Below are positions 1-64,000 of a stretch of DNA of 64,000 nucleotides, piece by piece. The notes beneath the pieces are model-generated. The model was not told the DNA's origin. It did no database searches and was given only the letters and a program-made list of their open reading frames with translations. How positions within the stretch are numbered: the first letter of the stretch is position 1; each line of letters starts with the position of its first letter. The stretch lies in assembly GCF_034479555.1 (NCBI RefSeq), contig NZ_CP140151.1:1612001-1676000 (forward strand), read 5' to 3'. The stretch comes from Chromohalobacter canadensis (GTDB lineage: Bacteria > Pseudomonadota > Gammaproteobacteria > Pseudomonadales > Halomonadaceae). A program made the translations under genes and the position numbers.

Positions 1-782
1 CGTTTTTGGGCGCCGACTCCACCGCGACCCTGCCGGTGCTGATGGCGGGTGCCGCCGTGGCCTGCTACTCCTTTCTGGGCTTCGATGCCGTTACCACGCT
101 GACCGAGGAAACCAAGGATCCGCAGCGTACCCTGCCACGCGCCATCCTGTTGATCACCTTGATCGGGGGACTGATCTTCGTGGTGGTGTCGTATTTCGTG
201 CAGCTCGCCGCACCGGGGCATGACTTCGCCAACCCCGATGCCGCCGCCTACGAGATCGCGCGCAACATCGGCGGCGACATCTTCGTCTCGATCTTCTTGA
301 TCGGGCTGGTGGTCGGCCAGTTCGCCTCCGGCATCGCCGCCCAGGCCAGCGGCGCGCGCCTGCTCTACGCCATGGGCCGCGACGATGTGCTTCCCAAGCG
401 CTGGTTGGGCAAACTAAGCCGCTTCGGCACGCCGCTGGGAGGGCTGGTGTTCAGCGGCCTGGTCGCCTTGCTGGCACTGACCATGGACGTGCTCTCGGCA
501 GCATCCTTCATTAACTTCGGTGCCTTCCTGGCCTTCGCCCTGGTCAACCTCTCGGTGATCTTCCACTACTACCTGAAGGAACGCCGCCGCAGCGGGCTGG
601 ATACGTTGTGGTTCCTGATCTGCCCGTTGATCGGCCTGGGCGCGATACTGTGGCTGATGGCGAGCCTGGATCACCTAGCGATCATGCTGGGCAGTGCGTG
701 GCTATTGTGCGGCCTGGCGTGGCTGACCTGGCTGACGCGTGGCTTCAGCCGCCCCACGCCGGAGCTGAACTTGGAGAGTTAA
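1..782 (+). CDS. APC-family amino acid permease, C-terminal part
   Basis: Inner-membrane amino acid/amine transporter of the APC superfamily, cut by the left window edge: the frame is open from the first bases. The visible ~259 residues hold about six hydrophobic segments. The stretch with GFDAVTTLTEETKDPQRTLP is the conserved loop of this family (F-D-x-x-x-x-x-x-E-E-x-x-x-P-x-R-x-x-P). The substrate cannot be told from this half. The gene converges on ruvX, with a strong hairpin between them. The family call is firm; specificity is unknown. Confidence 0.85.
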   Translation, partial: FLGADSTATLPVLMAGAAVACYSFLGFDAVTTLTEETKDPQRTLPRAILLITLIGGLIFVVVSYFVQLAAPGHDFANPDAAAYEIARNIGGDIFVSIFLIGLVVGQFASGIAAQASGARLLYAMGRDDVLPKRWLGKLSRFGTPLGGLVFSGLVALLALTMDVLSAASFINFGAFLAFALVNLSVIFHYYLKERRRSGLDTLWFLICPLIGLGAILWLMASLDHLAIMLGSAWLLCGLAWLTWLTRGFSRPTPELNLES

Positions 783-805
783 TCATTCAAGATTAATAGC
801 TAAGC

Positions 806-839
806 GCACCCGCGACCGGCCCCAGGCCGGTCGCGGTGC
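806..839. terminator. hairpin between convergent permease and ruvX
   Basis: GC-rich inverted repeat: GCAC-C-CGCGACCGGCC pairs with GGCCGGTCGCGGTGC around a short CCA loop, with one bulged C. It occupies the gap between two converging genes. There is no T-run on either side, so it may act as a transcription barrier or RNA-stabilising hairpin rather than a classical terminator. Confidence 0.55.
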
Positions 840-840
840 A

Positions 841-1287
841 TCATGGCATGCGTTGCAGGAAGGTGTCGTCGGCGAAAAAGCTTTCCAGGATCAACTGCGC
901 GGCGATGCCGTCCACGCCATCGTCGCGATAGTTGCCCCGGTGCCCGGCGTCGCGGGCGATGCGTTTGGCGGCGCGCGTGGAGCCGCGCTCGTCGAACACT
1001 TCCACCGGTTTGCCGAAGCGCCCATGCAGGCGGTTACCAAACTTGCGCGCGCGCTGGCTCATGTCCGACTCGGTGCCGTCCATGTTGAGGGGCAGCCCCA
1101 CCACCAGCAGATCCGGCTCCCATTCTTTGAGTAACTGGCCGATCTGCTGCCACTCGGGAATCCCGTTACGCGCGGGCAACGGCGCCAGGGCCGTAGCACT
1201 GCCCAGCATTTCGTTACCTACCGCCACGCCGATGCGCCGCGTGCCGTAGTCGAAGGCCAGTACCAGCCGTTGCCCTGCCTCGGCCAT
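841..1287 (-). CDS. ruvX: RuvX/YqgF, putative pre-16S rRNA nuclease / Holliday junction resolvase-like
   Basis: 148 aa, the usual length for the RNase H-fold YqgF/RuvX family, whose members process the 5' end of 16S rRNA. The first acidic motif is AFDYGTRRIG (Asp13). VVGLPLNMDG follows in mid-protein, then FDERGSTRAA and the C-terminal DDGVDGIAAQ, which carries the last catalytic Asp. The start codon overlaps the yqgE stop (TGATG type), so the two are translationally coupled. This yqgE-ruvX order is conserved in gammaproteobacteria. Confidence 0.95.
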   Translation of the reverse strand: MAEAGQRLVLAFDYGTRRIGVAVGNEMLGSATALAPLPARNGIPEWQQIGQLLKEWEPDLLVVGLPLNMDGTESDMSQRARKFGNRLHGRFGKPVEVFDERGSTRAAKRIARDAGHRGNYRDDGVDGIAAQLILESFFADDTFLQRMP

Positions 1288-1844
1288 CAGGAATGTCCCG
1301 CCTCACGCGTCATCAAGTTCAGATCGACGCCCAAGATACCCGCCGCCGCGTTCAGGCGTTGTTCGGCATGCACGTCGAAGAGGATCGAAGCGTCGCCTTC
1401 CACCGTCAGCCAAGTGTTCTGCTTGAGCTCATCCTCGAGCTGGCCTGCCTGCCAGGCGGTGCAACCCAGACAGACGATGAAGTCTTCGGGGCCCCGGCCC
1501 TCGGCGATGGCCTTGAGCATATCCATGGAGGTCGTCAGGGCGAGGTCGTCAGCGACCTGCAGGCTGGAATCCCAGGGCAGGTTCGAGCCGCGATGCAGAA
1601 TGAAACCGCGATCCTTGTGGACCGGGCCGCCATAGTGAACCGGCAAGTCACGCTGCAGGCACTCCGAGGCATCCAGTTCGAGTTGCTCGAGCAGGGCATC
1701 TAGCGTCAGCTCCATGGGGCGATTGACGATCACGCCCATGGTGCCGTTGTCGTCATGGTCACACAGGTAAGTCAACGTCCCCTTGAAGTTAGGGTCGTCG
1801 AGATGCGGCATCGCCAGCAGAAAATGATGCTTCAAGCTTTGCAT
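1287..1844 (-). CDS. yqgE: YqgE/AlgH family protein
   Basis: 185 aa UPF0301 protein. The N-terminus has the family signature (HHFLLAMPHLDDPNFKGTLT), followed by GTMGVIVNRP and HYGGPVHKDRGFILH. The biochemical role is unresolved; the family is linked to ruvX and, in Pseudomonas, to the name AlgH. The gene lies upstream of ruvX with a 1-nt stop/start overlap. A possible -10 (TACAAT, minus strand) lies about 70 nt upstream. Confidence 0.93.
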   Translation of the reverse strand: MQSLKHHFLLAMPHLDDPNFKGTLTYLCDHDDNGTMGVIVNRPMELTLDALLEQLELDASECLQRDLPVHYGGPVHKDRGFILHRGSNLPWDSSLQVADDLALTTSMDMLKAIAEGRGPEDFIVCLGCTAWQAGQLEDELKQNTWLTVEGDASILFDVHAEQRLNAAAGILGVDLNLMTREAGHS

Positions 1845-1962
1845 GAGCCTCCCGGGCGTCGAGGCGCGTCCCGCCTCTCGCTTACGCCGAAATTGGTGCT
1901 TGTCGCAGCGATTGTATCACTGCCCCTGCTGAACCTCGCCATCGTGGGATGGCAAGCGGCGC

Positions 1963-2916
1963 TCAAAAGCGCCGGGCAATGGCGTCCATCAACAATCCAC
2001 CGATGTCGGTGCCACGCTGGGCGTCGATCTCGCGCACGCAGGTGGGACTGGTGACATTGATCTCAGTGATGTAATCGCCGATCACGTCGAGCCCGACGAA
2101 GATCAGGCCCTTGTCGAGGATCGCCGGTTTGACCTGCTCGATGAGCCAGTAATCGCGGTCGGTGAGCTCGCGGGCCTCGCCGCGCCCGCCAGCCGCCAGG
2201 TTGCCGCGCGTCTCGCCGGCGCTGGGAATCCGCGCCAGGCCATACGGCACGGGCTCACCGTCGATCAGCAGGATGCGCGTATCGCCGGCCTTGATCTCGG
2301 GCAGATAACGCTGCGCCATGATCTGGCGCGTGCCGCGCTCGGTGAGCTGCTCGATGACCGAGCCCAGATTGCGGCCCTCGGGCGTGATATGAAAGATGCC
2401 GCTGCCACCCATGCCGTCCAGCGGCTTGAAGATCACATCGCCGTGCCGGGCATGAAAGTCACGCAATACGGCATCGTGGCAAGAGACCACGGAGGGCGGG
2501 ATGCAATGCGGGAACTGCTGGGCAAAGAGCTTCTCGTTGCTGGTCAAAAGCGCCTGGGTGGGATTGACCACCAGCACGCCCTCGCGTTCGGCGAAGCCCA
2601 GCAAGTGCACGGCGTTGAGGAAGTGATCATCCACCGGCGGATCCTGGCGCATCAGGATCACGTCGAGCTCCGCCAGCGGCGCGGCTTGCACTTCCTCGAG
2701 TCGATACCACGCCTCGGGGTCACGGTACGCCTCCAGCGCGCGCATCCGGCCCATGGCGCGCCCGCCTTCCAGGTACAGATCTTCCGGCTCGAGATAATAA
2801 AGCGACCAGCCGCGTTCCTGAGCGGCCCACAGCATGGCCAGGGTGGTGTCTTTCTTGTAGGCGATATCGGCGATGGGGTCCATCACCACGCCGAGCTTCA
2901 AGGCGCGCTCGCTCAT
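1963..2916 (-). CDS. gshB: glutathione synthetase
   Basis: 317 aa ATP-grasp enzyme joining gamma-glutamylcysteine and glycine in the cytoplasm, the second step of glutathione synthesis. The N-terminus VMDPIADIAYKKDTT is the GshB signature. RQDPPVDDHF lies mid N-domain, FKPLDGMGGSGIF is the ATP-grasp glycine-rich loop, and the C-terminus has EINVTSPTCVREID (metal-binding N). The length matches the family. A small GC hairpin overlaps the stop codon. It is upstream of yqgE on the same strand. Confidence 0.97.
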   Translation of the reverse strand: MSERALKLGVVMDPIADIAYKKDTTLAMLWAAQERGWSLYYLEPEDLYLEGGRAMGRMRALEAYRDPEAWYRLEEVQAAPLAELDVILMRQDPPVDDHFLNAVHLLGFAEREGVLVVNPTQALLTSNEKLFAQQFPHCIPPSVVSCHDAVLRDFHARHGDVIFKPLDGMGGSGIFHITPEGRNLGSVIEQLTERGTRQIMAQRYLPEIKAGDTRILLIDGEPVPYGLARIPSAGETRGNLAAGGRGEARELTDRDYWLIEQVKPAILDKGLIFVGLDVIGDYITEINVTSPTCVREIDAQRGTDIGGLLMDAIARRF

Positions 2917-2994
2917 GATCGGTCTTCCAGGCTAGGAATGAATGCGCGCAGTATGCCGCAGCGACCAGCGGAAGACCAAGGCGCCAGCAGCGTC

Positions 2995-3729
2995 TCAGCC
3001 GGACTGATGCGCGTCTATCGCCTCACGCGTCAGGCGGATGCCTTCTTCCTCGATGGTGATGAGCCGCTTCTTGTAGAGCCTGCCCACCGCCTGCTTGAAG
3101 GCGCTCTTGCTCACGCCCATGCGCGCCTTGATCTCGGCAGCGGGTGTCTTATCGCCCAGCGCCACGTACCCACCATGGCAGCGCAGCAACTCCAGCACTT
3201 TGTCACCGACCACATCGAGCCCCGCCTCGCCGGGCGGCAGCATGGCCAGATCAAGCCGCCCGTCTTCGCGCACGCGCTTGATATAACCGGTCAGCCGTTG
3301 GCCCCGCCGAGGCGGATGGATGATGTCATCGGCGTACAGCAAGCCCCAATAGCGGTGATCGACCACCGCCTTGAAGCCCAGGTCGGTACGCTCGGCGATC
3401 ACTAGGGCGACGCGGTCGCCGGGCGTCATATCCGGCGCCTCATCGGCCAGGAAGCGATCCAGACGCATCGACGCCACCGGCCGCTCCTGGGCGTCCTCGT
3501 AGAGCATCACCAACACCCGCTTACCAACCTCGGGACGGAAACGCTGCTCGGCGAACGGCAGCAACACGTCCTTCGACTGGCCCCAATCGAGAAAAGCCCC
3601 GGTGGTATTGACCGCCACCACCTTGAGATACGCCACCTCGCCAATACGCGCCAGGGGCGGCCGCGTCGAACTCGACGCACGCCGGCCGGGAGCGGAAGAA
3701 CGTGGGGCGGAATCTGGGGAACGGGACAT
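2995..3729 (-). CDS. CvfB-type S1 RNA-binding protein
   Basis: 244 aa from the chosen ATG (MSRSPDS); the frame stays open 28 codons further to 3813, but that extension has no family similarity. After a Ser/Arg/Pro-rich tail of about 25 residues come an S1-like domain (VAYLKVVAVNTTGAFLDWG... VLLPFAEQ), further S1-type repeats and a C-terminal winged helix (VSKSAFKQAVGRLYKKRLI). That is the layout of Staphylococcus CvfB/YitL proteins. An RNA-binding regulatory role is inferred from the family. No operon partner is evident. Confidence 0.85.
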   Translation of the reverse strand: MSRSPDSAPRSSAPGRRASSSTRPPLARIGEVAYLKVVAVNTTGAFLDWGQSKDVLLPFAEQRFRPEVGKRVLVMLYEDAQERPVASMRLDRFLADEAPDMTPGDRVALVIAERTDLGFKAVVDHRYWGLLYADDIIHPPRRGQRLTGYIKRVREDGRLDLAMLPPGEAGLDVVGDKVLELLRCHGGYVALGDKTPAAEIKARMGVSKSAFKQAVGRLYKKRLITIEEEGIRLTREAIDAHQSG

Positions 3730-3833
3730 GATGGCGACCACTGACGAGAGATATGTCCTCATTATGACGCCGCCCGGCAACGCGAGCAAAGGCCGTCGCG
3801 GGGTTAGCGGCATAAATCGGCGATTCCCTCACA

Positions 3834-4005
3834 ACGTCGATGCGGCACACATACAGCCCAACCAACGTTTGGGATCTACGCTTGAAGCGAGACGGCGCGG
3901 CCACGCTCACGATCCCCGAGGGGCACACCACGCTGCTACGGCCCCTTCGTCATGAACTCGAGCGCAGACACCGAAGACTCCCTACGCCGGTTCCAGGCCG
4001 GGTAG
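3834..4005 (+). pseudogene. decayed pirin-family gene (remnant)
   Basis: Two pieces of a pirin-like protein survive in different frames. Frame 0 from about 3840 reads TNVWDLRLKRDGAATLTIPE then GHTTLL, resembling the start of the pirin C-terminal cupin. At 3937 the +1 frame reads YGPFVMNSSADTEDSLRRFQ then AG and a TAG at 4003-4005. YGPFVMN...FQxG is the hallmark C-terminus of pirins, and the TAG falls where Arg normally follows. The segment between them is deleted. No intact start is visible. An intact paralogue lies at 4806-5756. Confidence 0.7.
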
Positions 4006-4053
4006 CTCGGCGCGGCATCGTCACTACTTCGGGCGTCGGCTCGCCCGCAGTCG

Positions 4054-4085
4054 GTGGGAGCCCCAAAGGGCCTCCCACTCTTTTC
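4054..4085 (+). terminator. rho-independent-like terminator after the pirin remnant
   Basis: An 11-bp stem with one mismatch (GTGGGAG-CCCC / GGGC-CTCCCAC) and an AAA loop, followed by TCTTTT. It sits between the remnant and the hydrolase gene and probably insulates the latter. Confidence 0.6.
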
Positions 4086-4106
4086 CACCACAGAGGGAGA
4101 TGTGCC

Positions 4107-4730
4107 ATGAGTTATTCCTACTCAAGACTCGACAAGAACGATGCCGCCCTACTGATGATCGATCATCAAGCAGGCTTGCTGTCCCTGGTCCGCGACTTCA
4201 CCCCAGACGAGTTCAAGAACAACGTGTTGGCTCTGGCCGACATCGCCGAGTTCTTCGATCTGCCGACGATCCTCACCACCAGCTTTGAGGACGGCCCCAA
4301 CGGCCCGCTGGTGCCGGAGTTGAAGGAAAAATTCCCCGACGCGCCCTATATCGCCCGCCCCGGCCAGATCAACGCCTGGGACAACGAGGACTTCGTTCAG
4401 GCGATCAAGGACACCGGCAAAAAGCAGCTGCTCATCGCCGGCGTGGTGACGGACGTATGCGTCGCCTTTCCGGCACTGGCCGCGCGTGAAGCGGGCTACG
4501 AGGTCTTCGTGGTCACCGATGCCTCGGGCACCTTCAACCCGACCGTGCGCGATGCTGCGTGGGACCGCATGTCCCAGGCCGGCGTACAGTTGATGAACTG
4601 GTTCTCGGCGGCCTGTGAACTGCATCGCGACTGGCGCAACGACATCGAGGGTTTTGGCGGCATTCTGGCCAAACATCTGCCCCACTACTCGAACCTGATC
4701 CAGAGCCGTGACGCGGTGCTGAAACACTAG
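4107..4730 (+). CDS. isochorismatase-like cysteine hydrolase (YcaC type)
   Basis: 207 aa. The ATG at 4107 was chosen because AGAGGGAGA lies 6 nt before it; the longer open frame upstream is the pirin remnant. The catalytic pattern of the isochorismatase-like hydrolases is present: the early Asp in LLMIDHQAG, a Lys/Arg region, and the nucleophile Cys in IAGVVTDVCVAFPA with the cis-peptide V-V-T before it. The length and N-terminus (YSRLDKNDAALLMIDHQAGL) match E. coli YcaC, whose substrate is unknown. It is followed by pirin, a frequent pairing. Confidence 0.88.
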   Translation: MSYSYSRLDKNDAALLMIDHQAGLLSLVRDFTPDEFKNNVLALADIAEFFDLPTILTTSFEDGPNGPLVPELKEKFPDAPYIARPGQINAWDNEDFVQAIKDTGKKQLLIAGVVTDVCVAFPALAAREAGYEVFVVTDASGTFNPTVRDAAWDRMSQAGVQLMNWFSAACELHRDWRNDIEGFGGILAKHLPHYSNLIQSRDAVLKH

Positions 4731-4805
4731 ACCACTACCGCGGCCACACTGCCGCCACCGATGCGCTTGGTGGCGGCAGCCTACGTCTCGCCAAGGAGAC
4801 CGCGC

Positions 4806-5756
4806 ATGAGCAATACAGAGCATCGTCCCCATCTCTACGATTCCCGTGAATGCCCCGTCGTGGACGGGCACCGGCTGGTTCAGCATCTCCACGCCCGCAC
4901 GGCAGATGTCGGCGGCATCCCGGTCAACCGCGTGATGCCCCAAAGAGGCCGTCGGCTCATCGGCGCCTGGTGCTTTCTCGACCATGCCGGCCCGGCTACC
5001 TTCACCGCCGGCGCAGGCGGCATGCGTGTTGGTTCACACCCGCACATCGGCCTACAGACCTTTACCTGGATGCTGGCCGGCGAAATCATGCATCACGACA
5101 GCCTGGGCAACGCCCAGCGCATCCGCCCCGGCGAACTCAACCTGATGACCGCGGGCCGTGGCATCGCCCATACCGAGGCATCCATCCCCGAATCCGGCCA
5201 ACTGCACGCCGCCCAGTTGTGGATCGCCCTACCCCACGCCACGCGTCACACATCGCCACGCTTCGATCACTACCCCGACTTGCCGCGCTGGAGCGAACAG
5301 GGCGCGGACGTGACGTTGCTGATAGGCGATTTTCAAGGCCGCGAGGCGCCCACGCATGCTTTCTCGCCGCTAGTCGGGCTCGACATCGTCAGCCCCGATG
5401 CCACCCAGCTGACGCTCCCCGCCCGTACCGATTTCGAGTATGGCGTCCTCGTGCTGGAAGGCAGCCTCACCATCGAGCGTGACCGTTTCGACACCAACGA
5501 GATGGCCTATCTCGGCAGCGGGCTCGACGAGATCACGCTCGCAATGGAAGCCGGCACACGCGCCCTGTTGCTCGGCGGCGAACCGCTGAACGAGGACATC
5601 CTCATCTGGTGGAACTTCGTCGGTCACAGCAAGGCCGAGATCGCCGAGGCTCAGAAGGAATGGGAAGCCGGCAGCGACCGCTTCGGCGACGTGCCCGAAT
5701 TCGATGGGGAACGGATCATGCCGCCACCGATTCCGTGGAAGGTGACAGCCAACTGA
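4806..5756 (+). CDS. pirin family protein
   Basis: 316 aa bicupin. The start was chosen for AAGGAGA 6 nt upstream. The N-terminal cupin has the pirin metal set: GSHPHIGLQTFTW (His, His), the Glu/His region IMHHDSLGN and GRGIAHTE. GRGIAHTE with HAAQLWIALP is the pirin signature. The C-terminus is ALLLGGEPLNEDILIWWNFV and ends in a Pirin_C domain that is complete but of the non-YGPFVMN subtype. Pirins are Fe-binding proteins, some with quercetinase activity; the role here is unknown. Confidence 0.92.
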   Translation: MSNTEHRPHLYDSRECPVVDGHRLVQHLHARTADVGGIPVNRVMPQRGRRLIGAWCFLDHAGPATFTAGAGGMRVGSHPHIGLQTFTWMLAGEIMHHDSLGNAQRIRPGELNLMTAGRGIAHTEASIPESGQLHAAQLWIALPHATRHTSPRFDHYPDLPRWSEQGADVTLLIGDFQGREAPTHAFSPLVGLDIVSPDATQLTLPARTDFEYGVLVLEGSLTIERDRFDTNEMAYLGSGLDEITLAMEAGTRALLLGGEPLNEDILIWWNFVGHSKAEIAEAQKEWEAGSDRFGDVPEFDGERIMPPPIPWKVTAN

Positions 5757-5766
5757 GTCGCGGCAC

Positions 5767-6495
5767 TCACCCCAAATCGCCGAAGTGATGCTGGAGCAGC
5801 GTGAGGGCGACGACGGGGGCGGTTTCGGTGCGCAGGATGCGCGGGCCGAGGGTCAGGGCGGCGAAGTCGGCGGCACGGGCGGCGTCGATTTCGTTGGGGG
5901 ATAAACCGCCTTCGGGGCCGACGAGCAGTGCGACGCGAGTGACGTCGCTGGCATGCTGCCAGGTGGTGTCGGTGGAAGGATGCAGGACGAGGCGCAGCGT
6001 TTCGTCACGCGTTGCGAGCCAGACATCAAGTGTTTGCGGGGGATGCACGGTGGGCACGCGGCTGCGCCCGCATTGCTCGCAGGCGCTGACCGCGACGGCT
6101 TGCCAGTGGGCGAGTTTTTTGGCTTCGCGCTCGCCCTTGAGGCGCACGTCGCCGTGCTCGGTGTAGAGCGGGGTGATCGCCACGACGCCGAGCTCGGTGG
6201 CCTTCTGGATCGCGTAGTCCATGCGGTCGCCCTTGGAAATCGCCTGACCCAGGTGCACCGCCAGCGGCGACTCGGGGCCACCCTCAGTCACGGCGGTGAC
6301 CCGTACGCGTACCTCACGGCGCCCGACACTGACGATCTCAGCGTCGGCTTCATGACCCTCGCCATCGAACAGACGCAACGCCGCGCCTTCACGCAGGCGT
6401 AGCGCGCCCGCCACGTGGCGCGAGGCACCTTCGGGCAGGGTGATTTCCGCTGCGGCGACCAACGTGGCCGCCACATGAATGCGCGGTCCGGCCAT
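5767..6495 (-). CDS. rsmE: 16S rRNA (uracil(1498)-N(3))-methyltransferase
   Basis: 242 aa SPOUT methyltransferase that methylates U1498 of 16S rRNA. An N-terminal PUA-like domain (ASRHVAGALRLREGAALRLF) precedes the C-terminal trefoil knot with LLVGPEGGLSPNEIDAA and LGPRILRTETAPVVAL, the SAM-binding signature of RsmE. It starts 3 nt after the secB stop, so the two are cotranscribed. Confidence 0.97.
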   Translation of the reverse strand: MAGPRIHVAATLVAAAEITLPEGASRHVAGALRLREGAALRLFDGEGHEADAEIVSVGRREVRVRVTAVTEGGPESPLAVHLGQAISKGDRMDYAIQKATELGVVAITPLYTEHGDVRLKGEREAKKLAHWQAVAVSACEQCGRSRVPTVHPPQTLDVWLATRDETLRLVLHPSTDTTWQHASDVTRVALLVGPEGGLSPNEIDAARAADFAALTLGPRILRTETAPVVALTLLQHHFGDLG

Positions 6496-6498
6496 CGC

Positions 6499-6993
6499 TT
6501 ACTGCACGTTCTCGGCGGCTTCGCTCTCACGCTTCTTCTTCTGGGCGTACATCGCCTCGAAGTTGACCGGTGATAGCATCAGCGGCGGGAAGCTGCCGCG
6601 ATTGACCAGGTTGTCGATGCACTCGCGCGCATAGGGGAACAGCATATTGGGGCAGAACGCGCCCAGGGTGTGGTCGAGCTGGTCGTCGCTCAAGCCGGCG
6701 ATGCGGAACAGACCGGCCTGTTCCACTTCGACGAGAAACGCCGTGGCGCCGTCTTCGTTGTTGGTGACCTGCGCCGTCACCTTGACCACGACCTCGTAGA
6801 GGTTTTCACCGACCTGTTCGCTGGTGGTGTTGAGGTCGAGCCCAACCTTGGGCTTGAACGCGTTCTGGAATACGCTCGGCGCGTTGGGCGACTCGAAGGA
6901 GACATCCTTGACGTAAATACGCTGCATGGAAAATTGCAGCTGGTTCTGCGTGTCGTTGCCACCTTGAGCGGCCTGATTGTTGTCTTCCGCCAT
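6499..6993 (-). CDS. secB: protein-export chaperone SecB
   Basis: 164 aa cytoplasmic chaperone that keeps preproteins unfolded and passes them to SecA. Family motifs visible: MQRIYVKDVSFESPNAPSVF, then the acidic/hydrophobic core VEVEQAGLFRI and CPNMLFPYARECIDNLVNRG. The length is normal. In E. coli the order is yibN-grxC-secB-gpsA; here grxC is absent and only 71 nt separate yibN from secB. RBS AGGAAG lies about 5 nt upstream of the ATG. Confidence 0.97.
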   Translation of the reverse strand: MAEDNNQAAQGGNDTQNQLQFSMQRIYVKDVSFESPNAPSVFQNAFKPKVGLDLNTTSEQVGENLYEVVVKVTAQVTNNEDGATAFLVEVEQAGLFRIAGLSDDQLDHTLGAFCPNMLFPYARECIDNLVNRGSFPPLMLSPVNFEAMYAQKKKRESEAAENVQ

Positions 6994-7064
6994 GTTGCAC
7001 TTCCTTTGACTTATCTATGCATGAGACGCGGGGGCCGGCGTGCGCCGCCCCGCCAGTGTATCGC

Positions 7065-7484
7065 TTACTTGCGGACCACCGGCAACTCATCGGACTGCCA
7101 CTGGGTCATACCGCCCTTGAGCTTGGCCGCGCGGGTGAAGCCACCCTGGGTCAACTGCCCGACGGCAGCGCCGGAGTGCTGGCCGTGCTGGCATACCACC
7201 ACCACCGGCTTTTCCTTGTAGTCCTCGAGCTCTTTGAGGCGATCCTCCAGACGGCCCTTGGGAATATTGCGGGCACCGGCGATATGCCCCGCCTTGAAGT
7301 CCTTGACCTCGCGAATATCCAGAAACAGCCCCTCCTCGCGATTGATCAGCGAGGTGGCTTCGGACGGCGAGACGCCGCTGTTCGAGCCTTTCAGCTCGTA
7401 GGCGATCCATGCCACCAGTACCACCAGAAAAGCGCCTGACAGTAGCAGGTGGTTTTGCACGAATTCGAATAACTGATCGATCAT
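7065..7484 (-). CDS. rhodanese-domain protein, YibN-like
   Basis: 139 aa from the ATG at 7484; the reading frame continues 39 codons upstream, but YibN homologues start here with one N-terminal membrane helix (LLLSGAFLVVLVAWIAYEL). A single rhodanese domain follows, with the active-site loop CQHGQHSG and persulfide Cys. This implies a membrane-anchored sulfurtransferase. Its substrate is unknown. It is upstream of secB and divergent from gpmI, as in enterobacteria. Confidence 0.9.
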   Translation of the reverse strand: MIDQLFEFVQNHLLLSGAFLVVLVAWIAYELKGSNSGVSPSEATSLINREEGLFLDIREVKDFKAGHIAGARNIPKGRLEDRLKELEDYKEKPVVVVCQHGQHSGAAVGQLTQGGFTRAAKLKGGMTQWQSDELPVVRK

Positions 7485-7606
7485 GGGTGCGGATAACTCT
7501 CGTTGTGTGTCTGTCGGCGTCGTGTGCGCTCGGCGAACGCCGCATGCCCCGGCGGGCGCCTTAGTATACATGAGCCATGCGCGAGCGTCCGGCCCCACCA
7601 ACGCGG

Positions 7607-7635
7607 CTGACGCTCTGTCGTGACTGCGTTATGAT
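7607..7635 (+). promoter_or_regulatory. candidate sigma70 promoter of gpmI
   Basis: CTGACG (7607-7612), a 17-nt spacer, then TATGAT (7630-7635), about 105 nt upstream of the gpmI ATG. It is the best -35/-10 pair seen in the intergenic region. The leader that follows contains a small GCGGCACTGCCGC hairpin. Confidence 0.4.
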
Positions 7636-7741
7636 GCAGCAAGGAGACGTGAGTCGCGAACCCCCAGCGGCACTGCCGCTTCATGGGGTCATCGGCCGAA
7701 TGCGCCGATGCGACGCCCATCAGATTCCCGCGAGGCATGTT

Positions 7742-9319
7742 ATGGCAGATACCCACACCCAGCGTCCCCGGCCCGTTGCGCTGTTGATCCTCGATGGCTA
7801 CGGCCAGAACGACGACACCGAGTACAACGCCGTTTACTCGGCCAAGACGCCGGTCATGGACGCGCTGAAACAACGTTACCCCTCCGCCTTGCTGCACACC
7901 GATGGCAAGTACGTCGGGCTGCCCGACGGCCAGATGGGCAATTCCGAAGTCGGCCACATGAACCTCGGCGCCGGGCGTATCGTCTATCAGGACTTCACGC
8001 GTATCACCAAGGCCATCGAAGACGGTGAACTGGCCGCCAACACCGCGCTGACGGCACCCATCGATGCCGCCGTGGCCGCCGGTCGTGCCGTGCATCTACT
8101 CGGTTTGCTTTCGCCCGGCGGGGTGCACAGCCACGAGGATCACATCCTCGCCGTGGCCGCGCTAGCCGCCGATCGTGGCGCCAAGCACGTCTATCTGCAC
8201 GCCTTCCTCGACGGTCGCGATACCGCGCCCAAAAGCGCTCGGGCCTCGCTGGAACGCGCCAATGCGCGGCTCGCCGAGCTGTTCGGTGCCGACAACGCTT
8301 ATGTCTCTTCGATCGTCGGCCGTTACTACGCCATGGACCGCGACAATCGCTGGGACCGTGTCGAGCAGGCCTATCGTGTCATCGTCGAGGGTGAGGGCTC
8401 ACAGATCGCCACCAGTGCCGAGGCCGGGCTGGACGCCGCCTACGAACGTGACGAAACCGACGAATTCGTCGCCGCCACCAGCATCCGCCCGCACGGCGAG
8501 CCGGTGCGCATGGCCGACGGCGACGCCGCGCTGTTCCTGAACTTCCGTGCCGACCGCGCCCGCGAACTGACTCGCGCCTTCGCCGAGGAGGACTTCAGCG
8601 GCTTCACTCGCCAGGCGCGGCCCAAGCTGGCCCATGAAGGGCTAGTGATGCTCACCGAATACGCCGCGAACATCCCAGCACCGGTGGCTTTTCCGCCTAC
8701 CGACCTGGTCAACACTCTAGGCGAGACCGTCGCCAAGCGCGGCCTAAAACAGCTACGCATCGCCGAGACCGAGAAGTACGCCCACGTCACCTTCTTCTTC
8801 TCCGGTGGCCGCGAGGACGAGTTCGACGGCGAGACCCGCGAGCTGATTCCCTCGCCGCAGGACGTCAAGACGTACGACGAGAAGCCGGAGATGAGTGCTT
8901 ACGAACTCACCGACAAGCTGGTCGCGGCCATCGACGCGGGCACGTTCGATCTGGTCGTGTGCAACTACGCCAATGGCGATATGGTCGGCCACAGCGGCGA
9001 CTTCGATGCCGCGGTCAAGGCCATCGAGGCGGTCGATGTCTGCCTGGGCCGGGTGATCGAGGCCATCGAGCGTGCCGGCGGCGAGTGCCTGGTCACCGCC
9101 GACCACGGCAATGCCGAGCAAATGGTGCACCCTGAAACCGGCAACCCGCAGACGGCGCATACGACCTTTCAGGTACCGCTGGTCTACGTCACGCCGCGCG
9201 CCGGCGCCACCCTGGCGGACGACGGCAGCCTGTGTGACCTGGCGCCGACCCTGCTGACAATGATGCACGAGCCGATCCCCGAGGAAATGACCGGCCGCGT
9301 GCTGGTCGATACGCCCTGA
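7742..9319 (+). CDS. gpmI: 2,3-bisphosphoglycerate-independent phosphoglycerate mutase
   Basis: 525 aa; glycolytic enzyme interconverting 3- and 2-phosphoglycerate with two Mn ions. The start was set at MADTHTQ; upstream codons in the same open frame are not family-like. Metal/catalytic motifs: LLILDGYG (Asp18; most homologues have DGWG), [14 protein letters not shown] with the phosphorylated Ser68, [38 protein letters not shown] and [10 protein letters not shown]. It forms an operon with envC and ctpA and is divergent from yibN, matching the E. coli gpmM-envC arrangement. Confidence 0.96.
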
Positions 9320-9348
9320 ACGGTGTGCGTGTATTGCGGAGCCGGCGC

Positions 9349-10509
9349 ATGAGCGCGCCAACGTCCAGCAAACGAATCGCCATGGCCTGCGCCATGGCGT
9401 TCTCGTGTGCGTGGCTGTCGCTGGGCGCCTGGGCGCAGAACTCGCCGGAAGAGGTCAAACGTCAACTCGAAGCCTTGGGCAGTGACATCGAGAACGCCGA
9501 GTCACGCCTCGAGGGCACGCGTGACGAGCGTGACACCGCGCAGCAGGAACTGCGCGAGGTGGAAACCGAGCTGGCCGACACCCAACAGCGGCTGACCAGC
9601 CTGCAGCGCGAGCAGGATCAACTCGACCAGGAAGTCGCCGAGCTCAAGCAGCAGCGCCAGACCCTCGAGGAAGAACGCCGCCAGCAACGCGCTGCGCTTG
9701 CCACACAACTCAACGCGCTCTACCGGCTCGGCCCCACGCCACAGCTCAAACTGCTGCTCAATCAGACCGACCCCGCGCGGCTGGACCGCCTTCAGCAGTA
9801 TCTCAATCATCTCAACCAGGCGCGTCAGCAACGCCTCGACGCCCTGGCCAAGCTCGAGGATCAGCTCGACGAAACGCAACGCGCACTACAGTCACACCAA
9901 GAGCGCCTGGACAGCCTCGCCAGTGAGCTGACCGAACGCCGCGAAACGCTCAGCGATCAACGCAGCGAACGCGAAGCCATCCTCTCGAAGTACAAGGAGC
10001 GCTACACCTCCGAGCAAGCCAAACTGGCCGCGCTCACCGATGACCGCGAGAACGCTCAGCAACTGCTCGAGCAGATGCAGACCAAGCTCGAACGCCTCGA
10101 CCAACCGCCGCCTTCCACGGACATCGACCAAACCCGGGGCGAGCTACCCTGGCCGGTGCAGGGCGACATGCTCGCCACCTACGGTAACGGCGACGGCGTC
10201 GACCGCAACGGCATGCTCATCGGCGCCGAGGCGGGCACGCCGGTCTCCGCCGTACACGCCGGCCGCGTGGTCTTTGCCAACTGGATGCGCGGCTTCGGCA
10301 ACCTGTTGATCGTCGATCATGGCGACAATGTCATGACGCTCTACGCCCACCTGCAACGCTTCAATGTCGGGGTCGGCGCCCAGGTCACGCGCGGCGACAC
10401 CCTTGCCGCCGTCGGCGACAGCGGCGGCCGCGACAGCCCCGCACTGTATTTCGAGGTGCGCAAGAACGGAGACCCCATCGACCCCAGCGACTGGATCGCC
10501 CGGCGCTGA
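9349..10509 (+). CDS. envC: murein hydrolase activator EnvC-like, degenerate LytM
   Basis: 386 aa periplasmic protein. It has a signal peptide (cleavage after LGAWA), a long coiled coil from about residue 35 to 260 (repeated E/R/Q/L heptads), then an M23/LytM domain. The LytM zinc site is degraded: the first His/Asp pair is replaced in RNGMLIGAEAG, and the usual HxH is YFEVR. This is the EnvC-type condition, in which the protein activates amidases rather than cutting peptidoglycan. The ATG at 9349 is chosen over the in-frame GTG at 9325 because GCGGAG precedes it. Confidence 0.9.
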   Translation: MSAPTSSKRIAMACAMAFSCAWLSLGAWAQNSPEEVKRQLEALGSDIENAESRLEGTRDERDTAQQELREVETELADTQQRLTSLQREQDQLDQEVAELKQQRQTLEEERRQQRAALATQLNALYRLGPTPQLKLLLNQTDPARLDRLQQYLNHLNQARQQRLDALAKLEDQLDETQRALQSHQERLDSLASELTERRETLSDQRSEREAILSKYKERYTSEQAKLAALTDDRENAQQLLEQMQTKLERLDQPPPSTDIDQTRGELPWPVQGDMLATYGNGDGVDRNGMLIGAEAGTPVSAVHAGRVVFANWMRGFGNLLIVDHGDNVMTLYAHLQRFNVGVGAQVTRGDTLAAVGDSGGRDSPALYFEVRKNGDPIDPSDWIARR

Positions 10510-10649
10510 ACGTCCGCCGTGCTGGATTGCGCCGACCCATAAAGGCTATGCTGGGCCTCGGCGCGCGTGGGTTCGCCTTCGCCCCGCCACCTGGTCGCCC
10601 CTTCCGGCGCGACTGACACGAGCCCGTTCCGCCGCGTTGTGGAGACAGC

Positions 10650-12014
10650 ATGACCGCAAGCCAATCCCGTTCCCCACGTCTCATCGTTCGTCACTTTCTA
10701 GCAATGGGCATGGCCCTGGTGATCGGGGCGCTAACCCTGCCGCTGCCGGCGCACGCCCAGCAAAGCACTCAGCCCAGTACCCAACCAAGTACTCAGCAGA
10801 GCAACCAGTCACCGGCCGGCAATAACGCCCTTCCCGTGGAAGATGTGCAGACCTTCGCCGAGGTCTTCGAACGCATCAAGCGCACCTATGTCGACGAAGT
10901 CGACGACACCACGCTCATGCGCAACGCCATTCGCGGCATGCTCGGCGAGCTCGACCCGCACTCCGCCTACCTCGATAAGGACGACTTCGAGGCACTGCGC
11001 GAGACCACCGAGGGCGAATTCAGCGGCGTGGGCATCGAAGTCGGCATGCAAGAGGGCCAGTTGACGATCATCTCGCCTCTCGACGATACCCCCGCCGCGC
11101 GCGCCGGGCTCCAGGCCCAGGACCGCATCCTGCGCATCGACGACACGCCCACCGAGAGCATGTCGCTGCAGGAAGCCGTGGACATGATGCGCGGCGACGA
11201 AGGCGAGGATATCCGCCTGACCATCATGCGCGAGGGCGAAGATGCGCCGCGCAACGTCACCCTGACGCGCGAGACCATCCAGACCGAAAGCGTCAAACAC
11301 GAGCTACTGTCGCCAGGCTATGGCTACCTGCGCATCAGCCAGTTCCAGAGCCGCACCGGCGAGCAGGCCCGCGACGCCATCGCCGCGCTGCGTGAGGAAG
11401 GCGAGCTCAAGGGGCTGGTGCTCGACCTGCGCAACAACCCCGGCGGTGTGCTCGACAGCGCCGTCGACGTCGCCGACCTGTTCCTCGACAGCGGCCTGAT
11501 CGTCTACACCGAAGGGCGCCTGCCGGACAGCGACATGCGCTTCTCGGCCTCCACCCAGACCAGCGCCCCGGACGTCCCCATGGTGGTGCTGATCAACGGT
11601 GGTAGCGCCTCGGCGGCGGAGATCGTCGCTGGCGCGCTGCAAGACCAGCAACGCGCCGTACTGATGGGCACCGAAAGCTTCGGCAAGGGCTCCGTCCAAC
11701 AGGTGCTGCCGCTGAACAACGGAGACGGCCTGAAGCTGACCACCGCGCTCTACTACACACCGGATGGCCGCTCGATCCAGGCCCAAGGCATCGAACCGGA
11801 TGTCGACGTGGTGCGTGGCCGTCTCGAAGTCGCCGAAGGCAGCGGCCTCAACATCCGCGAGGCTGATCTCGAGAACCACCTACGCAACATCAACGGCGAC
11901 ACCGAACGCACCGAGCGTGAAGCCTCGCTCGCCGAAAGCGACTACCAGCTCGGCGAAGCTCTCAACCTGCTCAAGGCCCTCAACGTCCTGCCTCGTACGC
12001 AGGGCGGCAACTAA
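10650..12014 (+). CDS. ctpA: S41-family carboxyl-terminal processing protease
   Basis: 454 aa exported protease. A signal peptide ends near PLPAHAQ, followed by a Gln/Ser/Thr linker made of STQP repeats, a PDZ domain (VGIEVGMQEGQLTIISPLDD) and the S41 catalytic core. The core has INGGSASAAEIVAGALQD (nucleophile Ser) and GTESFGKGSVQQ (catalytic Lys). It is downstream of envC, as in many gammaproteobacteria where Ctp trims cell-wall enzymes. GGAGA lies 5 nt before the ATG. Confidence 0.95.
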   Translation: MTASQSRSPRLIVRHFLAMGMALVIGALTLPLPAHAQQSTQPSTQPSTQQSNQSPAGNNALPVEDVQTFAEVFERIKRTYVDEVDDTTLMRNAIRGMLGELDPHSAYLDKDDFEALRETTEGEFSGVGIEVGMQEGQLTIISPLDDTPAARAGLQAQDRILRIDDTPTESMSLQEAVDMMRGDEGEDIRLTIMREGEDAPRNVTLTRETIQTESVKHELLSPGYGYLRISQFQSRTGEQARDAIAALREEGELKGLVLDLRNNPGGVLDSAVDVADLFLDSGLIVYTEGRLPDSDMRFSASTQTSAPDVPMVVLINGGSASAAEIVAGALQDQQRAVLMGTESFGKGSVQQVLPLNNGDGLKLTTALYYTPDGRSIQAQGIEPDVDVVRGRLEVAEGSGLNIREADLENHLRNINGDTERTEREASLAESDYQLGEALNLLKALNVLPRTQGGN

Positions 12015-12040
12015 CGCCTCACCCGCGCCCTGAAACGCAA

Positions 12041-12086
12041 ACGCCCCCGCGCCGTGATTTGAAGTAAACGGCGCGGGGGCGTTTTG
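12041..12086 (+). terminator. rho-independent terminator of the gpmI-envC-ctpA operon
   Basis: A perfect 15-bp stem (ACGCCCCCGCGCCGT / ACGGCGCGGGGGCGT) with a 12-nt loop, followed by TTTT. It lies 27 nt past the ctpA stop, in front of a convergent gene. Confidence 0.9.
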
Positions 12087-12100
12087 TCAGACTCATAAAG

Positions 12101-13573
12101 CTACTCTTTATTATCGCTCCGGCGATGCAGCCAGGCTTTGCCAGCGGCCGTTAGCCGGTATTTCTGCAAACGGCTATTGGGCTTGTCCGGAATCGTCATT
12201 TCAATGGCGCCTGCCTTCAGTGCCGGGCGCAAATAGGCTTCCCGGAAGTGATCTTCATGTTTCAGCCCCAGCGCTGCCTGTATCTCCGAGCGTTTCATTT
12301 CGCCCTGCAAGACTACGAGTAGTCGCATGACTTCCCCGGTAACTTCCCCGGTAACTTCCCCGGTAACTTCCCCGGTAACTTCCCCGGTGACTTGGTCGCC
12401 GCCCGACCCTGAGCGCCATTCTGCCTCCGGCCGCCAGACGACGACGCTGAACTGATTGCCTGACGAGTCATTCACCAAATCAATCCGAGGCCACGCCTGA
12501 AGCGCTCGGGGTATGCCGCTACCCATGCCTCGATAGGGCAAGATATGTGAGGCATGTTCAGTGAGCGTAGGGTTGCGGCGAATGGTCTTGCCCTGGCGAA
12601 TATCTTCCGGGCTCAAGCTATCCGACAAGTGGCCGGGGCTAACGATCTCCACCCGATCAGCAAAGACCATGAGACGGACGGAGGCGCTGGTGAAGTAATC
12701 GCGGTGAATTAGAGCGTTGACCAGCAACTCTTCCAACGCTGTTTCGGGGATCTCAAGCTGACCCACGGTATTGAAGCTGCGCCCGTGCTGCACATGGTGC
12801 AGATTGCGCTTGATAAAAGCGAAAGCGCCCCGAAACTGCTCCAACAGGGTGCCCTTGATGTCTTCGCTGTCCAGATAGCGGGTATCGTGTAGAGCGGTGC
12901 CGGGGAAGGCAACCGCCTTCACCTCAAAGGCTGGGCGCCAACGCTGGGGATTGCGACTAAACAGCATCAGCCCCGATAGATTCAGCTCCTGACCATCGCC
13001 CAGGCCCAAGTTCTGCAGCAACTGCTCCCGTGTCAGGCCAGAGAACTCATCGCTTTCCCCATAGCGAAGGTCGAAATAGGCAGTAAAGGCCTTGTCGTCG
13101 ATATCCTCTATGGAAGATCCCGCCACAGGCACTACATCGGCGTAAACCAGCCCGGAGCGCTGGAACATGCGCTGCATCTCTTCCCGGGAGGTCACATGCC
13201 GCTTGTCCGAACCCTGCTTGACCCAAATGCGACCTTGATTGTCGAGATAAGGCTTGGCCAACCCATCGGGCACTTCAACCACCACCACAAGACCTTGGTT
13301 CGTCTGCACGTTCTCGGTCAGCGGATGCACGGGTGGGCGTACATGCTGGGAAGCGGCGTTACCGAGTAACTGATTCAACCGCCGAACCGCCGCCCCATCC
13401 AGCCCCGCAATCGAGCCATCGTCATTCACGCCCAGAAACAGCCAGCCACCGCCACTATTGGCAAAGGCAGCCAGTTCAGCGGCAAGACTATCCGCGTTGG
13501 TGGCGTCACGCTTGAACTGGTGGCGGCTGTCTTCGCCGCGGGTGATGGCTTTTTGAAGATCACTTTGTGTCAT
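12101..13573 (-). CDS. AlbA_2-domain ATP-binding regulator (COG2865 type)
   Basis: 490 aa. The N-terminal AlbA_2/Schlafen-like domain has HQFKRDATNADSLAAELAAF and ANSGGGWLFLGVNDDG. The middle GHKL-like ATPase part has LVNALIHRDYFTSASVRLMV and ADRVEIVSPG. The C-terminus is a winged-helix segment. Between ATPase and helix lies a tandem GEVT run encoded by a 12-bp repeat. Members are often annotated as ATP-dependent DNA helicase-like regulators and occur in islands; no function is proven here. Confidence 0.8.
   Translation of the reverse strand: MTQSDLQKAITRGEDSRHQFKRDATNADSLAAELAAFANSGGGWLFLGVNDDGSIAGLDGAAVRRLNQLLGNAASQHVRPPVHPLTENVQTNQGLVVVVEVPDGLAKPYLDNQGRIWVKQGSDKRHVTSREEMQRMFQRSGLVYADVVPVAGSSIEDIDDKAFTAYFDLRYGESDEFSGLTREQLLQNLGLGDGQELNLSGLMLFSRNPQRWRPAFEVKAVAFPGTALHDTRYLDSEDIKGTLLEQFRGAFAFIKRNLHHVQHGRSFNTVGQLEIPETALEELLVNALIHRDYFTSASVRLMVFADRVEIVSPGHLSDSLSPEDIRQGKTIRRNPTLTEHASHILPYRGMGSGIPRALQAWPRIDLVNDSSGNQFSVVVWRPEAEWRSGSGGDQVTGEVTGEVTGEVTGEVTGEVMRLLVVLQGEMKRSEIQAALGLKHEDHFREAYLRPALKAGAIEMTIPDKPNSRLQKYRLTAAGKAWLHRRSDNKE
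12330..12389. repeat. five tandem 12-bp repeats inside the AlbA_2 gene
   Basis: Unit ACTTCCCCGGTA on the plus strand, five copies in tandem (the last ends in G). Read on the minus strand it encodes GEVT repeats. Copy-number change would keep the frame and only lengthen the hinge before the C-terminal helix domain. Confidence 0.9.
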
Positions 13574-13685
13574 GGCAATGCCATTTTGCTCCTTTTTGAC
13601 TAGGCGTCCCTAAGCGAATCCATATGATGAAAAGCCTGCAGCAGGGACCACAAGCCGTGCGCTTTGGACTCTGCTGGCCGCCTGA

Positions 13686-13979
13686 CTAAGCGGCATCGAA
13701 GTCGAGAGGGCGAACATCATTCAGGTTGAGCGTATTACGCGCTACCCAGAGGTCATACATGTCCTGAATGGCCAGCCAGCTCTCCGGTGTGCGGCCCAGC
13801 ACCTTGGAAAGCCGCAGGGCCATTTCCGGGCTGATACCGCTCTCCCCTTTAAGCACCCGCGACAACGTCGACGGCGAAACCCCCAGGTTCGAGGCAAGCT
13901 GACGAGAACTGATGTTGAAAGGCTCCAAGTACACTTCCCGAACGAACGCCCCTGGGTGCGGCGGATTATGCATCGTCAT
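13686..13979 (-). CDS. higA: HigA-family antitoxin (XRE helix-turn-helix)
   Basis: 97 aa. It opens with HNPPHPGAFVREVYLEPFNI, the HigA/VapI signature, followed by an HTH (SSRQLASNLGVSPSTLSRVL) and the HigA C-terminus (SWLAIQDMYDLW). Such proteins neutralise the HigB mRNA interferase and repress their own operon. Here the toxin gene that should precede it is reduced to a fragment ending in a stop that overlaps this ATG, so it is an orphan antitoxin. Confidence 0.9.
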   Translation of the reverse strand: MTMHNPPHPGAFVREVYLEPFNISSRQLASNLGVSPSTLSRVLKGESGISPEMALRLSKVLGRTPESWLAIQDMYDLWVARNTLNLNDVRPLDFDAA

Positions 13980-14022
13980 TAGTGATAATCCTCATAATCA
14001 AGTACGTAGGCGTTGCCACCCC
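13980..14022 (-). pseudogene. HigB toxin remnant (last ~13 codons)
   Basis: The minus-strand frame just before higA reads GGNAYVLDYEDYH then TAA, and this TAA overlaps the higA ATG (TAATG). NAYVLDYEDYH is the normal C-terminus of RelE-fold HigB/killer proteins. Further upstream in that frame is FSPYLIR and then a TGA, with no other HigB-like sequence. The toxin body (about 80 residues) is missing. The rest of the gap up to 14293 holds a short inverted repeat (GTTGCGC-ATC-GCGCAAC) and no other gene that I can support. Confidence 0.65.
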
Positions 14023-14293
14023 TTATGAGGTATGGGCTGAATCAGTCGATACCGTAGCGCGTTGCGCATCGCGCAACAAAATGGTTTATGCCAAAAGCGT
14101 GAAGCCATTCCTGTTGACTCCCTGGGTACTGGCCTAACGCTGGGCGTTCTGTTCATGGCGGCCAGACGAGGTAGACTCGAGATAGGAACCGCGACGTCAG
14201 CGGCATCGGCTGCAAGCAATAGCTGGCCTTTAAAATCGACGAGATGACCTTTGCGCTGGGCTGAGCGCCCCTCGCTACCTCAGGAATCCGCCC

Positions 14294-15094
14294 ATGACGC
14301 AGTTCTGGCGAGACCCGACGCTGCCTTTTGTCGAGAGCCGGTGGGCCAGCGATAGCCGCGCCTGCTACCGACCCCACAGCCATCCCACCCTGTCGATCGG
14401 TGTGGTCGACCGTGGCCAAAGTCAGTTCCAGTGCCAACGCCGCCGCGAGCGGCTGACACCGGGCTGCCTGGTCAGCGTGCCGGCGGGCGTGGTGCATGAC
14501 TGCAACCCGCTGCCGGATCAGCCTTGGAGCTACCAGATGCTGTATCTGGAACCGACCTGGGTGAGCGAGGTGCTGGATGAGGCCTCGGCCGAGACCGACG
14601 CTGCCCCGGCCATGCCCTCGACGGTATTCATCGCCCGCGACGTCGCGCCTTACCAGGCCTTCTGTCGGCTCAATGCGCTGCTTTTTTCCTCGGCTCCGAG
14701 GGCCGACAAGGAGGCCGGACTGATCGAGTTCCTCGGCAGTCGCCTGTGGTGTCACGGGGACGCCCTGGCCGTTCATTGGCCGAACTCATCCGCCTTGAAC
14801 GACCTCCAACGGCATCTACTCGAGTGCCTCGAGCGTCCGCCGTCGCTCGAGGTGCTGGCTCGGGACCATGGACTAAGCCGTTATCAAGTGATTCGACTGT
14901 TCCGCCGCGAGACCGGGTTAACGCCCCATGCTTGGCTGCTCGACCAGCGCATCCAGCAGGCGCGCCGCCGCCTGTGTCAGGGGGTGGAACTGTCGGAGCT
15001 CGCGCAGGAACTCGGCTTCGCCGACCAAGGTCACTTTCAGCGCGCCTTCAAGGCTCGGGTGGCGGTCACGCCGGGGCGCTACCGCAGTACCTGA
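14294..15094 (+). CDS. AraC-family transcriptional regulator
   Basis: 266 aa. The N-terminal cupin sensor domain (YRPHSHPTLSIGVVDRGQSQ, with the two His) precedes a C-terminal double HTH (SLEVLARDHGLSRYQVIRLF and LSELAQELGFADQGHFQRAF, ending in GRYR). This is the layout of regulators that sit beside LysE exporters; the LysE gene starts 82 nt downstream on the same strand and is the likely target. The effector is probably an amino acid, by analogy only. Confidence 0.9.
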   Translation: MTQFWRDPTLPFVESRWASDSRACYRPHSHPTLSIGVVDRGQSQFQCQRRRERLTPGCLVSVPAGVVHDCNPLPDQPWSYQMLYLEPTWVSEVLDEASAETDAAPAMPSTVFIARDVAPYQAFCRLNALLFSSAPRADKEAGLIEFLGSRLWCHGDALAVHWPNSSALNDLQRHLLECLERPPSLEVLARDHGLSRYQVIRLFRRETGLTPHAWLLDQRIQQARRRLCQGVELSELAQELGFADQGHFQRAFKARVAVTPGRYRST

Positions 15095-15175
15095 GGTAGC
15101 GCACTTTCTTTCAATACTATCGCCACACGGTGACGCAGGCTGGCCCTCCACGCACTCGAAAGGGGCTTACGCGTC

Positions 15176-15826
15176 ATGCTGCAACAGTTCCTGCTGGTCG
15201 CCGGGGCGCACTTCCTCGCCCTGCTCAGCCCTGGTCCGGACTTTTTCTTGGTTCTGCGCTACGCGGTCGCCTTGGGGCGCAGGCCGGCGGCGCTGGTCAG
15301 CCTCGGCATCGGCCTCGCCAACGGCCTGTTCATTCTGCTCGCTATGGGTGGGCTCATGGCCCTGGACGCCGAAGCCGGCCCCTTCATCGCCGTCCAGTGG
15401 GCCGGCGGCGCCTTTCTGCTTTACATGGGCGTCCAGTTCATTCGTCAGGCGGGGCAGACTCGCCTCGAGGCAGGCTCGCACCGCGAGGCAGAAGCCCCTA
15501 CGAGCACCGCGCCCGGCGCCTTGCTCGCCGGGCTGGCCTCGGGGTTGCTGAACCCCAAGAATGCGCTGTTCTACGCCAGCCTGTTCGCAGTGCTTCACGC
15601 GCGTAGCACGCCCGTTGGTGTCCAGAGTCTCTATGCGTTGTGGATGATCGCTGTGGTACTCGGTTGGGATCTGCTGGTTGGCCACTTGGCCGGCCATCCG
15701 GGTCTGATCCGTCGTTTCGGCCATGGCCTGCGACACATCGAGCGGCTGGCTGGCGCCCTGCTCATCCTGCTGGGGCTCGGCATCGTCGCAGCCCGGCTCG
15801 ACCCAGGGCTACTCGCGGCCTTCTGA
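15176..15826 (+). CDS. LysE/RhtB-family amino acid exporter
   Basis: 216 aa inner-membrane exporter with about six hydrophobic segments. The family motif LLSPGPDFFLVLRYAVALGR lies in the first helices and GLLNPKNALFYASLFAV in the middle. The substrate is not deducible. It sits directly behind an AraC regulator, which suggests induction by the exported compound. A weak RBS (GAAAGGGG) lies upstream. Confidence 0.9.
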   Translation: MLQQFLLVAGAHFLALLSPGPDFFLVLRYAVALGRRPAALVSLGIGLANGLFILLAMGGLMALDAEAGPFIAVQWAGGAFLLYMGVQFIRQAGQTRLEAGSHREAEAPTSTAPGALLAGLASGLLNPKNALFYASLFAVLHARSTPVGVQSLYALWMIAVVLGWDLLVGHLAGHPGLIRRFGHGLRHIERLAGALLILLGLGIVAARLDPGLLAAF

Positions 15827-15877
15827 AGACCCGACGGCTCAGGCCTCGAACATTGTGGTTGGAGTCTTCCTTGCACA

Positions 15878-15897
15878 TGTAAAATGATCGTTTTACA
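15878..15897. promoter_or_regulatory. palindromic operator upstream of tetR-type gene
   Basis: TGTAAAATGATCGTTTTACA is a 20-bp palindrome with one mismatched pair, 8 nt before the TetR-family ATG. A near-identical palindrome precedes the MFS gene (16561-16580). This indicates an autoregulated repressor controlling both. Confidence 0.75.
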
Positions 15898-15905
15898 CTG
15901 CCTGC

Positions 15906-16433
15906 ATGGACATACGCACACGCTTGCTCGAGACCGCCGAGCAACTCTTCGAACGGCACGGCTTCGCCGCCACCGGCATGGACCGGCTGACGAGCGCTGC
16001 GGGCATCTCGAGCCGCACGCTCTACAAGCACGTCGGCAACAAGAACGGCCTGATCGCCGCCGTCCTGAACGAGCGCGACCGCCGCTTCCATCGGCTGGTG
16101 GAGGCCGACAGCATCGACGCCTTGTTCGCCGCGCTGGAAACCTGGTTCGGCCAGGCTGGCGCCCGAGGCTGCCTGTTCCTGCGCGCCTGGGGGGAAACCG
16201 GCGGCGGCGTGCCCGAGATCGCCGAGGCGATGGAGCGGCACAAGCAGCGCCTGCGGGAGCGGATCGACGCCATCGTCCTCGCGGAGATCGGCCGGCACGA
16301 CGACGACCTCGTCGAGGCGATTCAGTTGCTATTCGAGGGCGCGACCCACGCGGCGACGTATCGCGGCGAGGCCGCCGCCGATGCCGCTCGCCGCGCGGCG
16401 CACCGGCTGGCCGGTCTCGCGCGGATCGCGTAA
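15906..16433 (+). CDS. TetR/AcrR-family regulator
   Basis: 175 aa. The N-terminal TetR HTH reads LLETAEQLFERHGFAATGMD then RLTSAAGISSRTLYKHVGNK. The C-terminal ligand domain is typical of YbiH/AcrR-like repressors. The start lies 8 nt after a palindrome and has no clear Shine-Dalgarno, suggesting near-leaderless or weak translation. Two copies of the same palindrome tie it to the MFS gene at 16625. Confidence 0.92.
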   Translation: MDIRTRLLETAEQLFERHGFAATGMDRLTSAAGISSRTLYKHVGNKNGLIAAVLNERDRRFHRLVEADSIDALFAALETWFGQAGARGCLFLRAWGETGGGVPEIAEAMERHKQRLRERIDAIVLAEIGRHDDDLVEAIQLLFEGATHAATYRGEAAADAARRAAHRLAGLARIA

Positions 16434-16560
16434 CGGCGGCACTCGAATCGAACGCTAGCGGCTCGCCAAGCGCCACCAGCGATACCGCCGAGCGCTGACC
16501 GGACGAGCGTCATCGGGTACACACGACCGGCGCCTGCGCCGGGGGCTCGTTACGCCCATA

Positions 16561-16580
16561 GTGAAAACGATCGTTTTACA
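16561..16580. promoter_or_regulatory. second copy of the TetR palindrome, before the MFS gene
   Basis: GTGAAAACGATCGTTTTACA matches the 15878-15897 site at 17 of 20 positions and is itself an inverted repeat (AAAACGATCGTTTT core). It lies 45 nt upstream of the MFS start. Confidence 0.75.
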
Positions 16581-16624
16581 TTCAGCAACACGATGCCGGC
16601 CACGGGCCGAGGGGAGTACACCGC

Positions 16625-17797
16625 ATGACGCGCACCGAATTCCGCCTGATCGTCGCCGGCACCATGCTGATCGGCACCACCTACGGCCTGGCGCGCTTCG
16701 CCTACGGGCTGTTCCTGCCCAGCATGCGCGAGGAAGTCGGCTTGAGCGCGACCCTGGCCGGCATCATCGGTAGCGGTGCCTATGTCGGCTACTGCCTCGC
16801 CATCGTGCTCAGCGCGCTGCTGGTGGAACGCTTCGGGCCACGCCGGATCGCCGTCGCTGCTGCCCTGATCGCGGCAGTAGGCATGGCGGGCATCGCCGTC
16901 AGCACGCAGGCGATATGGCTGGCCGGCGCCGTGCTGCTCGCCGGGACGAGCACCGGCCTGGCCTCGCCGCCCATGGCGCAGGCGGTGTCCCGCGCGATCA
17001 CCGCGCCTCGGCAAGGGCGGGCCAACACCGTCATCAATGCCGGTACCAGCCTGGGCGTCGCCGTCTCCGGGCCGGTCGCGTTCATCGCCACCGGCCAGTG
17101 GCGGCTCGCCTACGCCGCCTTTGCCGTCACCGCGTTGCTCAACGCCCTGCTGTTGCTGATCAGCGTGCCACGCTCATGCGCCAGCGATACCGCCAAGGCT
17201 TCCGACGGCCAGGTCGACGGGCTCTGGCGGCCCCGAGCATTGACGCTGATCGCCGCGGCCACCGGCATGGGCATGGCCAGCGCCGCCTTCTGGACCTTCT
17301 CGAGCGAGGTGGTCATCACGCTGGGGCACTTCGAGCAGGCCACGGCCAACATCGCCTGGATTCTGATCGGCGTCGCGGGGCTGGTGGGTGGCGCGGCGGG
17401 CGACCTGATCGCGCGCCTCGGCCTCAACACCGTGCATCGCGGCAGTCTCGCGGCGATGGCCGGCGCACTCGGGCTGCTGGTACTCAGCCCCTCGAATCTG
17501 GCGGCGGTGTTCGTCTCGGGCGCGCTGTTCGGCGCGGCCTACATCATGCTGACCGGCGTTTATCTCGTCTGGGGCATCCGGCTGTATGCGGACCGCCCCG
17601 CCATCGGGTTGGGGCTTCCCTTTCTGATGATCGCCGTGGGGCAGATCGTCGGCTCGCCCCTCGCGGGTTACCTGATCGGCAGCCGAGGGTATCTCGTCTG
17701 CTTCATCGCCTTCGCGCTGATCGCGGTGGCCACGGCTCTCATCGGCTACAGGACCACCGAGCGCGCGGCGTTCCAACCGGCTTCCACTTCCCCCTGA
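16625..17797 (+). CDS. MFS transporter, YbfB/CynX-like
   Basis: 390 aa, twelve predicted hydrophobic segments in two halves. Its N-terminus (GTTYGLARFAYGLFLPSMRE) is the signature of the YbfB/YjiJ-like MFS group, and ALLVERFGPRRIAV is the MFS loop 2-3 motif. The substrate is unknown. The palindrome upstream suggests repression by the neighbouring TetR protein, so it may be an inducible efflux or uptake pump. GAGGGGAG-type RBS lies before the ATG. Confidence 0.9.
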   Translation: MTRTEFRLIVAGTMLIGTTYGLARFAYGLFLPSMREEVGLSATLAGIIGSGAYVGYCLAIVLSALLVERFGPRRIAVAAALIAAVGMAGIAVSTQAIWLAGAVLLAGTSTGLASPPMAQAVSRAITAPRQGRANTVINAGTSLGVAVSGPVAFIATGQWRLAYAAFAVTALLNALLLLISVPRSCASDTAKASDGQVDGLWRPRALTLIAAATGMGMASAAFWTFSSEVVITLGHFEQATANIAWILIGVAGLVGGAAGDLIARLGLNTVHRGSLAAMAGALGLLVLSPSNLAAVFVSGALFGAAYIMLTGVYLVWGIRLYADRPAIGLGLPFLMIAVGQIVGSPLAGYLIGSRGYLVCFIAFALIAVATALIGYRTTERAAFQPASTSP

Positions 17798-17836
17798 CAT
17801 CAGAAACTCCCACGGCAGGTGCAGCGGCACTCACGG
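17782..17836 (+). repeat. imperfect direct repeat, copy 1 (overlaps MFS 3' end)
   Basis: About 55 bp resembling 18143-18197, the ribosome-binding and start region of the DMT gene, at roughly 80% identity by eye with one indel (TTCCACTTYCCCCTGAC...ACTCCCA...CAGGTGCARCGGCACTC). It looks like the debris of a duplicated gene start. Confidence 0.7.
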
Positions 17837-17877
17837 GGCATGTCAGGTTCTTGAAGGCAACGCGATAAGGAGAAGGT

Positions 17878-18051
17878 ATGCGTAACGAGGAGCAGTATCG
17901 TAAAAGCGAGCGAGACGATCGTTCATCCAGCGACCAGGCCGAGCATGAACAGGCGCTGAAGGTGATGTACATGCCGGCGATGCCGCCTACCGGGCTCTTC
18001 GTCTGGAGCAAGAAGACACTCCAGCGACTTCTGGAAAAGGTACGATCCTGA
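17878..18051 (+). CDS. 57-aa small protein, function unknown
   Basis: A short ORF with a good ribosome-binding site (AAGGAGAAGGT then ATG) and a strong terminator 26 nt after its stop. The first 25 residues are charged (many E, R, D, S). A hydrophobic/Pro-rich segment MYMPAMPPTGLFVWSKKT follows, and the tail is basic (LQRLLEKVRS). No signal peptide or membrane helix is clear. I do not recognise the family. RBS and terminator argue for a real gene. Confidence 0.6.
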   Translation: MRNEEQYRKSERDDRSSSDQAEHEQALKVMYMPAMPPTGLFVWSKKTLQRLLEKVRS

Positions 18052-18077
18052 TGCACTTGGAGGCACACAGCACGAGA

Positions 18078-18122
18078 CGGCATCCCCTGTGGGCATGACC
18101 CGCAGGGGATGCCGGTTTTTTA
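18078..18122 (+). terminator. strong rho-independent terminator after the small ORF
   Basis: A 16-bp stem with one G-U pair (CGGCATCCCCTGTGGG / CCCGCAGGGGATGCCG), a 5-nt loop, then TTTTTT. Confidence 0.92.
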
Positions 18123-18142
18123 CGGCGGACAATGCGTCGATT

Positions 18143-18197
18143 TTCCACTTTCCCCTGACGACAGGAGCTCCCAATGACAGGTGCAACGGCACTCGTG
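18143..18197 (+). repeat. imperfect direct repeat, copy 2 (DMT gene start)
   Basis: Partner of 17782-17836. It contains the CAGGAGCT ribosome-binding site and the first codons of the DMT transporter. The small ORF and its terminator lie between the two copies. Confidence 0.7.
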
Positions 18198-19046
18198 GTT
18201 CTCGCCTCATTTTGCTGGGGTTTATCTGGCGGCATCGGTGGCATGCTCATGGCGGACGACTGGGACGCGTTCGTCGTCTCGTTCTACCGGGGCGCCATCG
18301 GCCTGGTGTTCGTGCTCGGCTGGCTGGCGATCCGCCCGCGCAAAAGCGGGTTGAGCAACCCTCGCCTCTGGGGCTGGTCGGCGGTGGCCGGCCTGGGGGT
18401 GGCGGGCAATTTCGCGTTCTACTTCCTCAGCATTTCACAGGGCAGCGTCGCGGTGGCGGCGACCCTGATGTACTCGGCGCCGATCTTCGTCTACCTGCTC
18501 TCGTTCGTGCTCAAGCTCGAAAAACCCACGCCGCTGAAGTGGGCCGCCATCGTGGTGGTGATGCTCGGCATCGTGCTGCTGACGCGCATCTATGACGTCG
18601 GTGCGGGCGGGATCACCCTGCTCGGGGTGGGCGCCGGGCTGCTGGCCGGGGTCTCCTACGCGGTGTTCATCTTCGGGTTCAAGTACGCGGCACCGCACGG
18701 TAGCCCACAGGCCATTCTGGTGATCGCTTTCGCGGTTCTCGCCGTGCTCCTGGCCGGCCTTGGCGACACCAGCCAAACCCTGGACGTACTGCATACGCCG
18801 GATTGGCCGCTGTTCGTCACGCTGGGGATACTCGGCGCCGGGCTCTCGTTCATCTTCTACGTCAACGGCCTGCACCACACCGCCCCGGCCGTCGCCTCCA
18901 TCGTCGCCATGGTGGAACCCGTCACCGCCTCGCTCTTCGGTGTCGTTGTCCTCGGCGAAAGCCTGGTGAGCATTCAGATCGTCGGGATGGTGCTGATCCT
19001 CGCCACAGTGACCGCGTTGAGCGTCTACTCCAGTCCCAAGGAGTGA
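18174..19046 (+). CDS. DMT-superfamily (EamA) transporter
   Basis: 290 aa, ten hydrophobic segments forming two EamA repeats. The C-terminal repeat ends with VASIVAMVEPVTASLFGVVV and LGESLVSIQIVGMVLI, typical of RhaT/EamA exporters. The substrate is unknown. RBS CAGGAGCT lies 5 nt before the ATG. It converges on a broken LysE-family gene. Confidence 0.9.
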   Translation: MTGATALVVLASFCWGLSGGIGGMLMADDWDAFVVSFYRGAIGLVFVLGWLAIRPRKSGLSNPRLWGWSAVAGLGVAGNFAFYFLSISQGSVAVAATLMYSAPIFVYLLSFVLKLEKPTPLKWAAIVVVMLGIVLLTRIYDVGAGGITLLGVGAGLLAGVSYAVFIFGFKYAAPHGSPQAILVIAFAVLAVLLAGLGDTSQTLDVLHTPDWPLFVTLGILGAGLSFIFYVNGLHHTAPAVASIVAMVEPVTASLFGVVVLGESLVSIQIVGMVLILATVTALSVYSSPKE

Positions 19047-19092
19047 GTTGGTGGCGGGGAGTTCAGCATGATGGAAAGACCCGCCGCCATCC

Positions 19093-19734
19093 TCATGTCA
19101 CCTGGTACTGGCGGCTAAACGTGCCCCCAAAGCAACGAACAAGGAGCCAAGGCCGCGATCCATCCACATCCCCACTCGCGGGCTTGCCTTCAAGAAAGCG
19201 CCCAGCTTCGCTCCCATCATTACCAAAAGAGGCTCTATAAAAAGCCGCGACCACAATAATCAAACTGCCATGCAAGAACAGCTGAGCGCCCACCGGCCCG
19301 GCACCTTGCACGACAAATTGCGGCAAAAATGCGAGAAAGAAGATGGCCACTTTGGGGTTCAGCACAGACACCAACACACCTTGCCAATAGACCGACCGCG
19401 CCTTTGCATCATGGCTTCCGCTATTGGAGACAAAAGAGTCACCCTTCGACAAAAGCATTTTGACGCCGAGCCATATCAAATAGGCAGCCCCTACCCACTT
19501 GATCACCGAGAACGCCAAGGCCGATGTGGCCAGAATGGCCGACAGGCCCGCCGCCGCCATGGCCACATGCAATGCCGTTCCCGACCAACCCCCGAGCATC
19601 GCAGCGAACCCATATCGACGTCCGCTGCGTAGCGTCTGGCCTAGCATGAACGCGATATCCGGCCCTGGGGAAAGGTTCAGAAGCACCGCCGCTGACAAAA
19701 ACGCCAGCCAATGCACCAACGAATAATCGCACAT
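19093..19734 (-). pseudogene. LysE-family exporter gene with a frameshift
   Basis: The first ~165 residues are a normal LysE protein (LNLSPGPDIAFMLGQTLRSG; VLVSVLNPKVAIFFLAFLPQ). After VVAAF the frame loses family similarity. The missing end is in the neighbouring frame: FIEPLLVMMGAKLGAFLK ... MWMDRGLGSLFVALG, stopping at 19098. The slip is at a run of five A on the plus strand (19239-19243), where four would restore the gene. It may be a true mutation, slippage, or a sequencing error. Confidence 0.85.
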
Positions 19735-19811
19735 ATCGAGATTCCTTTTATTTCTACGTCAACGGCTTGTGTCCAAGAGCCCAAAGGGTGAGCGTAGCGA
19801 ATCAAAATCGC

Positions 19812-20303
19812 TTATGTCTCATCACTTGGCAGCCCGATCAGGTCGGTAACGCCGACATCAATGCCCAACTGCGTAAGAAGCGTTGTAGCCTGGCCACGAT
19901 GATGTGTCTGATGGTTAAAGAAATGTGAAAGGGCAGACCAAAGCGGATATCGCCGAGGCACGGGATTTACGATGCCGGTATAGATCAAGTCTTCGTCTAA
20001 ATCTTGCGGAGAAAGCGAGGCGACCCACTCGATTATGCGGTTGTCTTCAGCCTCGCGCTCGCTTCGAAGCACATCGAAGTCTGAGTAGAGCTCATGAGCT
20101 AATGACGTGACATGAAAGGGCTTACCCGTAAACCGCCCCATCCAGACCCGGTCAGTAAGTAGCAAATGGTTAAGAGTGCCATGAATCGATTTGAAAAAGG
20201 CACCCATATCGCGCTTTCGCTTCTCATCTGACAATCCAGAGCAGCACTCGTAGATTTTCTGATTCATCCAGCGGTTATATCGCGCCATCGTTTGAATATG
20301 CAT
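19812..20303 (-). CDS. DinB-family protein
   Basis: 163 aa from the ATG at 20303; the frame is open to 20390, but the shorter form begins like DinB proteins (MARYNRWMNQKIYE). It is a four-helix DinB/YfiT-type protein with metal-binding His in IHGTLNHLLLTDRVWMGRF and in HFFNHQTHHRGQ. The family includes thiol-dependent S-transferases; the specific role is unknown. Base composition is lower in GC than the core genes, and it lies in the cassette-like region. Confidence 0.88.
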   Translation of the reverse strand: MHIQTMARYNRWMNQKIYECCSGLSDEKRKRDMGAFFKSIHGTLNHLLLTDRVWMGRFTGKPFHVTSLAHELYSDFDVLRSEREAEDNRIIEWVASLSPQDLDEDLIYTGIVNPVPRRYPLWSALSHFFNHQTHHRGQATTLLTQLGIDVGVTDLIGLPSDET

Positions 20304-20472
20304 TTGGCTTACGTCCTCACCTGTCTCGCCGCCCAACGCCGCAGAGATCTCATCCTGATGCTCATCAAGGCTGCCAACGCCAGAATTCAATGCGCCTTCG
20401 CGCTGATCGCGGTGCCTCGGCCCTCCTCGGGTATAGCACCGCTGGGAGCGTGGTGCTATCCAGCGTCACGCC

Positions 20473-20802
20473 TCATGAGGCGGACGTGAATTCGATGCGA
20501 CCCGCCAAACGCATCAGCTCGCCTTTTGCCGGCGTGACCACCGTGCGCGCCTGACGCGCTTCAAGATCCAGCACATGCACGATGGTGCTGCCGATATGCT
20601 CTTGCCAAGAGAGCATGATCAAGCCATCACGCAGCGCCACGGCGTCGTAATCGACCGTATCAGCGAAGCCGAGGTTATCACCGGCAACGATCTCCACGGT
20701 GAGCGTGTTTTGCGTCTCGATGGTGATTCGTGGCGTAAAGGCTGGGAACTGGATCTCCAGCACATCACCCACGCGCAGTGATGGCAAAGCCTCGGGCTCC
20801 AT
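20473..20802 (-). CDS. small MoaF-like beta-barrel protein, function unknown
   Basis: 109 aa from the ATG at 20802, preferred over the GTG at 20808 because CAGGAG lies 5 nt upstream. The sequence is almost all beta-strand and resembles MoaF-type calycin-like domains: alternating hydrophobics, ALRDGLIMLSWQEHIGSTIV then HVLDLEA. No enzyme motif is evident. It is 54 nt behind the OsmC gene and probably cotranscribed. Assignment is tentative. Confidence 0.55.
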   Translation of the reverse strand: MEPEALPSLRVGDVLEIQFPAFTPRITIETQNTLTVEIVAGDNLGFADTVDYDAVALRDGLIMLSWQEHIGSTIVHVLDLEARQARTVVTPAKGELMRLAGRIEFTSAS

Positions 20803-20855
20803 ATTCACTCCTGCTTGCAGGCAGCACCTGTCACGCGTAGCGCACTGTCAGGTCT

Positions 20856-21335
20856 TCATTGGCCGCAGCGAATGTCGGCCTCACACGCGACCTCAAAATT
20901 CACCGAATTCGCAATGAAGCATAGCGAATGCGCTTTCTCATGAAGAGACGTCGCTAGCTCACTATCGTCGTTTTCGCCGATGCTGACGATGGGCTTGAGT
21001 GTCACTTTATCGAAATGACCGCCGCCGCTTTTGGTCTCAATCATGCGCCCTTCGGCGTTATCCTCGTAACTCGACACCGTGATGCCAGCATCAGCGCACA
21101 GATGTAGATACCAGAGCATGTGGCATGCAGAGAGCGAGCTCAGCAAAAGCTCCTCCGGATTATAGCGGGACGAGTCGCCAAGAAATGCCGGATCCGCCGA
21201 CCCAGCTATTACGGGTTTGTCACCGCAGGTTATTTCGTGGTCGCGCGAGAAGGCGCGATAGTTCTTTGTACCTTCGCCAGAATTACCGGTCCAGACGACG
21301 GTAGCAGAATAATTGTGCTCACCTTTTTGTGGCAT
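20856..21335 (-). CDS. OsmC-family protein
   Basis: 159 aa. It starts with MPQKGEHNYSATVVWTGNSG and has NPEELLLSSLSACHMLWYLH with the peroxidatic-position Cys. A second Cys appears later (HSLCFIANSVNFEV). OsmC/Ohr proteins reduce organic hydroperoxides; this divergent branch (with GDKPVIAGSADPAFLGD) is usually annotated only as OsmC family. An attC-like site lies immediately upstream (21365-21439). Confidence 0.88.
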   Translation of the reverse strand: MPQKGEHNYSATVVWTGNSGEGTKNYRAFSRDHEITCGDKPVIAGSADPAFLGDSSRYNPEELLLSSLSACHMLWYLHLCADAGITVSSYEDNAEGRMIETKSGGGHFDKVTLKPIVSIGENDDSELATSLHEKAHSLCFIANSVNFEVACEADIRCGQ

Positions 21336-21364
21336 CGATGACCTCCCATCTGGATAGTTGATTC

Positions 21365-21439
21365 GCCTAACGCCTCATCCAAGTTTATTTTTGAAACGCG
21401 GCAGCACTTTTAGCGATAGCTTTTAATGAACTGTTAAAC
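21365..21439 (-). repeat. attC-like site between GNAT and OsmC genes
   Basis: Read on the minus strand it opens with GTTTAAC 6 nt after the GNAT stop and ends with GTTAGGC, fitting RYYYAAC ... GTTRRRY over 75 bp. The inner arms pair imperfectly (TTCAT / ATGAG). It is the weakest of the attC candidates here, supported by its position just after a stop codon. Confidence 0.5.
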
Positions 21440-21444
21440 ACTCT

Positions 21445-21906
21445 CTAGTTCAGCCATAGCTTCATTCCTTCATGCGTCGCTTTAAAACCAAGCTTCTCGT
21501 AAAAACGAATTGCATCTGGCCTTTTCTTGTCACTGGTTAATTGGACGATCAGGCAGCCTTTTTCCTTAGCTCGCTGTATTGCCCACTCGAAAAGCTTGGC
21601 ACCAATCCCATCTCCTCGCTTAGACGACGCAACACGAACGCCCTCCATCAACGCTCGCCAGCTTCCGATATAAGTCAGGTAAGGGATAAACGTAATGTGG
21701 AGCATACCAAGCAATTGGCCATCCGATTCACAAACCAGAAGCTCGTTATTTGGATCATTTTGGATAGCTTCAAATGCTCTGATGTAGCCGACTTTCAACG
21801 GCGTCCCCGGCGACTCACGGATTTGCCCAAGTTCATCATCAGCAAGCATTTCGACTAGTGATGCAAGATCATCTGATCGCGCTTCGCGGAAACGATACTC
21901 CTCCAT
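21445..21906 (-). CDS. GNAT-family N-acetyltransferase
   Basis: 153 aa. The acetyl-CoA binding core shows RVASSKRGDGIGAKLFEWAI (R/Q-x-x-G-x-G/A motif) and RPDAIRFYEKLGFKATHEGM. The acceptor is unknown. Such small acetyltransferases are very common integron-cassette cargo, consistent with the attC-like site after its stop. Confidence 0.92.
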   Translation of the reverse strand: MEEYRFREARSDDLASLVEMLADDELGQIRESPGTPLKVGYIRAFEAIQNDPNNELLVCESDGQLLGMLHITFIPYLTYIGSWRALMEGVRVASSKRGDGIGAKLFEWAIQRAKEKGCLIVQLTSDKKRPDAIRFYEKLGFKATHEGMKLWLN

Positions 21907-22001
21907 TGCTACTCTACCTCGCTCTTTTTAGGACGTCATTTTCCCTCTCGGCATTCCTTTCGCATGCGTAACAACATTAATTAGTTAATATCCAACGCTC
22001 C

Positions 22002-22149
22002 CGGGCCCCCTTGAACACCTAGGTGAGTCTGTTGCCTCGACCTCACCGCCTTCACCTTGAATTCCGGGGTGTAACGTTGGTTGCTCATGGCGTTCCCTCC
22101 TATGCACTCATCATAGACCAGAAGTTTCCACTAGAGTGGGGGAAGTCCA
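22002..22149 (-). mobile_element. IS3-family element remnant (end plus OrfA start)
   Basis: The minus strand carries a terminal sequence TGGACTTCCCCCACTC, then ATAGGAGGG as RBS and an ATG at 22088 reading MSNQRYTPEFKVKAVRS, the start of an IS3-family OrfA. Similarity stops after about 17 codons and a TAA follows. The rest of the transposase is absent. It truncates an attC site at 22150. The remaining gap to 21907 shows no gene. Confidence 0.75.
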
Positions 22150-22175
22150 GGTCCGACTGACGCTATTGGTTATGC
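22150..22175 (-). repeat. attC half-site truncated by the IS remnant
   Basis: On the minus strand GCATAAC (22175-22169) overlaps the end of the DUF6602 gene, exactly as GCATAAC overlaps the end of the DUF6119 gene. The sequence continues CAATAGCGTC and is cut off at 22149 by the IS terminus. The other arm is not found. Confidence 0.6.
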
Positions 22176-22918
22176 TTTTGTTCCACTGGGTCCAAGGTGA
22201 TATTTAAGTTGACATAACCTCCTGGGTTAAACCCCCTCATGGTGCTTTCCTCACGAGAAAGAGTGTTCATAAAACCTGTCATAAACATCGCAAACTCAGA
22301 TAGATCTGCTTTGCTTGATGTATCTAGACCAAACCACTTCTTATTTTCTGAATCGTAGAACCAATATCCCTTTCCCAGCACCACAAGAGCAGTGGTAGAT
22401 GGTGATTCATAGGATTCATACTTTAAAAATCGATCAATTTCAGGGCCCGAAATATCGCTGCCGAACGCAAACATCACATTAGTCGGTAAGCCGCCATGAG
22501 CAATTGAATTATCTTGTTGCTTTCTTGGAAATGACTTCAGTCTACGAATTGAGGAAAACTTTTTTAGAGAATCTTTAATTTGTGTCGCAGAAATTTTCGA
22601 TTTTACCTCAAAGATATAGCGGACACTTTCAACAGGGTAGATACCCAGTTCTTTGCTAAAAAAAATGGGAGGCACAAGCTTGGTGTGGTAAATTACTGCA
22701 TCTAGTTGATCAGAAAGGCTTTGGTAGGTGTCTATGATCTTTCCAGTTCCAACTTTGAAACTATGAGTTAAAAAGGGCTCTATGCATTCTTTCAGCGCTA
22801 ACTCTCGCAGATCGCCCTCAATACCGGGGTGGTCGATATCTACTGCCATATCATCCGCTGCTTTTTTTGCAGCGGCTATCTTGTTGAGGATGTACCTGTA
22901 ATATCGACTTTCTTCCAC
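22163..22918 (-). CDS. DUF6602-like protein with PD-(D/E)xK-type motif
   Basis: 251 aa from the GTG at 22918, which has AAGGAG 5 nt upstream; the in-frame ATG at 22936 lies inside the attC arm and has no RBS. The N-terminus is helical, followed by HPGIEGDLRELALKECIEPF, GTGKIID, SDQLDAVIYH and YIFEVKS. The spaced E, D and E-x-K fit a restriction-endonuclease-like fold, and the family resembles DUF6602. Nuclease activity is inference. The gene is AT-rich and sits between two attC sites, so it is a cassette gene. Confidence 0.7.
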   Translation of the reverse strand: MEESRYYRYILNKIAAAKKAADDMAVDIDHPGIEGDLRELALKECIEPFLTHSFKVGTGKIIDTYQSLSDQLDAVIYHTKLVPPIFFSKELGIYPVESVRYIFEVKSKISATQIKDSLKKFSSIRRLKSFPRKQQDNSIAHGGLPTNVMFAFGSDISGPEIDRFLKYESYESPSTTALVVLGKGYWFYDSENKKWFGLDTSSKADLSEFAMFMTGFMNTLSREESTMRGFNPGGYVNLNITLDPVEQKHNQ

Positions 22919-22932
22919 ATTCACTCCTTCAA

Positions 22933-23004
22933 GCATAACGCTGCGTTCACCGGTAAATTTGAAGCGAAGCGACTAATTTATCCGGGTGCAGCGCCTGGTT
23001 ATGC
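22933..23004 (-). repeat. attC site between DUF6119 and DUF6602 genes
   Basis: A 72-bp imperfect palindrome with the outer pair GCATAAC / GTTATGC (perfect complement), an inner pair CGCTGC...CACCGG / CCGGGTGCAGCG and a core pair TAAATT / AATTTA. The upstream gene's TAA lies within the first arm, and the next gene's RBS follows the second arm by a few bases. This is the standard geometry of integron attC sites. Confidence 0.8.
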
Positions 23005-24633
23005 ACTAGGTTTTGGCTCTGTTCCTACACCAGCAATACTTACTTCAAATCCTCTTTGCGATAGGTTTTCGAATGCCTTTGACAGATTAACTTTACTAAA
23101 GAACGGTAGATTATTCTTTAAGCTTGTTGAATCTTCACCCAAAATCAAAAAAACAACTTCAACACCATCGCTTTTAAAACTATTAAGTGGAACACTATGC
23201 TGCAAACCACTGCTTACTCCCCTTAAAACAGTTCTTGCTTTTTTCCTAAACTCTTTGTCGCCGAGTAAAATCTCAGCAGAGACACTACCTTGCGCAAAAA
23301 GATGACTTAAACCGGCTGACCCACCTTTCCTATGTTTAACATGAATAAACTGTTTTTTATCTGTCATTAAGTCACATAGCTCGATAGGTGTAGTCGTTCT
23401 ATTGCTTTTTATCAATTTTTTATCGAGTAAATGGTAGCTATGACTAGTCGAAGCTCGTTCGTTGTAGTCACCTTCTGATTCAATTTTTGATTTTGTTTTC
23501 CCGTCTTTGATTTCGTCCCATACGTGAACCTTAGGAAAGGCTAAAGTCGATACATTTATTCGATCCAGCGTAGAGTCGACCCTAGCAATAAAACTATTAT
23601 CGATCTCATACCATAAACCGGAAAATAATATGTAGGTTTTATCTGTATCCTTATACTCAAAATAAATGCACTTATAGATTTGATAGTCAGACTCATTCTC
23701 ATGAACGTCGTAAACAAAAAGCCTGTCTCGCTTAATTGAGTCAATAGAAATAGTCGCAACATCTATGTTATCAAGGTATTCCTTCGCCTCAATTGTTGGC
23801 TTTATGGAATTCTTAGTACGAGTATAGCTGAATCCATAGATACTATCCCATTGAACAATCTCGGGGATAGTTATAGTTATCTCAGAGCTCTTTGCTTTAA
23901 CAGCATCAATTAACTTTCCATCTAAGTGATCAATTTCGGACTTCTCTTTAATCTTTCTGATATTATCAACCCACGAAAAGTTACTTTTATATGAATCACT
24001 TTTATAGCAACCAGAGAGCAAATCAACCACTTGTGATATTTCATCCACACCCATTTCTATGCCAAATGAATAAACAGCATCACCACCGGAGATGTTTTTC
24101 AAATCTACACCGTTTTTAGGTGAACCTGTGACAGCTCTAATAACATCCCTTGAAATATCAATGCCAAATACTCCAACAGAAGACTCTCTAGAGGCTTGCG
24201 ACTTTTTCTGTACTGCCTGATCTTCTAGTGTAAAAAGGTCAACGCTTCGCAAACTGTCATGATTAAGTGTGTTAAGCGCAGTTTTTATTCCAAAATCATG
24301 TACAAAATATTTTGTATCTATCAAGAATCGACCATAACCGAAGGTAAAAGCCATTGTAGCTGTTGCAGTTTTTATAATAAGAACCGCTGAGCTAGAACGA
24401 TTAGCAAGTTCATCTAATGAAGCACCTGTTATATCCTCCGTAAAGCCACTCCATTTTGGCTTTTTCTCTGTTGGAATTTTTACGAATAGCTTACCTTCAA
24501 GCTCATGCTTATTGTCTAGTTCATAAGCGTTAACTTGAGATGTTCCTTTTAAGTAGTCGTCTGTTTTCAGAGAAGCATGTTCATCCTTTGCCAAGAATGC
24601 ATTCAAATATAAGTATGGCTTTTTATCTTCCAC
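22999..24633 (-). CDS. DUF6119 / TIGR04141 sporadically distributed protein
   Basis: 544 aa from the GTG at 24633 (AAGGAG 9 nt upstream); an in-frame TTG at 24642 abuts the RBS and is less likely. Landmarks: YLNAFLAKDEHASLK at the N-terminus, then AVLIIKTATATMAFTFGYGR, FGIKTALNTLNHDSLRSVD and the C-terminal LCDLMTDKKQFIHVKHRKGG with SAGLSHLFAQG. These match the TIGR04141 family, known from genomic islands and without a proven function. It is strongly AT-rich, and its stop codon is inside an attC site. Confidence 0.8.
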   Translation of the reverse strand: MEDKKPYLYLNAFLAKDEHASLKTDDYLKGTSQVNAYELDNKHELEGKLFVKIPTEKKPKWSGFTEDITGASLDELANRSSSAVLIIKTATATMAFTFGYGRFLIDTKYFVHDFGIKTALNTLNHDSLRSVDLFTLEDQAVQKKSQASRESSVGVFGIDISRDVIRAVTGSPKNGVDLKNISGGDAVYSFGIEMGVDEISQVVDLLSGCYKSDSYKSNFSWVDNIRKIKEKSEIDHLDGKLIDAVKAKSSEITITIPEIVQWDSIYGFSYTRTKNSIKPTIEAKEYLDNIDVATISIDSIKRDRLFVYDVHENESDYQIYKCIYFEYKDTDKTYILFSGLWYEIDNSFIARVDSTLDRINVSTLAFPKVHVWDEIKDGKTKSKIESEGDYNERASTSHSYHLLDKKLIKSNRTTTPIELCDLMTDKKQFIHVKHRKGGSAGLSHLFAQGSVSAEILLGDKEFRKKARTVLRGVSSGLQHSVPLNSFKSDGVEVVFLILGEDSTSLKNNLPFFSKVNLSKAFENLSQRGFEVSIAGVGTEPKPSA

Positions 24634-24654
24634 TGAAATCAACTCCTTACTGAT

Positions 24655-24714
24655 GCATAACGCCAGCCATCAGCCGCGCGAGGTACAAGCGTCAGCTGGA
24701 TGGCCTTGTTGGGC
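24655..24714 (-). repeat. attC site between TRAFs-binding and DUF6119 genes
   Basis: A 60-bp imperfect palindrome. The minus strand opens with GCCCAAC 19 nt after the upstream stop and ends with GTTATGC. The inner arms GGCCATCCAGC / GCTGATGGC pair with one bulged base, as is usual for attC. The downstream gene's AAGGAG follows by 6 nt. Confidence 0.75.
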
Positions 24715-24733
24715 AGTACATTAGGTCGATGCC

Positions 24734-25968
24734 TCAAGGTTTGGTTCGCATCAAGTTTGACTCGATATCCTTGATCCACTCACATTCAACACCCCTGTTT
24801 TCGCGCGCCTCCCTTATCATTCTGATATTGTTTGCCGTAGTTTCCGGCTCCCACGGTTCGCGCACTGATGCGACGGCCATTCCTAAAGAGGACTGCGCGT
24901 CTTCAACCTTATCAGATAAAACGGACACTTCGAGCTCTGTAGCGTAATCCCAATAATCTGGCCTTTTACTAGCCAGACGTCTTTTAACTGCATAAGCAAC
25001 TACAGGCATAAGTTCATTTCTTCTGGGATCAGGAGGGTCTGAGCACTCCATGAGCGTTACCGCGTTGATTCCTGGATATGCATCTCGCCAGTCCGATTCA
25101 AAACCTTGGAGATAAGCATCTATAGCCATATTCAAGAAGCCACGACCAGCCGGGTTCTGCTCCTCACTAGCCTTCAACCATCGGTCTTTATATACACGGC
25201 CTAGAATACCGTTGGTTTCACTACTGGGGCCATGACACTCAATCACTTCTGCCAACATCCTCTCCGCATCGTCATGCCGGCCAAGCCTATTCAGTGCAAA
25301 ACCTAATTGCTCTTGCACAAGTATCGTTTGCTTGAGGGGCGGAGACATCTTAGCAACTAGATCAACCATTTTTTGCCAATCTTTTACTGCTCTGTAAGAA
25401 AGGAATAGATCGATAACAATCGCGGGATCCGCGTCCACTACATCTATTTCTCTCTCAATATTTTCAACAGCAGAACTACTTTCTTCGCGAGCTCTCCTTA
25501 GTCGCTCTTTCATGGTCTTTGAGTACTCTACAATGTCCCGGAAAGCATCTGTTTTTAGTCTTTGAAGGTCCGGTCTCGGCACATCGGTTAACAGCTGATA
25601 CAGTGGGCTGTCATCTGCTGGGTCACGACATGACTCAAGCCTTTCAGCTAGCGCGTGACGGGTCTCCTCGGGGTTTTCTGGAAATCCGTATTCATCGACG
25701 TTATAGAGAATCGCTCTTAAAGGAGAAACATCAAAAGGTAAGCGCATGCCGCTTCCGGCTACCGGAACCGTGCTGTATGGTCGCACACCATGTCTTATCC
25801 CCAATTCATAAAATACGTTGGCGTTAGCAGTCGTGAGGTCTGCTACCGCATAGTCGCACATCATAAGCCGCTCAAACATCGGTTTATGGATGATCCCACC
25901 GATGACCTCTTCGTCCGCTCTGATCGGCTCTAAATTGGCATCCGTTATTGCAGGAGCAATTATTTGAT
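24734..25968 (-). pseudogene. TRAFs-binding-domain (DUF4071-type) protein, 5' end removed by IS
   Basis: About 411 codons remain; the first in-frame ATG is at 25879 (381 aa). The N-terminal part has LEPIRADEEVIGGIIHKPMF and CDYAVADLTTANANVFYELG, a motif shared with TIR-like and deoxyribosyltransferase-like folds. Behind it lies a TPR-like helical region (FALNRLGRHDDAERMLAEVI). Family members have about 25-30 more N-terminal residues; here family sequence begins exactly at the IS end (25968), so the true start is lost. It may still be translated from 25879. Confidence 0.75.
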
Positions 25969-27650
25969 CCTGAATCCGTGAGACCAGCCCCCAGAAATGC
26001 TTCTAACCTACTGAACTGCATGGCAATATAGCGAATATCGCCATTCACCCAGACAGTGCCATGCCCAACGTCAAGTTCCGCGCCAGTCGCCGCACCCTCA
26101 CCAGCCACGCCGGGCTGTCCATCATCGGGCAATGCTTCGAGATCGCTGGCGTCGACAGCATCGACAGCCGCTTCCCCACCACGCTGGGCATGCGCACCAG
26201 TGACGTGATCAAGAGCTACCTGGGCCTGCTGTGTCTGGGCATGAGCGACTATGACGCTGTCGAGAACTTCCGCCGCGACAAGCCCTTCCAACAACTGCTG
26301 ACCCTGCAGAAGGTGCCGAGCGCGGCGACGCTGCGACAGCGGCTGGAGAAACTTGCCGCCAACGACCTGCAGGCGCGCACCGCCACCTGGTCCACGACCC
26401 TGCTGTCACTGATCGAAGCACCGATCACCGCCGAGACGACGCACGTCTGCCTGGACATCGACACCTTCGTCATGGACAACAGCAACTCGAAGAAGGAAGG
26501 CGTCTCGCGGACCTACCAGAAGGTCGATGGCTACACCCCGATCGCCGCCTATCTGGGCAACGAAGGGTGGTGCCTGGGTCTGGAACTGCGGCCTGGCAAG
26601 CAGCACACCATGAAGGAGAGCAACGCCTTTCTGGAGCGGGTACTGCCTCGCGCCCAAGGCCTGACCAAGCAACCGATCCTGTTACGCGAGGACAGCGGCT
26701 TCGACAGCCAGGCGCACCTGGCGCTTCTCGAACAGCAGCGCCAGGTCTTTGCCGACGAGGGGCGCCGGCTCGACTATGTCGTCAAATGGAACCCGCGCGG
26801 CTCGGCCACGGCGGATCAGGATACCTGGTTGGCTGTGGCGGCGGACTACTGGGAAGAGCTGCGTCCTGGCAAGCGCCAGGCGCTGTGGACGCAGACCGTC
26901 TCGATCCACGACGACAACAAGACCGAATACGTCGTCCAACGCGTGATGCGCCTGGTAGAGCGCACCGCCGATCGCGATGGCCAGTTGCTGCTCGAACCGG
27001 ACTATGAGTTGGAAGGCTGGTGGACCAGCCTGGACGAGGCGCCGGAGGCGGTGATCAAACGCTACCAGGCGCATGCCACCCACGAGCAATTCCACAGTGA
27101 GATCAAGACCGATCTCGACCTGGAGCGGCTGCCGTCGGGCAAGTTCGCCACCAACGATCTGATCCTGCACCTCGCCCAGCTGGCCTACAACATCCTGCGG
27201 CTGATGGGGCAGCTGGGCATGACCGGCGAGCTGAGCCCGGTGCGCCATCCCGCCAAGCGGCGCCGGATCCGCACCGTGCTACAAGAGCTGGTGCATCGTG
27301 CGGCGCTCGTGATTCACAAGGCGCGGCAGATCATCCTCGACTTCGGGCAGGACATCGGACGCATGACGGTGTTGAACACCTTGCGAAGCCGCCTGCGCTA
27401 TCCCCGAGGCACGCCATGCTGATCGTCTGTCGGACAAAGGCACCACGCAGAGAGCTGACGGTCATCGGCAGCCAGTATCAGCGTGCCCGGCGGGTAGAAA
27501 TGCCTGTCAAAATGGGCTGCTCTCGTCGGTCAGCGTCGCCATGGTTGGTCCTCCCCGGTATGCGTTCAGCGGTTGAGACGGAATCGGCGGTCAGAAAATG
27601 CTCGCTGGCGGTGATAGGGGAAGTGTCGGCGCTGGCTTCACGGAATCAGG
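25969..27650 (+). mobile_element. complete IS1380-family insertion sequence (1682 bp)
   Basis: The terminal inverted repeats are 25969-25988 (CCTGAATCCGTGAGACCAGC) and 27631-27650 (GCTGGCTTCACGGAATCAGG), matching at 17 of 20 positions. One transposase gene lies inside. The flanks (TTGAT left, TACCT right) are not direct repeats, so the element is not in a simple insertion context. After the transposase, 27423-27630 shows no further gene. Confidence 0.88.
26061..27422 (+). CDS. IS1380-family transposase
   Basis: 453 aa DDE transposase. The N-terminus has SRRTLTSHAGLSIIGQCFEI, and DDE-region segments include VCLDIDTFVMDNSNSKKEGV, LLREDSGFDSQAHLALLEQ and the C-terminal HEQFHSEIKTDLDLERLPSG (Glu of the YREK-like motif). 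The length is full for the family, and no frameshift is seen, so the element may be active. GC content matches the host core rather than the AT-rich genes beside it. Confidence 0.95.
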   Translation: MPNVKFRASRRTLTSHAGLSIIGQCFEIAGVDSIDSRFPTTLGMRTSDVIKSYLGLLCLGMSDYDAVENFRRDKPFQQLLTLQKVPSAATLRQRLEKLAANDLQARTATWSTTLLSLIEAPITAETTHVCLDIDTFVMDNSNSKKEGVSRTYQKVDGYTPIAAYLGNEGWCLGLELRPGKQHTMKESNAFLERVLPRAQGLTKQPILLREDSGFDSQAHLALLEQQRQVFADEGRRLDYVVKWNPRGSATADQDTWLAVAADYWEELRPGKRQALWTQTVSIHDDNKTEYVVQRVMRLVERTADRDGQLLLEPDYELEGWWTSLDEAPEAVIKRYQAHATHEQFHSEIKTDLDLERLPSGKFATNDLILHLAQLAYNILRLMGQLGMTGELSPVRHPAKRRRIRTVLQELVHRAALVIHKARQIILDFGQDIGRMTVLNTLRSRLRYPRGTPC

Positions 27651-27669
27651 TACCTTTTCAGGGGGCCTC

Positions 27670-28122
27670 ATGAAGGATACAGGCATTAAACAACTCCTTG
27701 CTTCACTACTGGCATGTAGTTTCTTGGCAACAGGGGCAGTGTCGGCAAACGACCTACCTGATGAAGCAATTCTTTACAAAGACCCCAGGTGCGACTGTTG
27801 TACAGCTTATGCACATTACCTTGAAACGCAAGGTGTCAGGATCACGATCGTGGATGATGTTGCGCTGGATAGCATCAAGAAGCGAGCAGAAGTGCCCAAG
27901 AATTTGGCTTCATGCCATACCCTTAAAATGGGTAAGTATTGGATCGAGGGTCACGTTCCTAAGAAAGCACTAGCAACGCTTTTCTCTAAACAACCAGATA
28001 TAAATGGCATTGGCCTTGTCGGCATGCCGAAAGGATCCCCAGGCATGCCCGGGGCTCAAGAAGCACCCTTTAAAATCTATGAATTTAAAAATAATAAAGA
28101 CCATTCTTTCATGACTTTTTAG
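27670..28122 (+). CDS. DUF411 metal-binding protein
   Basis: 150 aa periplasmic protein. The start is set at MKDTGIK; a signal peptide ends near GAVSA. The thioredoxin-like DUF411 domain has YKDPRCDCCTAYAHYLETQG (CxCC), ASCHTLKMGKYWIEGHVPKK and LVGMPKGSPGMPG. DUF411 proteins often accompany copper and other metal tolerance genes, and the Cys/His/Met set fits metal binding. It is AT-rich and begins just 20 nt past the IS1380 end, so it may be driven from the IS. Confidence 0.92.
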   Translation: MKDTGIKQLLASLLACSFLATGAVSANDLPDEAILYKDPRCDCCTAYAHYLETQGVRITIVDDVALDSIKKRAEVPKNLASCHTLKMGKYWIEGHVPKKALATLFSKQPDINGIGLVGMPKGSPGMPGAQEAPFKIYEFKNNKDHSFMTF

Positions 28123-28151
28123 AAAATATTTTCATCGCAGCCTGGCTTTTA

Positions 28152-28178
28152 GAGGGGAGCATCTCCCCTCCTTTTTTA
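28152..28178 (+). terminator. rho-independent terminator of the DUF411 gene
   Basis: A perfect 8-bp stem GAGGGGAG / CTCCCCTC with a CAT loop, followed by CTTTTTT. Confidence 0.92.
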
Positions 28179-28202
28179 CACACGACAAATTCTTAACCAA
28201 AG

Positions 28203-28715
28203 CTATTGATTTTTCCCTATCATTTTTTCCCAAGTTCCGTCACGATGTACTAGGCGATGCAATATCGCCATAAACACATGTCCTGCAATCAACGCTGTCA
28301 GTATATAAGCAAGTGGGCCATGCAGCTCCTGAAAAATCGTATCCCATTTTGTGTCAAGACCTTTTGTCAGAAGAGTATCAAAAACTAAAACGGGATAACC
28401 TTGCAATAAGCCACTCAACGGGATAGCGATCAGAACAACGTATATACTAAAATGCCCAAACCTTACCATTATACTTCTACTTCGTGGCCTATGCTTTCTC
28501 TGCACCAACAACCAGATCATGCGGAGCAACATTACCCCCAAAATAGAAACCCCTATCGTCATATGCCACGGCTGTACATACTGACTAAAAATATTCTTGG
28601 GGTCCCAACTACGCATATATACATCGGCTAGCTGTATAATGACCAATATTGCAGTTATCCAATGCAATACGCGACTAACAACACCATAGTATTTATATGA
28701 GTCCGTTGCCTTCAT
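28203..28715 (-). CDS. cytochrome b561-type membrane protein
   Basis: 170 aa from the ATG at 28715; an in-frame GTG at 28724 is the alternative. Four hydrophobic helices carry the haem-ligand His of cytochrome b561/Ni-hydrogenase b-type subunits: SRVLHWITAIL, VQPWHMTIGVSILG, FQELHGPLAYI and AGHVFMAILHRLVHRDG. It would be an inner-membrane di-haem electron carrier. Partner and quinone specificity are unknown. It is AT-rich and probably cotranscribed with the secreted-protein gene upstream. Confidence 0.88.
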   Translation of the reverse strand: MKATDSYKYYGVVSRVLHWITAILVIIQLADVYMRSWDPKNIFSQYVQPWHMTIGVSILGVMLLRMIWLLVQRKHRPRSRSIMVRFGHFSIYVVLIAIPLSGLLQGYPVLVFDTLLTKGLDTKWDTIFQELHGPLAYILTALIAGHVFMAILHRLVHRDGTWEKMIGKNQ

Positions 28716-28760
28716 TATCCACACCCCATGCTATTTTAGGATTGCACACTACAAGAAGAA

Positions 28761-28784
28761 CCGGCCAACCCCAATCAGCCGGCC
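28761..28784 (-). terminator. possible terminator after the secreted-protein gene
   Basis: The minus strand reads CCGGC, a 12-nt loop, GCCGG and then TTCTTCTT. The stem is short and the T-tract interrupted, so read-through into the cytochrome gene is likely. Confidence 0.35.
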
Positions 28785-28804
28785 CTTAATTTACCATGCA
28801 TCAC

Positions 28805-29221
28805 TTATTGATATTGGGTGTGGAGTTGGTAGATATTCCGACTTTCATGAGCGCCTCCCATGGTAGTGCTTCCAGTAACCATAAGCTGATAATCTCCTGG
28901 CTCTAATGACCTGACAAGAGAAAAGTGCCCATCAGGATCTGACGCTGCGGCAACCATTTCTCCTGATGCGTCATAGAGCACCGCCTTCAGATAGTTTCCA
29001 CGGCTAGAGCTACCAGCATAGTGCTCACTTGTTACTGTTAAAGTAGTCGGCTTATCAATAGGCACGGTGTATCGGTTTTCGTTGCCATTGCTAATCATCT
29101 GACTCGATGAAATACCATCTTCTAGCACGGGAACGCCACCGTCATGACCAACGCTCGCAACAGCAGGAATTGCTAACACGCTGGAGATAAAAGCTGTCAA
29201 TGCAATCATTTTCACTTTCAT
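28805..29221 (-). CDS. small secreted protein, function unknown
   Basis: 138 aa from MKVKMIALT, with GAGGTG 5 nt upstream; 14 further codons upstream are open but would sit before the signal peptide. The signal peptide ends at AIPAVAS. The mature part looks like one beta-sandwich domain: NRYTVPIDKPTTLTVTSEHY, VLYDASGEMVAA and SLEPGDYQLMVTGST, the pattern of bacterial pre-peptidase/PPC-like domains. No catalytic motif is seen. It is grouped with the b-type cytochrome and DUF411 gene in an AT-rich patch. Confidence 0.65.
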   Translation of the reverse strand: MKVKMIALTAFISSVLAIPAVASVGHDGGVPVLEDGISSSQMISNGNENRYTVPIDKPTTLTVTSEHYAGSSSRGNYLKAVLYDASGEMVAAASDPDGHFSLVRSLEPGDYQLMVTGSTTMGGAHESRNIYQLHTQYQ

Positions 29222-29410
29222 GGCACACCTCATTTCATTGGGTACAAATACTTTATATCCCATAAAGCTGAAATGAGTATTAAAAACACCCTTACACTAT
29301 GCGGCAACCATGTGCAGCCTGACGAGCGACGTAGCTCGCCAAACTTTTGCGTTCAAAATCGGCAAAAAGCCTGACATGACAGAAAGCGGGATGCCAGGCT
29401 CAGATGGTGA

Positions 29411-29438
29411 GCGCCGAGGAAAGAGTTAGCCTCGGCGC
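29411..29438. terminator. hairpin downstream of glcB
   Basis: A perfect 9-bp stem GCGCCGAGG / CCTCGGCGC, 11 nt after the glcB stop (minus strand). No T-run, so it is a weak terminator or a 3'-end stabilising hairpin. Confidence 0.5.
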
Positions 29439-29448
29439 CCAGTTCAGA

Positions 29449-31653
29449 TCAACCCAACTTGGCCTTGTGCACCGCTCGCCAATGGTGCAGCAGCGGTTCG
29501 GTGTAGCCGGCCGGTTGCTCGCGTCCCTTGACGATCAGGTCGGATGCCGCCTGGAAGGCGCTGGACTCCGCCAGGTGCGAGGTCATCGGCGTATAGTCGG
29601 GGTCGTGGGCGTTCTGCTCGTCGACGACCTTGGCCATGCGCTCCAGCGTCTCGCGTACCCGTACCTCGCTGACGATGCCATGGTGCAACCAATTGGCCAA
29701 TAACTGGCTGGCGATCCGCAGCGTGGCGCGATCTTCCATCAACCCTACGTCGTGGATGTCCGGCACCTTGGAACAGCCCACGCCGTGCTCGACCCAACGC
29801 ACCACGTAGCCGAGGATCCCCTGACAATTGTTATCCAGTTCCTGCTGAATCTCGTCATCGGCCCAGCTCGGGTTCTTGTTAGCGCCTGAAGCCGCGCTTT
29901 TGACCACCGGCACGGTGAGTAGATCGTCGAGCAGGTCGTCGTTCGGCTTGGCTTCCAGTTCACGCTGAATCGTCGCGACGTCGACTTGGTGATAATGCAG
30001 CGCATGCAGCACCGCCGCCGTGGGTGAGGGCACCCAGGCCGTGGTCGCGCCCGCCTGGGGATGGCCGATCTTCTGCTCGATCATCGCTGCCATCAGCTCC
30101 GGCATCGCCCACATGCCCTTGCCGATCTGCGCCCGACCGCGCAGGCCACACGCCAAACCGGTCTGCACGTTGTTCTTCTCGTAGGCACCGATCCAGGTAG
30201 CGCCCTTCATGTCACCCTTGCGCAGCATGGGACCGGCTTCCATGGCGGTATGCATCTCATCGCCGGTGCGATCCAGAAAGCCCGTATTGATGAATGCCAC
30301 GCGCGAGGCGGCTTCATTGATGCACGCCTTGAGATTGACCGAGGTACGGCGCTCCTCATCCATGATGCCCATCTTGAGCGTATCGCGGGATAGACCCAGC
30401 ATGTCCTCGATGCGCATGAACAGGCTGTTGGAGAAGGCGACTTCCTTGGGCCCGTGCATCTTCGGCTTGACGATATACACCGAGCCCGTCCTCGAGTTAC
30501 TTGCCTCACCTTCGCGCTTTTTGAGGTCATGTATCGCCAGCAGGCTGGTAATTACACCATCCAGTATGCCCTCGGGGATCTCGTTGCCCTCGCCGTCGAG
30601 CACCGCCGGGGTCGTCATCAGATGGCCGACGTTGCGCACGAATAGCAGCGAGCGTCCAGGCAAGCGCACCTGGCCGCCCTGTGGTGCCGTGTAGTCGCGA
30701 TCCGGGTTGAGACGCCGCGTCACGGTCTTGCCGCCCTTGTCGAACGACTCGGCGAGATCGCCCTTCATCAGCCCCAGCCAGTTGCGATAGAGCAGCGTCT
30801 TGTCCTCGGCGTCCACTGCGGCCACGGAGTCCTCGCAGTCCATGATCGTACTCACCGCCGCTTCGACCAGGACGTCCTTGACGTGCGCCGGATCGGTCTT
30901 GCCAATGGGATGCGTCGCGTCGAACTGCACTTCCAGATGCAGACCGTGGTTGGCCAGCAGTACCGCGGTGGGTGCTTCCGTCTCGCCTTGATAGCCCACC
31001 AGTTGGGCGGGACGCGCCAGCGTCGTCTCGCTGCCCCCCTGCAACTGCACCACCAGCTTACCGTCGCGGATGCTGTAGCCACTCGACTCGGCGTGCGAGC
31101 CCTCGGCCAGCGGCGCGGCCTGATCGAGCACGCCACGCGCATAGGCGACGACCGCTTCACCACGCTTGGGGTTGTAGTCCTGACCCTTCTCGGCGCCATC
31201 GGTCTCGGGAATCACATCGGTGCCGTAGAGCGCGTCGTACAGGCTGCCCCAGCGCGCGTTAGCGGCGTTGAGCGCGTAGCGCGCATTGCTCACCGGCACC
31301 ACCAGTTGTGGCCCGGCCTGGATAGCGATCTCGTCGTCGACATGGGCGGTCGTCGCCTGCACCTTCGCCGGCGCCTCGACCAAATAGCCGATGTCTTTCA
31401 AGAAGGCGCGATAGGCGTCCATGTCTTGCACCGGGCCAGGGTGAGCCTTGTGCCACGCATCCAGCTCAGCCTGTAACCGCTCGCGTTCGGCCAGTAGCGT
31501 CTGATTGGTGGGCGTAAGGTCGTGGACCAAGGCATCGAACCCGGCCCAGAAGGCCTCGGAGTCGACACCCGTACCGGGCAAAGCTTCGTCGTTGATGAAA
31601 CGATCGAGCTGGCTGGCCACCTGCAAACGATGGCGTGTCGTACGGTCTGTCAT
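29449..31653 (-). CDS. glcB: malate synthase G
   Basis: 734 aa; condenses glyoxylate and acetyl-CoA to malate in the cytoplasm (glyoxylate bypass, glycolate and C2 use). The start was set at MTDRTTRHR, with GAGGAG upstream. Family motifs: [69 protein letters not shown] and [20 protein letters not shown]. The length matches the single-chain G form (about 720-730). No aceA is nearby. A palindrome just upstream (31682-31698) may control it. Confidence 0.97.
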
Positions 31654-31681
31654 GCGGCTCTCCTCGGGTGTCGCCTCAAAC

Positions 31682-31698
31682 GTGGAAAATAATTCCAC
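31682..31698. promoter_or_regulatory. inverted repeat upstream of glcB
   Basis: GTGGAA-AATAA-TTCCAC, a perfect 6-bp inverted repeat 29 nt before the glcB start. Size and position suit a dimeric repressor or activator site. The cognate regulator is not in the window. Confidence 0.45.
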
Positions 31699-31885
31699 AA
31701 ATTAGACGTAAATCCTCGCGCTGTCATCTCCACCATTGGTCTGAGCGTCGTTTTTCGGCACAGAAGAAAGCGATGCAAATGCTGACAAATGCCGTGCAAG
31801 ACCTGAAAAAATGGGCCCGGCAATCACTTCCCTATAGCCTCGGGGACCGCGCGGACGCTAGCATGGAACGCACCGGGAGAATTGA

Positions 31886-32887
31886 ATGACCGACTTTACC
31901 CCCTTGAAACAGCTAGGCCTGCTGACGCCGATGGCACGCCCCGTGTCGCCGGCTATGAATGCCTATCTCGAGCACTATCGCTTAGCGTCGCTGTTGACAG
32001 AGAATACCGATCTACATGCCGGCTTCTTCGAGGCTCGGGGGTTTCAGTTGTGGGCTCAGGTATGGAGCCCGCCCAAACCGCAAGGCACGGCGTTCGTCGT
32101 GCACGGCTACTTCGATCACCTAGGGCTCTACCGCCATCTTCTCAAACTGCTGCTGGCGCGTGGCTGGCGCGTGGTGATGTGGGATCTCCCGGGGCACGGG
32201 CTCTCCAGCGGCGCGCGCGCTTCCATCGACGACTTCGGCGACTATGTCGGCTGCCTGAGCGCGCTGACTGAGGAGGTCACGCGTCTCGGCCTGGCCGATG
32301 GCCCCTGGATCGGCATCGGCCAAAGCACCGGCGCGTCGATTCTCGCCACCGACGCCCTGACCCACGGCCATCAGACACGCTGGGACGGCCTGGCGCTACT
32401 GGCACCGCTGGTGCGCCCCTGGGGCTGGCAGCAATCCAGCTGGCTGCACCGTGTGGTCAGTCCTTTCGTGCGCTCAGTGCCGCGCCGGTTTCGCCCCAAC
32501 ACCACCGATCTTGGCTTCGCCGATTTCCTGCGCCGCGGCGACCCCTTGCAGCCCGACCGCCTGGCCTTGACCTGGGTCAGCGCCATGCGCGACTGGATCC
32601 CCCTGCTGATGTCCATGCCGCCCAGCGAATTGCCGGTGCTGATCCTCCAGGGCGAACAAGACTTCACCGTGGACTGGCAGTGGAACCTGGAAACGCTGAC
32701 GGACAAATTCCCCAATGCCGATGTCCATCGGCATCCGGAAGCTCGCCATCATCTGGTCAACGAGGCCAAGCCGATTCGCACCCCTCTCTTCCATGAACTG
32801 AGTGGTTTCCTGGCGGGTTACGAGCGCCGGCTCGACCCGCACGACGCGCTATCCAGTGCCGACCCTTGCCCGCAGGAAACACCATGA
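31886..32887 (+). CDS. alpha/beta hydrolase (monoacylglycerol lipase-like)
   Basis: 333 aa. The Hydrolase_4 layout has the oxyanion region AFVVHGYFDHLGLYRHLL, WDLPGHGLSSG, the nucleophile elbow GQSTG, the acid in LILQGEQDFTVDW and the catalytic His in HPEARHHLVNE. These enzymes cleave lysophospholipids or monoacylglycerols; the true substrate is unknown. It overlaps the lipoprotein gene by 4 nt (ATGA). Confidence 0.9.
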   Translation: MTDFTPLKQLGLLTPMARPVSPAMNAYLEHYRLASLLTENTDLHAGFFEARGFQLWAQVWSPPKPQGTAFVVHGYFDHLGLYRHLLKLLLARGWRVVMWDLPGHGLSSGARASIDDFGDYVGCLSALTEEVTRLGLADGPWIGIGQSTGASILATDALTHGHQTRWDGLALLAPLVRPWGWQQSSWLHRVVSPFVRSVPRRFRPNTTDLGFADFLRRGDPLQPDRLALTWVSAMRDWIPLLMSMPPSELPVLILQGEQDFTVDWQWNLETLTDKFPNADVHRHPEARHHLVNEAKPIRTPLFHELSGFLAGYERRLDPHDALSSADPCPQETP

Positions 32888-33375
32888 AGCATGCCCACGC
32901 CGCTGGCATCATCGCACTCTGCCTGCTTTTGGCGGGATGCGCTGGGCTCGGCGACGCCCCGCCCGAGGACATGCGCCAGGCGGTATATGGCATGAGTAGC
33001 CAGGCCGCCGAGGCCCTGCTCGAATCGCCGCCCTGGTCGGGTGAAGCGCAGGATATGGTGGTGATGCTGGCACCACCGACGGTATCACCAGCGCTGGGTA
33101 TCGCACCGGGACGACTCACCGAAACCTTGGGCCGCGCCCTACTGGCACAGGCAGAGGGCCCCCAAGTCCTCGATTGGACGCCGGGCATGCTGGCCGACGA
33201 TGCGCCGGACAATCACTGGGTACTCGAGAGTCGGCTCCAAGGCAACGGCGTACTGCGCCTCTCCGATCGAGAGTTGCGTCCCTATCAGTGGGAAATCACC
33301 TTGCGCCGTCCCGGCCAAGACGCCCCCAGCTGGCGCGCCACGCTCTCCGGAGCCCTGGACGCCAGCGCGTTGTAA
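32884..33375 (+). CDS. lipoprotein, LpoB-like
   Basis: 163 aa. The signal peptide has the lipobox LLLAGC (Cys near residue 19). The mature part resembles short LpoB-type penicillin-binding-protein activators: MVVMLAPPTVSPALGIAPGR, LTETLGRALLAQAEGPQVLD, WVLESRLQGNGVLRLSDREL. An outer-membrane location is likely because Ala, not Asp, follows the Cys. Translationally coupled to the hydrolase. The LpoB link is tentative; the lipoprotein call is firm. Confidence 0.75.
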   Translation: MKHAHAAGIIALCLLLAGCAGLGDAPPEDMRQAVYGMSSQAAEALLESPPWSGEAQDMVVMLAPPTVSPALGIAPGRLTETLGRALLAQAEGPQVLDWTPGMLADDAPDNHWVLESRLQGNGVLRLSDRELRPYQWEITLRRPGQDAPSWRATLSGALDASAL

Positions 33376-33468
33376 TGCGTGCGTGCGAGGCATCGGACGT
33401 ATGCGTGTCACGTTGTGCCCAGCGCGTCTCGGTCGCACAATGAGCCTTTTGCGTTTCAGGAGTCTCGC

Positions 33469-34578
33469 ATGTCGCGTCACGCTCGCCACCTTGATCGTTC
33501 CGGGCCGTCCAATCCGTTCCCCGGCCTCAAAGCGCTGGAACGCAAGCTAGGCCGTGAGGTGCCGCATCGCCTGGGCTCCAACGAAGGATTGGACATGCCC
33601 CACCAGGCGCTCAAGGCGCGTTTTGGCGATGAGGTCGCCACCCTGGCCCGCGCCTACGGCGACGCCGAGGCCATGGATGTACGCCAACGCCTGAATGCCC
33701 TGCTCGGCACGCCACTGGAGGCGCTGATCATCGATGCCGGCGCCGACAGCCTGATGGCGCTCGCCCTGCGCACGCTGTGCGATCCCGACAGCACGGTCAT
33801 CGCCAGCGCGGGTACCTATCCCACCTTTCGTTACTTCGCCGAGGGTCAGGGCTGTCGGCTGGTCGAGGTTGACTATCACGACGCGCCCAGCGTGCTGGCG
33901 CCGGACCTCGACGCCCTGGCCGACCGCGCGGTGCGCGATAACGCCCGCGTGGTCTACCTGGCCAATCCCGACAACCCCAGCGGCCACCTGCACAGCGACG
34001 CCGATATCCTCACGCTGCGCGATGCTCTGCCCGAGGACTGCACGCTGTTGCTCGACGAGGCCTATCACGACTTCCGTGACGATGCCGACGCTCCCGCTGC
34101 AGGCGAGGTCTGGCCCGGCGTAGTGCGCCTACGCACCTTCTCCAAGGCACACGGCTTGGCCGGCTTGCGGATCGGCTATGCCATCGCCGAACCGGCGCTG
34201 ATCGAGGTGATGCACAAGGTGCGTATTCATTACGCGGTCTCATCGCTGGCACTGGCCGCCGCCGAGACTGTGCTCGACCACCCGGAGGAAACCACGCAGC
34301 ACGTACGCGACGTGATCGCCCGCCGCGAAGCACTGGCCGGCCACCTACGAGTTCTCGGCGCTGACGTGCCGCCCAGCGCTACCAACTTCATCGCCGTACG
34401 GCTGCCGGAGGCGGAGCTCGCCGCCCGCATCCATCGCGAACTGCTCGACGCCGGCACGCTCGTGCATCGCCCCGCGCATCCTGCGTTGGGCCACGTGCTA
34501 CGTATCAGTACGCTCGAGGATGCCCTCGAGCCTGGCCGGCTGGCCGCGCTGGAACGCGTGCTCGAGGCACAGCACTGA
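33469..34578 (+). CDS. PLP-dependent aminotransferase, HisC-like
   Basis: 369 aa class I/II aminotransferase. The start was chosen for CAGGAG 7 nt upstream. Motifs: HRLGSNEGLDMP at the N-terminus, VVYLANPDNPSGHLHS, LLLDEAYHDF and the PLP Lys in RTFSKAHGLAGLRIGYA. It is closest to histidinol-phosphate aminotransferase-type enzymes, but there is no his gene nearby, so it may serve aromatic or other amino acids. Confidence 0.9.
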   Translation: MSRHARHLDRSGPSNPFPGLKALERKLGREVPHRLGSNEGLDMPHQALKARFGDEVATLARAYGDAEAMDVRQRLNALLGTPLEALIIDAGADSLMALALRTLCDPDSTVIASAGTYPTFRYFAEGQGCRLVEVDYHDAPSVLAPDLDALADRAVRDNARVVYLANPDNPSGHLHSDADILTLRDALPEDCTLLLDEAYHDFRDDADAPAAGEVWPGVVRLRTFSKAHGLAGLRIGYAIAEPALIEVMHKVRIHYAVSSLALAAAETVLDHPEETTQHVRDVIARREALAGHLRVLGADVPPSATNFIAVRLPEAELAARIHRELLDAGTLVHRPAHPALGHVLRISTLEDALEPGRLAALERVLEAQH

Positions 34579-34580
34579 TC

Positions 34581-35630
34581 ATGGCACGCACCGGCTGGCT
34601 TGCCTCACTATGGCACTGGCTCATCGCCGGTGGGCTGGCGCTGCTCATCGTCGCCAGCAGCGGCTGGGCGGTGCTGGCGTTGTGGTACCGCCTTCCCGGC
34701 CCTTCTGTGCTGCGTTACGGCTTGGCGGGGCTGTGGATCATCGCTGCGTTGGCATGCTGCGTGGGGTTATTCCTCAAGGGCTGGCCGGCGCGTGCCCTGC
34801 TCGGCTACCTGGCCATGTACCTCGTGCTCGGCGCCTGGTGGTGGACGATCCAACCCGCCACCGAGCGCGACTGGGCACCGGACGTTGCGCATATCGTCGG
34901 CGGCACGCAGGAAGGCGACAATCGCGTCACCGTGAACAACGTGCGCAACTTCCAATGGCGCACCCCGCAGGATTTCGATGAGCGCTGGGAAACCCGCCAC
35001 TACGACCTGGACCAGCTGCGTTCGGTCGATCTGCTGGTGTCCTACTGGATGGGGCCGGCCATCGCCCACACGCTGGTCAGCTTCGGTTTCGACGACGGGC
35101 GTTACCTGACGTTCTCGGTGGAAATACGCAAGGAGCGCGGTGAGGCCTTCTCCACCCTGGGCGGCTTCTTCAAGGAATACGAAGTCAGCATCATCGCCGC
35201 CGACGAGCGCGATATCGTGCGCGTGCGCACCAACACGCGCGGCGAGGACGTCTATCTCTATCGTGTGCAGATGCCCAAACCCGTCATGCAAGACCTGTTT
35301 CGCGCCTACCTCGATGAGGCCCACCAGTTGCAACGCGAGCCACGCTACTACAACACGCTGACCTCCAACTGCACCACGCTGGTCTACGCCATGATGAAAC
35401 GCATCGTCCCCGGCTTGCCCTTCGACTACCGACTGCTGCTATCCGGCTACCTGCCCGAGTACGTGCACAGCGTCGGCGCGTTGGCACCCGGCGTTCCCTT
35501 CGCCGCGCTCAAGGACAAGGGCCACATCAACGCCCGCGCCCTAAAAGCAGATGACGCCGAGGATTTCTCCGCCCGCATCCGCGAGGGCATCCCCGGTGCG
35601 GACGAGCCCTCTTACGACGCGGACAACTAA
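34581..35630 (+). CDS. DUF4105 membrane protein
   Basis: 349 aa starting 2 nt after the aminotransferase. Three N-terminal hydrophobic helices (residues ~10-90) precede a large domain with VDLLVSYWMGPAIAHTLVSF, GFDDGRYLTFSVEIRKERGE and the conserved NTLTSNCTTLVYAMM. The NC motif suggests a papain-like fold, but activity is unproven. Family members are inner-membrane proteins of unknown function. Its stop overlapped the ancestral comM 3' end (see the repeat at 35643). Confidence 0.9.
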   Translation: MARTGWLASLWHWLIAGGLALLIVASSGWAVLALWYRLPGPSVLRYGLAGLWIIAALACCVGLFLKGWPARALLGYLAMYLVLGAWWWTIQPATERDWAPDVAHIVGGTQEGDNRVTVNNVRNFQWRTPQDFDERWETRHYDLDQLRSVDLLVSYWMGPAIAHTLVSFGFDDGRYLTFSVEIRKERGEAFSTLGGFFKEYEVSIIAADERDIVRVRTNTRGEDVYLYRVQMPKPVMQDLFRAYLDEAHQLQREPRYYNTLTSNCTTLVYAMMKRIVPGLPFDYRLLLSGYLPEYVHSVGALAPGVPFAALKDKGHINARALKADDAEDFSARIREGIPGADEPSYDADN

Positions 35631-35642
35631 GCCCCTGCACTA

Positions 35643-35699
35643 CCGCCGATCAGCCGATCCAATTGGCGATAGCCGATGGCTTCCATTAGGTGAGGCCGG
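35643..35699 (-). repeat. displaced copy of the comM 3' end
   Basis: 57 bp matching 36584-36640 with about six mismatches. The minus strand encodes LMEAIGYRQLDRLIGG followed by SAGA and a TAG at 35627-35629, the natural comM C-terminus. The intact comM gene ends 941 bp away with its own copy. The two copies bracket one gene. Confidence 0.85.
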
Positions 35700-35763
35700 C
35701 GATCTTACTTCCTACTATTCTTTATAATAGGCTTACCTAATATAAATGGCATTGTGAGGGGGC

Positions 35764-36309
35764 ATGGGAAAGCCAAAAGCGGGAGTTCAGTGGAGACCAC
35801 ACGAAATGGCGGGGGAGGTCTTCGATCTCAGCCACCTACATCCATATGAAACAGAGTATGTGGTGCCTGCCAAAGGCAGCAATCCCGAACGCCGCTTCAA
35901 GGTCAGCGTGAGCTTTGGCCTCCATTGCTTTACAAAGACGTCAGACGATGTAGCAGCAGTGCCTGATGATGGCTGGTATGCCGACAACCGCGAACGACGA
36001 GCTTTCTGCCATGAGCGTTGGAAGCTCTCGAAGATGCTGCCAGGGATTATCGAAACCCTAGACAGTCGAAAATGCCTCCACACCGGCCGAGAAGAATTCA
36101 TCACTATTGAGGTAGTCGTGGATGGGCGCCAATTCGACTATGCGGTGTTCTTTCTGGTCACGAAAGGGGGAAAATCGGGTGCTGATCTCAATTTGTTCGT
36201 CATCAGCGCACATGAACGTTATAACGCCCTTAGATACAAGAAGCCGATTCGTTTCCATGTAATTCTGATGAACCGCTACCAGGGAAAACCGATCAAGGTA
36301 CCTCGGTAG
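35764..36309 (+). CDS. hypothetical protein on the comM insert
   Basis: 181 aa; GAGGGGG precedes the ATG, and a -10-like TATAAT lies at 35723-35728. I do not recognise a named family. Features: basic and aromatic-rich, EVFDLSHLHPYETEYVVP near the start, VSVSFGLHCFTKTSDD, an FCHERWKLSKMLPGIIETL helix, a central strand region (FITIEVVVDGRQFDYAVFFL) and a basic tail. No membrane helix. It is the only gene between the two comM 3'-end copies and has its own terminator, so it behaves like cargo. Confidence 0.75.
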   Translation: MGKPKAGVQWRPHEMAGEVFDLSHLHPYETEYVVPAKGSNPERRFKVSVSFGLHCFTKTSDDVAAVPDDGWYADNRERRAFCHERWKLSKMLPGIIETLDSRKCLHTGREEFITIEVVVDGRQFDYAVFFLVTKGGKSGADLNLFVISAHERYNALRYKKPIRFHVILMNRYQGKPIKVPR

Positions 36310-36317
36310 GCACATGA

Positions 36318-36348
36318 AAACGCCCCGCGTAGGCGGGGCGTTTCCTTA
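36318..36348 (+). terminator. rho-independent terminator of the insert gene
   Basis: An 11-bp stem AAACGCCCCGC / GCGGGGCGTTT followed by CCTT, 9 nt after the stop. The next 200 bp (to comM) show nothing that I can support. Confidence 0.85.
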
Positions 36349-36567
36349 ATCCGGAGCCTCTTGAGTATTCCACTCTTGGGTGCGAACCACTTTCATGGCG
36401 GGCGGGCGCTTACACCGGTCTGCGCTTCCTTTGCAATAAGGATGGCTCATACCGATGACTCCGTCAATATGAGCAAACCCCCGAGCCTATGCCAGGCGCG
36501 GAAAATAGCCGCAATTTCAGCAGAAAATAACTTCTCAGGCTGACTTCATAACCCAGGCCCTCGACAT

Positions 36568-38082
36568 CTAAACACCCCCATTGCCGCCGATCAGCCGATC
36601 CAACTGGCGATAGCCGATGGCTTCCATCAGTTGGGGCTGGCGGGGGCGGGGTTCCTCGGCAAGGTCGGCAAGCGTGAGGGCGACGCGCAGCACGCGGTGA
36701 TAGGCGCGGGCGGAGAGATTGAGGCGATTGAGCACGTCGGCCAGCCAAGTGCGCTCCTGGCCATCCAGTGCGCAGAGATCCTCCAGCGTGCTGCTGGGTA
36801 AATAAGCGTTGAGCGCGCCGCGCTGGGCTTGGCGCTGGCGGGCGGCGAGGACACGCCGGCGGACAACGTCGGAGCTTTCGCCGCTGCGTTGTTCGGTAAG
36901 TTGCGCAGCGGGCAGCGCGGGGACTTCTACCTGCAGGTCGATACGGTCGAGCAGGGGGCCCGAGATACGCGCCTGGTAGCGTTGCACCTGGGCCGGCGTG
37001 CACACACAGGCTTTGCGCGGGTCGCCGAGATGTCCGCATGGGCATGGATTCATTGCCGCCACGAGTTGAAAGCGAGCGGGAAAGCAGCTCTGCATCAATG
37101 CCCGCGAGACGACGATCTGGCCCGATTCCAGCGGTTCGCGTAGCACCTCCAGCACACGCCGGTCGAACTCCGGCAATTCATCCAGAAACAGCACCCCGTG
37201 ATGCGCCAGTGAAATTTCTCCTGGGCGCGGCTTGCCGCCACCACCGACCAGCGCCACGCCGCTGGCGGTATGGTGCGGGGTACGAAACGGCCGCTGCCCC
37301 CAGCGTTCGAGAATCGGCAGGCCGCATACCGAGCGTACGGCGGCCACTTCCAACGCTTCATCTTCTTGGAGTGGCGGCAAAATCCCGGGTAATCGACTGG
37401 CGAGCATGGTCTTGCCCGTGCCGGGCGGTCCAGCGAACAAAAGATTATGGCCACCGCTGGCGGCGACTTCCAACGCCCGCCGGGCTTGGTGCTGGCCACG
37501 CACCTCGGCGAGATCGGGCTCGGCCAAGCGCGGTGCAGGCCGCTCACCAAGTTGGTGCGGAGTGATCGGCGCTTGCTTGAGCAAGTGCGCAACGACCTGC
37601 GGTAGATCGGCGGCAGGAAGAACGGCCAGATCACCGGCCAACGCCGCTTCATCGGCGTTGCTCTCGGGCAGGAGTAAGGCACGCCCGGCACGGCGCGCTT
37701 CCAGGGCCGCCGGCAATACCCCGCGCACGGGGCGCAACTTGCCATCCAGCGCCAACTCCCCCAGACACTCAAGCCCTGCCACGGCCTCGCCGGGAATCTG
37801 CCCCGAGGCCACCAGGATGCCCAGCGCAATGGGCAGGTCGAAGCGTCCGCCCTCCTTGGGGAGATCCGCCGGGGCGAGATTGAGCGTGATGCGCCGCGTA
37901 GGGAAATCGAAACCGGCGTTGATCAGGGCGCTGCGCACCCGCTCGCGGCTCTCTTTGACGGCCGCCTCGGGCAGTCCGACGATCGCCAATCCCGGAAGGC
38001 CGTTGGTGAGATGCACTTCGACCAGCACATTCGGCGCCTCCAGCCCCAAGCCGGCACGCGTGTTGATGATGGCAAGCGCCAT
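36568..38082 (-). CDS. comM: ComM / YifB family Mg-chelatase-like AAA ATPase
   Basis: 504 aa hexameric helicase-type ATPase that promotes branch migration during natural transformation in Vibrio and Acinetobacter. The N-terminal ChlI domain has NVLVEVHLTNGLPGLAIVGL. Walker A is FAGPPGTGKTMLASRLPG, Walker B VLFLDELPEFDRRVLE, and the C-terminal lid SARAYHRVLRVALTLADL. The end is LDRLIGGNGGV. The 3' end is an attachment-site-like position: a second, slightly diverged copy lies 941 bp downstream. Confidence 0.96.
   Translation of the reverse strand: MALAIINTRAGLGLEAPNVLVEVHLTNGLPGLAIVGLPEAAVKESRERVRSALINAGFDFPTRRITLNLAPADLPKEGGRFDLPIALGILVASGQIPGEAVAGLECLGELALDGKLRPVRGVLPAALEARRAGRALLLPESNADEAALAGDLAVLPAADLPQVVAHLLKQAPITPHQLGERPAPRLAEPDLAEVRGQHQARRALEVAASGGHNLLFAGPPGTGKTMLASRLPGILPPLQEDEALEVAAVRSVCGLPILERWGQRPFRTPHHTASGVALVGGGGKPRPGEISLAHHGVLFLDELPEFDRRVLEVLREPLESGQIVVSRALMQSCFPARFQLVAAMNPCPCGHLGDPRKACVCTPAQVQRYQARISGPLLDRIDLQVEVPALPAAQLTEQRSGESSDVVRRRVLAARQRQAQRGALNAYLPSSTLEDLCALDGQERTWLADVLNRLNLSARAYHRVLRVALTLADLAEEPRPRQPQLMEAIGYRQLDRLIGGNGGV
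36584..36640 (-). repeat. comM 3'-end copy inside the intact gene
   Basis: Partner of 35643-35699. Together they bracket an insert of about 0.94 kb carrying one gene and one terminator. Confidence 0.85.
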
Positions 38083-38244
38083 GCAGCCTCCTCCCGGTCA
38101 TATCAATATATGCGTATACACTAATTGATTGACTGCGGTAACGCACGCGCCGTGGAAGGCGGCGACAGGAACTATCGGCAAGCAAGAGGCACAGGCGCGA
38201 TGCCGTCTCGACCGGCCGAGACGGCATCCGTTATCGAGCGGCGC

Positions 38245-38598
38245 TCAGTTCTTGCGGGAGGTGTCGGACGCGCTCGACTCGTCGGCGTCGTCCTTGGCAT
38301 CGTTCTCGGTCACCGGCTCGGCGCCTTCGGCGGCGGCCACCGGGGTGCTCTGGCCCACGTCCAGTGCCGCTTCCAATGCCGCGACCTGCGCCTCGAGAGA
38401 TTCGACACGCGAGCGCGTGCGCTGCAGCACTTCCATCAAGATGTCGAAGTCTTCACGCGAGACCAGTTCCATGCGGTCGAAGGCGCCGCGCATCACACCC
38501 TGAACGCTGCGCTGGATGTCTTCCGGCGCGTGCGAGGCATCCTGGAGCCGGTCGCCGACTTGCTGAGCGAGACGTGAGAAGAGGTCTTGTGTCGCCAT
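38245..38598 (-). CDS. ubiK: UbiK/YqiC (BMFP) accessory factor
   Basis: 117 aa; the start at MATQDLFSRL was selected by family comparison (the frame is open to 38727). The short family core SRLAQQVGDRL...VMRGAFDRMELVSREDFDIL leads into a coiled coil (VESLEAQVAALEAAL). An acidic, Ala-rich tail of about 35 residues is longer than usual. UbiK assists ubiquinone biosynthesis under aerobic growth in E. coli. It lies upstream of comM on the same strand. Confidence 0.9.
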   Translation of the reverse strand: MATQDLFSRLAQQVGDRLQDASHAPEDIQRSVQGVMRGAFDRMELVSREDFDILMEVLQRTRSRVESLEAQVAALEAALDVGQSTPVAAAEGAEPVTENDAKDDADESSASDTSRKN

Positions 38599-38782
38599 GA
38601 GAGTTCCCTCGGATTGAACGTTTCCATCTCGACACAGCATACGCAAGGCCGATGAAATACGCATGCGCCATGTTGGTGCAGCCCCGATAGCGCCACGCAC
38701 CAAGATATGGCGAAGGGCGATCCACATTTGGGCACTACACGCAGCGACGTTTTCACACCTTCCCGTAACCAGCTGTTTTTAA

Positions 38783-39193
<411 letters not shown>

Positions 39194-39220
39194 GGCAAGG
39201 GCTGAAGGGAGACACAATAA

Positions 39221-40471
39221 ATGACTGAAGATATTACGCAGCTATCGTACGCGCTCGACACCTTCTATTTCTTGATCGCCGGTGTGCTGGTCATGTGGAT
39301 GGCCGCCGGCTTCGCCATGCTCGAAGCGGGCCTGGTCCGCTCCAAGAACACGGCGGAAATCCTGACCAAGAACGTGGTGTTGTTCGCCATCTCTTGCACC
39401 ATGTATCTGCTGTTCAGCTACCACTTGATGTATTCCAGTGGCGCTGGCGGCTTCCTGCCGAGTCTGGGCTTCCTGCTGGGCGGCGAGAACTCCGTCGATC
39501 AGGTAATGGGCAGCAACGGGGATATCTATTATTCCAACCGTGCCGACTTCTTCTTCCAGGTGGTATTCGTCGCAACCGCCATGTCGATCGTCTCCGGGGC
39601 CGTGGCTGAACGCATGAAACTCTGGGCGTTTCTGGCTTTTGCCGTGGTGATGACCGGGATCATCTATCCGACGTCCGGCTATTGGACCTGGGGCGGCGGC
39701 TGGCTCTCCGAGCTGGGCTTCTCCGACTATGCCGGTTCCGGCATCGTGCATATGGCGGGGGCATCGGCCGCATTGGCTGGGGTGCTGGTACTCGGGCCGC
39801 GCAAGGGCAAGTACGGCAAGAACGGCGCGATCTATGCCATTCCCGGTGCCAATCTGCCGCTGGCGACGCTAGGTACCTTCATTCTGTGGATGGGCTGGTT
39901 CGGCTTCAATGGCGGCAGCGAGTTGATGGTCTCCAACATCGACTCCGCCAATAACATGGCGCAGGTGCTGGTCAATACCAATGCCGCGGCTGCCGGGGGC
40001 GTAATCGCCGCGCTGATTCTCGCCAAGATCTGGTTCCGCAAGGCTGATCTGACCATGGCGCTCAACGGCGCAATCGCTGGTCTCGTCGCGATCACCGCCG
40101 ATCCGCTGTCGCCCAGCGGCTTGGGCGCCACCCTCATCGGTGCTGTCGGCGGGTTGCTGGTCGTCCTCTCCATCGTGGCGCTGGATAAACTGAAGATCGA
40201 CGACCCGGTCGGTGCCATCTCCGCGCACGGCGTGGTGGGTCTGTGGGGTGTATTGGCAGTGCCTATCACCAATGCCAGTGCCTCCTTCGGTGTACAGATC
40301 ATCGGCGCCCTCGCCATCTTCCTGTGGTGCTTCATCGCCAGCTTGATCGTATGGCTGATCATCAAGGCTGCGATGGGTGTCCGGGTCAGCGAAGAGGAAG
40401 AATACGAAGGGGTCGACCTGGCCGAATGTGGCCTGGAAGCCTACCCCGAGTTTGCCTCCAACAAGACGTAA
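39221..40471 (+). CDS. amtB: ammonium transporter Amt
   Basis: 416 aa, eleven hydrophobic segments, inner-membrane ammonium channel. The motif MWMAAGFAMLEAGLVRSKNT lies in the first helices, and the pore twin histidines are in GSGIVHMAGASAALAGV and AISAHGVVGLWGV. Unlike E. coli AmtB there is no cleavable signal peptide; the chain starts MTEDITQLSYALDTF. It is cotranscribed with the upstream glnK and followed by a terminator and a second P-II gene. Confidence 0.96.
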   Translation: MTEDITQLSYALDTFYFLIAGVLVMWMAAGFAMLEAGLVRSKNTAEILTKNVVLFAISCTMYLLFSYHLMYSSGAGGFLPSLGFLLGGENSVDQVMGSNGDIYYSNRADFFFQVVFVATAMSIVSGAVAERMKLWAFLAFAVVMTGIIYPTSGYWTWGGGWLSELGFSDYAGSGIVHMAGASAALAGVLVLGPRKGKYGKNGAIYAIPGANLPLATLGTFILWMGWFGFNGGSELMVSNIDSANNMAQVLVNTNAAAAGGVIAALILAKIWFRKADLTMALNGAIAGLVAITADPLSPSGLGATLIGAVGGLLVVLSIVALDKLKIDDPVGAISAHGVVGLWGVLAVPITNASASFGVQIIGALAIFLWCFIASLIVWLIIKAAMGVRVSEEEEYEGVDLAECGLEAYPEFASNKT

Positions 40472-40509
40472 ACCTTGTTGGAGTACCGAGTGAGCTGGCG
40501 TGCTCCCCT

Positions 40510-40534
40510 GGCCCCCTTCGGGGGGCCTTTTTTT
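40510..40534 (+). terminator. terminator after amtB
   Basis: GGCCCC-CTTCGG-GGGGCC hairpin directly followed by seven T (40528-40534). Confidence 0.92.
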
Positions 40535-40583
40535 AATCCCGCGACCAGCGGTGTATGCTTGAAAGCATGATCGTTGGGCATAA

Positions 40584-40970
<387 letters not shown>

Positions 40971-40998
40971 GCCGCATCGCCTGCCAGCACGATGATCC

Positions 40999-41033
40999 GA
41001 CAATGCCCCTCACCTCGAGGGGCATTGTCGTTT
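40999..41033 (+). terminator. terminator after the second P-II gene
   Basis: A perfect 12-bp stem GACAATGCCCCT / AGGGGCATTGTC with a 7-nt loop, then GTTT. It also faces the convergent ankyrin gene. Confidence 0.85.
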
Positions 41034-41058
41034 CCGGGCGAGCGTGACCAAGAAGCGC

Positions 41059-41580
41059 TTAAAGGGCGTCCAGTATCGCGGGCGTACGTGTCGCGCCCAT
41101 CGCCGAGGCGAGTTCGCTCGCTGTCATGCCGCGACTGTCGGTAGCGCGAGGATCGGCTCCTTGGGCAAGCAGGTATTCGACGATCTCGGCATTGTCGAAC
41201 ATCGCCGCGAACATCAATGCCGTCTTGTCGTCTGGGGAGCGCGCGTTGACCGAGGCGCCATGTGACACCAGCAGCTCGGCCATGGCCAAATGCCCCTTGA
41301 AGGCCGCGCCGGAGAGCGGATGATGGCCATTATCGTTGTACAACTCGGGATCGGCGCCTTGTTCGAGCAGTAGTTGCGTGGCCTCGAGATGGTCATGGTA
41401 ACTGGCCAGCATCAACAGGCTGTCGCCCTTGTCGTTGCACATGTTCGGCGGCAGCCCCTGGACCAACCAGCCGCGCAGTTTTTCCGTCTCGCCATTGCGC
41501 GCACTATTGAAGATCTTCGTGGCCAGTTGGATCGTTGCCTCGTCCAACTCAGCATTGGCGGTGTCGTGATCGTCCGACAT
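41059..41580 (-). CDS. ankyrin-repeat protein
   Basis: 173 aa built of four to five ankyrin repeats, e.g. DSLLMLASYHDHLEATQLLL, HHPLSGAAFKGHLAMAELLV, KTALMFAAMFDNAEIVEYLL and DSRGMTASELASAMG. No signal peptide, so cytoplasmic. Similar small ankyrin proteins accompany catalases or act as inhibitors in other bacteria, but no partner is seen here. GGAGCA lies upstream of the ATG. Confidence 0.92.
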   Translation of the reverse strand: MSDDHDTANAELDEATIQLATKIFNSARNGETEKLRGWLVQGLPPNMCNDKGDSLLMLASYHDHLEATQLLLEQGADPELYNDNGHHPLSGAAFKGHLAMAELLVSHGASVNARSPDDKTALMFAAMFDNAEIVEYLLAQGADPRATDSRGMTASELASAMGATRTPAILDAL

Positions 41581-41665
41581 CGTGTTTTGCTCCTTGTGGC
41601 ATCTAGCATCGAGCGTAGCATGTCACTTGACGCGACGCGCCACCCTTCAAGAGACCCGTGAGTCC

Positions 41666-42550
41666 ATGCTGGATATCAAGTATTACGTATTGATCGACGC
41701 CATCGCTACCCACGGCACGGTGCACGATGCCGCCGCCGCCATCGGCATTACCCAGCCTGCGGCGACGCATCGCATTCGTGAAATGGAACGCCGCCTGGGC
41801 GTCGCATTGTTCCATCGCGAAGGACGCCGGCTGACGCTGTCCGCCTCGGGCGAGCGCCTACTCGACACCGCCCACGCAGTGCTTCCCCAGCTACGCCGCG
41901 CCGAGCTCGAGGCATGGCAACTGGCACGCCGTGCCGAACCCGCCTTGCGCCTGGGCATCGGCCCCTACGACACCTTCTCGCGGGCGATTCCGCATCTCTA
42001 CGATCAGCATGAACACGACATCGATCTGGTGCGTTTGCCCATGGCGGACATGACCACGGCCTTACTCGCCAACCGGGTCGACATGATCTGCATGATCGAA
42101 GTGCCCTCACAGCGCGGTATCGCCCACCAGTTGCTGTTCGAGGAGCCGCTGGTGGCGGTGTTGCCGCCCGGGCATCCTTACGCGCAAAGCGACGCAGTGC
42201 CCGCCGAGGTGTTCGATCAGGGCCGGCACTTCACCTACAGCATCACCCCCGAATCCGGGCACGAGTTCGAGCATTTCTTTCAACCGGCGGGCGTCTATCC
42301 CTCGCACATGGTGCAGATCGAGTCGGTCACCTTGATCCTCGAGCTCGTCGCCGCCGGCAAGGGGGTGAGCATTCTTTCGCGCTGGGCCGCGCGGGATGCT
42401 CACCAGGCCGGACACGTCGTCATGCGTCCCTTGGCCGGCGACCTTCCGCTCATTCCCTGGTACCTGGCCTATACGCAAATGCCCCACATCGCCGCCGTCG
42501 CCGACTCCCTGGCGGACACGCTACGTCACCTTTATCGCGCGGATGAGTAA
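41666..42550 (+). CDS. LysR-family transcriptional regulator
   Basis: 294 aa. The HTH at the N-terminus reads ATHGTVHDAAAAIGITQPAA then THRIREMERRLGVALFHREG. The C-terminal effector domain is of the MetR-like type (LRLGIGPYDTFSRAIPHLYD). The start at MLDIKYYVL is preferred because the preceding 28 open codons are not family-like. It stands in front of, and on the same strand as, the oxygenase/M24 genes and probably controls them; it does not have the usual divergent layout. Confidence 0.92.
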   Translation: MLDIKYYVLIDAIATHGTVHDAAAAIGITQPAATHRIREMERRLGVALFHREGRRLTLSASGERLLDTAHAVLPQLRRAELEAWQLARRAEPALRLGIGPYDTFSRAIPHLYDQHEHDIDLVRLPMADMTTALLANRVDMICMIEVPSQRGIAHQLLFEEPLVAVLPPGHPYAQSDAVPAEVFDQGRHFTYSITPESGHEFEHFFQPAGVYPSHMVQIESVTLILELVAAGKGVSILSRWAARDAHQAGHVVMRPLAGDLPLIPWYLAYTQMPHIAAVADSLADTLRHLYRADE

Positions 42551-42662
42551 CGGCGAGGCGCGCCGCCATGGGCTTGAAGCCGAACGATAAGAATCTCGTC
42601 GCAGATGGCCGGACATTCTCATTAGTTCCCCGCCCCCCGGGCTTTTATCGTATCGCCACTCC

Positions 42663-42710
42663 CTAGCCACAACCGGCTAGCCACGATCAGTTAGCGATCG
42701 ATTAGTCACA
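42663..42710 (+). repeat. short imperfect repeats before the oxygenase gene
   Basis: CTAGCCACAACCGG and CTAGCCACGATCAG are tandem 14-mers, followed by TTAGCGATCGA and TTAGTCACAACC. They occupy the promoter region between the LysR gene and the oxygenase gene and could be regulator half-sites or slippage products. Confidence 0.45.
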
Positions 42711-42732
42711 ACCCATCAGGAGGGGCGATCTC

Positions 42733-43629
42733 ATGTCACAGGCAACACTCGCAACACAAGCCACCGAGCAAGACGTCACCACCGACCGCCATCCCCTGGC
42801 ACGGTTCATCGATCTTGAACGCTATCCGATCCTGGAGCGCGATAGCGACGCCTACCAAGCAGCGGTCGAGGGTGTTCGCCAACAACTGCGCACCGATGGC
42901 TGCGCCCTGTTGTCGAAATTCATTCGCGAGGACCTCATCGAGCCGCTGCGCAAGGAAAGCGAGGCCCTGGCACCGCAAGCGTTCTACTCGGACAACAACG
43001 TCAATCCCTACGTCACGCCGGATGACCCGTCGCTGCCCGAGGATCACCCCGCTCGCTTCTTTCAGCACTACACCAACGGCTTCGTGGCGCGCGACCTGAT
43101 CCCCGAGGACGCCATCGTCCAGCAGCTCTATCGTGACCCCGACTTTCAACGCTTCGTCGCCGATTGCCTCGAAGAGCCGGTGATTTACGAGTTCGCCGAC
43201 CCCATCGCGGGGCTGGTCATCAACGTGATGCCCGACGACACCGAGCTGCCCTGGCACTTCGATACCAACGAATTCATCGTCAGCCTGATGACGCGGCGTC
43301 CCAACGAAGGCGGTGAATTCCAGTACGCACCCAACATCCGTCGTCCGGGCGACGAGAACTTCGCGGCCGTTCAGCGCGTGCTCGAAGGCGATCACACCGA
43401 GGTCGAGTCGTTGACGCTCAACACCGGCGACCTGCAGCTCTTCAAGGGACGCTACTCCATGCACCGTGTCGACGCCGCCAAGGGACAGCGTCTGTGCACC
43501 CTGCTCGGCTACGCCAAGACGCCCGACATGATGGGCAGCCTGGAGCACACCAAGCGAATTTACGGTCGCGTTACGCAGCAACACATCGACGCCGATAACC
43601 AGCGCCGTCACGACGCGCTCATGGGCTAA
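42733..43629 (+). CDS. HalD/BesD/ArpA-family Fe(II)/2OG oxygenase
   Basis: 298 aa; AGGAGGGG precedes the ATG. The facial triad is intact: His175 and Asp177 in LPWHFDTNEFIV, with the distal His244 in GRYSMHRV, and Arg253 positioned for 2-oxoglutarate. RPNEGGEFQYAPNIR and LNTGDLQLFKGR are family hallmarks. Halogenases of this family carry Gly in place of the Asp, so this one should hydroxylate or oxidise rather than chlorinate. The substrate is unknown; neighbours suggest a quaternary amine or amino acid derivative. Confidence 0.82.
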   Translation: MSQATLATQATEQDVTTDRHPLARFIDLERYPILERDSDAYQAAVEGVRQQLRTDGCALLSKFIREDLIEPLRKESEALAPQAFYSDNNVNPYVTPDDPSLPEDHPARFFQHYTNGFVARDLIPEDAIVQQLYRDPDFQRFVADCLEEPVIYEFADPIAGLVINVMPDDTELPWHFDTNEFIVSLMTRRPNEGGEFQYAPNIRRPGDENFAAVQRVLEGDHTEVESLTLNTGDLQLFKGRYSMHRVDAAKGQRLCTLLGYAKTPDMMGSLEHTKRIYGRVTQQHIDADNQRRHDALMG

Positions 43630-43686
43630 CACCGCCTCGCGTACGTCACCAAGCGTCTCGTTCACTCTTTACAAGGATGCCTTTCA

Positions 43687-44955
43687 ATGGGCGATATCGT
43701 ATCACTCGCCGGGTCCGTCCCCACGGGCGGCCCGTATACCGATGGCAGCTTTCGTCACGCCACGCTCGATGCAGCCTTACTCTCGCGCGTCGAGCGCTAT
43801 CGGCTTCAGCGACTGCGTCAGCAGATGCGTCACCACGAGCTGGACGCGGTGATCCTGTTCGACCCCATCAACATTCGCTATGCCTGCGGCGTGCGCAACA
43901 TGCAGGTGTACTCGCAGCGCAACCCGGCGCGCTACCTCTACGTGGCGGCGGACGGCCCAGTGGTGCTGTTTGAATTCAGTGCCTGCCTGCATTTGGCAGC
44001 CAACGCCGAACTGCTCGACGAGGTCCATCCCGCCCGGGCGGTAATGCCGCAGTACAGCGGTCCGCGCTGTGCGGCGCATACCCAGGCCTTTGTCGATGAC
44101 ATCCGCGGCCTGTTCGAGCGTTCACATACCCAAGGGCAACGTCTGGGCATCGAGTCCGCGCCCACCGGCGCCATCGAGGCACTGGGCCAGGCTGGCTTCC
44201 AACTGACCGATGCCGCCACCGTGGTCGAGGGCGCCAAGTCGATCAAGAGTGTCGACGAGCTGGCGCTCATCCATCGCTCCGTGACCCTGACCGAAGCCGC
44301 GATGACGCGTATGGAAGCCGCCATTCGCCCCGGCATGAGCGAAAACGAGCTGTGGTCGATCTTCAACCAGCATGTGCTGGCGACCGGTGGCGAATACGCC
44401 GAGACTCGGCTTCTCAGCTCCGGCGCGCGCACCAATCCATGGTTCCAGGAATGCTCGGACAAGATCATCGCCCCGGGTGAGCTGGTCGCCTTCGATACCG
44501 ATATCGTGGGCTGCTTCGGCTACTACACCGATTTCTCGCGGACCTTCCACGTGCCCGGCGCAGGCGCGCCCAATGCCGAGCAGAAAGAGCTATATCGCAT
44601 GGCCGCCGACCAGCTCGAGCGCAATATCGCCCTGCTGCGTCCCGGCATGAGCTTTCGCGACTACTCGCAACAAGCGTGGCCGATACCCGACGGCTATCGC
44701 GAGAACCGTTACCTGGACATCGTCCATGGCTGCGGCATGACCGGCGAATGGCCGCTGATCGCCCACGACATGGATTGGGACGACGTCGGCTACGACGGCG
44801 CCATCGAGCCCGGTATGACGCTCTGCGTCGAGGCTTATATCGGCCACCGCGATGGCACCGAGGGCGTCAAACTGGAAGAACAGGTGCTGATCACCGAAGA
44901 TGGCATCGAACGCCTCTCGACCTACGGCTATTCCGACACGCTGATGGCAGAATGA
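43687..44955 (+). CDS. M24-family enzyme, DddP-like
   Basis: 422 aa with the creatinase/aminopeptidase P fold. N-terminal domain: LFDPINIRYACGVRNMQVYS. Metal ligands of the M24 fold are present: FDTDIVG and YYTDFSRTF (two Asp), VHGCGMTGEWP (His), CVEAYIG (Glu) and VKLEEQV (Glu). The arrangement FDTD...YTDFSRTF...KLEEQ is closest to DddP, the DMSP lyase branch, but the actual substrate may be another betaine or peptide. It is 57 nt behind the oxygenase, likely one operon. Confidence 0.8.
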   Translation: MGDIVSLAGSVPTGGPYTDGSFRHATLDAALLSRVERYRLQRLRQQMRHHELDAVILFDPINIRYACGVRNMQVYSQRNPARYLYVAADGPVVLFEFSACLHLAANAELLDEVHPARAVMPQYSGPRCAAHTQAFVDDIRGLFERSHTQGQRLGIESAPTGAIEALGQAGFQLTDAATVVEGAKSIKSVDELALIHRSVTLTEAAMTRMEAAIRPGMSENELWSIFNQHVLATGGEYAETRLLSSGARTNPWFQECSDKIIAPGELVAFDTDIVGCFGYYTDFSRTFHVPGAGAPNAEQKELYRMAADQLERNIALLRPGMSFRDYSQQAWPIPDGYRENRYLDIVHGCGMTGEWPLIAHDMDWDDVGYDGAIEPGMTLCVEAYIGHRDGTEGVKLEEQVLITEDGIERLSTYGYSDTLMAE

Positions 44956-45014
44956 CGCCATAGCGCATCACTCTTTCTCATCCCTTTCGATTCACCAACA
45001 CAAAAAGGACGCGT

Positions 45015-45869
45015 ATGAAACCGTTGACTCCCCTTTTCGTCGCCTGTGGCCTGGCCGGTCTCTCGATGACCGCCTCGGCCGATGACACGCTGACCATCGG
45101 CACCAACAACTGGTCGGAAAACATCGCCGTCTCACACATGTGGCAGCAATTGCTCGAAGAGCAAGGCTACGACGTCAATCTGACGACCACCGGCAAGAGC
45201 GTGCTCTTCAGCGGGCTGGCGCAGGGCGATCTGGATATCTCGCTGGAAGTCTGGCTCCCGCATGGCGACGCCCAGTACATCAAGCCCTACGAGGACAAGA
45301 TCGACGTTCACGATGCCTGGTTCGACGGCGCCCAGGACGAACTGGTGGTGCCCGCTTACATGGAAGACATCGACAGCATCAGTGACCTCAAGGACAACGC
45401 TGAGCGCTTCGTCTATCAGGATCAGCCCACCATCATCGGCATCGAGTCGGGCTCGGCCATCTCCGGCGAGACCGAAAACGCCATCAAGAGTTACGACCTG
45501 CCGTTCCGTCAGTTGAACAGCTCCGGCCCGGCCATGCTCGCGGCCCTCGAGGAAGCCTACGCCAACGAAGAGCCCATCGCCGTCACGCTCTGGCAGCCGC
45601 ACTGGGCCTACGCGCAGTACGACCTCAAAGCGCTCGAGGATCCCAAGAAGAGCTATGGCGGTGGTGACGACATCATGTGGATGTCGCCCAAGGGCTTTGG
45701 CGAGGACCACCCCGAGGTCACCGAGATGCTCGACACCTGGCACATGAGTCACGCCCAGTTGGCCGATCTCATGCTGACCATCGAAAACGTCGGCGACCCC
45801 ACCCAAGGCGCCAAACAGTGGATCGAGGAACATCGCGACCTCATCGACGGCTGGCTCGTCGAAGACTGA
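45015..45869 (+). CDS. betaine/carnitine-type ABC substrate-binding protein
   Basis: 284 aa periplasmic OpuAC-family protein. The signal peptide is cleaved near SMTASA. Trp residues likely to form the quaternary-amine aromatic box occur in TNNWSENIAVSHMW, LEVWLP, TLWQPHWAYAQYD and DDIMWMSP. No permease or ATPase gene is adjacent, so it would share a transporter encoded elsewhere, as CaiX does in Pseudomonas. Its place before a CdhR-like regulator and carnitine genes points to carnitine, gamma-butyrobetaine or a related betaine. Confidence 0.88.
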   Translation: MKPLTPLFVACGLAGLSMTASADDTLTIGTNNWSENIAVSHMWQQLLEEQGYDVNLTTTGKSVLFSGLAQGDLDISLEVWLPHGDAQYIKPYEDKIDVHDAWFDGAQDELVVPAYMEDIDSISDLKDNAERFVYQDQPTIIGIESGSAISGETENAIKSYDLPFRQLNSSGPAMLAALEEAYANEEPIAVTLWQPHWAYAQYDLKALEDPKKSYGGGDDIMWMSPKGFGEDHPEVTEMLDTWHMSHAQLADLMLTIENVGDPTQGAKQWIEEHRDLIDGWLVED

Positions 45870-45878
45870 TCCCACTCC

Positions 45879-45901
45879 GGGCCGGTCGTCAGGACCGGCC
45901 C
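45879..45901 (+). terminator. hairpin after the binding-protein gene
   Basis: A perfect 9-bp stem GGGCCGGTC / GACCGGCCC with loop GTCAG, 10 nt after the stop. No T-run; it may protect the transcript end. Confidence 0.55.
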
Positions 45902-46026
45902 TCGCCGCCTTATCCCCACTCCAGCCGGGGCTTCCTCTCCCAACGCCTCCCCCCATGCACTGGGAATTTGCTATGGTAGCCACGTCGCGGCGACCGTCGC
46001 CCGATGTATCGCCGTGGGGAAGACTG

Positions 46027-47007
46027 ATGCGCTTACACTATGCTGGCCCATTGCCCGAACCCATCGGCTTCTTGCTGCTACCACGCTTCTCGATGATGGC
46101 GTTCTTCTCTGCTATCGAGCCGCTGCGCATTGCCAACCGCATCGCCGGAGAGCGCCTGTTCACCTGGCGCGTGATCGGTCTGGACGGCGCCTCGGTCACC
46201 GCCAGCAACGACATGACGCTGCTCGCCGACGACACCCTCGCCTCAGCGCCGGCACTGCCCAGCATCGCCATCTGTGCCAGCTTCGAGCCCGAGGAGCGTT
46301 TGACCCGCCACTTGCTGCATTGGTTGCATCAGCGCCATCAAGGCGACTGCGTGCTGGGCGGCATCGACACCGGCAGCCTGATCCTCGCCCGCGCCGGCTT
46401 GCTCGAGGGGCAGCGTGTCACCCTGCACTGGGAAAGCTTACCGGCGTTTCGCGAGCGCTTCCCCGAGATCGACGCCGTCGAGTCGCTGTTCGAAGTCGGC
46501 CCACGCGGCTTCTCCTGTGCCGGCGGCACCGCCGCGATGGACATGACACTAGACCTGATCGCCCGCCGCCATGGCGATGCGCTGGCCGCTGACGTTTCCG
46601 AGCAGTTGATTCACGCCCGCATGCGGCCTCGCCACGACCACCAGCGTCATGATCTGACCCAGCGTCTGGGGACCCACAAGCACAGCGTGATCGAAGCCGT
46701 CGCCTTGATGGAGCGCTACCTCGAGACACCGCTGTCGCTCGCGCGACTCGCCGCACGCATCGGTATTTCCCTGCGCCAACTTCAGCGCCTCTTCGAGCAA
46801 GAGCTCGGCGAGCGGCCACGCGATCATTATCTGCGTCTACGCTTGCAGCATGCCCGCCAGCTATTGCGAGAAACCGATCGCGATATTCTTAGCATCGGCC
46901 TGGCCTGTGGCTTCACCTCCGCGTCCAGCTTCTCGCGAGCCTACAAGCAGCATTTCGGCGCCAGCCCGCGCCAGGCACGCCACCCGCACTCTGACGACAC
47001 AACATGA
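46027..47007 (+). CDS. GlxA-family AraC regulator, CdhR-like
   Basis: 326 aa. The ATG at 46027 follows GGGGA with 7-nt spacing; an open extension reaches 45955. The N-terminal DJ-1/GATase1-like domain has IGFLLLPRFSMMAFFSAIEP then LRIANRIAGE and GGIDTGSLILARAGLLEG. The C-terminal AraC HTH has PLSLARLAARIGISLRQLQR and ILSIGLACGFTSASSFSRAY. This is the architecture of CdhR and GbdR, activators of carnitine and betaine catabolism. It lies between the binding-protein and gamma-butyrobetaine hydroxylase genes. Confidence 0.88.
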   Translation: MRLHYAGPLPEPIGFLLLPRFSMMAFFSAIEPLRIANRIAGERLFTWRVIGLDGASVTASNDMTLLADDTLASAPALPSIAICASFEPEERLTRHLLHWLHQRHQGDCVLGGIDTGSLILARAGLLEGQRVTLHWESLPAFRERFPEIDAVESLFEVGPRGFSCAGGTAAMDMTLDLIARRHGDALAADVSEQLIHARMRPRHDHQRHDLTQRLGTHKHSVIEAVALMERYLETPLSLARLAARIGISLRQLQRLFEQELGERPRDHYLRLRLQHARQLLRETDRDILSIGLACGFTSASSFSRAYKQHFGASPRQARHPHSDDTT

Positions 47008-47099
47008 CGACTGACGGCAAGAAGCCGTCGCTTGGGGTGTAAATATGAATGCCGAGTCAAGCCATGCTGGGACTACGTTTTGTAGCCAAGGATGCCGCC

Positions 47100-48371
47100 A
47101 TGACTCTCTCCACGCCTGCTGCCACGTCTGCCAATACGCCCAGCGACGCGCTCCCCGCGACCCCGGATTACGACGCCTGGCCGGTCGAAGTCGCCATCCA
47201 CAACGTGAGCCACACTCCCCGCCAGGTTGAAGTGCGCTGGGAAGACGGTCGTGTCAGCCAGTACCACAGCATCTGGCTGCGCGAAAACGCCGCCGACGAC
47301 AGCACCGTCAATCCGGCCACGCGCGAGCGCATCCTCGACCTGTCACGCCTCGGGGCGTGGCCCACCGTCAGCGAGGCGCGCCTCGACGACGCCGGTGCGC
47401 TGGAGATCGTCTTCGCCCCGGAGCAACGCCGCTTGCGCTTCCACCCCGGCTGGCTACGCGCCCACGACTATACCCACTTGGCGGAACTCGATGCCCCGCT
47501 GCCTCCTGCCACGTTATGGAAAGGCAGCGAGCGCGACGCGCCCACGACCCTCGATGCGCGTGACTGGCTGGCCACCGACGATGACCCTCTGGCACCGGAT
47601 GCCTGCCTCGAAAGCGCCCTCGAGGCCGTCATCGGCGAAGGCCTGGTGCGGCTACGCAACCTGCCCACCGAGCCCGGCAGCCTGGATGCCATCGCCCGGC
47701 GCATCGGCCCGCCGCGCGCCACCAACTTCGGCACGCTGTTCGACGTGCGTGCCAAGCCCGATCCCGATTCCAATGCTTACACCTCGATCGCCCTGCCACC
47801 GCACGTCGATCTGCCGACCCGCGAGTATCAGCCCGGTCTGCAGTTGCTGCACTGCCTGGAAAACGACACCGTTGGTGGTGAAGCGGTGATGATGGACGGT
47901 TTCGCCGTGGCCGAGGCCCTGCGCGAGCGTCATCCCGAGCACTTCGCGACGCTCACGCGTGTACGCTGGTGCTACGCCAATACGGCCCGCACCACCGATC
48001 ATGTGTGGTACGCACCGATGATCAAGCTCGATGACGACGGCAATTTCGACGAGGTGCGCATCGCCGATTTCCTGCGCGGCCCGCTGATGGCACCGTTCGA
48101 GGACGTGGAGCCCGCCTATGCCGCCTTGATGGCACTGCAGCGCCTGCTGCGGGAGCCCGAGTTTGCGCTGCGTTTCACCTACACGCCCGGCGACATGGTG
48201 ATCTTCGACAACCGCCGCTTGTTGCATGCCCGCGATGCCTTCGATGTCGGCCAGGGCGGGCGCCGCTGGCTTCAGGGCTGCTACCTGGAACGCGATGAGG
48301 CTCGCTCACGGCTGCGCATGTTACGTCGTGCTCACCGCCAGCAACGTGTCGACGCCCTCGGCCAGGGCTGA
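47100..48371 (+). CDS. gamma-butyrobetaine hydroxylase-like Fe(II)/2OG dioxygenase
   Basis: 423 aa; the ATG at 47100 has AAGGA 7 nt upstream. The N-terminal DUF971-like domain has VRWEDGRVSQYHSIWLRENA. The C-terminal TauD domain has PHVDLPTREYQPGLQLLHCL (His235, Asp237), the distal His376 in NRRLLHARDAF and Arg388/389 for 2-oxoglutarate. It is predicted to convert gamma-butyrobetaine to L-carnitine. The zinc-binding Cys cluster that normally follows WLRDN is replaced by AADDSTVN (residues 64-71). Confidence 0.87.
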   Translation: MTLSTPAATSANTPSDALPATPDYDAWPVEVAIHNVSHTPRQVEVRWEDGRVSQYHSIWLRENAADDSTVNPATRERILDLSRLGAWPTVSEARLDDAGALEIVFAPEQRRLRFHPGWLRAHDYTHLAELDAPLPPATLWKGSERDAPTTLDARDWLATDDDPLAPDACLESALEAVIGEGLVRLRNLPTEPGSLDAIARRIGPPRATNFGTLFDVRAKPDPDSNAYTSIALPPHVDLPTREYQPGLQLLHCLENDTVGGEAVMMDGFAVAEALRERHPEHFATLTRVRWCYANTARTTDHVWYAPMIKLDDDGNFDEVRIADFLRGPLMAPFEDVEPAYAALMALQRLLREPEFALRFTYTPGDMVIFDNRRLLHARDAFDVGQGGRRWLQGCYLERDEARSRLRMLRRAHRQQRVDALGQG

Positions 48372-48401
48372 TCCAGGCACGCAGTAACCCCTGCAAACAC
48401 G

Positions 48402-48437
48402 AAAAAACCCGCCCATGGCGTGCCATGGGCGGGTTCC
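48402..48437. terminator. bidirectional terminator between convergent carnitine operons
   Basis: AACCCGCCCATGGC / GCCATGGGCGGGTT, a perfect 14-bp inverted repeat with an A6 run on the left and TT on the right. It serves the hydroxylase gene and the thioesterase operon from opposite sides. Confidence 0.8.
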
Positions 48438-48497
48438 TTGCAGCAAGGAAAGACGTACTGGAGCGTTTTGACGCTCGCCGATTTATTCAGCGCTTCC

Positions 48498-48983
48498 TTA
48501 GCGGCGTACGATTCCGATACGCCGCCCTGCGGCGCTCGGCCACTCGTCTCCAGCGGGCGGCAATGTCTCGATAACCGCCGCGACCGGTTCGGGGAACGGC
48601 CCCGGCCGGCCGCTAGCGACATCGATGCCCATCAGCATCTGCTCGCTGGTCGCCAGTGGGTCGCCGTCGGCGTTGCGCAGAGTGAAGAAGACATGCAACC
48701 GCTTGGCATCATGATCGAGCAGTGTCAGATCGACCACCAGTGCCTCGCTGCGATGCGCTTGTTGGCGGTAGCAGAGATGCGTCTCCAGGGTATAGAGCGT
48801 GTAACCATGCTCGGCTCGCCCCGCCACATCGAGACCGATACGCTCCATCAGCGCCTCGATGGCCAGCGAGAAGACCCGCGCGTACTCGGCATCGTTCATG
48901 TGGCCGTTGTAGTCGACCCAGGCGTCAGCCACCCGGGTTTCCAGCAAGGGGCCGAACGTCGAGCTGTCTGGTGTTTGACTCAT
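48498..48983 (-). CDS. thioesterase, betainyl-CoA thioesterase-like
   Basis: 161 aa hot-dog-fold 4HBT-type thioesterase: ADAWVDYNGHMNDAEYARVF (catalytic Asp/Asn-His region) and LYTLETHLCYRQQAHRSEAL. It overlaps the L-carnitine dehydrogenase stop by a TGATG junction and is the last gene of the carnitine operon. In Pseudomonas the corresponding CdhB hydrolyses betainyl-CoA to glycine betaine; the role here is inferred from context. Confidence 0.88.
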   Translation of the reverse strand: MSQTPDSSTFGPLLETRVADAWVDYNGHMNDAEYARVFSLAIEALMERIGLDVAGRAEHGYTLYTLETHLCYRQQAHRSEALVVDLTLLDHDAKRLHVFFTLRNADGDPLATSEQMLMGIDVASGRPGPFPEPVAAVIETLPPAGDEWPSAAGRRIGIVRR

Positions 48984-49972
48984 CAGATACGCCCCTCGAG
49001 CCCTTCGGCTTCCGGCCAGTACTTGCGGGTCAATGCCAGCAGCTCGGTGAGGAAGGCGTCACGCCGCGTCTCCAGTTCGGCGACGCTGCGCCCGGCGGCC
49101 TGATGCTCGCAACCGTCGGCGACCTTCTCGATCAGCTCGTCGGTCAGTTCCGGTGCCTCGAGCTTGGTCCACGGCAACTTCAGTGCCGGCCCGAACTGGT
49201 GCAGCATGTGACGCATGCCACCCTCTCCCCCGGCCAGGTGGAAGGTCAGGAAGGTGCCCATCAGCGACCAGCGCAAGCCGCAACCATAGACCACGGCGGC
49301 ATCGATTTCCTCGGTAGTGGCGACACCGTCGTTGACCAGGTGCAGCGCCTCGCGCCACAGCGCCTCCATCAGGCGGTCGGCTACATGGCCCTCGATTTCG
49401 CGACGCACCACCAGCGGCCGCATGCCCAGCGCGGCATATTGAGCCCGGGCGCGCTCGGTGACAACCGGCGCGGTGTGCTCGCCACCCACCAGCTCGACCA
49501 GCGGCAGCAGGTACACCGGGTTGAAGGGGTGCGCGACGATGACGCGACCGGGGTCGCGCGTGCAGGCCGATTGCAGCTCGCTGGGCTTGATGCCGGACGT
49601 CGAGGAGCCGATCACCACGCCCTCGGGAGCATGTGCATCCAGCTCCGCCAGGACGCGATGCTTGATCTCGAGCCGCTCCGGCACGTTTTCCTGGACCAGG
49701 TCGGCGTTCTCGACGGCCTCGCTAGCCGAGGCCGCGAAACGCAGCCGGCTCGGGTCCGCCGTGTCGGCGAGGCCCATCGTCGCCACCGACGCCCAGACCC
49801 GTTCCACGAAGGCGCGCGTCGTCGCCTCGGCACCGGGGGCCGGGTCGAAGGCCACCACATCGCAGCCCGCCGCCAGGGCTCGCACGATCCAGCCATTGCC
49901 GATCACGCCGGTGCCGATGACGGCGACCCGCGCGGGCACATCGGCCGCCGCGGCCGTGTCTTGTCGAGACAT
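48983..49972 (-). CDS. L-carnitine dehydrogenase
   Basis: 329 aa of the 3-hydroxyacyl-CoA dehydrogenase family. The start at 49972 has AAGGAG 7 nt upstream; the longer open frame above it overlaps the previous gene. The NAD site is VAVIGTGVIGNGWIVRALAA, followed by VIGSSTSGIKPSELQ, VAHPFNPVYLLPLVELV and a C-terminal domain with YGCGLRWSLMGTFLTFHLAG, characteristic of carnitine dehydrogenases (CdhA). It oxidises L-carnitine to 3-dehydrocarnitine. Central gene of the operon. Confidence 0.93.
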   Translation of the reverse strand: MSRQDTAAAADVPARVAVIGTGVIGNGWIVRALAAGCDVVAFDPAPGAEATTRAFVERVWASVATMGLADTADPSRLRFAASASEAVENADLVQENVPERLEIKHRVLAELDAHAPEGVVIGSSTSGIKPSELQSACTRDPGRVIVAHPFNPVYLLPLVELVGGEHTAPVVTERARAQYAALGMRPLVVRREIEGHVADRLMEALWREALHLVNDGVATTEEIDAAVVYGCGLRWSLMGTFLTFHLAGGEGGMRHMLHQFGPALKLPWTKLEAPELTDELIEKVADGCEHQAAGRSVAELETRRDAFLTELLALTRKYWPEAEGLEGRI

Positions 49973-49989
49973 CGTGTTCTCCTTGTCGC

Positions 49990-50871
49990 TCACGGCTGGC
50001 GCAGCCCCAGCGTCTGACGTGTTTCGGCCGGCGTCTGCACGCGGCCTCCCAGGTTCTCGGCAATCGTCGCGGCGCGTTCCACCAGTTGGGCATTGGTGGC
50101 GAACACGCCGCGGCTGAGGTAAAGATTGTCCTCGAGGCCGACCCGTACGTGACCGCCGAGCAGCATCGATTGCGCGACCATCGGCATCTCGCTGCGCCCG
50201 ATGCCGAACGCCGACCAATGAGCGTTGGCGGGCAGCTTGTTGCGCATCGCGAGCATGGTCTCGGTGTCCGCCTCGGCGCCCCAGGGAATCCCCAGGCACA
50301 GTTGAAACAGCGGATCGCCCTCGATCAGGCCTTCCTCGATCAACTGGCGCGCGAACCACACGTGGCCCAGATCGAAGCATTCCAGTTCGGGTTTCACCCC
50401 TGCGTCTTTGACCAGGCGGGCATGCTCACGCAGCCAGTCGGCGGTATTGAGGTAAACCATGTCGCCGAAGTTGAGACTGCCGCAATCCAGGGTGCAGATT
50501 TCCGGCAACAGCTCGCCGACCGGCGCATGGCGCTCCGCCGGTGTCTGCAGATCGGTGCCTTCGAGGCCATGGATGGCGCCGTCACGAACCTCAGGGAAAA
50601 GATCGCCCCCGCCGCCCGCGGTGATATTGATGACCGCGTCGACGTCCGCCTCGCGGATGCGCCCCACCGCCTCGCGGAAATACTCGGTGGAATGGCTCAC
50701 CCCACCGGTTTCCGGGTCACGCACGTGCAAGTGCACGATGCTCGCCCCGGCGCGCGTGGCCTCGATGGCGCTGTCGGCGATCTGCTTGGGCGTGATGGGC
50801 AGGTCGGGATGCTTATCGGCCGTGTCACCGGCACCGGTGATGGCGCAGGTAAGAATGACGTTTCGATTCAT
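49990..50871 (-). CDS. BKACE family enzyme, 3-dehydrocarnitine cleavage
   Basis: 293 aa TIM-barrel beta-keto acid cleavage enzyme. Metal/active-site motifs: [63 protein letters not shown] and [16 protein letters not shown]. With acetyl-CoA it should split 3-dehydrocarnitine into betainyl-CoA and acetoacetate (CdhC role). First gene of the operon: cleavage enzyme, dehydrogenase, thioesterase. Confidence 0.93.
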
Positions 50872-51024
50872 GATGTCTTCCTGAGCGTCTAAATGGCGGC
50901 ACGATGCCGTCGAACCCCCTCATTGTCGGCAGTCCGGCGGAAAAGGGATTGCCATGAAACGTCATTCGATTGGCGTGTTACGTCGCGGCGTCGCTTTCTC
51001 TGTGCAAGGCGACGCCGCGCGTTG

Positions 51025-52197
51025 TCACTCGATGATGTGGAAGCGGTCGAGATGGCGCGTGTTGAGCGTCAAGCCCAGGCCGGGCGTCGCGTCATCCAGA
51101 TCCAGGCATCCATCGACCGGTTCAGGATCGCCTTCGAACAAGTAATAGAAGAGTTCGTTGCCGATCTCGACGTCATGCACCGGGAAGAACTCCGACATCG
51201 GCGAGGCGAGCGATGCCATGGTCAGATGGTAGTTATGCATCTGGCCCGCATGAGGAATCACCGGCACCTCGAACGCCTCGGCCATGGCGTTGATCTTGCG
51301 CGCTACGCTGATGCCGCCGACCCGGTTGGTATCGTACTGAATCACCGACACGGCCTTCTTCTCCAGCAGTTGGCGAAAGCCATGCACGGTGAATTCATGC
51401 TCGCCGCCGGAGATCGGCATCGGTGCCATGCGATTGAGCTCGGCGTAACCGTCGATGTCATCGGCGATCACCGGCTCCTCCAACCAACGCAGCTCAAAGG
51501 GCTCCAGTTTTGGCAGCATGCGTCGCGTGTAGTCGAGGTTCCACCCCATGTAACAATCGGCCATCAGGTCGATGTCTTCGCCGATCACCTCGCGCACCGC
51601 GGCCACGCTTTTGAGGTTCTCGCGCATGCCGCGGGGCCCGTCCTTGGGCCCGTAACCGAAGCGCATCTTCATCGCCGCAAAGCCCTGATCGAGATAGGCT
51701 TGCGCCTCGCGCTGCATCGTCTCGCGATCAGTGTGGTAGAGCTTGGAGGCATAGCACGGGATCTTCTCCTTGGTCCGCCCGCCCAGCAGCTTGAATACCG
51801 GCTTGCCGAGCGCCTTGCCCATCGCGTCCCAAATCGCGATGTCGACCCCCGATATCGCCGCCATGCCGATGCCGCGCCGCCCCCAGGCCAGCGTCGCGCG
51901 ATACATCCGCTGCCATAGATACTCGTAGTCGAATAGGTCCTGGCCGATGATCAAGGGAGCGAGGTGCTGATCGATGATCGTCTTGGCGACACGTGGCGCC
52001 AATGCCACGTTGCCGAGCCCGACGATGCCCTCGTCCGTTTCGATTTCGACCACCGTCCAGCCATGGAACCGGAAGCTGCCCATCGCATCGCCACGATCCC
52101 ACAATACGTCCATGGCGTTGGTGCAAAAATGCGGTTGCGGCGGTACTGTGTCGCCTTTCCACTCGAATACACGAGCTCTGACCTGCGTGATTTGCAT
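51025..52197 (-). CDS. enolase-superfamily sugar acid dehydratase, RhmD-like
   Basis: 390 aa mandelate racemase/muconate lactonising family. GAGGG lies 7 nt before the ATG at 52197. Active-site landmarks: [29 protein letters not shown] (metal Asp), [11 protein letters not shown] (metal Glu), [13 protein letters not shown] and [13 protein letters not shown] (catalytic His). This pattern fits L-rhamnonate dehydratase-type enzymes. Nearby genes act on four-carbon acids, so the real substrate may be another aldonate. Confidence 0.87.
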
Positions 52198-52231
52198 AGT
52201 GTTTCCCTCTTCCAGGCACAGCGAATAGCAT

Positions 52232-53620
52232 TCAACCCACGAAGGCGTTGGCAACGAACAAGGCGACCAGCGCAGCCGCCCACCCCAGCGTCGTGGGCAC
52301 CGATAGCACCAGCAGCTGGTGTTTGGCGGTTCTCACGCCGAGCATGCGATTGACGACCCAGAAGTAACTGTCATTGAAGTAGCTGAAGAACAGCCCACCC
52401 AGGCACGCCGCTTGGGCCGCCAGCACTAGATTGACATCCGGCATGGACGACAGGATCGGGGCGGAAATCGACGCCCCGGTAATCATCGAGACAGTGCCGC
52501 TACCCTGTACGAAACGCACCAGCGTGGCGATGATGAAGGGAATCAAGAAGGCCGGCATGGCCAGCGACGCGACGCTCTCGCCGATGTAATCGCCGGCCCC
52601 ACTGGCACGCAATACTGCCCCCAGAGCGCCCCCGGCACCGGTCACCAGCAAAATGATGCCGGCGCTTTCGACGCCTTTTTCGAGATGCGACAACACCTGG
52701 TCGCGCGGCATCTTGGGTACCAGTCCGTACACTGCCACCAGGACGCCGATGCCCACGGCAATCACCGGGTGACCGACGAACTGGATGATTTGCACCGCCA
52801 GAGCAGGATTGTCGCTCTCGCCCACCAGCGCGGTGACCAGCGTATTGCAGAAAATCAAGGCAATCGGCAACGCGATGGGCAGTACCGACTTCAACAACGT
52901 AGGCAGCTCTTCCATGGGACGCTGGCCGGCGAGAGGGTCTTCTTCGTCTTCATCGCGGCGCAACGTATCGGGCACGTCACGTTCGATCATCGCCTCGATA
53001 CGCGGCCCCATGAACCGTGCGTAAAGCACCATGACGATCAAGGCGGGTATCGTGAAGACGACCCCCCAGGCGATCATCAGGCCGACATCGACGCCAAAGA
53101 TCCCCGCTACCCCGAGCGGCCCCGGCGTCGGTGGCACCGCACTGTGGGTGATGGCCAGCCCCGACGCCAGAGCGATGCCCAACGCCAGGACCGAACGACC
53201 GCTGTTGCGCGCCAGCGCCCTGACCAACGGGTTCAGAATCACGTAAGCGGAATCGCAGAAAATCGGAATCGACACGATGTACCCGGTCAGCGCCATCGCC
53301 CAGTCCTCACGCTCCTTGCCGAGCATCTTGAGGATGGAGTAGGCCATGCGCTGACCGGCGCCCGAGACTTCGAGGATACGTCCCATCATCACCCCGAAAC
53401 CGATGACCAGGCCAATGGTCGACAGCGTGCTCCCGAAGCCGTCGGTGATCGCTCCGATCACCGCATTGGGCGGCATGCCGCCGATCAAACCAGCGATCGA
53501 GGCGGCGATAATGAGCGCAAGCAAGGCATGCACGCGGGTTTTCAATACCAGCGCGATCATTACGAAGATAGCGATACCCAGGCCGATGATGACCTGTGGA
53601 CCTGCGGCGGTTTCCGTCAT
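52232..53620 (-). CDS. GntP-family gluconate/aldonate permease
   Basis: 462 aa with about 12 hydrophobic segments. The start at 53620 has AGGAG 9 nt upstream. Signature segments: [40 protein letters not shown] and [19 protein letters not shown]. GntP proteins are proton-coupled sugar-acid importers. It lies between the dehydratase and denD on the same strand and is the likely uptake system of this block. Confidence 0.93.
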
Positions 53621-53745
53621 GGTGGCGTACTCCTGTGCATTGTTGTGACTGTCTGAGCAGCGTTGTTGTATCCAAGGATGCAAGCGTGCATGGAATGTCG
53701 CCGACGCCACGGGCGGCCACTAAAGCCGCCGGACCTCGGCGGGCG

Positions 53746-54705
53746 TCAAGTGTTCAGGTAATCCTCGCGATAGGCATGAATTACGGTGTCGACATCGGCG
53801 TCGGCCTGGAAGCCCAGCGATAGCGGACGCTCGATATCCAGACCTCCCGGCCAGCTCGCGACGATCTTGTCGATGGCGGCATCCGGCTCGAAGTCCACCA
53901 GCGCCCGCGTCTCGGCCCCTGCCTGGCGCTCCAATGCATCCAGCAGTTGCGTCACCGTCACGGTGATGCCCGGCAAGTTGAGCGTGCGCCACTCGCCCAG
54001 TGCATCGCCGTCGAGCTGCAAGGCATGGCGTAGATTGCCGACCATCGCGCGCGGCGAGGACAACCAAAGCGGCAGGTCGGGATCCACGGGGCACACGGCA
54101 CGCTGCCCCGCCAGCGGTTCGCGAATGATCGAGCTGGCGAACGAAGAGGCCGCCTGATTGGGCTTGCCGGGTCGCGCCACGATGGTCGGTAGCCGGCAGA
54201 CGCGCCCGTCGATGAAGCCCCGTCGGCTGTAGTCGTTGACCAACAGCTCGCCGATGGCTTTTTGCGCGCCATAGGAAGAGCGCGGCTGAGGCCCGACCAC
54301 TTCCGGCACCGGCTGTTCCAGTCCCGGACCGAATACGGCCAGCGAGCTGGCAAATAAAAAACGCAAGCGGCGCGGATGAGCACGACAGGCATCGAGCAGA
54401 GCCTGCGTCGCCTCGAGGTTGACGCGCATTCCCAACTCGAAATCGGCCTCCGCCTGGGAGCTGACCACGGCCGCCAAATGGCACACGGCGAGAGTATCGT
54501 CGCCCATGGCGCGCTCGATCAGCGCTTTGTCGGCGACATCCCCGACCCATGACTCGACGCGTGGATCGTCGAGAGGACAGGGCGCGAGATCGATCGACGT
54601 CACCCGCGTAATCGTCTCTCCCTCGATACGCTGTCCTTCCTCGAGCAGCGTCTGGATCAAGCGCGCGCCGAGAAAGCCAGCACCTCCGGTCACGATGACT
54701 TGCAT
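53746..54705 (-). CDS. denD: D-erythronate dehydrogenase
   Basis: 319 aa extended SDR. The start has GAGGAG 6 nt upstream. The Rossmann motif is MQVIVTGGAGFLGARLIQTL; DVADKALIERAMGDD follows, then LFASSLAVFGPG and the catalytic YGAQKAIGELLVNDYSRRGF (Tyr-x-x-x-Lys). RLPTIVARPGKPNQAASSFA is typical of DenD. It oxidises D-erythronate to 2-oxo-tetronate, feeding OtnI/OtnK/OtnC. Divergent from the FadR-type regulator, with a shared operator. Confidence 0.92.
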   Translation of the reverse strand: MQVIVTGGAGFLGARLIQTLLEEGQRIEGETITRVTSIDLAPCPLDDPRVESWVGDVADKALIERAMGDDTLAVCHLAAVVSSQAEADFELGMRVNLEATQALLDACRAHPRRLRFLFASSLAVFGPGLEQPVPEVVGPQPRSSYGAQKAIGELLVNDYSRRGFIDGRVCRLPTIVARPGKPNQAASSFASSIIREPLAGQRAVCPVDPDLPLWLSSPRAMVGNLRHALQLDGDALGEWRTLNLPGITVTVTQLLDALERQAGAETRALVDFEPDAAIDKIVASWPGGLDIERPLSLGFQADADVDTVIHAYREDYLNT

Positions 54706-54802
54706 GCACTTCTCCTCGGTCGAGCGAAGCGGCGCTTCGCATGAATCTCCACTGGCAGTGCGACGTTGGTCCAAAGACGTATTGTGTCGCCACCGCGCTA
54801 TT

Positions 54803-54820
54803 TATAATGTTGTCTGACAA
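54803..54820. promoter_or_regulatory. GntR/FadR-type operator over a -10 box
   Basis: TTGTCTGACAA (54810-54820) is a perfect inverted repeat of the FadR-subfamily type (TTGTC-N-GACAA) directly after TATAAT (54803-54808). It lies in the gap between denD and the GntR regulator, so both directions could be repressed. Confidence 0.7.
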
Positions 54821-54916
54821 ATCCATTGGGGCAACACCGCCATTAGTCGGAGACGCCCCAGCGCTATCACTGGCGAGGCCGCACCACGCCTCGCAGCGAT
54901 AAACGAAGGAACTGCG

Positions 54917-55675
54917 GTGATCACCAACCAAGAGACCCAAAAACCGACCCGTGGCGCGCAACTCTCGGAGCAGGTCGCACGGCAGTTGACGCATGCCATC
55001 CATACCGGCGAGATGCGTCCCGGCGAGCGTCTGCCCACCGAGGCCGCGCTGGGCGAACGCTATGGCATCAGCCGTTCGGTGGTACGCGAGGCCATCTCCA
55101 TGCTGCGTAACGCCGGCCTGGTCACGTCACGTCGCGGCAGCGGCAGCTTCGTCGCCGAGGTACCCACCGTGGCGTTACGCTTGGCGATTCCCGACCCATC
55201 GTTGCAATCGATCATCCGCCTGCTCGAACTGCGCCGGGCCCTGGAAGTCGAGGCGGCACGGCTGGCGGCCCAGCGTCGTACGCCGTCCCAATTGCGCCGC
55301 CTTCGCAATGCCATGGCCGATATCGATGAGGCCGTCGAAATCGGTGCCGATGGCGTCGATCAGGACATGGCCTTTCACCGCGCCATCGCCGAGGCCTCGA
55401 ACAACACGCACTTCACCGCCGTCATCGACTTCTATAACCGCTTTTTGCATCACGCCATTACCGTGACGCGAACCAATGAGTCGCTACGCGAAACGTTCAT
55501 GGCGCAGGTCATCGAGGAGCATCAAGCGATCGTGGATGCCATCGACCAGGGCGATGAAGACGCCGCCGCCCAGGCCGCCGCGCGCCATCTTGAACATGCC
55601 GAATGGCGGCTGCGCCAGGCACCGACGGATCTGCTGGAACGTCTCGAGGACACCGAAACCGACACGCCGGTCTAA
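54917..55675 (+). CDS. FadR/GntR-family regulator of tetronate genes
   Basis: 252 aa. N-terminal winged helix: GEMRPGERLPTEAALGERYG then ISRSVVREAISMLRNAGLV. The all-helical FCD domain has DQDMAFHRAIAEASNNTHFT and HHAITVTR with metal-binding Asp/His. Divergent from denD and upstream of ltnD-otnK-otnC-otnI. The TTGTCTGACAA site nearby is its probable target, with a sugar acid as likely effector. Confidence 0.93.
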   Translation: MITNQETQKPTRGAQLSEQVARQLTHAIHTGEMRPGERLPTEAALGERYGISRSVVREAISMLRNAGLVTSRRGSGSFVAEVPTVALRLAIPDPSLQSIIRLLELRRALEVEAARLAAQRRTPSQLRRLRNAMADIDEAVEIGADGVDQDMAFHRAIAEASNNTHFTAVIDFYNRFLHHAITVTRTNESLRETFMAQVIEEHQAIVDAIDQGDEDAAAQAAARHLEHAEWRLRQAPTDLLERLEDTETDTPV

Positions 55676-55712
55676 CCAACGGCCGTTCTAACTAACGACA
55701 GGGGAACGCGAG

Positions 55713-56645
55713 ATGACACAAGCACAACGTGCACGCGTGGGAATCATCGGCCTGGGGTCGATGGGAATGGGCATGGCGACGTCATTGGTCGATGCTGGCT
55801 TCACTACCTGGGGATGCGACCTGCGGCCCGATGCCCGGCAGGCGTTCGAGGCCCACGGCGGTCAGGCGGTCGCCACGCCCGCCGAGATGGCCACCCACGT
55901 CGACATCGTCGTCAGCGTGGTCGTCAACGCCGAACAGACCCGCGAGGTCCTGTTCGGGCCGCAGGGCATCGCCGACGGCCTGGCGCCCGGCAGCGTGGTC
56001 ATCTCGTGCGCCACCTGCGCGCCGGATGCCGTGGTCGCCCTGGGCGACGAGCTCGCCACCCGGGGCCTGCGTCTGCTCGACGCACCGATTTCCGGTGGCG
56101 CCGCCAAGGCCGCACAAGGCGCGCTGACGATCATGGCCTCGGGGCCGGCCGATGTCTTCGATAGCGTCGAGGACGTCCTCGACGCCCTCGCCGCCAAGGT
56201 CTTCCGCCTTGGCGACGCGATGGGACAGGGTTCACAGGTCAAACTGGTCAACCAGCTGTTGGCAGGCGTGCACATCGCCGCTGCCGCCGAGGCCATGGCC
56301 TATGGCATACGCGGCGGCTGCGATCCACAGGTGCTTTATGAGGTCATCACCCAGAGCGCCGGCAATTCATGGATGTTCGAGAACCGCGTCCCACACATTC
56401 TCGAAGACGATTACACACCGCGTTCGGCAGTGGATATCTTCGTCAAGGATCTGGGCCTGGTCCACGACACCGCCCATCGCGACAAGTTTCCCCTGCCGCT
56501 GACCAGTCAAGCACTCACCATGTTTACCCAAGCCTCGGCACAGGGCCATGGCGGCGACGATGACGCTGCCGTGATCAAGACATTTCCGGGCTTCGGGTTG
56601 CCGTCTCACGCGGCCAACGATGCCGATACAGGGGAGGAGGAATGA
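55713..56645 (+). CDS. ltnD: L-threonate dehydrogenase
   Basis: 310 aa beta-hydroxyacid dehydrogenase. The NAD motif is VGIIGLGSMGMGMATSLVDA, the substrate-binding motif is LLDAPISGGAAKAAQGALTI and the catalytic Lys is in GSQVKLVNQLLAGVHI. It oxidises L-threonate to 2-oxo-tetronate. First structural gene of the otn operon; its stop overlaps the open start region of otnK. Confidence 0.93.
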   Translation: MTQAQRARVGIIGLGSMGMGMATSLVDAGFTTWGCDLRPDARQAFEAHGGQAVATPAEMATHVDIVVSVVVNAEQTREVLFGPQGIADGLAPGSVVISCATCAPDAVVALGDELATRGLRLLDAPISGGAAKAAQGALTIMASGPADVFDSVEDVLDALAAKVFRLGDAMGQGSQVKLVNQLLAGVHIAAAAEAMAYGIRGGCDPQVLYEVITQSAGNSWMFENRVPHILEDDYTPRSAVDIFVKDLGLVHDTAHRDKFPLPLTSQALTMFTQASAQGHGGDDDAAVIKTFPGFGLPSHAANDADTGEEE

Positions 56646-56647
56646 CG

Positions 56648-57913
56648 ATGCCCATCATCGGATGCATTGCCGACGACTTCACCGGCGCCACGGACGTAGC
56701 GAGCATGCTGGTCAGCGCCGGCATGCGCACGCTGCAGACCATCGGCGTCCCTACAACGTCACTGGACGACGACGTCGAGGCCGTGGTCGTCGCCCTCAAA
56801 TCGCGCACCTTGCCCGCCGACGAGGCCGTAACGCAGTCACTCGAAGCGCTGGCGTGGTTGCAGGCCCAAGGCTGCGAGCAGTTCTACTTCAAGTACTGCT
56901 CGACCTTCGATTCCACGCCCGCAGGCAATATCGGGCCGGTGACCGACGCGCTGATGACGGCGCTGGGCACCGACTTCACCGTGGCCTGCCCGGCACTGCC
57001 CGCCAACCAGCGCACCGTCTACAACGGCTACCTGTTCGCGGGTGGCGTGCCGCTCAACGAAAGCGGCATGCAGGATCATCCCCTGACGCCCATGACGGAT
57101 GCCAATCTGGTGCGCGTTCTCGGCGCCCAGACGCACCAGCGGGTCGATCTGATCGACTACGCCACACTCAGCGAAGGGAGCGAGGCCGTCGAGGCCCGCA
57201 TCCAGGCGCTGCGCTCGGCGGGCGTGGGCATCGCCATTTGCGACGCTATCGACACCCAGCATTTGCATACGCTGGCACGCGCCTGCCGCCATCTGCCCCT
57301 GGTGACCGCCGGCTCCGGGCTGGCCCTGGGGCTGCCCGCCAACCTGGCTGATCGATTGCCTGCGGCAGGACAGGCCGATGCATTACCCGCCATCGCCGGG
57401 CGAGAGGCGATCCTCAGCGGCAGCTGTTCGCGCGCCACCCTGGCGCAGCTTGAACATGCCCGCGAGCACTACCCGAGCTATCACCTCGACGCCCTGGCCT
57501 TGGCCGATGATTTCGAAGGCGTCATCGCGGCAGCACTCGAGCTGGCCGAAGAGCATCTCGACCGCGGCCCGGTGCTGCTGTATGCCAGCGCCTCGCCGGA
57601 AGACGTTCGGCGGGCTCAGGAGGCCCTCGGCGTCGCGGAGGCAGGGGCCCTAGTCGAACGCGCCATGGCCGAGATCGCCCAGTCCCTCGTCGAGCACCAT
57701 GGCGTGCGGCGCTTGCTCGTGGCGGGAGGCGAAACCTCTGGCGCGGTGGTCAACGCCCTTGGCGTGCAGGGCTTGCGCATCGGCCCGAGCATCGACCCCG
57801 GCGTGCCCTGGACCACCACCTTTGGCACCCCGGCTCCGCTCGCCCTGACTCTCAAGTCGGGCAACTTCGGCGCCCGGGACTTCATGACCAAGGCATGGGG
57901 GATGTTGCCATGA
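56648..57913 (+). CDS. otnK: 3-oxo-tetronate kinase
   Basis: 421 aa four-carbon acid sugar kinase. The ATG at 56648 is preferred because GAGGAGG lies 7 nt upstream; the in-frame ATG at 56642 is too close to it. The N-terminal substrate domain has IGCIADDFTGATDVASMLV and QFYFKYCSTFDSTPAGNIGP. The C-terminal nucleotide domain has LLVAGGETSGAVVNALGVQG. It phosphorylates 3-oxo-tetronate at O4 before OtnC decarboxylates it. Confidence 0.95.
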   Translation: MPIIGCIADDFTGATDVASMLVSAGMRTLQTIGVPTTSLDDDVEAVVVALKSRTLPADEAVTQSLEALAWLQAQGCEQFYFKYCSTFDSTPAGNIGPVTDALMTALGTDFTVACPALPANQRTVYNGYLFAGGVPLNESGMQDHPLTPMTDANLVRVLGAQTHQRVDLIDYATLSEGSEAVEARIQALRSAGVGIAICDAIDTQHLHTLARACRHLPLVTAGSGLALGLPANLADRLPAAGQADALPAIAGREAILSGSCSRATLAQLEHAREHYPSYHLDALALADDFEGVIAAALELAEEHLDRGPVLLYASASPEDVRRAQEALGVAEAGALVERAMAEIAQSLVEHHGVRRLLVAGGETSGAVVNALGVQGLRIGPSIDPGVPWTTTFGTPAPLALTLKSGNFGARDFMTKAWGMLP

Positions 57914-58569
57914 GCCACATCAGCACCACGACCACCGAAAACCGCCTGCGCGAAGAGATCGCCGAGATCGGCCGCGCCTTCCGACTATTGGGCATGGCGC
58001 CCGGCACCTCCGGCAACATCAGCGCCAAGCTCGATGACGGCTGGCTGATGACGCCGACCAACGCCAGCCTCGGCGCCCTCGATCCCGCCGCGATTTCCAA
58101 GCTTGACTGGGACGGCAACCTGCTCGCCGGTGAGCCACCGACCAAGGAGTCGTTCCTGCATCGCGCCTTCTACGATCAGCGGCCCGATACCGGCGGCATC
58201 ATTCACCTGCATGCCACGCACTCGGCGGCGGTCTCGTGTCTCAACGGCCTCGATGAACGCTCCTGTCTGCCTCCCATCACACCGTATTTCGTCATGCGCG
58301 TGGGGCGTTTGCCGCTGATTCCTTACTATCGCCCCGGCGATCCCGCCCTCGGCGACGCGATACGCGAGCATGCCAAGACCCATGGCGCGGTGTTGCTGGC
58401 CAATCACGGCCCCGTGGTGGCGGGCAAGACCCTGGAAGCGGCACGCAACGCCATCGAGGAACTGGAAGAAACCGCCAAGCTGTATCTCCTGCTACGCCAG
58501 CACGACGTGCGCACCTTGGGCGAAGCGGAAATCGACGAGCTTCGTCAGGCCTTCGGCGCCCACTGGTAA
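57910..58569 (+). CDS. otnC: 3-oxo-tetronate 4-phosphate decarboxylase
   Basis: 219 aa class II aldolase fold. MAPGTSGNISAKLDDGWLMT precedes the zinc ligands in GGIIHLHATHSAAVSC and the later His in VLLANHGPVVAGKTLEAA. It produces dihydroxyacetone phosphate and CO2 from the OtnK product. The 4-nt ATGA overlap with otnK shows translational coupling. Confidence 0.94.
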   Translation: MSHISTTTTENRLREEIAEIGRAFRLLGMAPGTSGNISAKLDDGWLMTPTNASLGALDPAAISKLDWDGNLLAGEPPTKESFLHRAFYDQRPDTGGIIHLHATHSAAVSCLNGLDERSCLPPITPYFVMRVGRLPLIPYYRPGDPALGDAIREHAKTHGAVLLANHGPVVAGKTLEAARNAIEELEETAKLYLLLRQHDVRTLGEAEIDELRQAFGAHW

Positions 58570-58593
58570 GCATTTTCTGAAAGGAGTCTCCAC

Positions 58594-59382
58594 ATGCCCC
58601 GCTTTGCCGCCAACCTGTCCATGATGTTCAACGAGGTGCCCTTCATGGAGCGCTTCGCCGAGGCCGCCGCCTGCGGCTTCGAAGGGGTCGAGTTCCTGTT
58701 CCCCTATGCATTCGAGGCCGATGACATCGCTGACGAATTGAAGCGTCATGGCTTGCAGCAGGCGCTGTTCAATCTGCCGCCGGGCGACTGGGAAGCCGGC
58801 GAGCGCGGCATTGCGGCCCTGCCGGGGCGCGAGGCGGAATTCCGCGACAGCGTCGAGACCGCGATTCGTTATGCCCGGGCGCTGAACTGTCCGCGTCTGC
58901 ATGCCATGGCAGGGCTGGCACCTGAGGGTGTTTCACGGGAAACATGGCGCGCGGTGTACCTGGACAACCTGCGCCATGCCGCCCGCCGCCTCGCCGAGCA
59001 CGACCTCGAATTGCTGCTCGAGCCCATCAATACCCGCGACATGCCGGGGTACTGCCTCAACCATCAAGCCGAGGGGCACGACATCGTGGCCGAATTGGGT
59101 GAACCCAACGTCAAGGTGCAGATGGATTTCTACCACACCCAGATCATGGATGGAGATATCTGGAAGACCTATCAGCGTCATCGCGCGGGGGTCGGCCATA
59201 TTCAGATCGCCGGCGTTCCCGAGCGCCACGAACCCGATACCGGCGAAGTGAATTATCCGTGGCTTTTCCAGCAGTTGGATGCAGACGGGTTCGAGGGTTG
59301 GATCGGCTGCGAGTACAAGCCACGCGCCGGCACGCGGCCGGGGCTGGGATGGTTCGAGGCGTGGAAGCGGCAAGCCGGATAG
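58594..59382 (+). CDS. otnI: 2-oxo-tetronate isomerase
   Basis: 262 aa TIM-barrel of the hydroxypyruvate isomerase (Hyi) family: ANLSMMFNEVPFMERFAEAA, LLEPINTRDMPGYCL (metal Glu), VQMDFYHTQIMDGDI (metal Asp) and GHIQIAGVPERHEPDTGEVN. It converts 2-oxo-tetronate to 3-oxo-tetronate for OtnK. AAGGAG lies 7 nt before the ATG. Last gene of the operon. Confidence 0.93.
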   Translation: MPRFAANLSMMFNEVPFMERFAEAAACGFEGVEFLFPYAFEADDIADELKRHGLQQALFNLPPGDWEAGERGIAALPGREAEFRDSVETAIRYARALNCPRLHAMAGLAPEGVSRETWRAVYLDNLRHAARRLAEHDLELLLEPINTRDMPGYCLNHQAEGHDIVAELGEPNVKVQMDFYHTQIMDGDIWKTYQRHRAGVGHIQIAGVPERHEPDTGEVNYPWLFQQLDADGFEGWIGCEYKPRAGTRPGLGWFEAWKRQAG

Positions 59383-59399
59383 GTGTCGAGGGCGTTAGA

Positions 59400-59429
59400 A
59401 GGCCCCGGTGCTTTCCCAAGCCGGGGCCT
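59400..59429. terminator. bidirectional hairpin after otnI and the receptor gene
   Basis: A perfect 9-bp stem AGGCCCCGG / CCGGGGCCT with a 12-nt loop between two convergent genes; no clear T-run. Confidence 0.65.
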
Positions 59430-59439
59430 GCCAGAACAC

Positions 59440-61647
59440 TCAGAATGAGTAGGTCAGGGTCGAGGTCACTCGTCGTGGTTCGCCATAGACACCGTAGGTG
59501 TCGAAATAGCTGTAGTACTTCTCGTCGAACAGGTTCTTCACGTTGACCTGTAGCGCCAACTGAGGCGTGAACTGGTAACGGCCAAAGACATTCGCGACCG
59601 CGTAGCTGCTCTGCTCGTAGTCGCGGGTTCCGCCGGGCGCGGCCTGGTCGTCGATGAAGGTGTCGCTCTGCCATCTAGCGCCCCCACCGATCGTCAGCTG
59701 ACGCCACTGAGGTACACGGTAGCTGGCGAACAGGTTAGCTTGGGTACGCGGGCGGTCGGTGTTGAACGAGCCTTCCGCGGATGTCGCCGTGTAGTGGGTA
59801 AAGCCGACCGTCATATCGAGATCGTCGGTCACCGCACCGGTCAGCTCGGCCTCGAAGCCTTCGCTGACCACGTCACTGACCGGGGTCGCGGTGGTGATGA
59901 GCGAGCCGGGCGTACTGACGATATCGGCCACGTTGTCCTGCTCGAGCCTGAACACCGAGAAGGAGGCATTGAGCAATCCGTCGAACCAAGCGGCCTTGAC
60001 GCCGGTTTCGTAGTTCTTGCCTACAAGAGGCTCCAGGTAACCGTTGCCGCCTGCCAGGCGATAGCTTTGGGGCTGGAAAATCTCGCTATAGCTTAAGTAA
60101 GTGGACCAGACATCGTTGATGTCATAGATCAGGCCGCCATACGGGGTAATATCGTCTTCGCCCTGCGAATGGTTGCCCAGGCTGCTCGACCAGGTACTTC
60201 CATGCCAGTCGGTATAGCGTGCGCCGACGATCAGCGTCAGCGGATCGGCCAGCGAGAACCGCGCGACGCCGTAAACGGCCTGCTGGCGAGTACTCGCGCT
60301 TTCCGACGGAGAAAACGCCGGCCAATCAAGCTCCCCCGTCGAGCCGTCCCAGTTGTCGAAGTCGCCGACGTCGATAGCGGCGGACGTAAAACTGTTTTCG
60401 TAATCGTTACTTTGATCGCTGTAGCTTCCACCAAATACGAGCTCATGCTCACGACCAAATAGCTCGAATGGGCCTCTCACGTAAGCATCGGCGGAGTCCA
60501 TGTCACGCTCGCCTCGATTCCAGCCAGTATAAAAGGCAGGCCCTTGTCCCGTTATCGGATCTGGTGAAGAAAAATAGGGCTCGTAGTAGGGCGACATCAG
60601 TCGCGAATCCAGATCCGACTCTTCATGCGTCGCCGTGCCGCGCAGTTCCCAGCCATTGCCGAAGCGGTGATCGATCTGCGCGAATACTTTCTTCGATTCG
60701 TAATCGCTGTAGGACCAGTCCGGCGCCACGCTGAACGAGCGGCTGTAATCGGTCTCGCTGCCATCGCTGTACCAGAGCGGCAGGCCGCCCCAGGTCGGCG
60801 ACGAGGCATGCGTGTTCTGGTAGTCGTAACCCACCGACAGGGTGGTGTTATCGGTCACGTCCGCATCGATTACCGCGTAGCCGAACTTCTCACGCTCGGA
60901 GTAGCGGTCCAGATAGGAATCGCCGGCGTCGTAGCCGCCGACGAAACGCGCCCGCACATCGCCGGACGGCGTCAGCGGCGTGGTGACATCGACCACGCCG
61001 CGGCGCTGGTCCCAGCTACCCAGCGTGCCGGATACCGACCCCGTCAGCTCGCGGCTGTCGGCGTGCTTACGCACAAAATTGACCGAGGCACCGGGATTCC
61101 CCGCGCCCGTCATCAGGCCGTTGGCGCCGCGCACCACCTCAACCCGATCATAGATCGCCGTGTTCTGGGCTCCCTCGCCGAAGTACCAGCGGCTGTCCAT
61201 GTTGAGCGTGGGAATACCGTCGTATTGATAGCTATTGATGCGAAAACCGCGCGAGTAGAACGACACGCGGTTGCTGTCGATACGACTGGCGGAGACACCT
61301 GTGGTGTTGGTAAGGACCTCCTCGATGTCCTGTAGATCCTGATCCTCGATGCGCTGCTCGGTGATGATGCTGAGCGACTGCGGCACCTCCTTGGTACTCA
61401 GCTCGAAACGCGTACCCGCCGTCGTGCTGCGGCGCGTGTAGCCGACGTTCTCATAGAGATTCTGGGCAGTAATGGTGACCGTCTCCAGCTCATCGGCATC
61501 GTTGGACTGGGCCAGGGCTGATGGAGAGAGTAACGCGGCGACGGAGGAGAAAAGCGCAATCGGTAACGTGCGGCTGCAAAGAGAATGCGCGCAGTCTTGG
61601 CCGCGCATCAGGCCCAAATCGCACGACCGAGAGGATAGTTTGTTCAT
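59440..61647 (-). CDS. TonB-dependent siderophore receptor
   Basis: 735 aa outer-membrane receptor. The start at 61647 has AAGGGA upstream. A long signal peptide ends near PSALAQ, and a TonB-box-like ETVTITAQN follows. The plug has STKEVPQSLSIITEQRIEDQ and VVRGANGLMTGAGNPGASVN. The beta-barrel ends with Phe (RVTSTLTYSF). It resembles ferric-hydroxamate/catecholate (FpvA/FhuE-like) receptors; the ligand is not deducible. No siderophore biosynthesis genes adjoin. A Fur-like box lies upstream. Confidence 0.93.
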   Translation of the reverse strand: MNKLSSRSCDLGLMRGQDCAHSLCSRTLPIALFSSVAALLSPSALAQSNDADELETVTITAQNLYENVGYTRRSTTAGTRFELSTKEVPQSLSIITEQRIEDQDLQDIEEVLTNTTGVSASRIDSNRVSFYSRGFRINSYQYDGIPTLNMDSRWYFGEGAQNTAIYDRVEVVRGANGLMTGAGNPGASVNFVRKHADSRELTGSVSGTLGSWDQRRGVVDVTTPLTPSGDVRARFVGGYDAGDSYLDRYSEREKFGYAVIDADVTDNTTLSVGYDYQNTHASSPTWGGLPLWYSDGSETDYSRSFSVAPDWSYSDYESKKVFAQIDHRFGNGWELRGTATHEESDLDSRLMSPYYEPYFSSPDPITGQGPAFYTGWNRGERDMDSADAYVRGPFELFGREHELVFGGSYSDQSNDYENSFTSAAIDVGDFDNWDGSTGELDWPAFSPSESASTRQQAVYGVARFSLADPLTLIVGARYTDWHGSTWSSSLGNHSQGEDDITPYGGLIYDINDVWSTYLSYSEIFQPQSYRLAGGNGYLEPLVGKNYETGVKAAWFDGLLNASFSVFRLEQDNVADIVSTPGSLITTATPVSDVVSEGFEAELTGAVTDDLDMTVGFTHYTATSAEGSFNTDRPRTQANLFASYRVPQWRQLTIGGGARWQSDTFIDDQAAPGGTRDYEQSSYAVANVFGRYQFTPQLALQVNVKNLFDEKYYSYFDTYGVYGEPRRVTSTLTYSF

Positions 61648-61736
61648 TGTGTTCCCTTGAGGACGCGTCATGGGCGTCGCTTTCATGAGCTTTTCCAAAT
61701 GCCGAAGTATGGAAAGCCCCAACACAATAGTCAACG

Positions 61737-61760
61737 ATTATGATAAATATTCGTATTCGC
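61737..61760 (-). promoter_or_regulatory. candidate Fur box
   Basis: On the minus strand GCGAATACGAATATTTATCA is made of GAATA/GAATA/TTATC hexamer-like units, resembling the Fur consensus. It lies about 90 nt before the receptor start. Repression by iron is expected for such receptors. Confidence 0.45.
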
Positions 61761-61945
61761 AAATTATCCTGGTATGCAACTATAGGCTCACAGCGGCATG
61801 ACCTTTGCCGCCTTCGTCATGTATCTATCCTCTTGCTATACCTATGTTTATGGCATCTCGCCGACCATGATCGGCAGCCCCTTCATCTCCAGCCCACTTA
61901 CCAAGGCGAGTGGAGTTGCCGTACAGGTCGGGCCGTATTAGCTAA

Positions 61946-62749
61946 TCAGCTAGCGTCGGAGCCTTCATTCAGGGCAGCGTCATGGGCTGCATCCAGCCCA
62001 TGATGAACGGCCTGTCGAAAACCACCTTGAAGCATGGCATTCAAGCCTTCGGTGGTCGTGCCACCGTAATCGAGAAATCGCTTGACCAGTTCACTGGGAG
62101 GGGCGGCGTTATCCAGCATCAGTTGGCTGGCGCCCGATAGCGTATGCAGCACGCTGCGACGGGCAGTGGCTTCCGTGATTCCCTGAGCCACGGCATGGCT
62201 GATCAGGGCGTCGGCCAGGAGTGCCGGAAAAGCCGGGCCGCTGCCGGTCAGGGCCGTCAGATAATCTATCTGGGATTCATCGTCGAGCTCATCGCATGGC
62301 CCGCAGCTCGAAAGCAGCCGGTGGACCCAGCGACGCTCGGCCTCGCTGATGTCAGGTGTAGCACACCAGGGCGTATAGGAGTGCCCGATAGCGGCAGCGG
62401 CATTGGGCATGGCACGCACGATACGCTGGCTGCCGGTGGCCTGGCTCAGCGTGGCGACCGAGACTTTGGCCATCAACGAAATCACCAGCCGCTTCTCGAG
62501 CGAGAGATTCATCTCGGCAAACTGTTCGGGCCTTACCGATATGACGACGACATCGGCTAACGCAAGGAGCGCCTCGGCGCTGTCGACGCAGGTGACCTTC
62601 GGCCACTCGTCGTAGTGATAACCCGAGCGGCTAGCCGTCACGACAAGTTGTTCGGGGCCAATCAAACCGCTGGTCAGTGCCGCGCGGCCCAGCGCGCTAC
62701 CCAGCCAACCATTACCGCCGAGGATGCCGAGCGTCGGTGTCTGCTTCAT
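61946..62749 (-). CDS. pyrroline-5-carboxylate reductase-like protein
   Basis: 267 aa of the ProC family. The N-terminal NADP motif is LGILGGNGWLGSALGRAALT (ProC proteins usually have GxGNMA), VVISVRPEQF follows, and the dimerisation domain has DYLTALTGSGPAFPALLADA and DYGGTTTEGLNAMLQGGF. The canonical GxGxMG is altered to GGNGWLG, so it may not be the housekeeping ProC. No proline genes are nearby. Confidence 0.82.
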   Translation of the reverse strand: MKQTPTLGILGGNGWLGSALGRAALTSGLIGPEQLVVTASRSGYHYDEWPKVTCVDSAEALLALADVVVISVRPEQFAEMNLSLEKRLVISLMAKVSVATLSQATGSQRIVRAMPNAAAAIGHSYTPWCATPDISEAERRWVHRLLSSCGPCDELDDESQIDYLTALTGSGPAFPALLADALISHAVAQGITEATARRSVLHTLSGASQLMLDNAAPPSELVKRFLDYGGTTTEGLNAMLQGGFRQAVHHGLDAAHDAALNEGSDAS

Positions 62750-62823
62750 GAATCATCTCCTGTTGAGCGGCAGGCCATGCATCCACGGAGTAAATGAAGC
62801 CTCGTAAAGCGCTAGCCGATGAA

Positions 62824-63684
62824 TCAGTCATCGTCCTCAAGATCGTCACGCGCGCGTTCGCGGCGCTCTTCGGCTTCTTCGCGGGCATCGTCGATCACTG
62901 CCATCAGCTCCATCACGTCGACGTCGAGGGTGTCGGGTTCGAAGTGTCCGGTGAGCGGGCTATCCGGGTGCAACTCGCCAGCTTCATAGAGCGCCCAGAT
63001 CTCCTTGCCGTAGTCGGTATTAAGCAGCGCCGGCTCGAAGCGCCCGAACCAGGCACGCATGTTGTCGACGTCGCGCACCAGCAGCATCGGCGCACTGTTG
63101 TTGCCCGCTGCATCGACCGCCTGGGGCAGGTCGATGATCACCGGCCCGTCTTGGTCGACCAACACGTTGAACTCGGAGAGATCGCCGTGCACTAGCCCGG
63201 CGCACAGCATGCGCACCACGTCGGCGATTACTCGGTCGTGATAATCACGCGCCTGCTGCGGGCTCAGCGTCACCTCGCCAAGCCGCGGGGCAACGCCGTC
63301 CTCACCGTCGCTGATCAGATCCATCAGCAGCACGCCATCGACGAAACCGTGCGGCCGTGGCGCGCGCACATCTGCCGCCGCCAGCCGATACAGCGCATCG
63401 ACCTCGGAGGTTAGCCAGGCCGTTTCCTGTTCCTTCTGGCCGTAGCGGGTCTTCTTGGCCATCGCCCGGGCGCGCCGGCTATTGCGCCCCTTGCGGCCCT
63501 CTTGATACTGCACGGCCTGCTTGAAGCTGCGCTGACTGGCTTCCTTGAACACCTTGGCGCAACGCAACTCGGCGCCGCAGCGCACGACGTAAACCTGGGC
63601 TTCCTTGCCACTCATCAACTGGCTGACGACCTCATCGATCAAACCGTCGTCGACCAAGGGCTGGAGTCTCTTGGGTACTTTCAT
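62824..63684 (-). CDS. RIO-type serine protein kinase, PA4780 family
   Basis: 286 aa. The ATP-binding part has MSGKEAQVYVVRCGAELRCA then KVFKEASQRSFKQ, the catalytic loop is LVHGDLSEFNVLVDQDG, and the metal-binding IIDLPQAVD replaces DFG. An acidic C-terminus (EEAEERRERARDDLEDDD) follows. Bacterial RIO kinases of this type have no firm substrate; ribosome-related roles are known for archaeal and eukaryotic RIOs. Confidence 0.92.
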   Translation of the reverse strand: MKVPKRLQPLVDDGLIDEVVSQLMSGKEAQVYVVRCGAELRCAKVFKEASQRSFKQAVQYQEGRKGRNSRRARAMAKKTRYGQKEQETAWLTSEVDALYRLAAADVRAPRPHGFVDGVLLMDLISDGEDGVAPRLGEVTLSPQQARDYHDRVIADVVRMLCAGLVHGDLSEFNVLVDQDGPVIIDLPQAVDAAGNNSAPMLLVRDVDNMRAWFGRFEPALLNTDYGKEIWALYEAGELHPDSPLTGHFEPDTLDVDVMELMAVIDDAREEAEERRERARDDLEDDD

Positions 63685-63807
63685 ATCACCTTATTTATAA
63701 TATGAGCCAATAATCGGCAATGCATCGCAGGGCCGCCTGATTTCCCAAGCCAGCGAGATTCGCGGCACACCGGCATCGCGAATAAATTCGCTCCCACGAA
63801 AACATGA

Positions 63808-64000
63808 CTAGCGAGTGACACGGCGCGCCCGGAACGACCGCCCCTTGATCCGCCCATTGGCGAGCTGATCAAGCGCGGCGCGGGCCACCTCGCGCTCGAC
63901 GGCGACGAAGGCGCTGCGCTCGGTGACTTGGATCTTGCCGACCTGATCGCCGGCGATACCGCCCTCGCCGGTCAACGCGCCGAGGATGTCGCCCGGGCGC
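63808..64000 (-). CDS. dbpA: ATP-dependent RNA helicase DbpA, C-terminal end
   Basis: Partial: only the last ~64 codons are in the window, ending at TAG 63808-63810. RPGDILGALTGEGGIAGDQV then GKIQVTERSAFVAVE is the DbpA RNA-binding domain, which recognises hairpin 92 of 23S rRNA, and the basic tail is IKGRSFRARRVTR. The helicase core lies beyond the right edge. Confidence 0.85.
   Translation of the reverse strand, partial: RPGDILGALTGEGGIAGDQVGKIQVTERSAFVAVEREVARAALDQLANGRIKGRSFRARRVTR

Follow-up and report, generated by a model that had tools for sequence, protein, structure and literature searches.

How CALINs could keep changing without an integrase is, to our knowledge, an open question. 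The available part of one study asks what role such cassettes have in a genome without intI (PMC7923331). A locus of Chromohalobacter canadensis, contained in a stretch of 64,000 nt which was analyzed as a whole (the 64-kb window), has the following features.

20856..21335, minus strand: OsmC-like gene (PF02566), conserved flank adjoining site A
21365..21439, minus strand: decayed attC site A, 9.5 bits; its R' box (21365–21371) is the end of homology for three relatives
21445..21906, minus strand: GNAT acetyltransferase cassette gene (PF00583, E 6e-18)
21938..22149, minus strand: IS3-family left-end remnant with a broken OrfA start; inverted repeat TGGACTTCCCCC ending at 22149
22150..22175, minus strand: half attC site D (R'' + L''), on the gene strand GCATAACCAATAGCGTCAGTCGGACC; overlaps the DUF6602 stop codon and is joined at 22149 to the IS3 left end
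22163..22936, minus strand: DUF6602 cassette gene (PF20247), NucC-like PD-(D/E)xK nuclease
22933..23004, minus strand: attC site B, 37.8 bits, E 8.4e-8; overlaps the DUF6119 stop codon
22999..24642, minus strand: DUF6119/TIGR04141 cassette gene (465 and 476 bits)
24655..24714, minus strand: attC site C, 27.2 bits, E 6.8e-5; bottom-strand hairpin, after the TPR-S gene
24734..25879, minus strand: TPR-S/MAP3K_TRAF_bd cassette gene (PF20308, PF13281)
26061..27422, plus strand: IS1380 transposase (NF033539, 339 bits), upstream end of the array

Cassette array and attC sites

As judged from its sequence, the array is a set of orphan integron gene cassettes, i.e. a CALIN, because two attC sites with low E-values (B and C) lie 1.7 kb apart, as found with our own covariance model R1 rather than that of IntegronFinder, and a profile search of the whole genome detected no intI above the TIGR02249 cut-off. 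Model R1, built from 22 attC sites (three from the other attC locus of the genome and 19 from relatives) with the window excluded, matched the 64-kb window exactly twice, at 22931–23006 and 24653–24716, both on the minus strand (E ≤10, default filters). The original prediction of a gene-cassette array without an integrase, possibly a CALIN, was thus borne out: the two sites it had called convincing are significant in a model built without them, both form hairpins when the bottom strand is folded with RNA parameters, and its coordinates are correct to the base. A home-made attC grammar gave scores on the two strands of 35.0 and 31.5 for site B and of 30.0 and 26.5 for site C. It also produced 41 matches, the top one scoring 29.5, on 372 kb of shuffled sequence, and a score of 30.0 for a G+C-rich stretch (48591–48678) in which the covariance model had no match; the grammar alone is therefore insufficient for site C.

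Site A, predicted as plausible, stayed below the threshold of the covariance model (E 0.93; not significant alone), but the homology of the window to genomes G002, G004 and G008 ends at 21372–21375, no more than 4 nt from its R' box. The breaks in G002 and G004 look like a single event; past the break, we read the sequence with which the relatives continue as different and attC-like. Stop codons had been expected in or beside the first attC arm; those of the DUF6602 and DUF6119 genes are indeed inside it, and those of the GNAT and TPR-S genes are 5 and 19 nt before it, respectively.

Similarity to intI was found neither in the window nor in its two 20-kb flanks nor in the OsmC loci of seven relatives, a comparison outside which the OsmC-side loci L082 and L084 remained. 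The whole genome contains three attC clusters, the window array being one, and no intI adjoins this array as it would in a complete integron. The home integron of the genus, which carries intI remnants, is located about 475 kb away in the same genome; in the five genomes that have both on one contig, it lies 109–116 kb from the same tyrosine-recombinase gene. Given these distances, the array is unlikely to be the tail of a chromosomal integron, as had alternatively been proposed. The window contains no tRNAs and no RNA families at gathering threshold. With two close attC sites, same-strand cassette genes and no intI nearby, the array differs from known CALINs in nothing essential, except that it sits at a locus which relatives also use and contains a half-site made by an IS.

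It is also conceivable that the array was translocated as a piece from the home integron, instead of its cassettes having been inserted singly at the locus. In favour of this, the IS1380 bordering the array marks a roughly 200-kb rearrangement; we nevertheless regard this origin as unlikely, since relatives without the IS1380-linked rearrangement also have attC sites, or junctions resembling them, next to OsmC (attC site counts of relatives refer to the 150 candidates scored in each genome, out of about 1700–2400, and include training sites). The OsmC-like gene was present in seven of the nine loci of relatives compared.

The cassette cargo looks defence-like. The DUF6602 protein matched the PADLOC models PD_DExK (114 bits) and NucC (59 bits) and, across residues 34–134, the NucC structure PDB 6p7o (E 7e-12). 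It thus shares sequence similarity with the CBASS effector NucC, whereas the search for a cyclase partner gene beside it found no cyclase family among the neighbours covered (ten Pfam, ten NCBIfam, seven PADLOC). Among 16 homologues of the DUF6119 protein in other genera, four have an attC site, as called by the tool, at or beside the stop codon. IS1380 has probably truncated the 5' end of the TPR-S gene.

An IS3-family left end in site D

The attC site that had been predicted to be cut by an IS proved to be a half-site (R'' GCATAAC) abutting the left end of an IS3-family element, with a spacing of 19 nt between R'' and the IS. Positions 21938–22079 share 79% identity over 142 bp with bases 88–229 of a full element of 1270 bp in genome G005 (L092), and the outer 70 bases of the remnant match left ends of the same subtype elsewhere in the genus. 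Of the transposase genes of this element, the window contains only the broken OrfA start, and its copy has no right end. With filters off, the region of site D reached 12.6 bits (E 0.13, 11 kb searched), some of this score coming from letters within the IS. A pseudo-attC with an R'-like stretch inside the IS (22067–22177, 12.6 bits) was rejected as exchange point, because homology between species breaks off at the IS end instead.

The full copy L092 carries TGGACTTCCCCC at both ends and encodes OrfA and a DDE-type OrfB; OrfB matched NF033516 with 261 bits (cut-off 160), and OrfA alone, with 55.7 bits, stayed below the cut-off. Together with the TG...CA inverted repeats and short target duplications, this identifies an IS3-family element. 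No IS110 model was among the NCBIfam matches of OrfA and OrfB, and a DEDD transposase of the IS110/IS1111 type was not found. Target duplications were 3 and 4 bp long in the copies of G005, and among 21 two-ended copies, ten had duplications of 2–4 bp and eleven had none. A tree of OrfB matches of at least 200 residues (51 copies, 45 distinct) separated 26 copies of the clade from 19 others with a support of 0.896; L175, labelled as a control in this tree, is a clade member of G007.

A fixed insertion point relative to R''

In 33 of 39 related copies, GTT[AG] starts 18–21 nt outside the left end (19 nt in 19 copies, 20 nt in twelve and 21 nt in two), compared with a background of 3.1% among the 270,984 positions of these loci. 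The count covers 39 of 40 places, one being without a left repeat. The stricter motif GTTRNNY was present at 26 of the 39 left ends. Within this set, the R'' spacing occurred in eight of nine class-level and plasmid places with a left repeat, the flanks of which were first examined after the rule had emerged in order-level loci. Within the genus, 15 of 17 left ends obey the spacing, 13 at exactly 19 nt by our count of those listed. Two of these 17 are also among the 39. The genus set derives from 22 matches to the IS-end pattern, from which eight were removed (L093, L094 and L105 (unrelated chromosomal stretch), four right ends and one inner tandem-end copy), and it includes three extra ends with a repeat mismatch. 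Control IS3 elements showed the spacing at one of twelve left and one of twelve right ends; ends were resolved in 13 of the 30 control loci and not in the other 17, and L164, among the 13, belongs to the clade.

These frequencies strongly disfavour an ordinary CALIN in which an unremarkable IS struck site D by chance. CALINs are known (PMC7923331), and IS3 copies of V. cholerae are placed inside cassettes and not in attC sites in the accessible text of PMC11023631, both of which would suit such a chance event; we consider it very improbable and have rejected it in view of the spacing and the controls. On the right side, a strict R' motif was not clearly enriched (6 of 21 versus 18% by chance), and a looser CGTTA, picked after inspection, was found in 10 of 21 versus 8%.

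Not every target is an attC site. The six left ends without the spacing include that of L114, whose OrfA is 85% identical and whose target, duplicated over 3 bp, is not an attC. L092 and L103 also have non-attC targets, yet GTTA is retained at 20 and 19 nt, respectively; the IS may therefore read sequence and not the attC fold. The IS might accordingly recognize a short linear stretch (TTGTTA plus spacer) that attC often supplies, and not attC as such; T at each of the two positions preceding GTTA in 31 of 33 aligned flanks agrees with this, as do L125 and L137, which have the spacing and a duplication and no paired attC. Against this stand four complete attC sites restored by joining the flanks (see below) and the commoner occurrence of other attC sites in clade loci, where the attC model matched 14 of 38, versus 2 of 27 control loci (L122 and the clade members L164, L166 and L175 are excluded from these counts). 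We regard recognition of a linear sequence as a realistic possibility, albeit a somewhat doubtful one.

Restored empty sites

Ten two-ended copies have duplications, and four of them, namely L126, L130 and L138 (3 bp) and L146 (2 bp), restore a complete paired attC; each of the four joins outscored 19–20 of 20 mismatched joins. Over all 21 two-ended copies, true joins scored 14.5 versus 10.7 for mismatched ones (permutation p 0.0003); restriction to copies with a score, which drops six of the 21, gave p 0.005, and the full test is preferred. Copies with duplications scored 18.2 versus 9.5, whereas in those without duplications the halves were unmatched (11.1 versus 11.8). Among the four restored sites, the insertion keeps an almost constant distance from R'' and a variable one from the hairpin tip; we therefore read the place of insertion as set from the R''–L'' side. 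Further copies with duplications lie in non-attC surroundings (L092, L103, L114, L139) or have no matching second half (L125, L137). Among the eleven copies without duplications, only L127 comes close to a restored attC; on our reading the remaining ones have recombined, or else are weak evidence for attC.

Possible cassette exchange at IS ends

The window and G005 are alike over 1471 nt inside the IS end and over 0 nt beyond it, and at a second locus G005 and G008 are alike over 1511 nt inside and 0 nt beyond. Because the agreement between relatives breaks off at the IS end, the IS ends at the two loci look like points of cassette exchange. Such exchange could proceed by homologous recombination of IS copies that occupy different attC sites and not by one-ended transposition, and we give this an even chance. 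The G009 copy, on our reading a chimera made up of two IS subtypes, points to recombination, as does the finding that the halves of copies without duplications fit no better than mismatched ones. Also in its favour, recombination between IS3 copies in a V. cholerae array was shown experimentally, according to the available portion of PMC11023631. At the second locus, on the other hand, the shared IS end comprises about 90 bp, which is short for efficient homologous recombination.

Proposed history and relation to known systems

What can be read from the DNA itself comprises the CALIN, the clade and its fixed insertion point, the four restored empty attC sites and the breaks exactly at IS ends. 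We consider it very probable that a CALIN at a fixed locus of the genus, an IS3 clade inserting in attC and a leftover left end serving as exchange junction jointly account for the locus. The array would have been filled by integron recombination before the decay of the intI now found elsewhere, or in trans of it. An element of the clade, with its genes in the direction of the cassettes, would then have entered site D at a distance of about 19 nt from R'', a little way into the L'' box, and the transposase itself may recognize the R''–L'' region. Once the greater part of the IS had been lost, the left end may have persisted as a junction where different species exchanged their upstream cassettes, either through one-ended transposition (an adjacent deletion reaching another attC) or through homologous recombination of IS copies with each other. 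The broader proposition, that a gammaproteobacterial IS3 clade specifically targets attC and that its solo left ends are integrase-independent exchange points joining new to old cassettes at the same nucleotide, seems to us evenly poised.

Targeting of attC is known for IS1111/IS110 elements, the IS1111 group being named as an example in the available part of PMC11089894. The IS1111-attC group (IS110 family) likewise has a definite insertion place within attC, whereas the present clade has an IS3 transposase, terminal inverted repeats and duplications in some copies. Within the IS3 family, IS1397 and ISKpn1 resemble it in that the transposase chooses a palindromic target; their targets are REP palindromes and not attC (PMC1525189, as far as available). 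Group IIC-attC introns are also mobile elements that insert at attC sites, CALINs included, but they are retroelements reported to be oriented opposite to cassette transcription, whereas the present IS reads with the cassettes (accessible text of PMC7923331). In the parts of the literature available to our search, no report of attC-targeting IS3-family elements, or of a fixed spot in attC as a target of this family, was found.

IS ends can flag degraded attC sites which are invisible to covariance searches, such as site D. IS3 transposases make up 23% of the transposases found in phyllosphere cassettes (PMC11089894, available part), and an attC-targeting IS3 clade may help to explain their presence in cassette arrays. 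If solo left ends do join cassettes without integrase, arrays without intI could still be reshuffled, and a widespread attC-bound IS clade would offer a testable second route of CALIN change.

Gene cassettes and attC sites

The successive genes of the array share one strand, and as originally predicted an attC site or its remains lies directly behind each of them (4/4).

Genes of the array
21445–21906, minus strand, GNAT gene, attC or its remains directly after
22163–22936, minus strand, DUF6602 gene, attC or its remains directly after
22999–24642, minus strand, DUF6119 gene, attC or its remains directly after
24734–25879, minus strand, TPR-S gene, attC or its remains directly after

A covariance model with a hand-written structure was built from 22 aligned attC sites, gathered with a pairing grammar from the other attC locus of the genome (three sites) and from relatives (19 sites); the window's own sites were left out. 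Sites B (22933–23004) and C (24655–24714), claimed to be convincing in the original prediction, were both recovered, with 37.8 bits (E 8.4e-8) and 27.2 bits (E 6.8e-5), respectively, as the only matches across the 64-kb window. Site A (21365–21439), considered plausible, scored 9.5 bits, and the region of half-site D (22150–22175), thought to be cut by an insertion sequence (IS), 12.6 bits, with filters off in an 11-kb search; neither score is significant alone, but homology to relatives breaks at site A, and the IS left end adjoins the half-site. The stretch 48591–48678 scored 30.0 with the pairing grammar alone, equal to site C, yet was not reported by the covariance model.

The DUF6602 product is similar to NucC nucleases, and the TPR-S protein to a section of MAP3K5 (E 3e-5); for DUF6119, sequence comparison gave no relative of solved structure. 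We infer defence roles of the cargo. The NucC-like nuclease gene (22163–22936) is alone in its cassette, with no cyclase gene among the scanned neighbours. The IS1380 element (26061–27650) that bounds the array upstream is the mark of a rearrangement: beyond 27650 the window tracks the malate synthase side of relatives, which in G002, G005, G007 and G009 lies about 180–215 kb from the OsmC side.

Integrase remnants and attC clusters in the genus

The window spans G000:C1:1612001–1676000 in a complete genome of 3.6 Mb, which contains no match to the intI model TIGR02249 above cut-off, and intI pieces were absent from the window, its flanks and the seven OsmC loci compared, in agreement with the prediction that no integrase gene is visible. 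Clusters of attC sites lacking an integrase (CALINs) are already known. The top matches below cut-off were two long tyrosine-recombinase frames, XerC/XerD-like in our reading, and two short pieces of the intI N-terminus, at 1157310 and 1160196. In this genome, the home locus (L019, 9264–12435) carries two separate decayed N-terminal intI fragments, about 2.9 kb apart. Among ten genomes of the genus, this one included, only G007 exceeded the cut-off; intI is broken in frame in G002, lacks its middle in G008, and is fragmentary in G004, G005 and G009. In the five genomes having both on one contig (our genome, G002, G004, G005 and G009), the intI remnants are 109–116 kb from the same recombinase gene, a spacing that marks a common home locus.

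The model detected attC in all ten genomes, with at least 89 sites at E ≤ 0.01, training sites counted, in many clusters. Ten of these sites, in three clusters, belong to our genome, where two further matches, weaker at E 0.1 and 0.4, occur at 1027 and 1153.5 kb.

Clusters of attC sites in the genome
531–542 kb, five sites
1154.8–1159.4 kb, three sites, all three training sites
the window, two sites (B, C)

The five matches at 531–542 kb (L057, G000:C1:526001–546000) form a second orphan cluster, with small cassette-like genes.

An IS3-family clade beside half attC sites

The 240 bp upstream of the GNAT gene, with TGGACTTCCCCC at the start and a broken OrfA start, are like left ends elsewhere in the genus, each beside different half attC sites. 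Complete copies in G005 are 1270 bp long with 3- and 4-bp duplications, and the transposase of the full copy is of the IS3 family. GTT[AG] lies at 18–21 nt from 15/17 of the genus left ends listed (exactly 19 nt in 13), the exceptions being the decayed home copy of our genome (TTTA at 19) and G005 C2:150725 (GTTA at 4). In G005 (L081, 7450–7500), the terminal 40 bp of the left end are tandemly repeated beside a half attC.

OrfA matches at 1e-20 were present in 35 of 390 genomes of the order (22 of 142 genera), in 5 of 369 genomes of the class, ours included, and in three plasmid records, namely two Salinivibrio plasmids and pKAZ2. Only the loci of the best OrfA matches were retrieved; among 40 places examined in 39 loci, 39 retained the left repeat, and GTT[AG] occurred 18–21 nt outside it in 33 of these 39, as compared to 3.1% of 270,984 positions. 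The six misses were L114, L122 (our genome, decayed), L132, L134, L139 and the second place of L150. The spacing was present in 8/9 class and plasmid loci, examined after the rule was known, and in control IS3 elements outside the clade in 1/12 on the left and 1/12 on the right. In the midpoint-rooted OrfB tree of 45 distinct sequences, 26 clade copies separated from 19 others (support 0.896). Matches to the attC model at E ≤ 0.05 were found in 14/38 clade and 2/27 control loci, counts which may miss sites of other genera, the model being genus-trained.

Targeting of attC is known for the IS1111 group and group IIC introns, and targeting of REP palindromes for IS3 elements, according to PMC12444791, PMC11187229, PMC7923331 and PMC1525189. 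We found no report of attC targeting by the IS3 family in the open literature on integrons, IS targets, IS1397 and the cargo families, represented mostly by titles, which leaves the absence unproven.

Joined flanks of two-ended copies

When the flanks of the 21 copies having both ends were joined, the mean score was 14.5 for true and 10.7 for mismatched joins (permutation p 0.0003). The signal sits in the ten copies with duplications (18.2 versus 9.5). The eleven without scored 11.1 versus 11.8, with only L127 near, and this lack of a better fit is expected if IS copies recombined among themselves. Joining restored a complete attC with pairing arms at L126, L130, L138 (3 bp) and L146 (2 bp), each outscored by no more than one mismatched join in 20; folding was computed for three of the four. 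Four further copies with duplications (L092, L103, L114, L139) are sited in non-attC places, and in L125 and L137 the R'' spacing is present and the matching half absent. On the right flank, the strict R' motif occurred in 6/21 copies (18% by chance) and the looser CGTTA, picked after looking, in 10/21 (8% by chance). The four restored sites keep the distance from insertion to R'' and differ in the distance to the hairpin tip, which in our reading suggests that the R''-L'' side is the reference for measuring the target.

Cassette boundaries and exchange

Relatives of DUF6119 occur in Vreelandella arcis (90%), Microbulbifer halophilus and Idiomarina aquatica (both 82%) and Citrobacter gillenii (79%). 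At 3 of the 16 loci compared (L042, L043, L051) a model attC spans the stop codon, and at a fourth (L047) a grammar attC follows it immediately; the remaining 12 had no attC at that place by model or grammar. As we read the sequences, the shared leader begins at a GTTRRRY-like core in several loci.

Likeness between the window and G005 runs for 1471 nt on the inner side of the IS end, roughly as far as the stretch extends, and for 0 nt beyond; for G007 the values are 1328 and 8 nt, and at a second locus, comparing G005 with G008, 1511 and 0 nt. Since likeness stops at the IS end and the half-sites beyond differ, the sequences point to this end as a repeated junction of cassette exchange. One route of exchange that fits is one-ended transposition with a further attC as target (adjacent deletion), described in principle in PMC9330008; the short IS end (90 bp) at the second locus favours it. 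Recombination of one IS copy with another, which PMC11023631 shows for IS3 in V. cholerae, fits as well and is favoured by the IS of G009, chimeric in our reading. In G005 and G008 (L109 and L095), one and the same short gene, by eye antitoxin-like, has a left-end IS fragment of about 90 bp ahead of it, and the half attC sites beside the fragment differ.

At site A, G002, G004 and G008 match the OsmC side as far as 21372–21375, past which they appear to continue in different, attC-like sequence. We read this break as at least two events, because G002 and G004 resemble each other there. The GNAT gene and site A are common to our genome, G005, G007 and G009, and G001 has site A and a partial GNAT gene up to its contig end. 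From these breaks and this sharing, the recombination core at the OsmC locus seems to have been in use after the divergence of these species.
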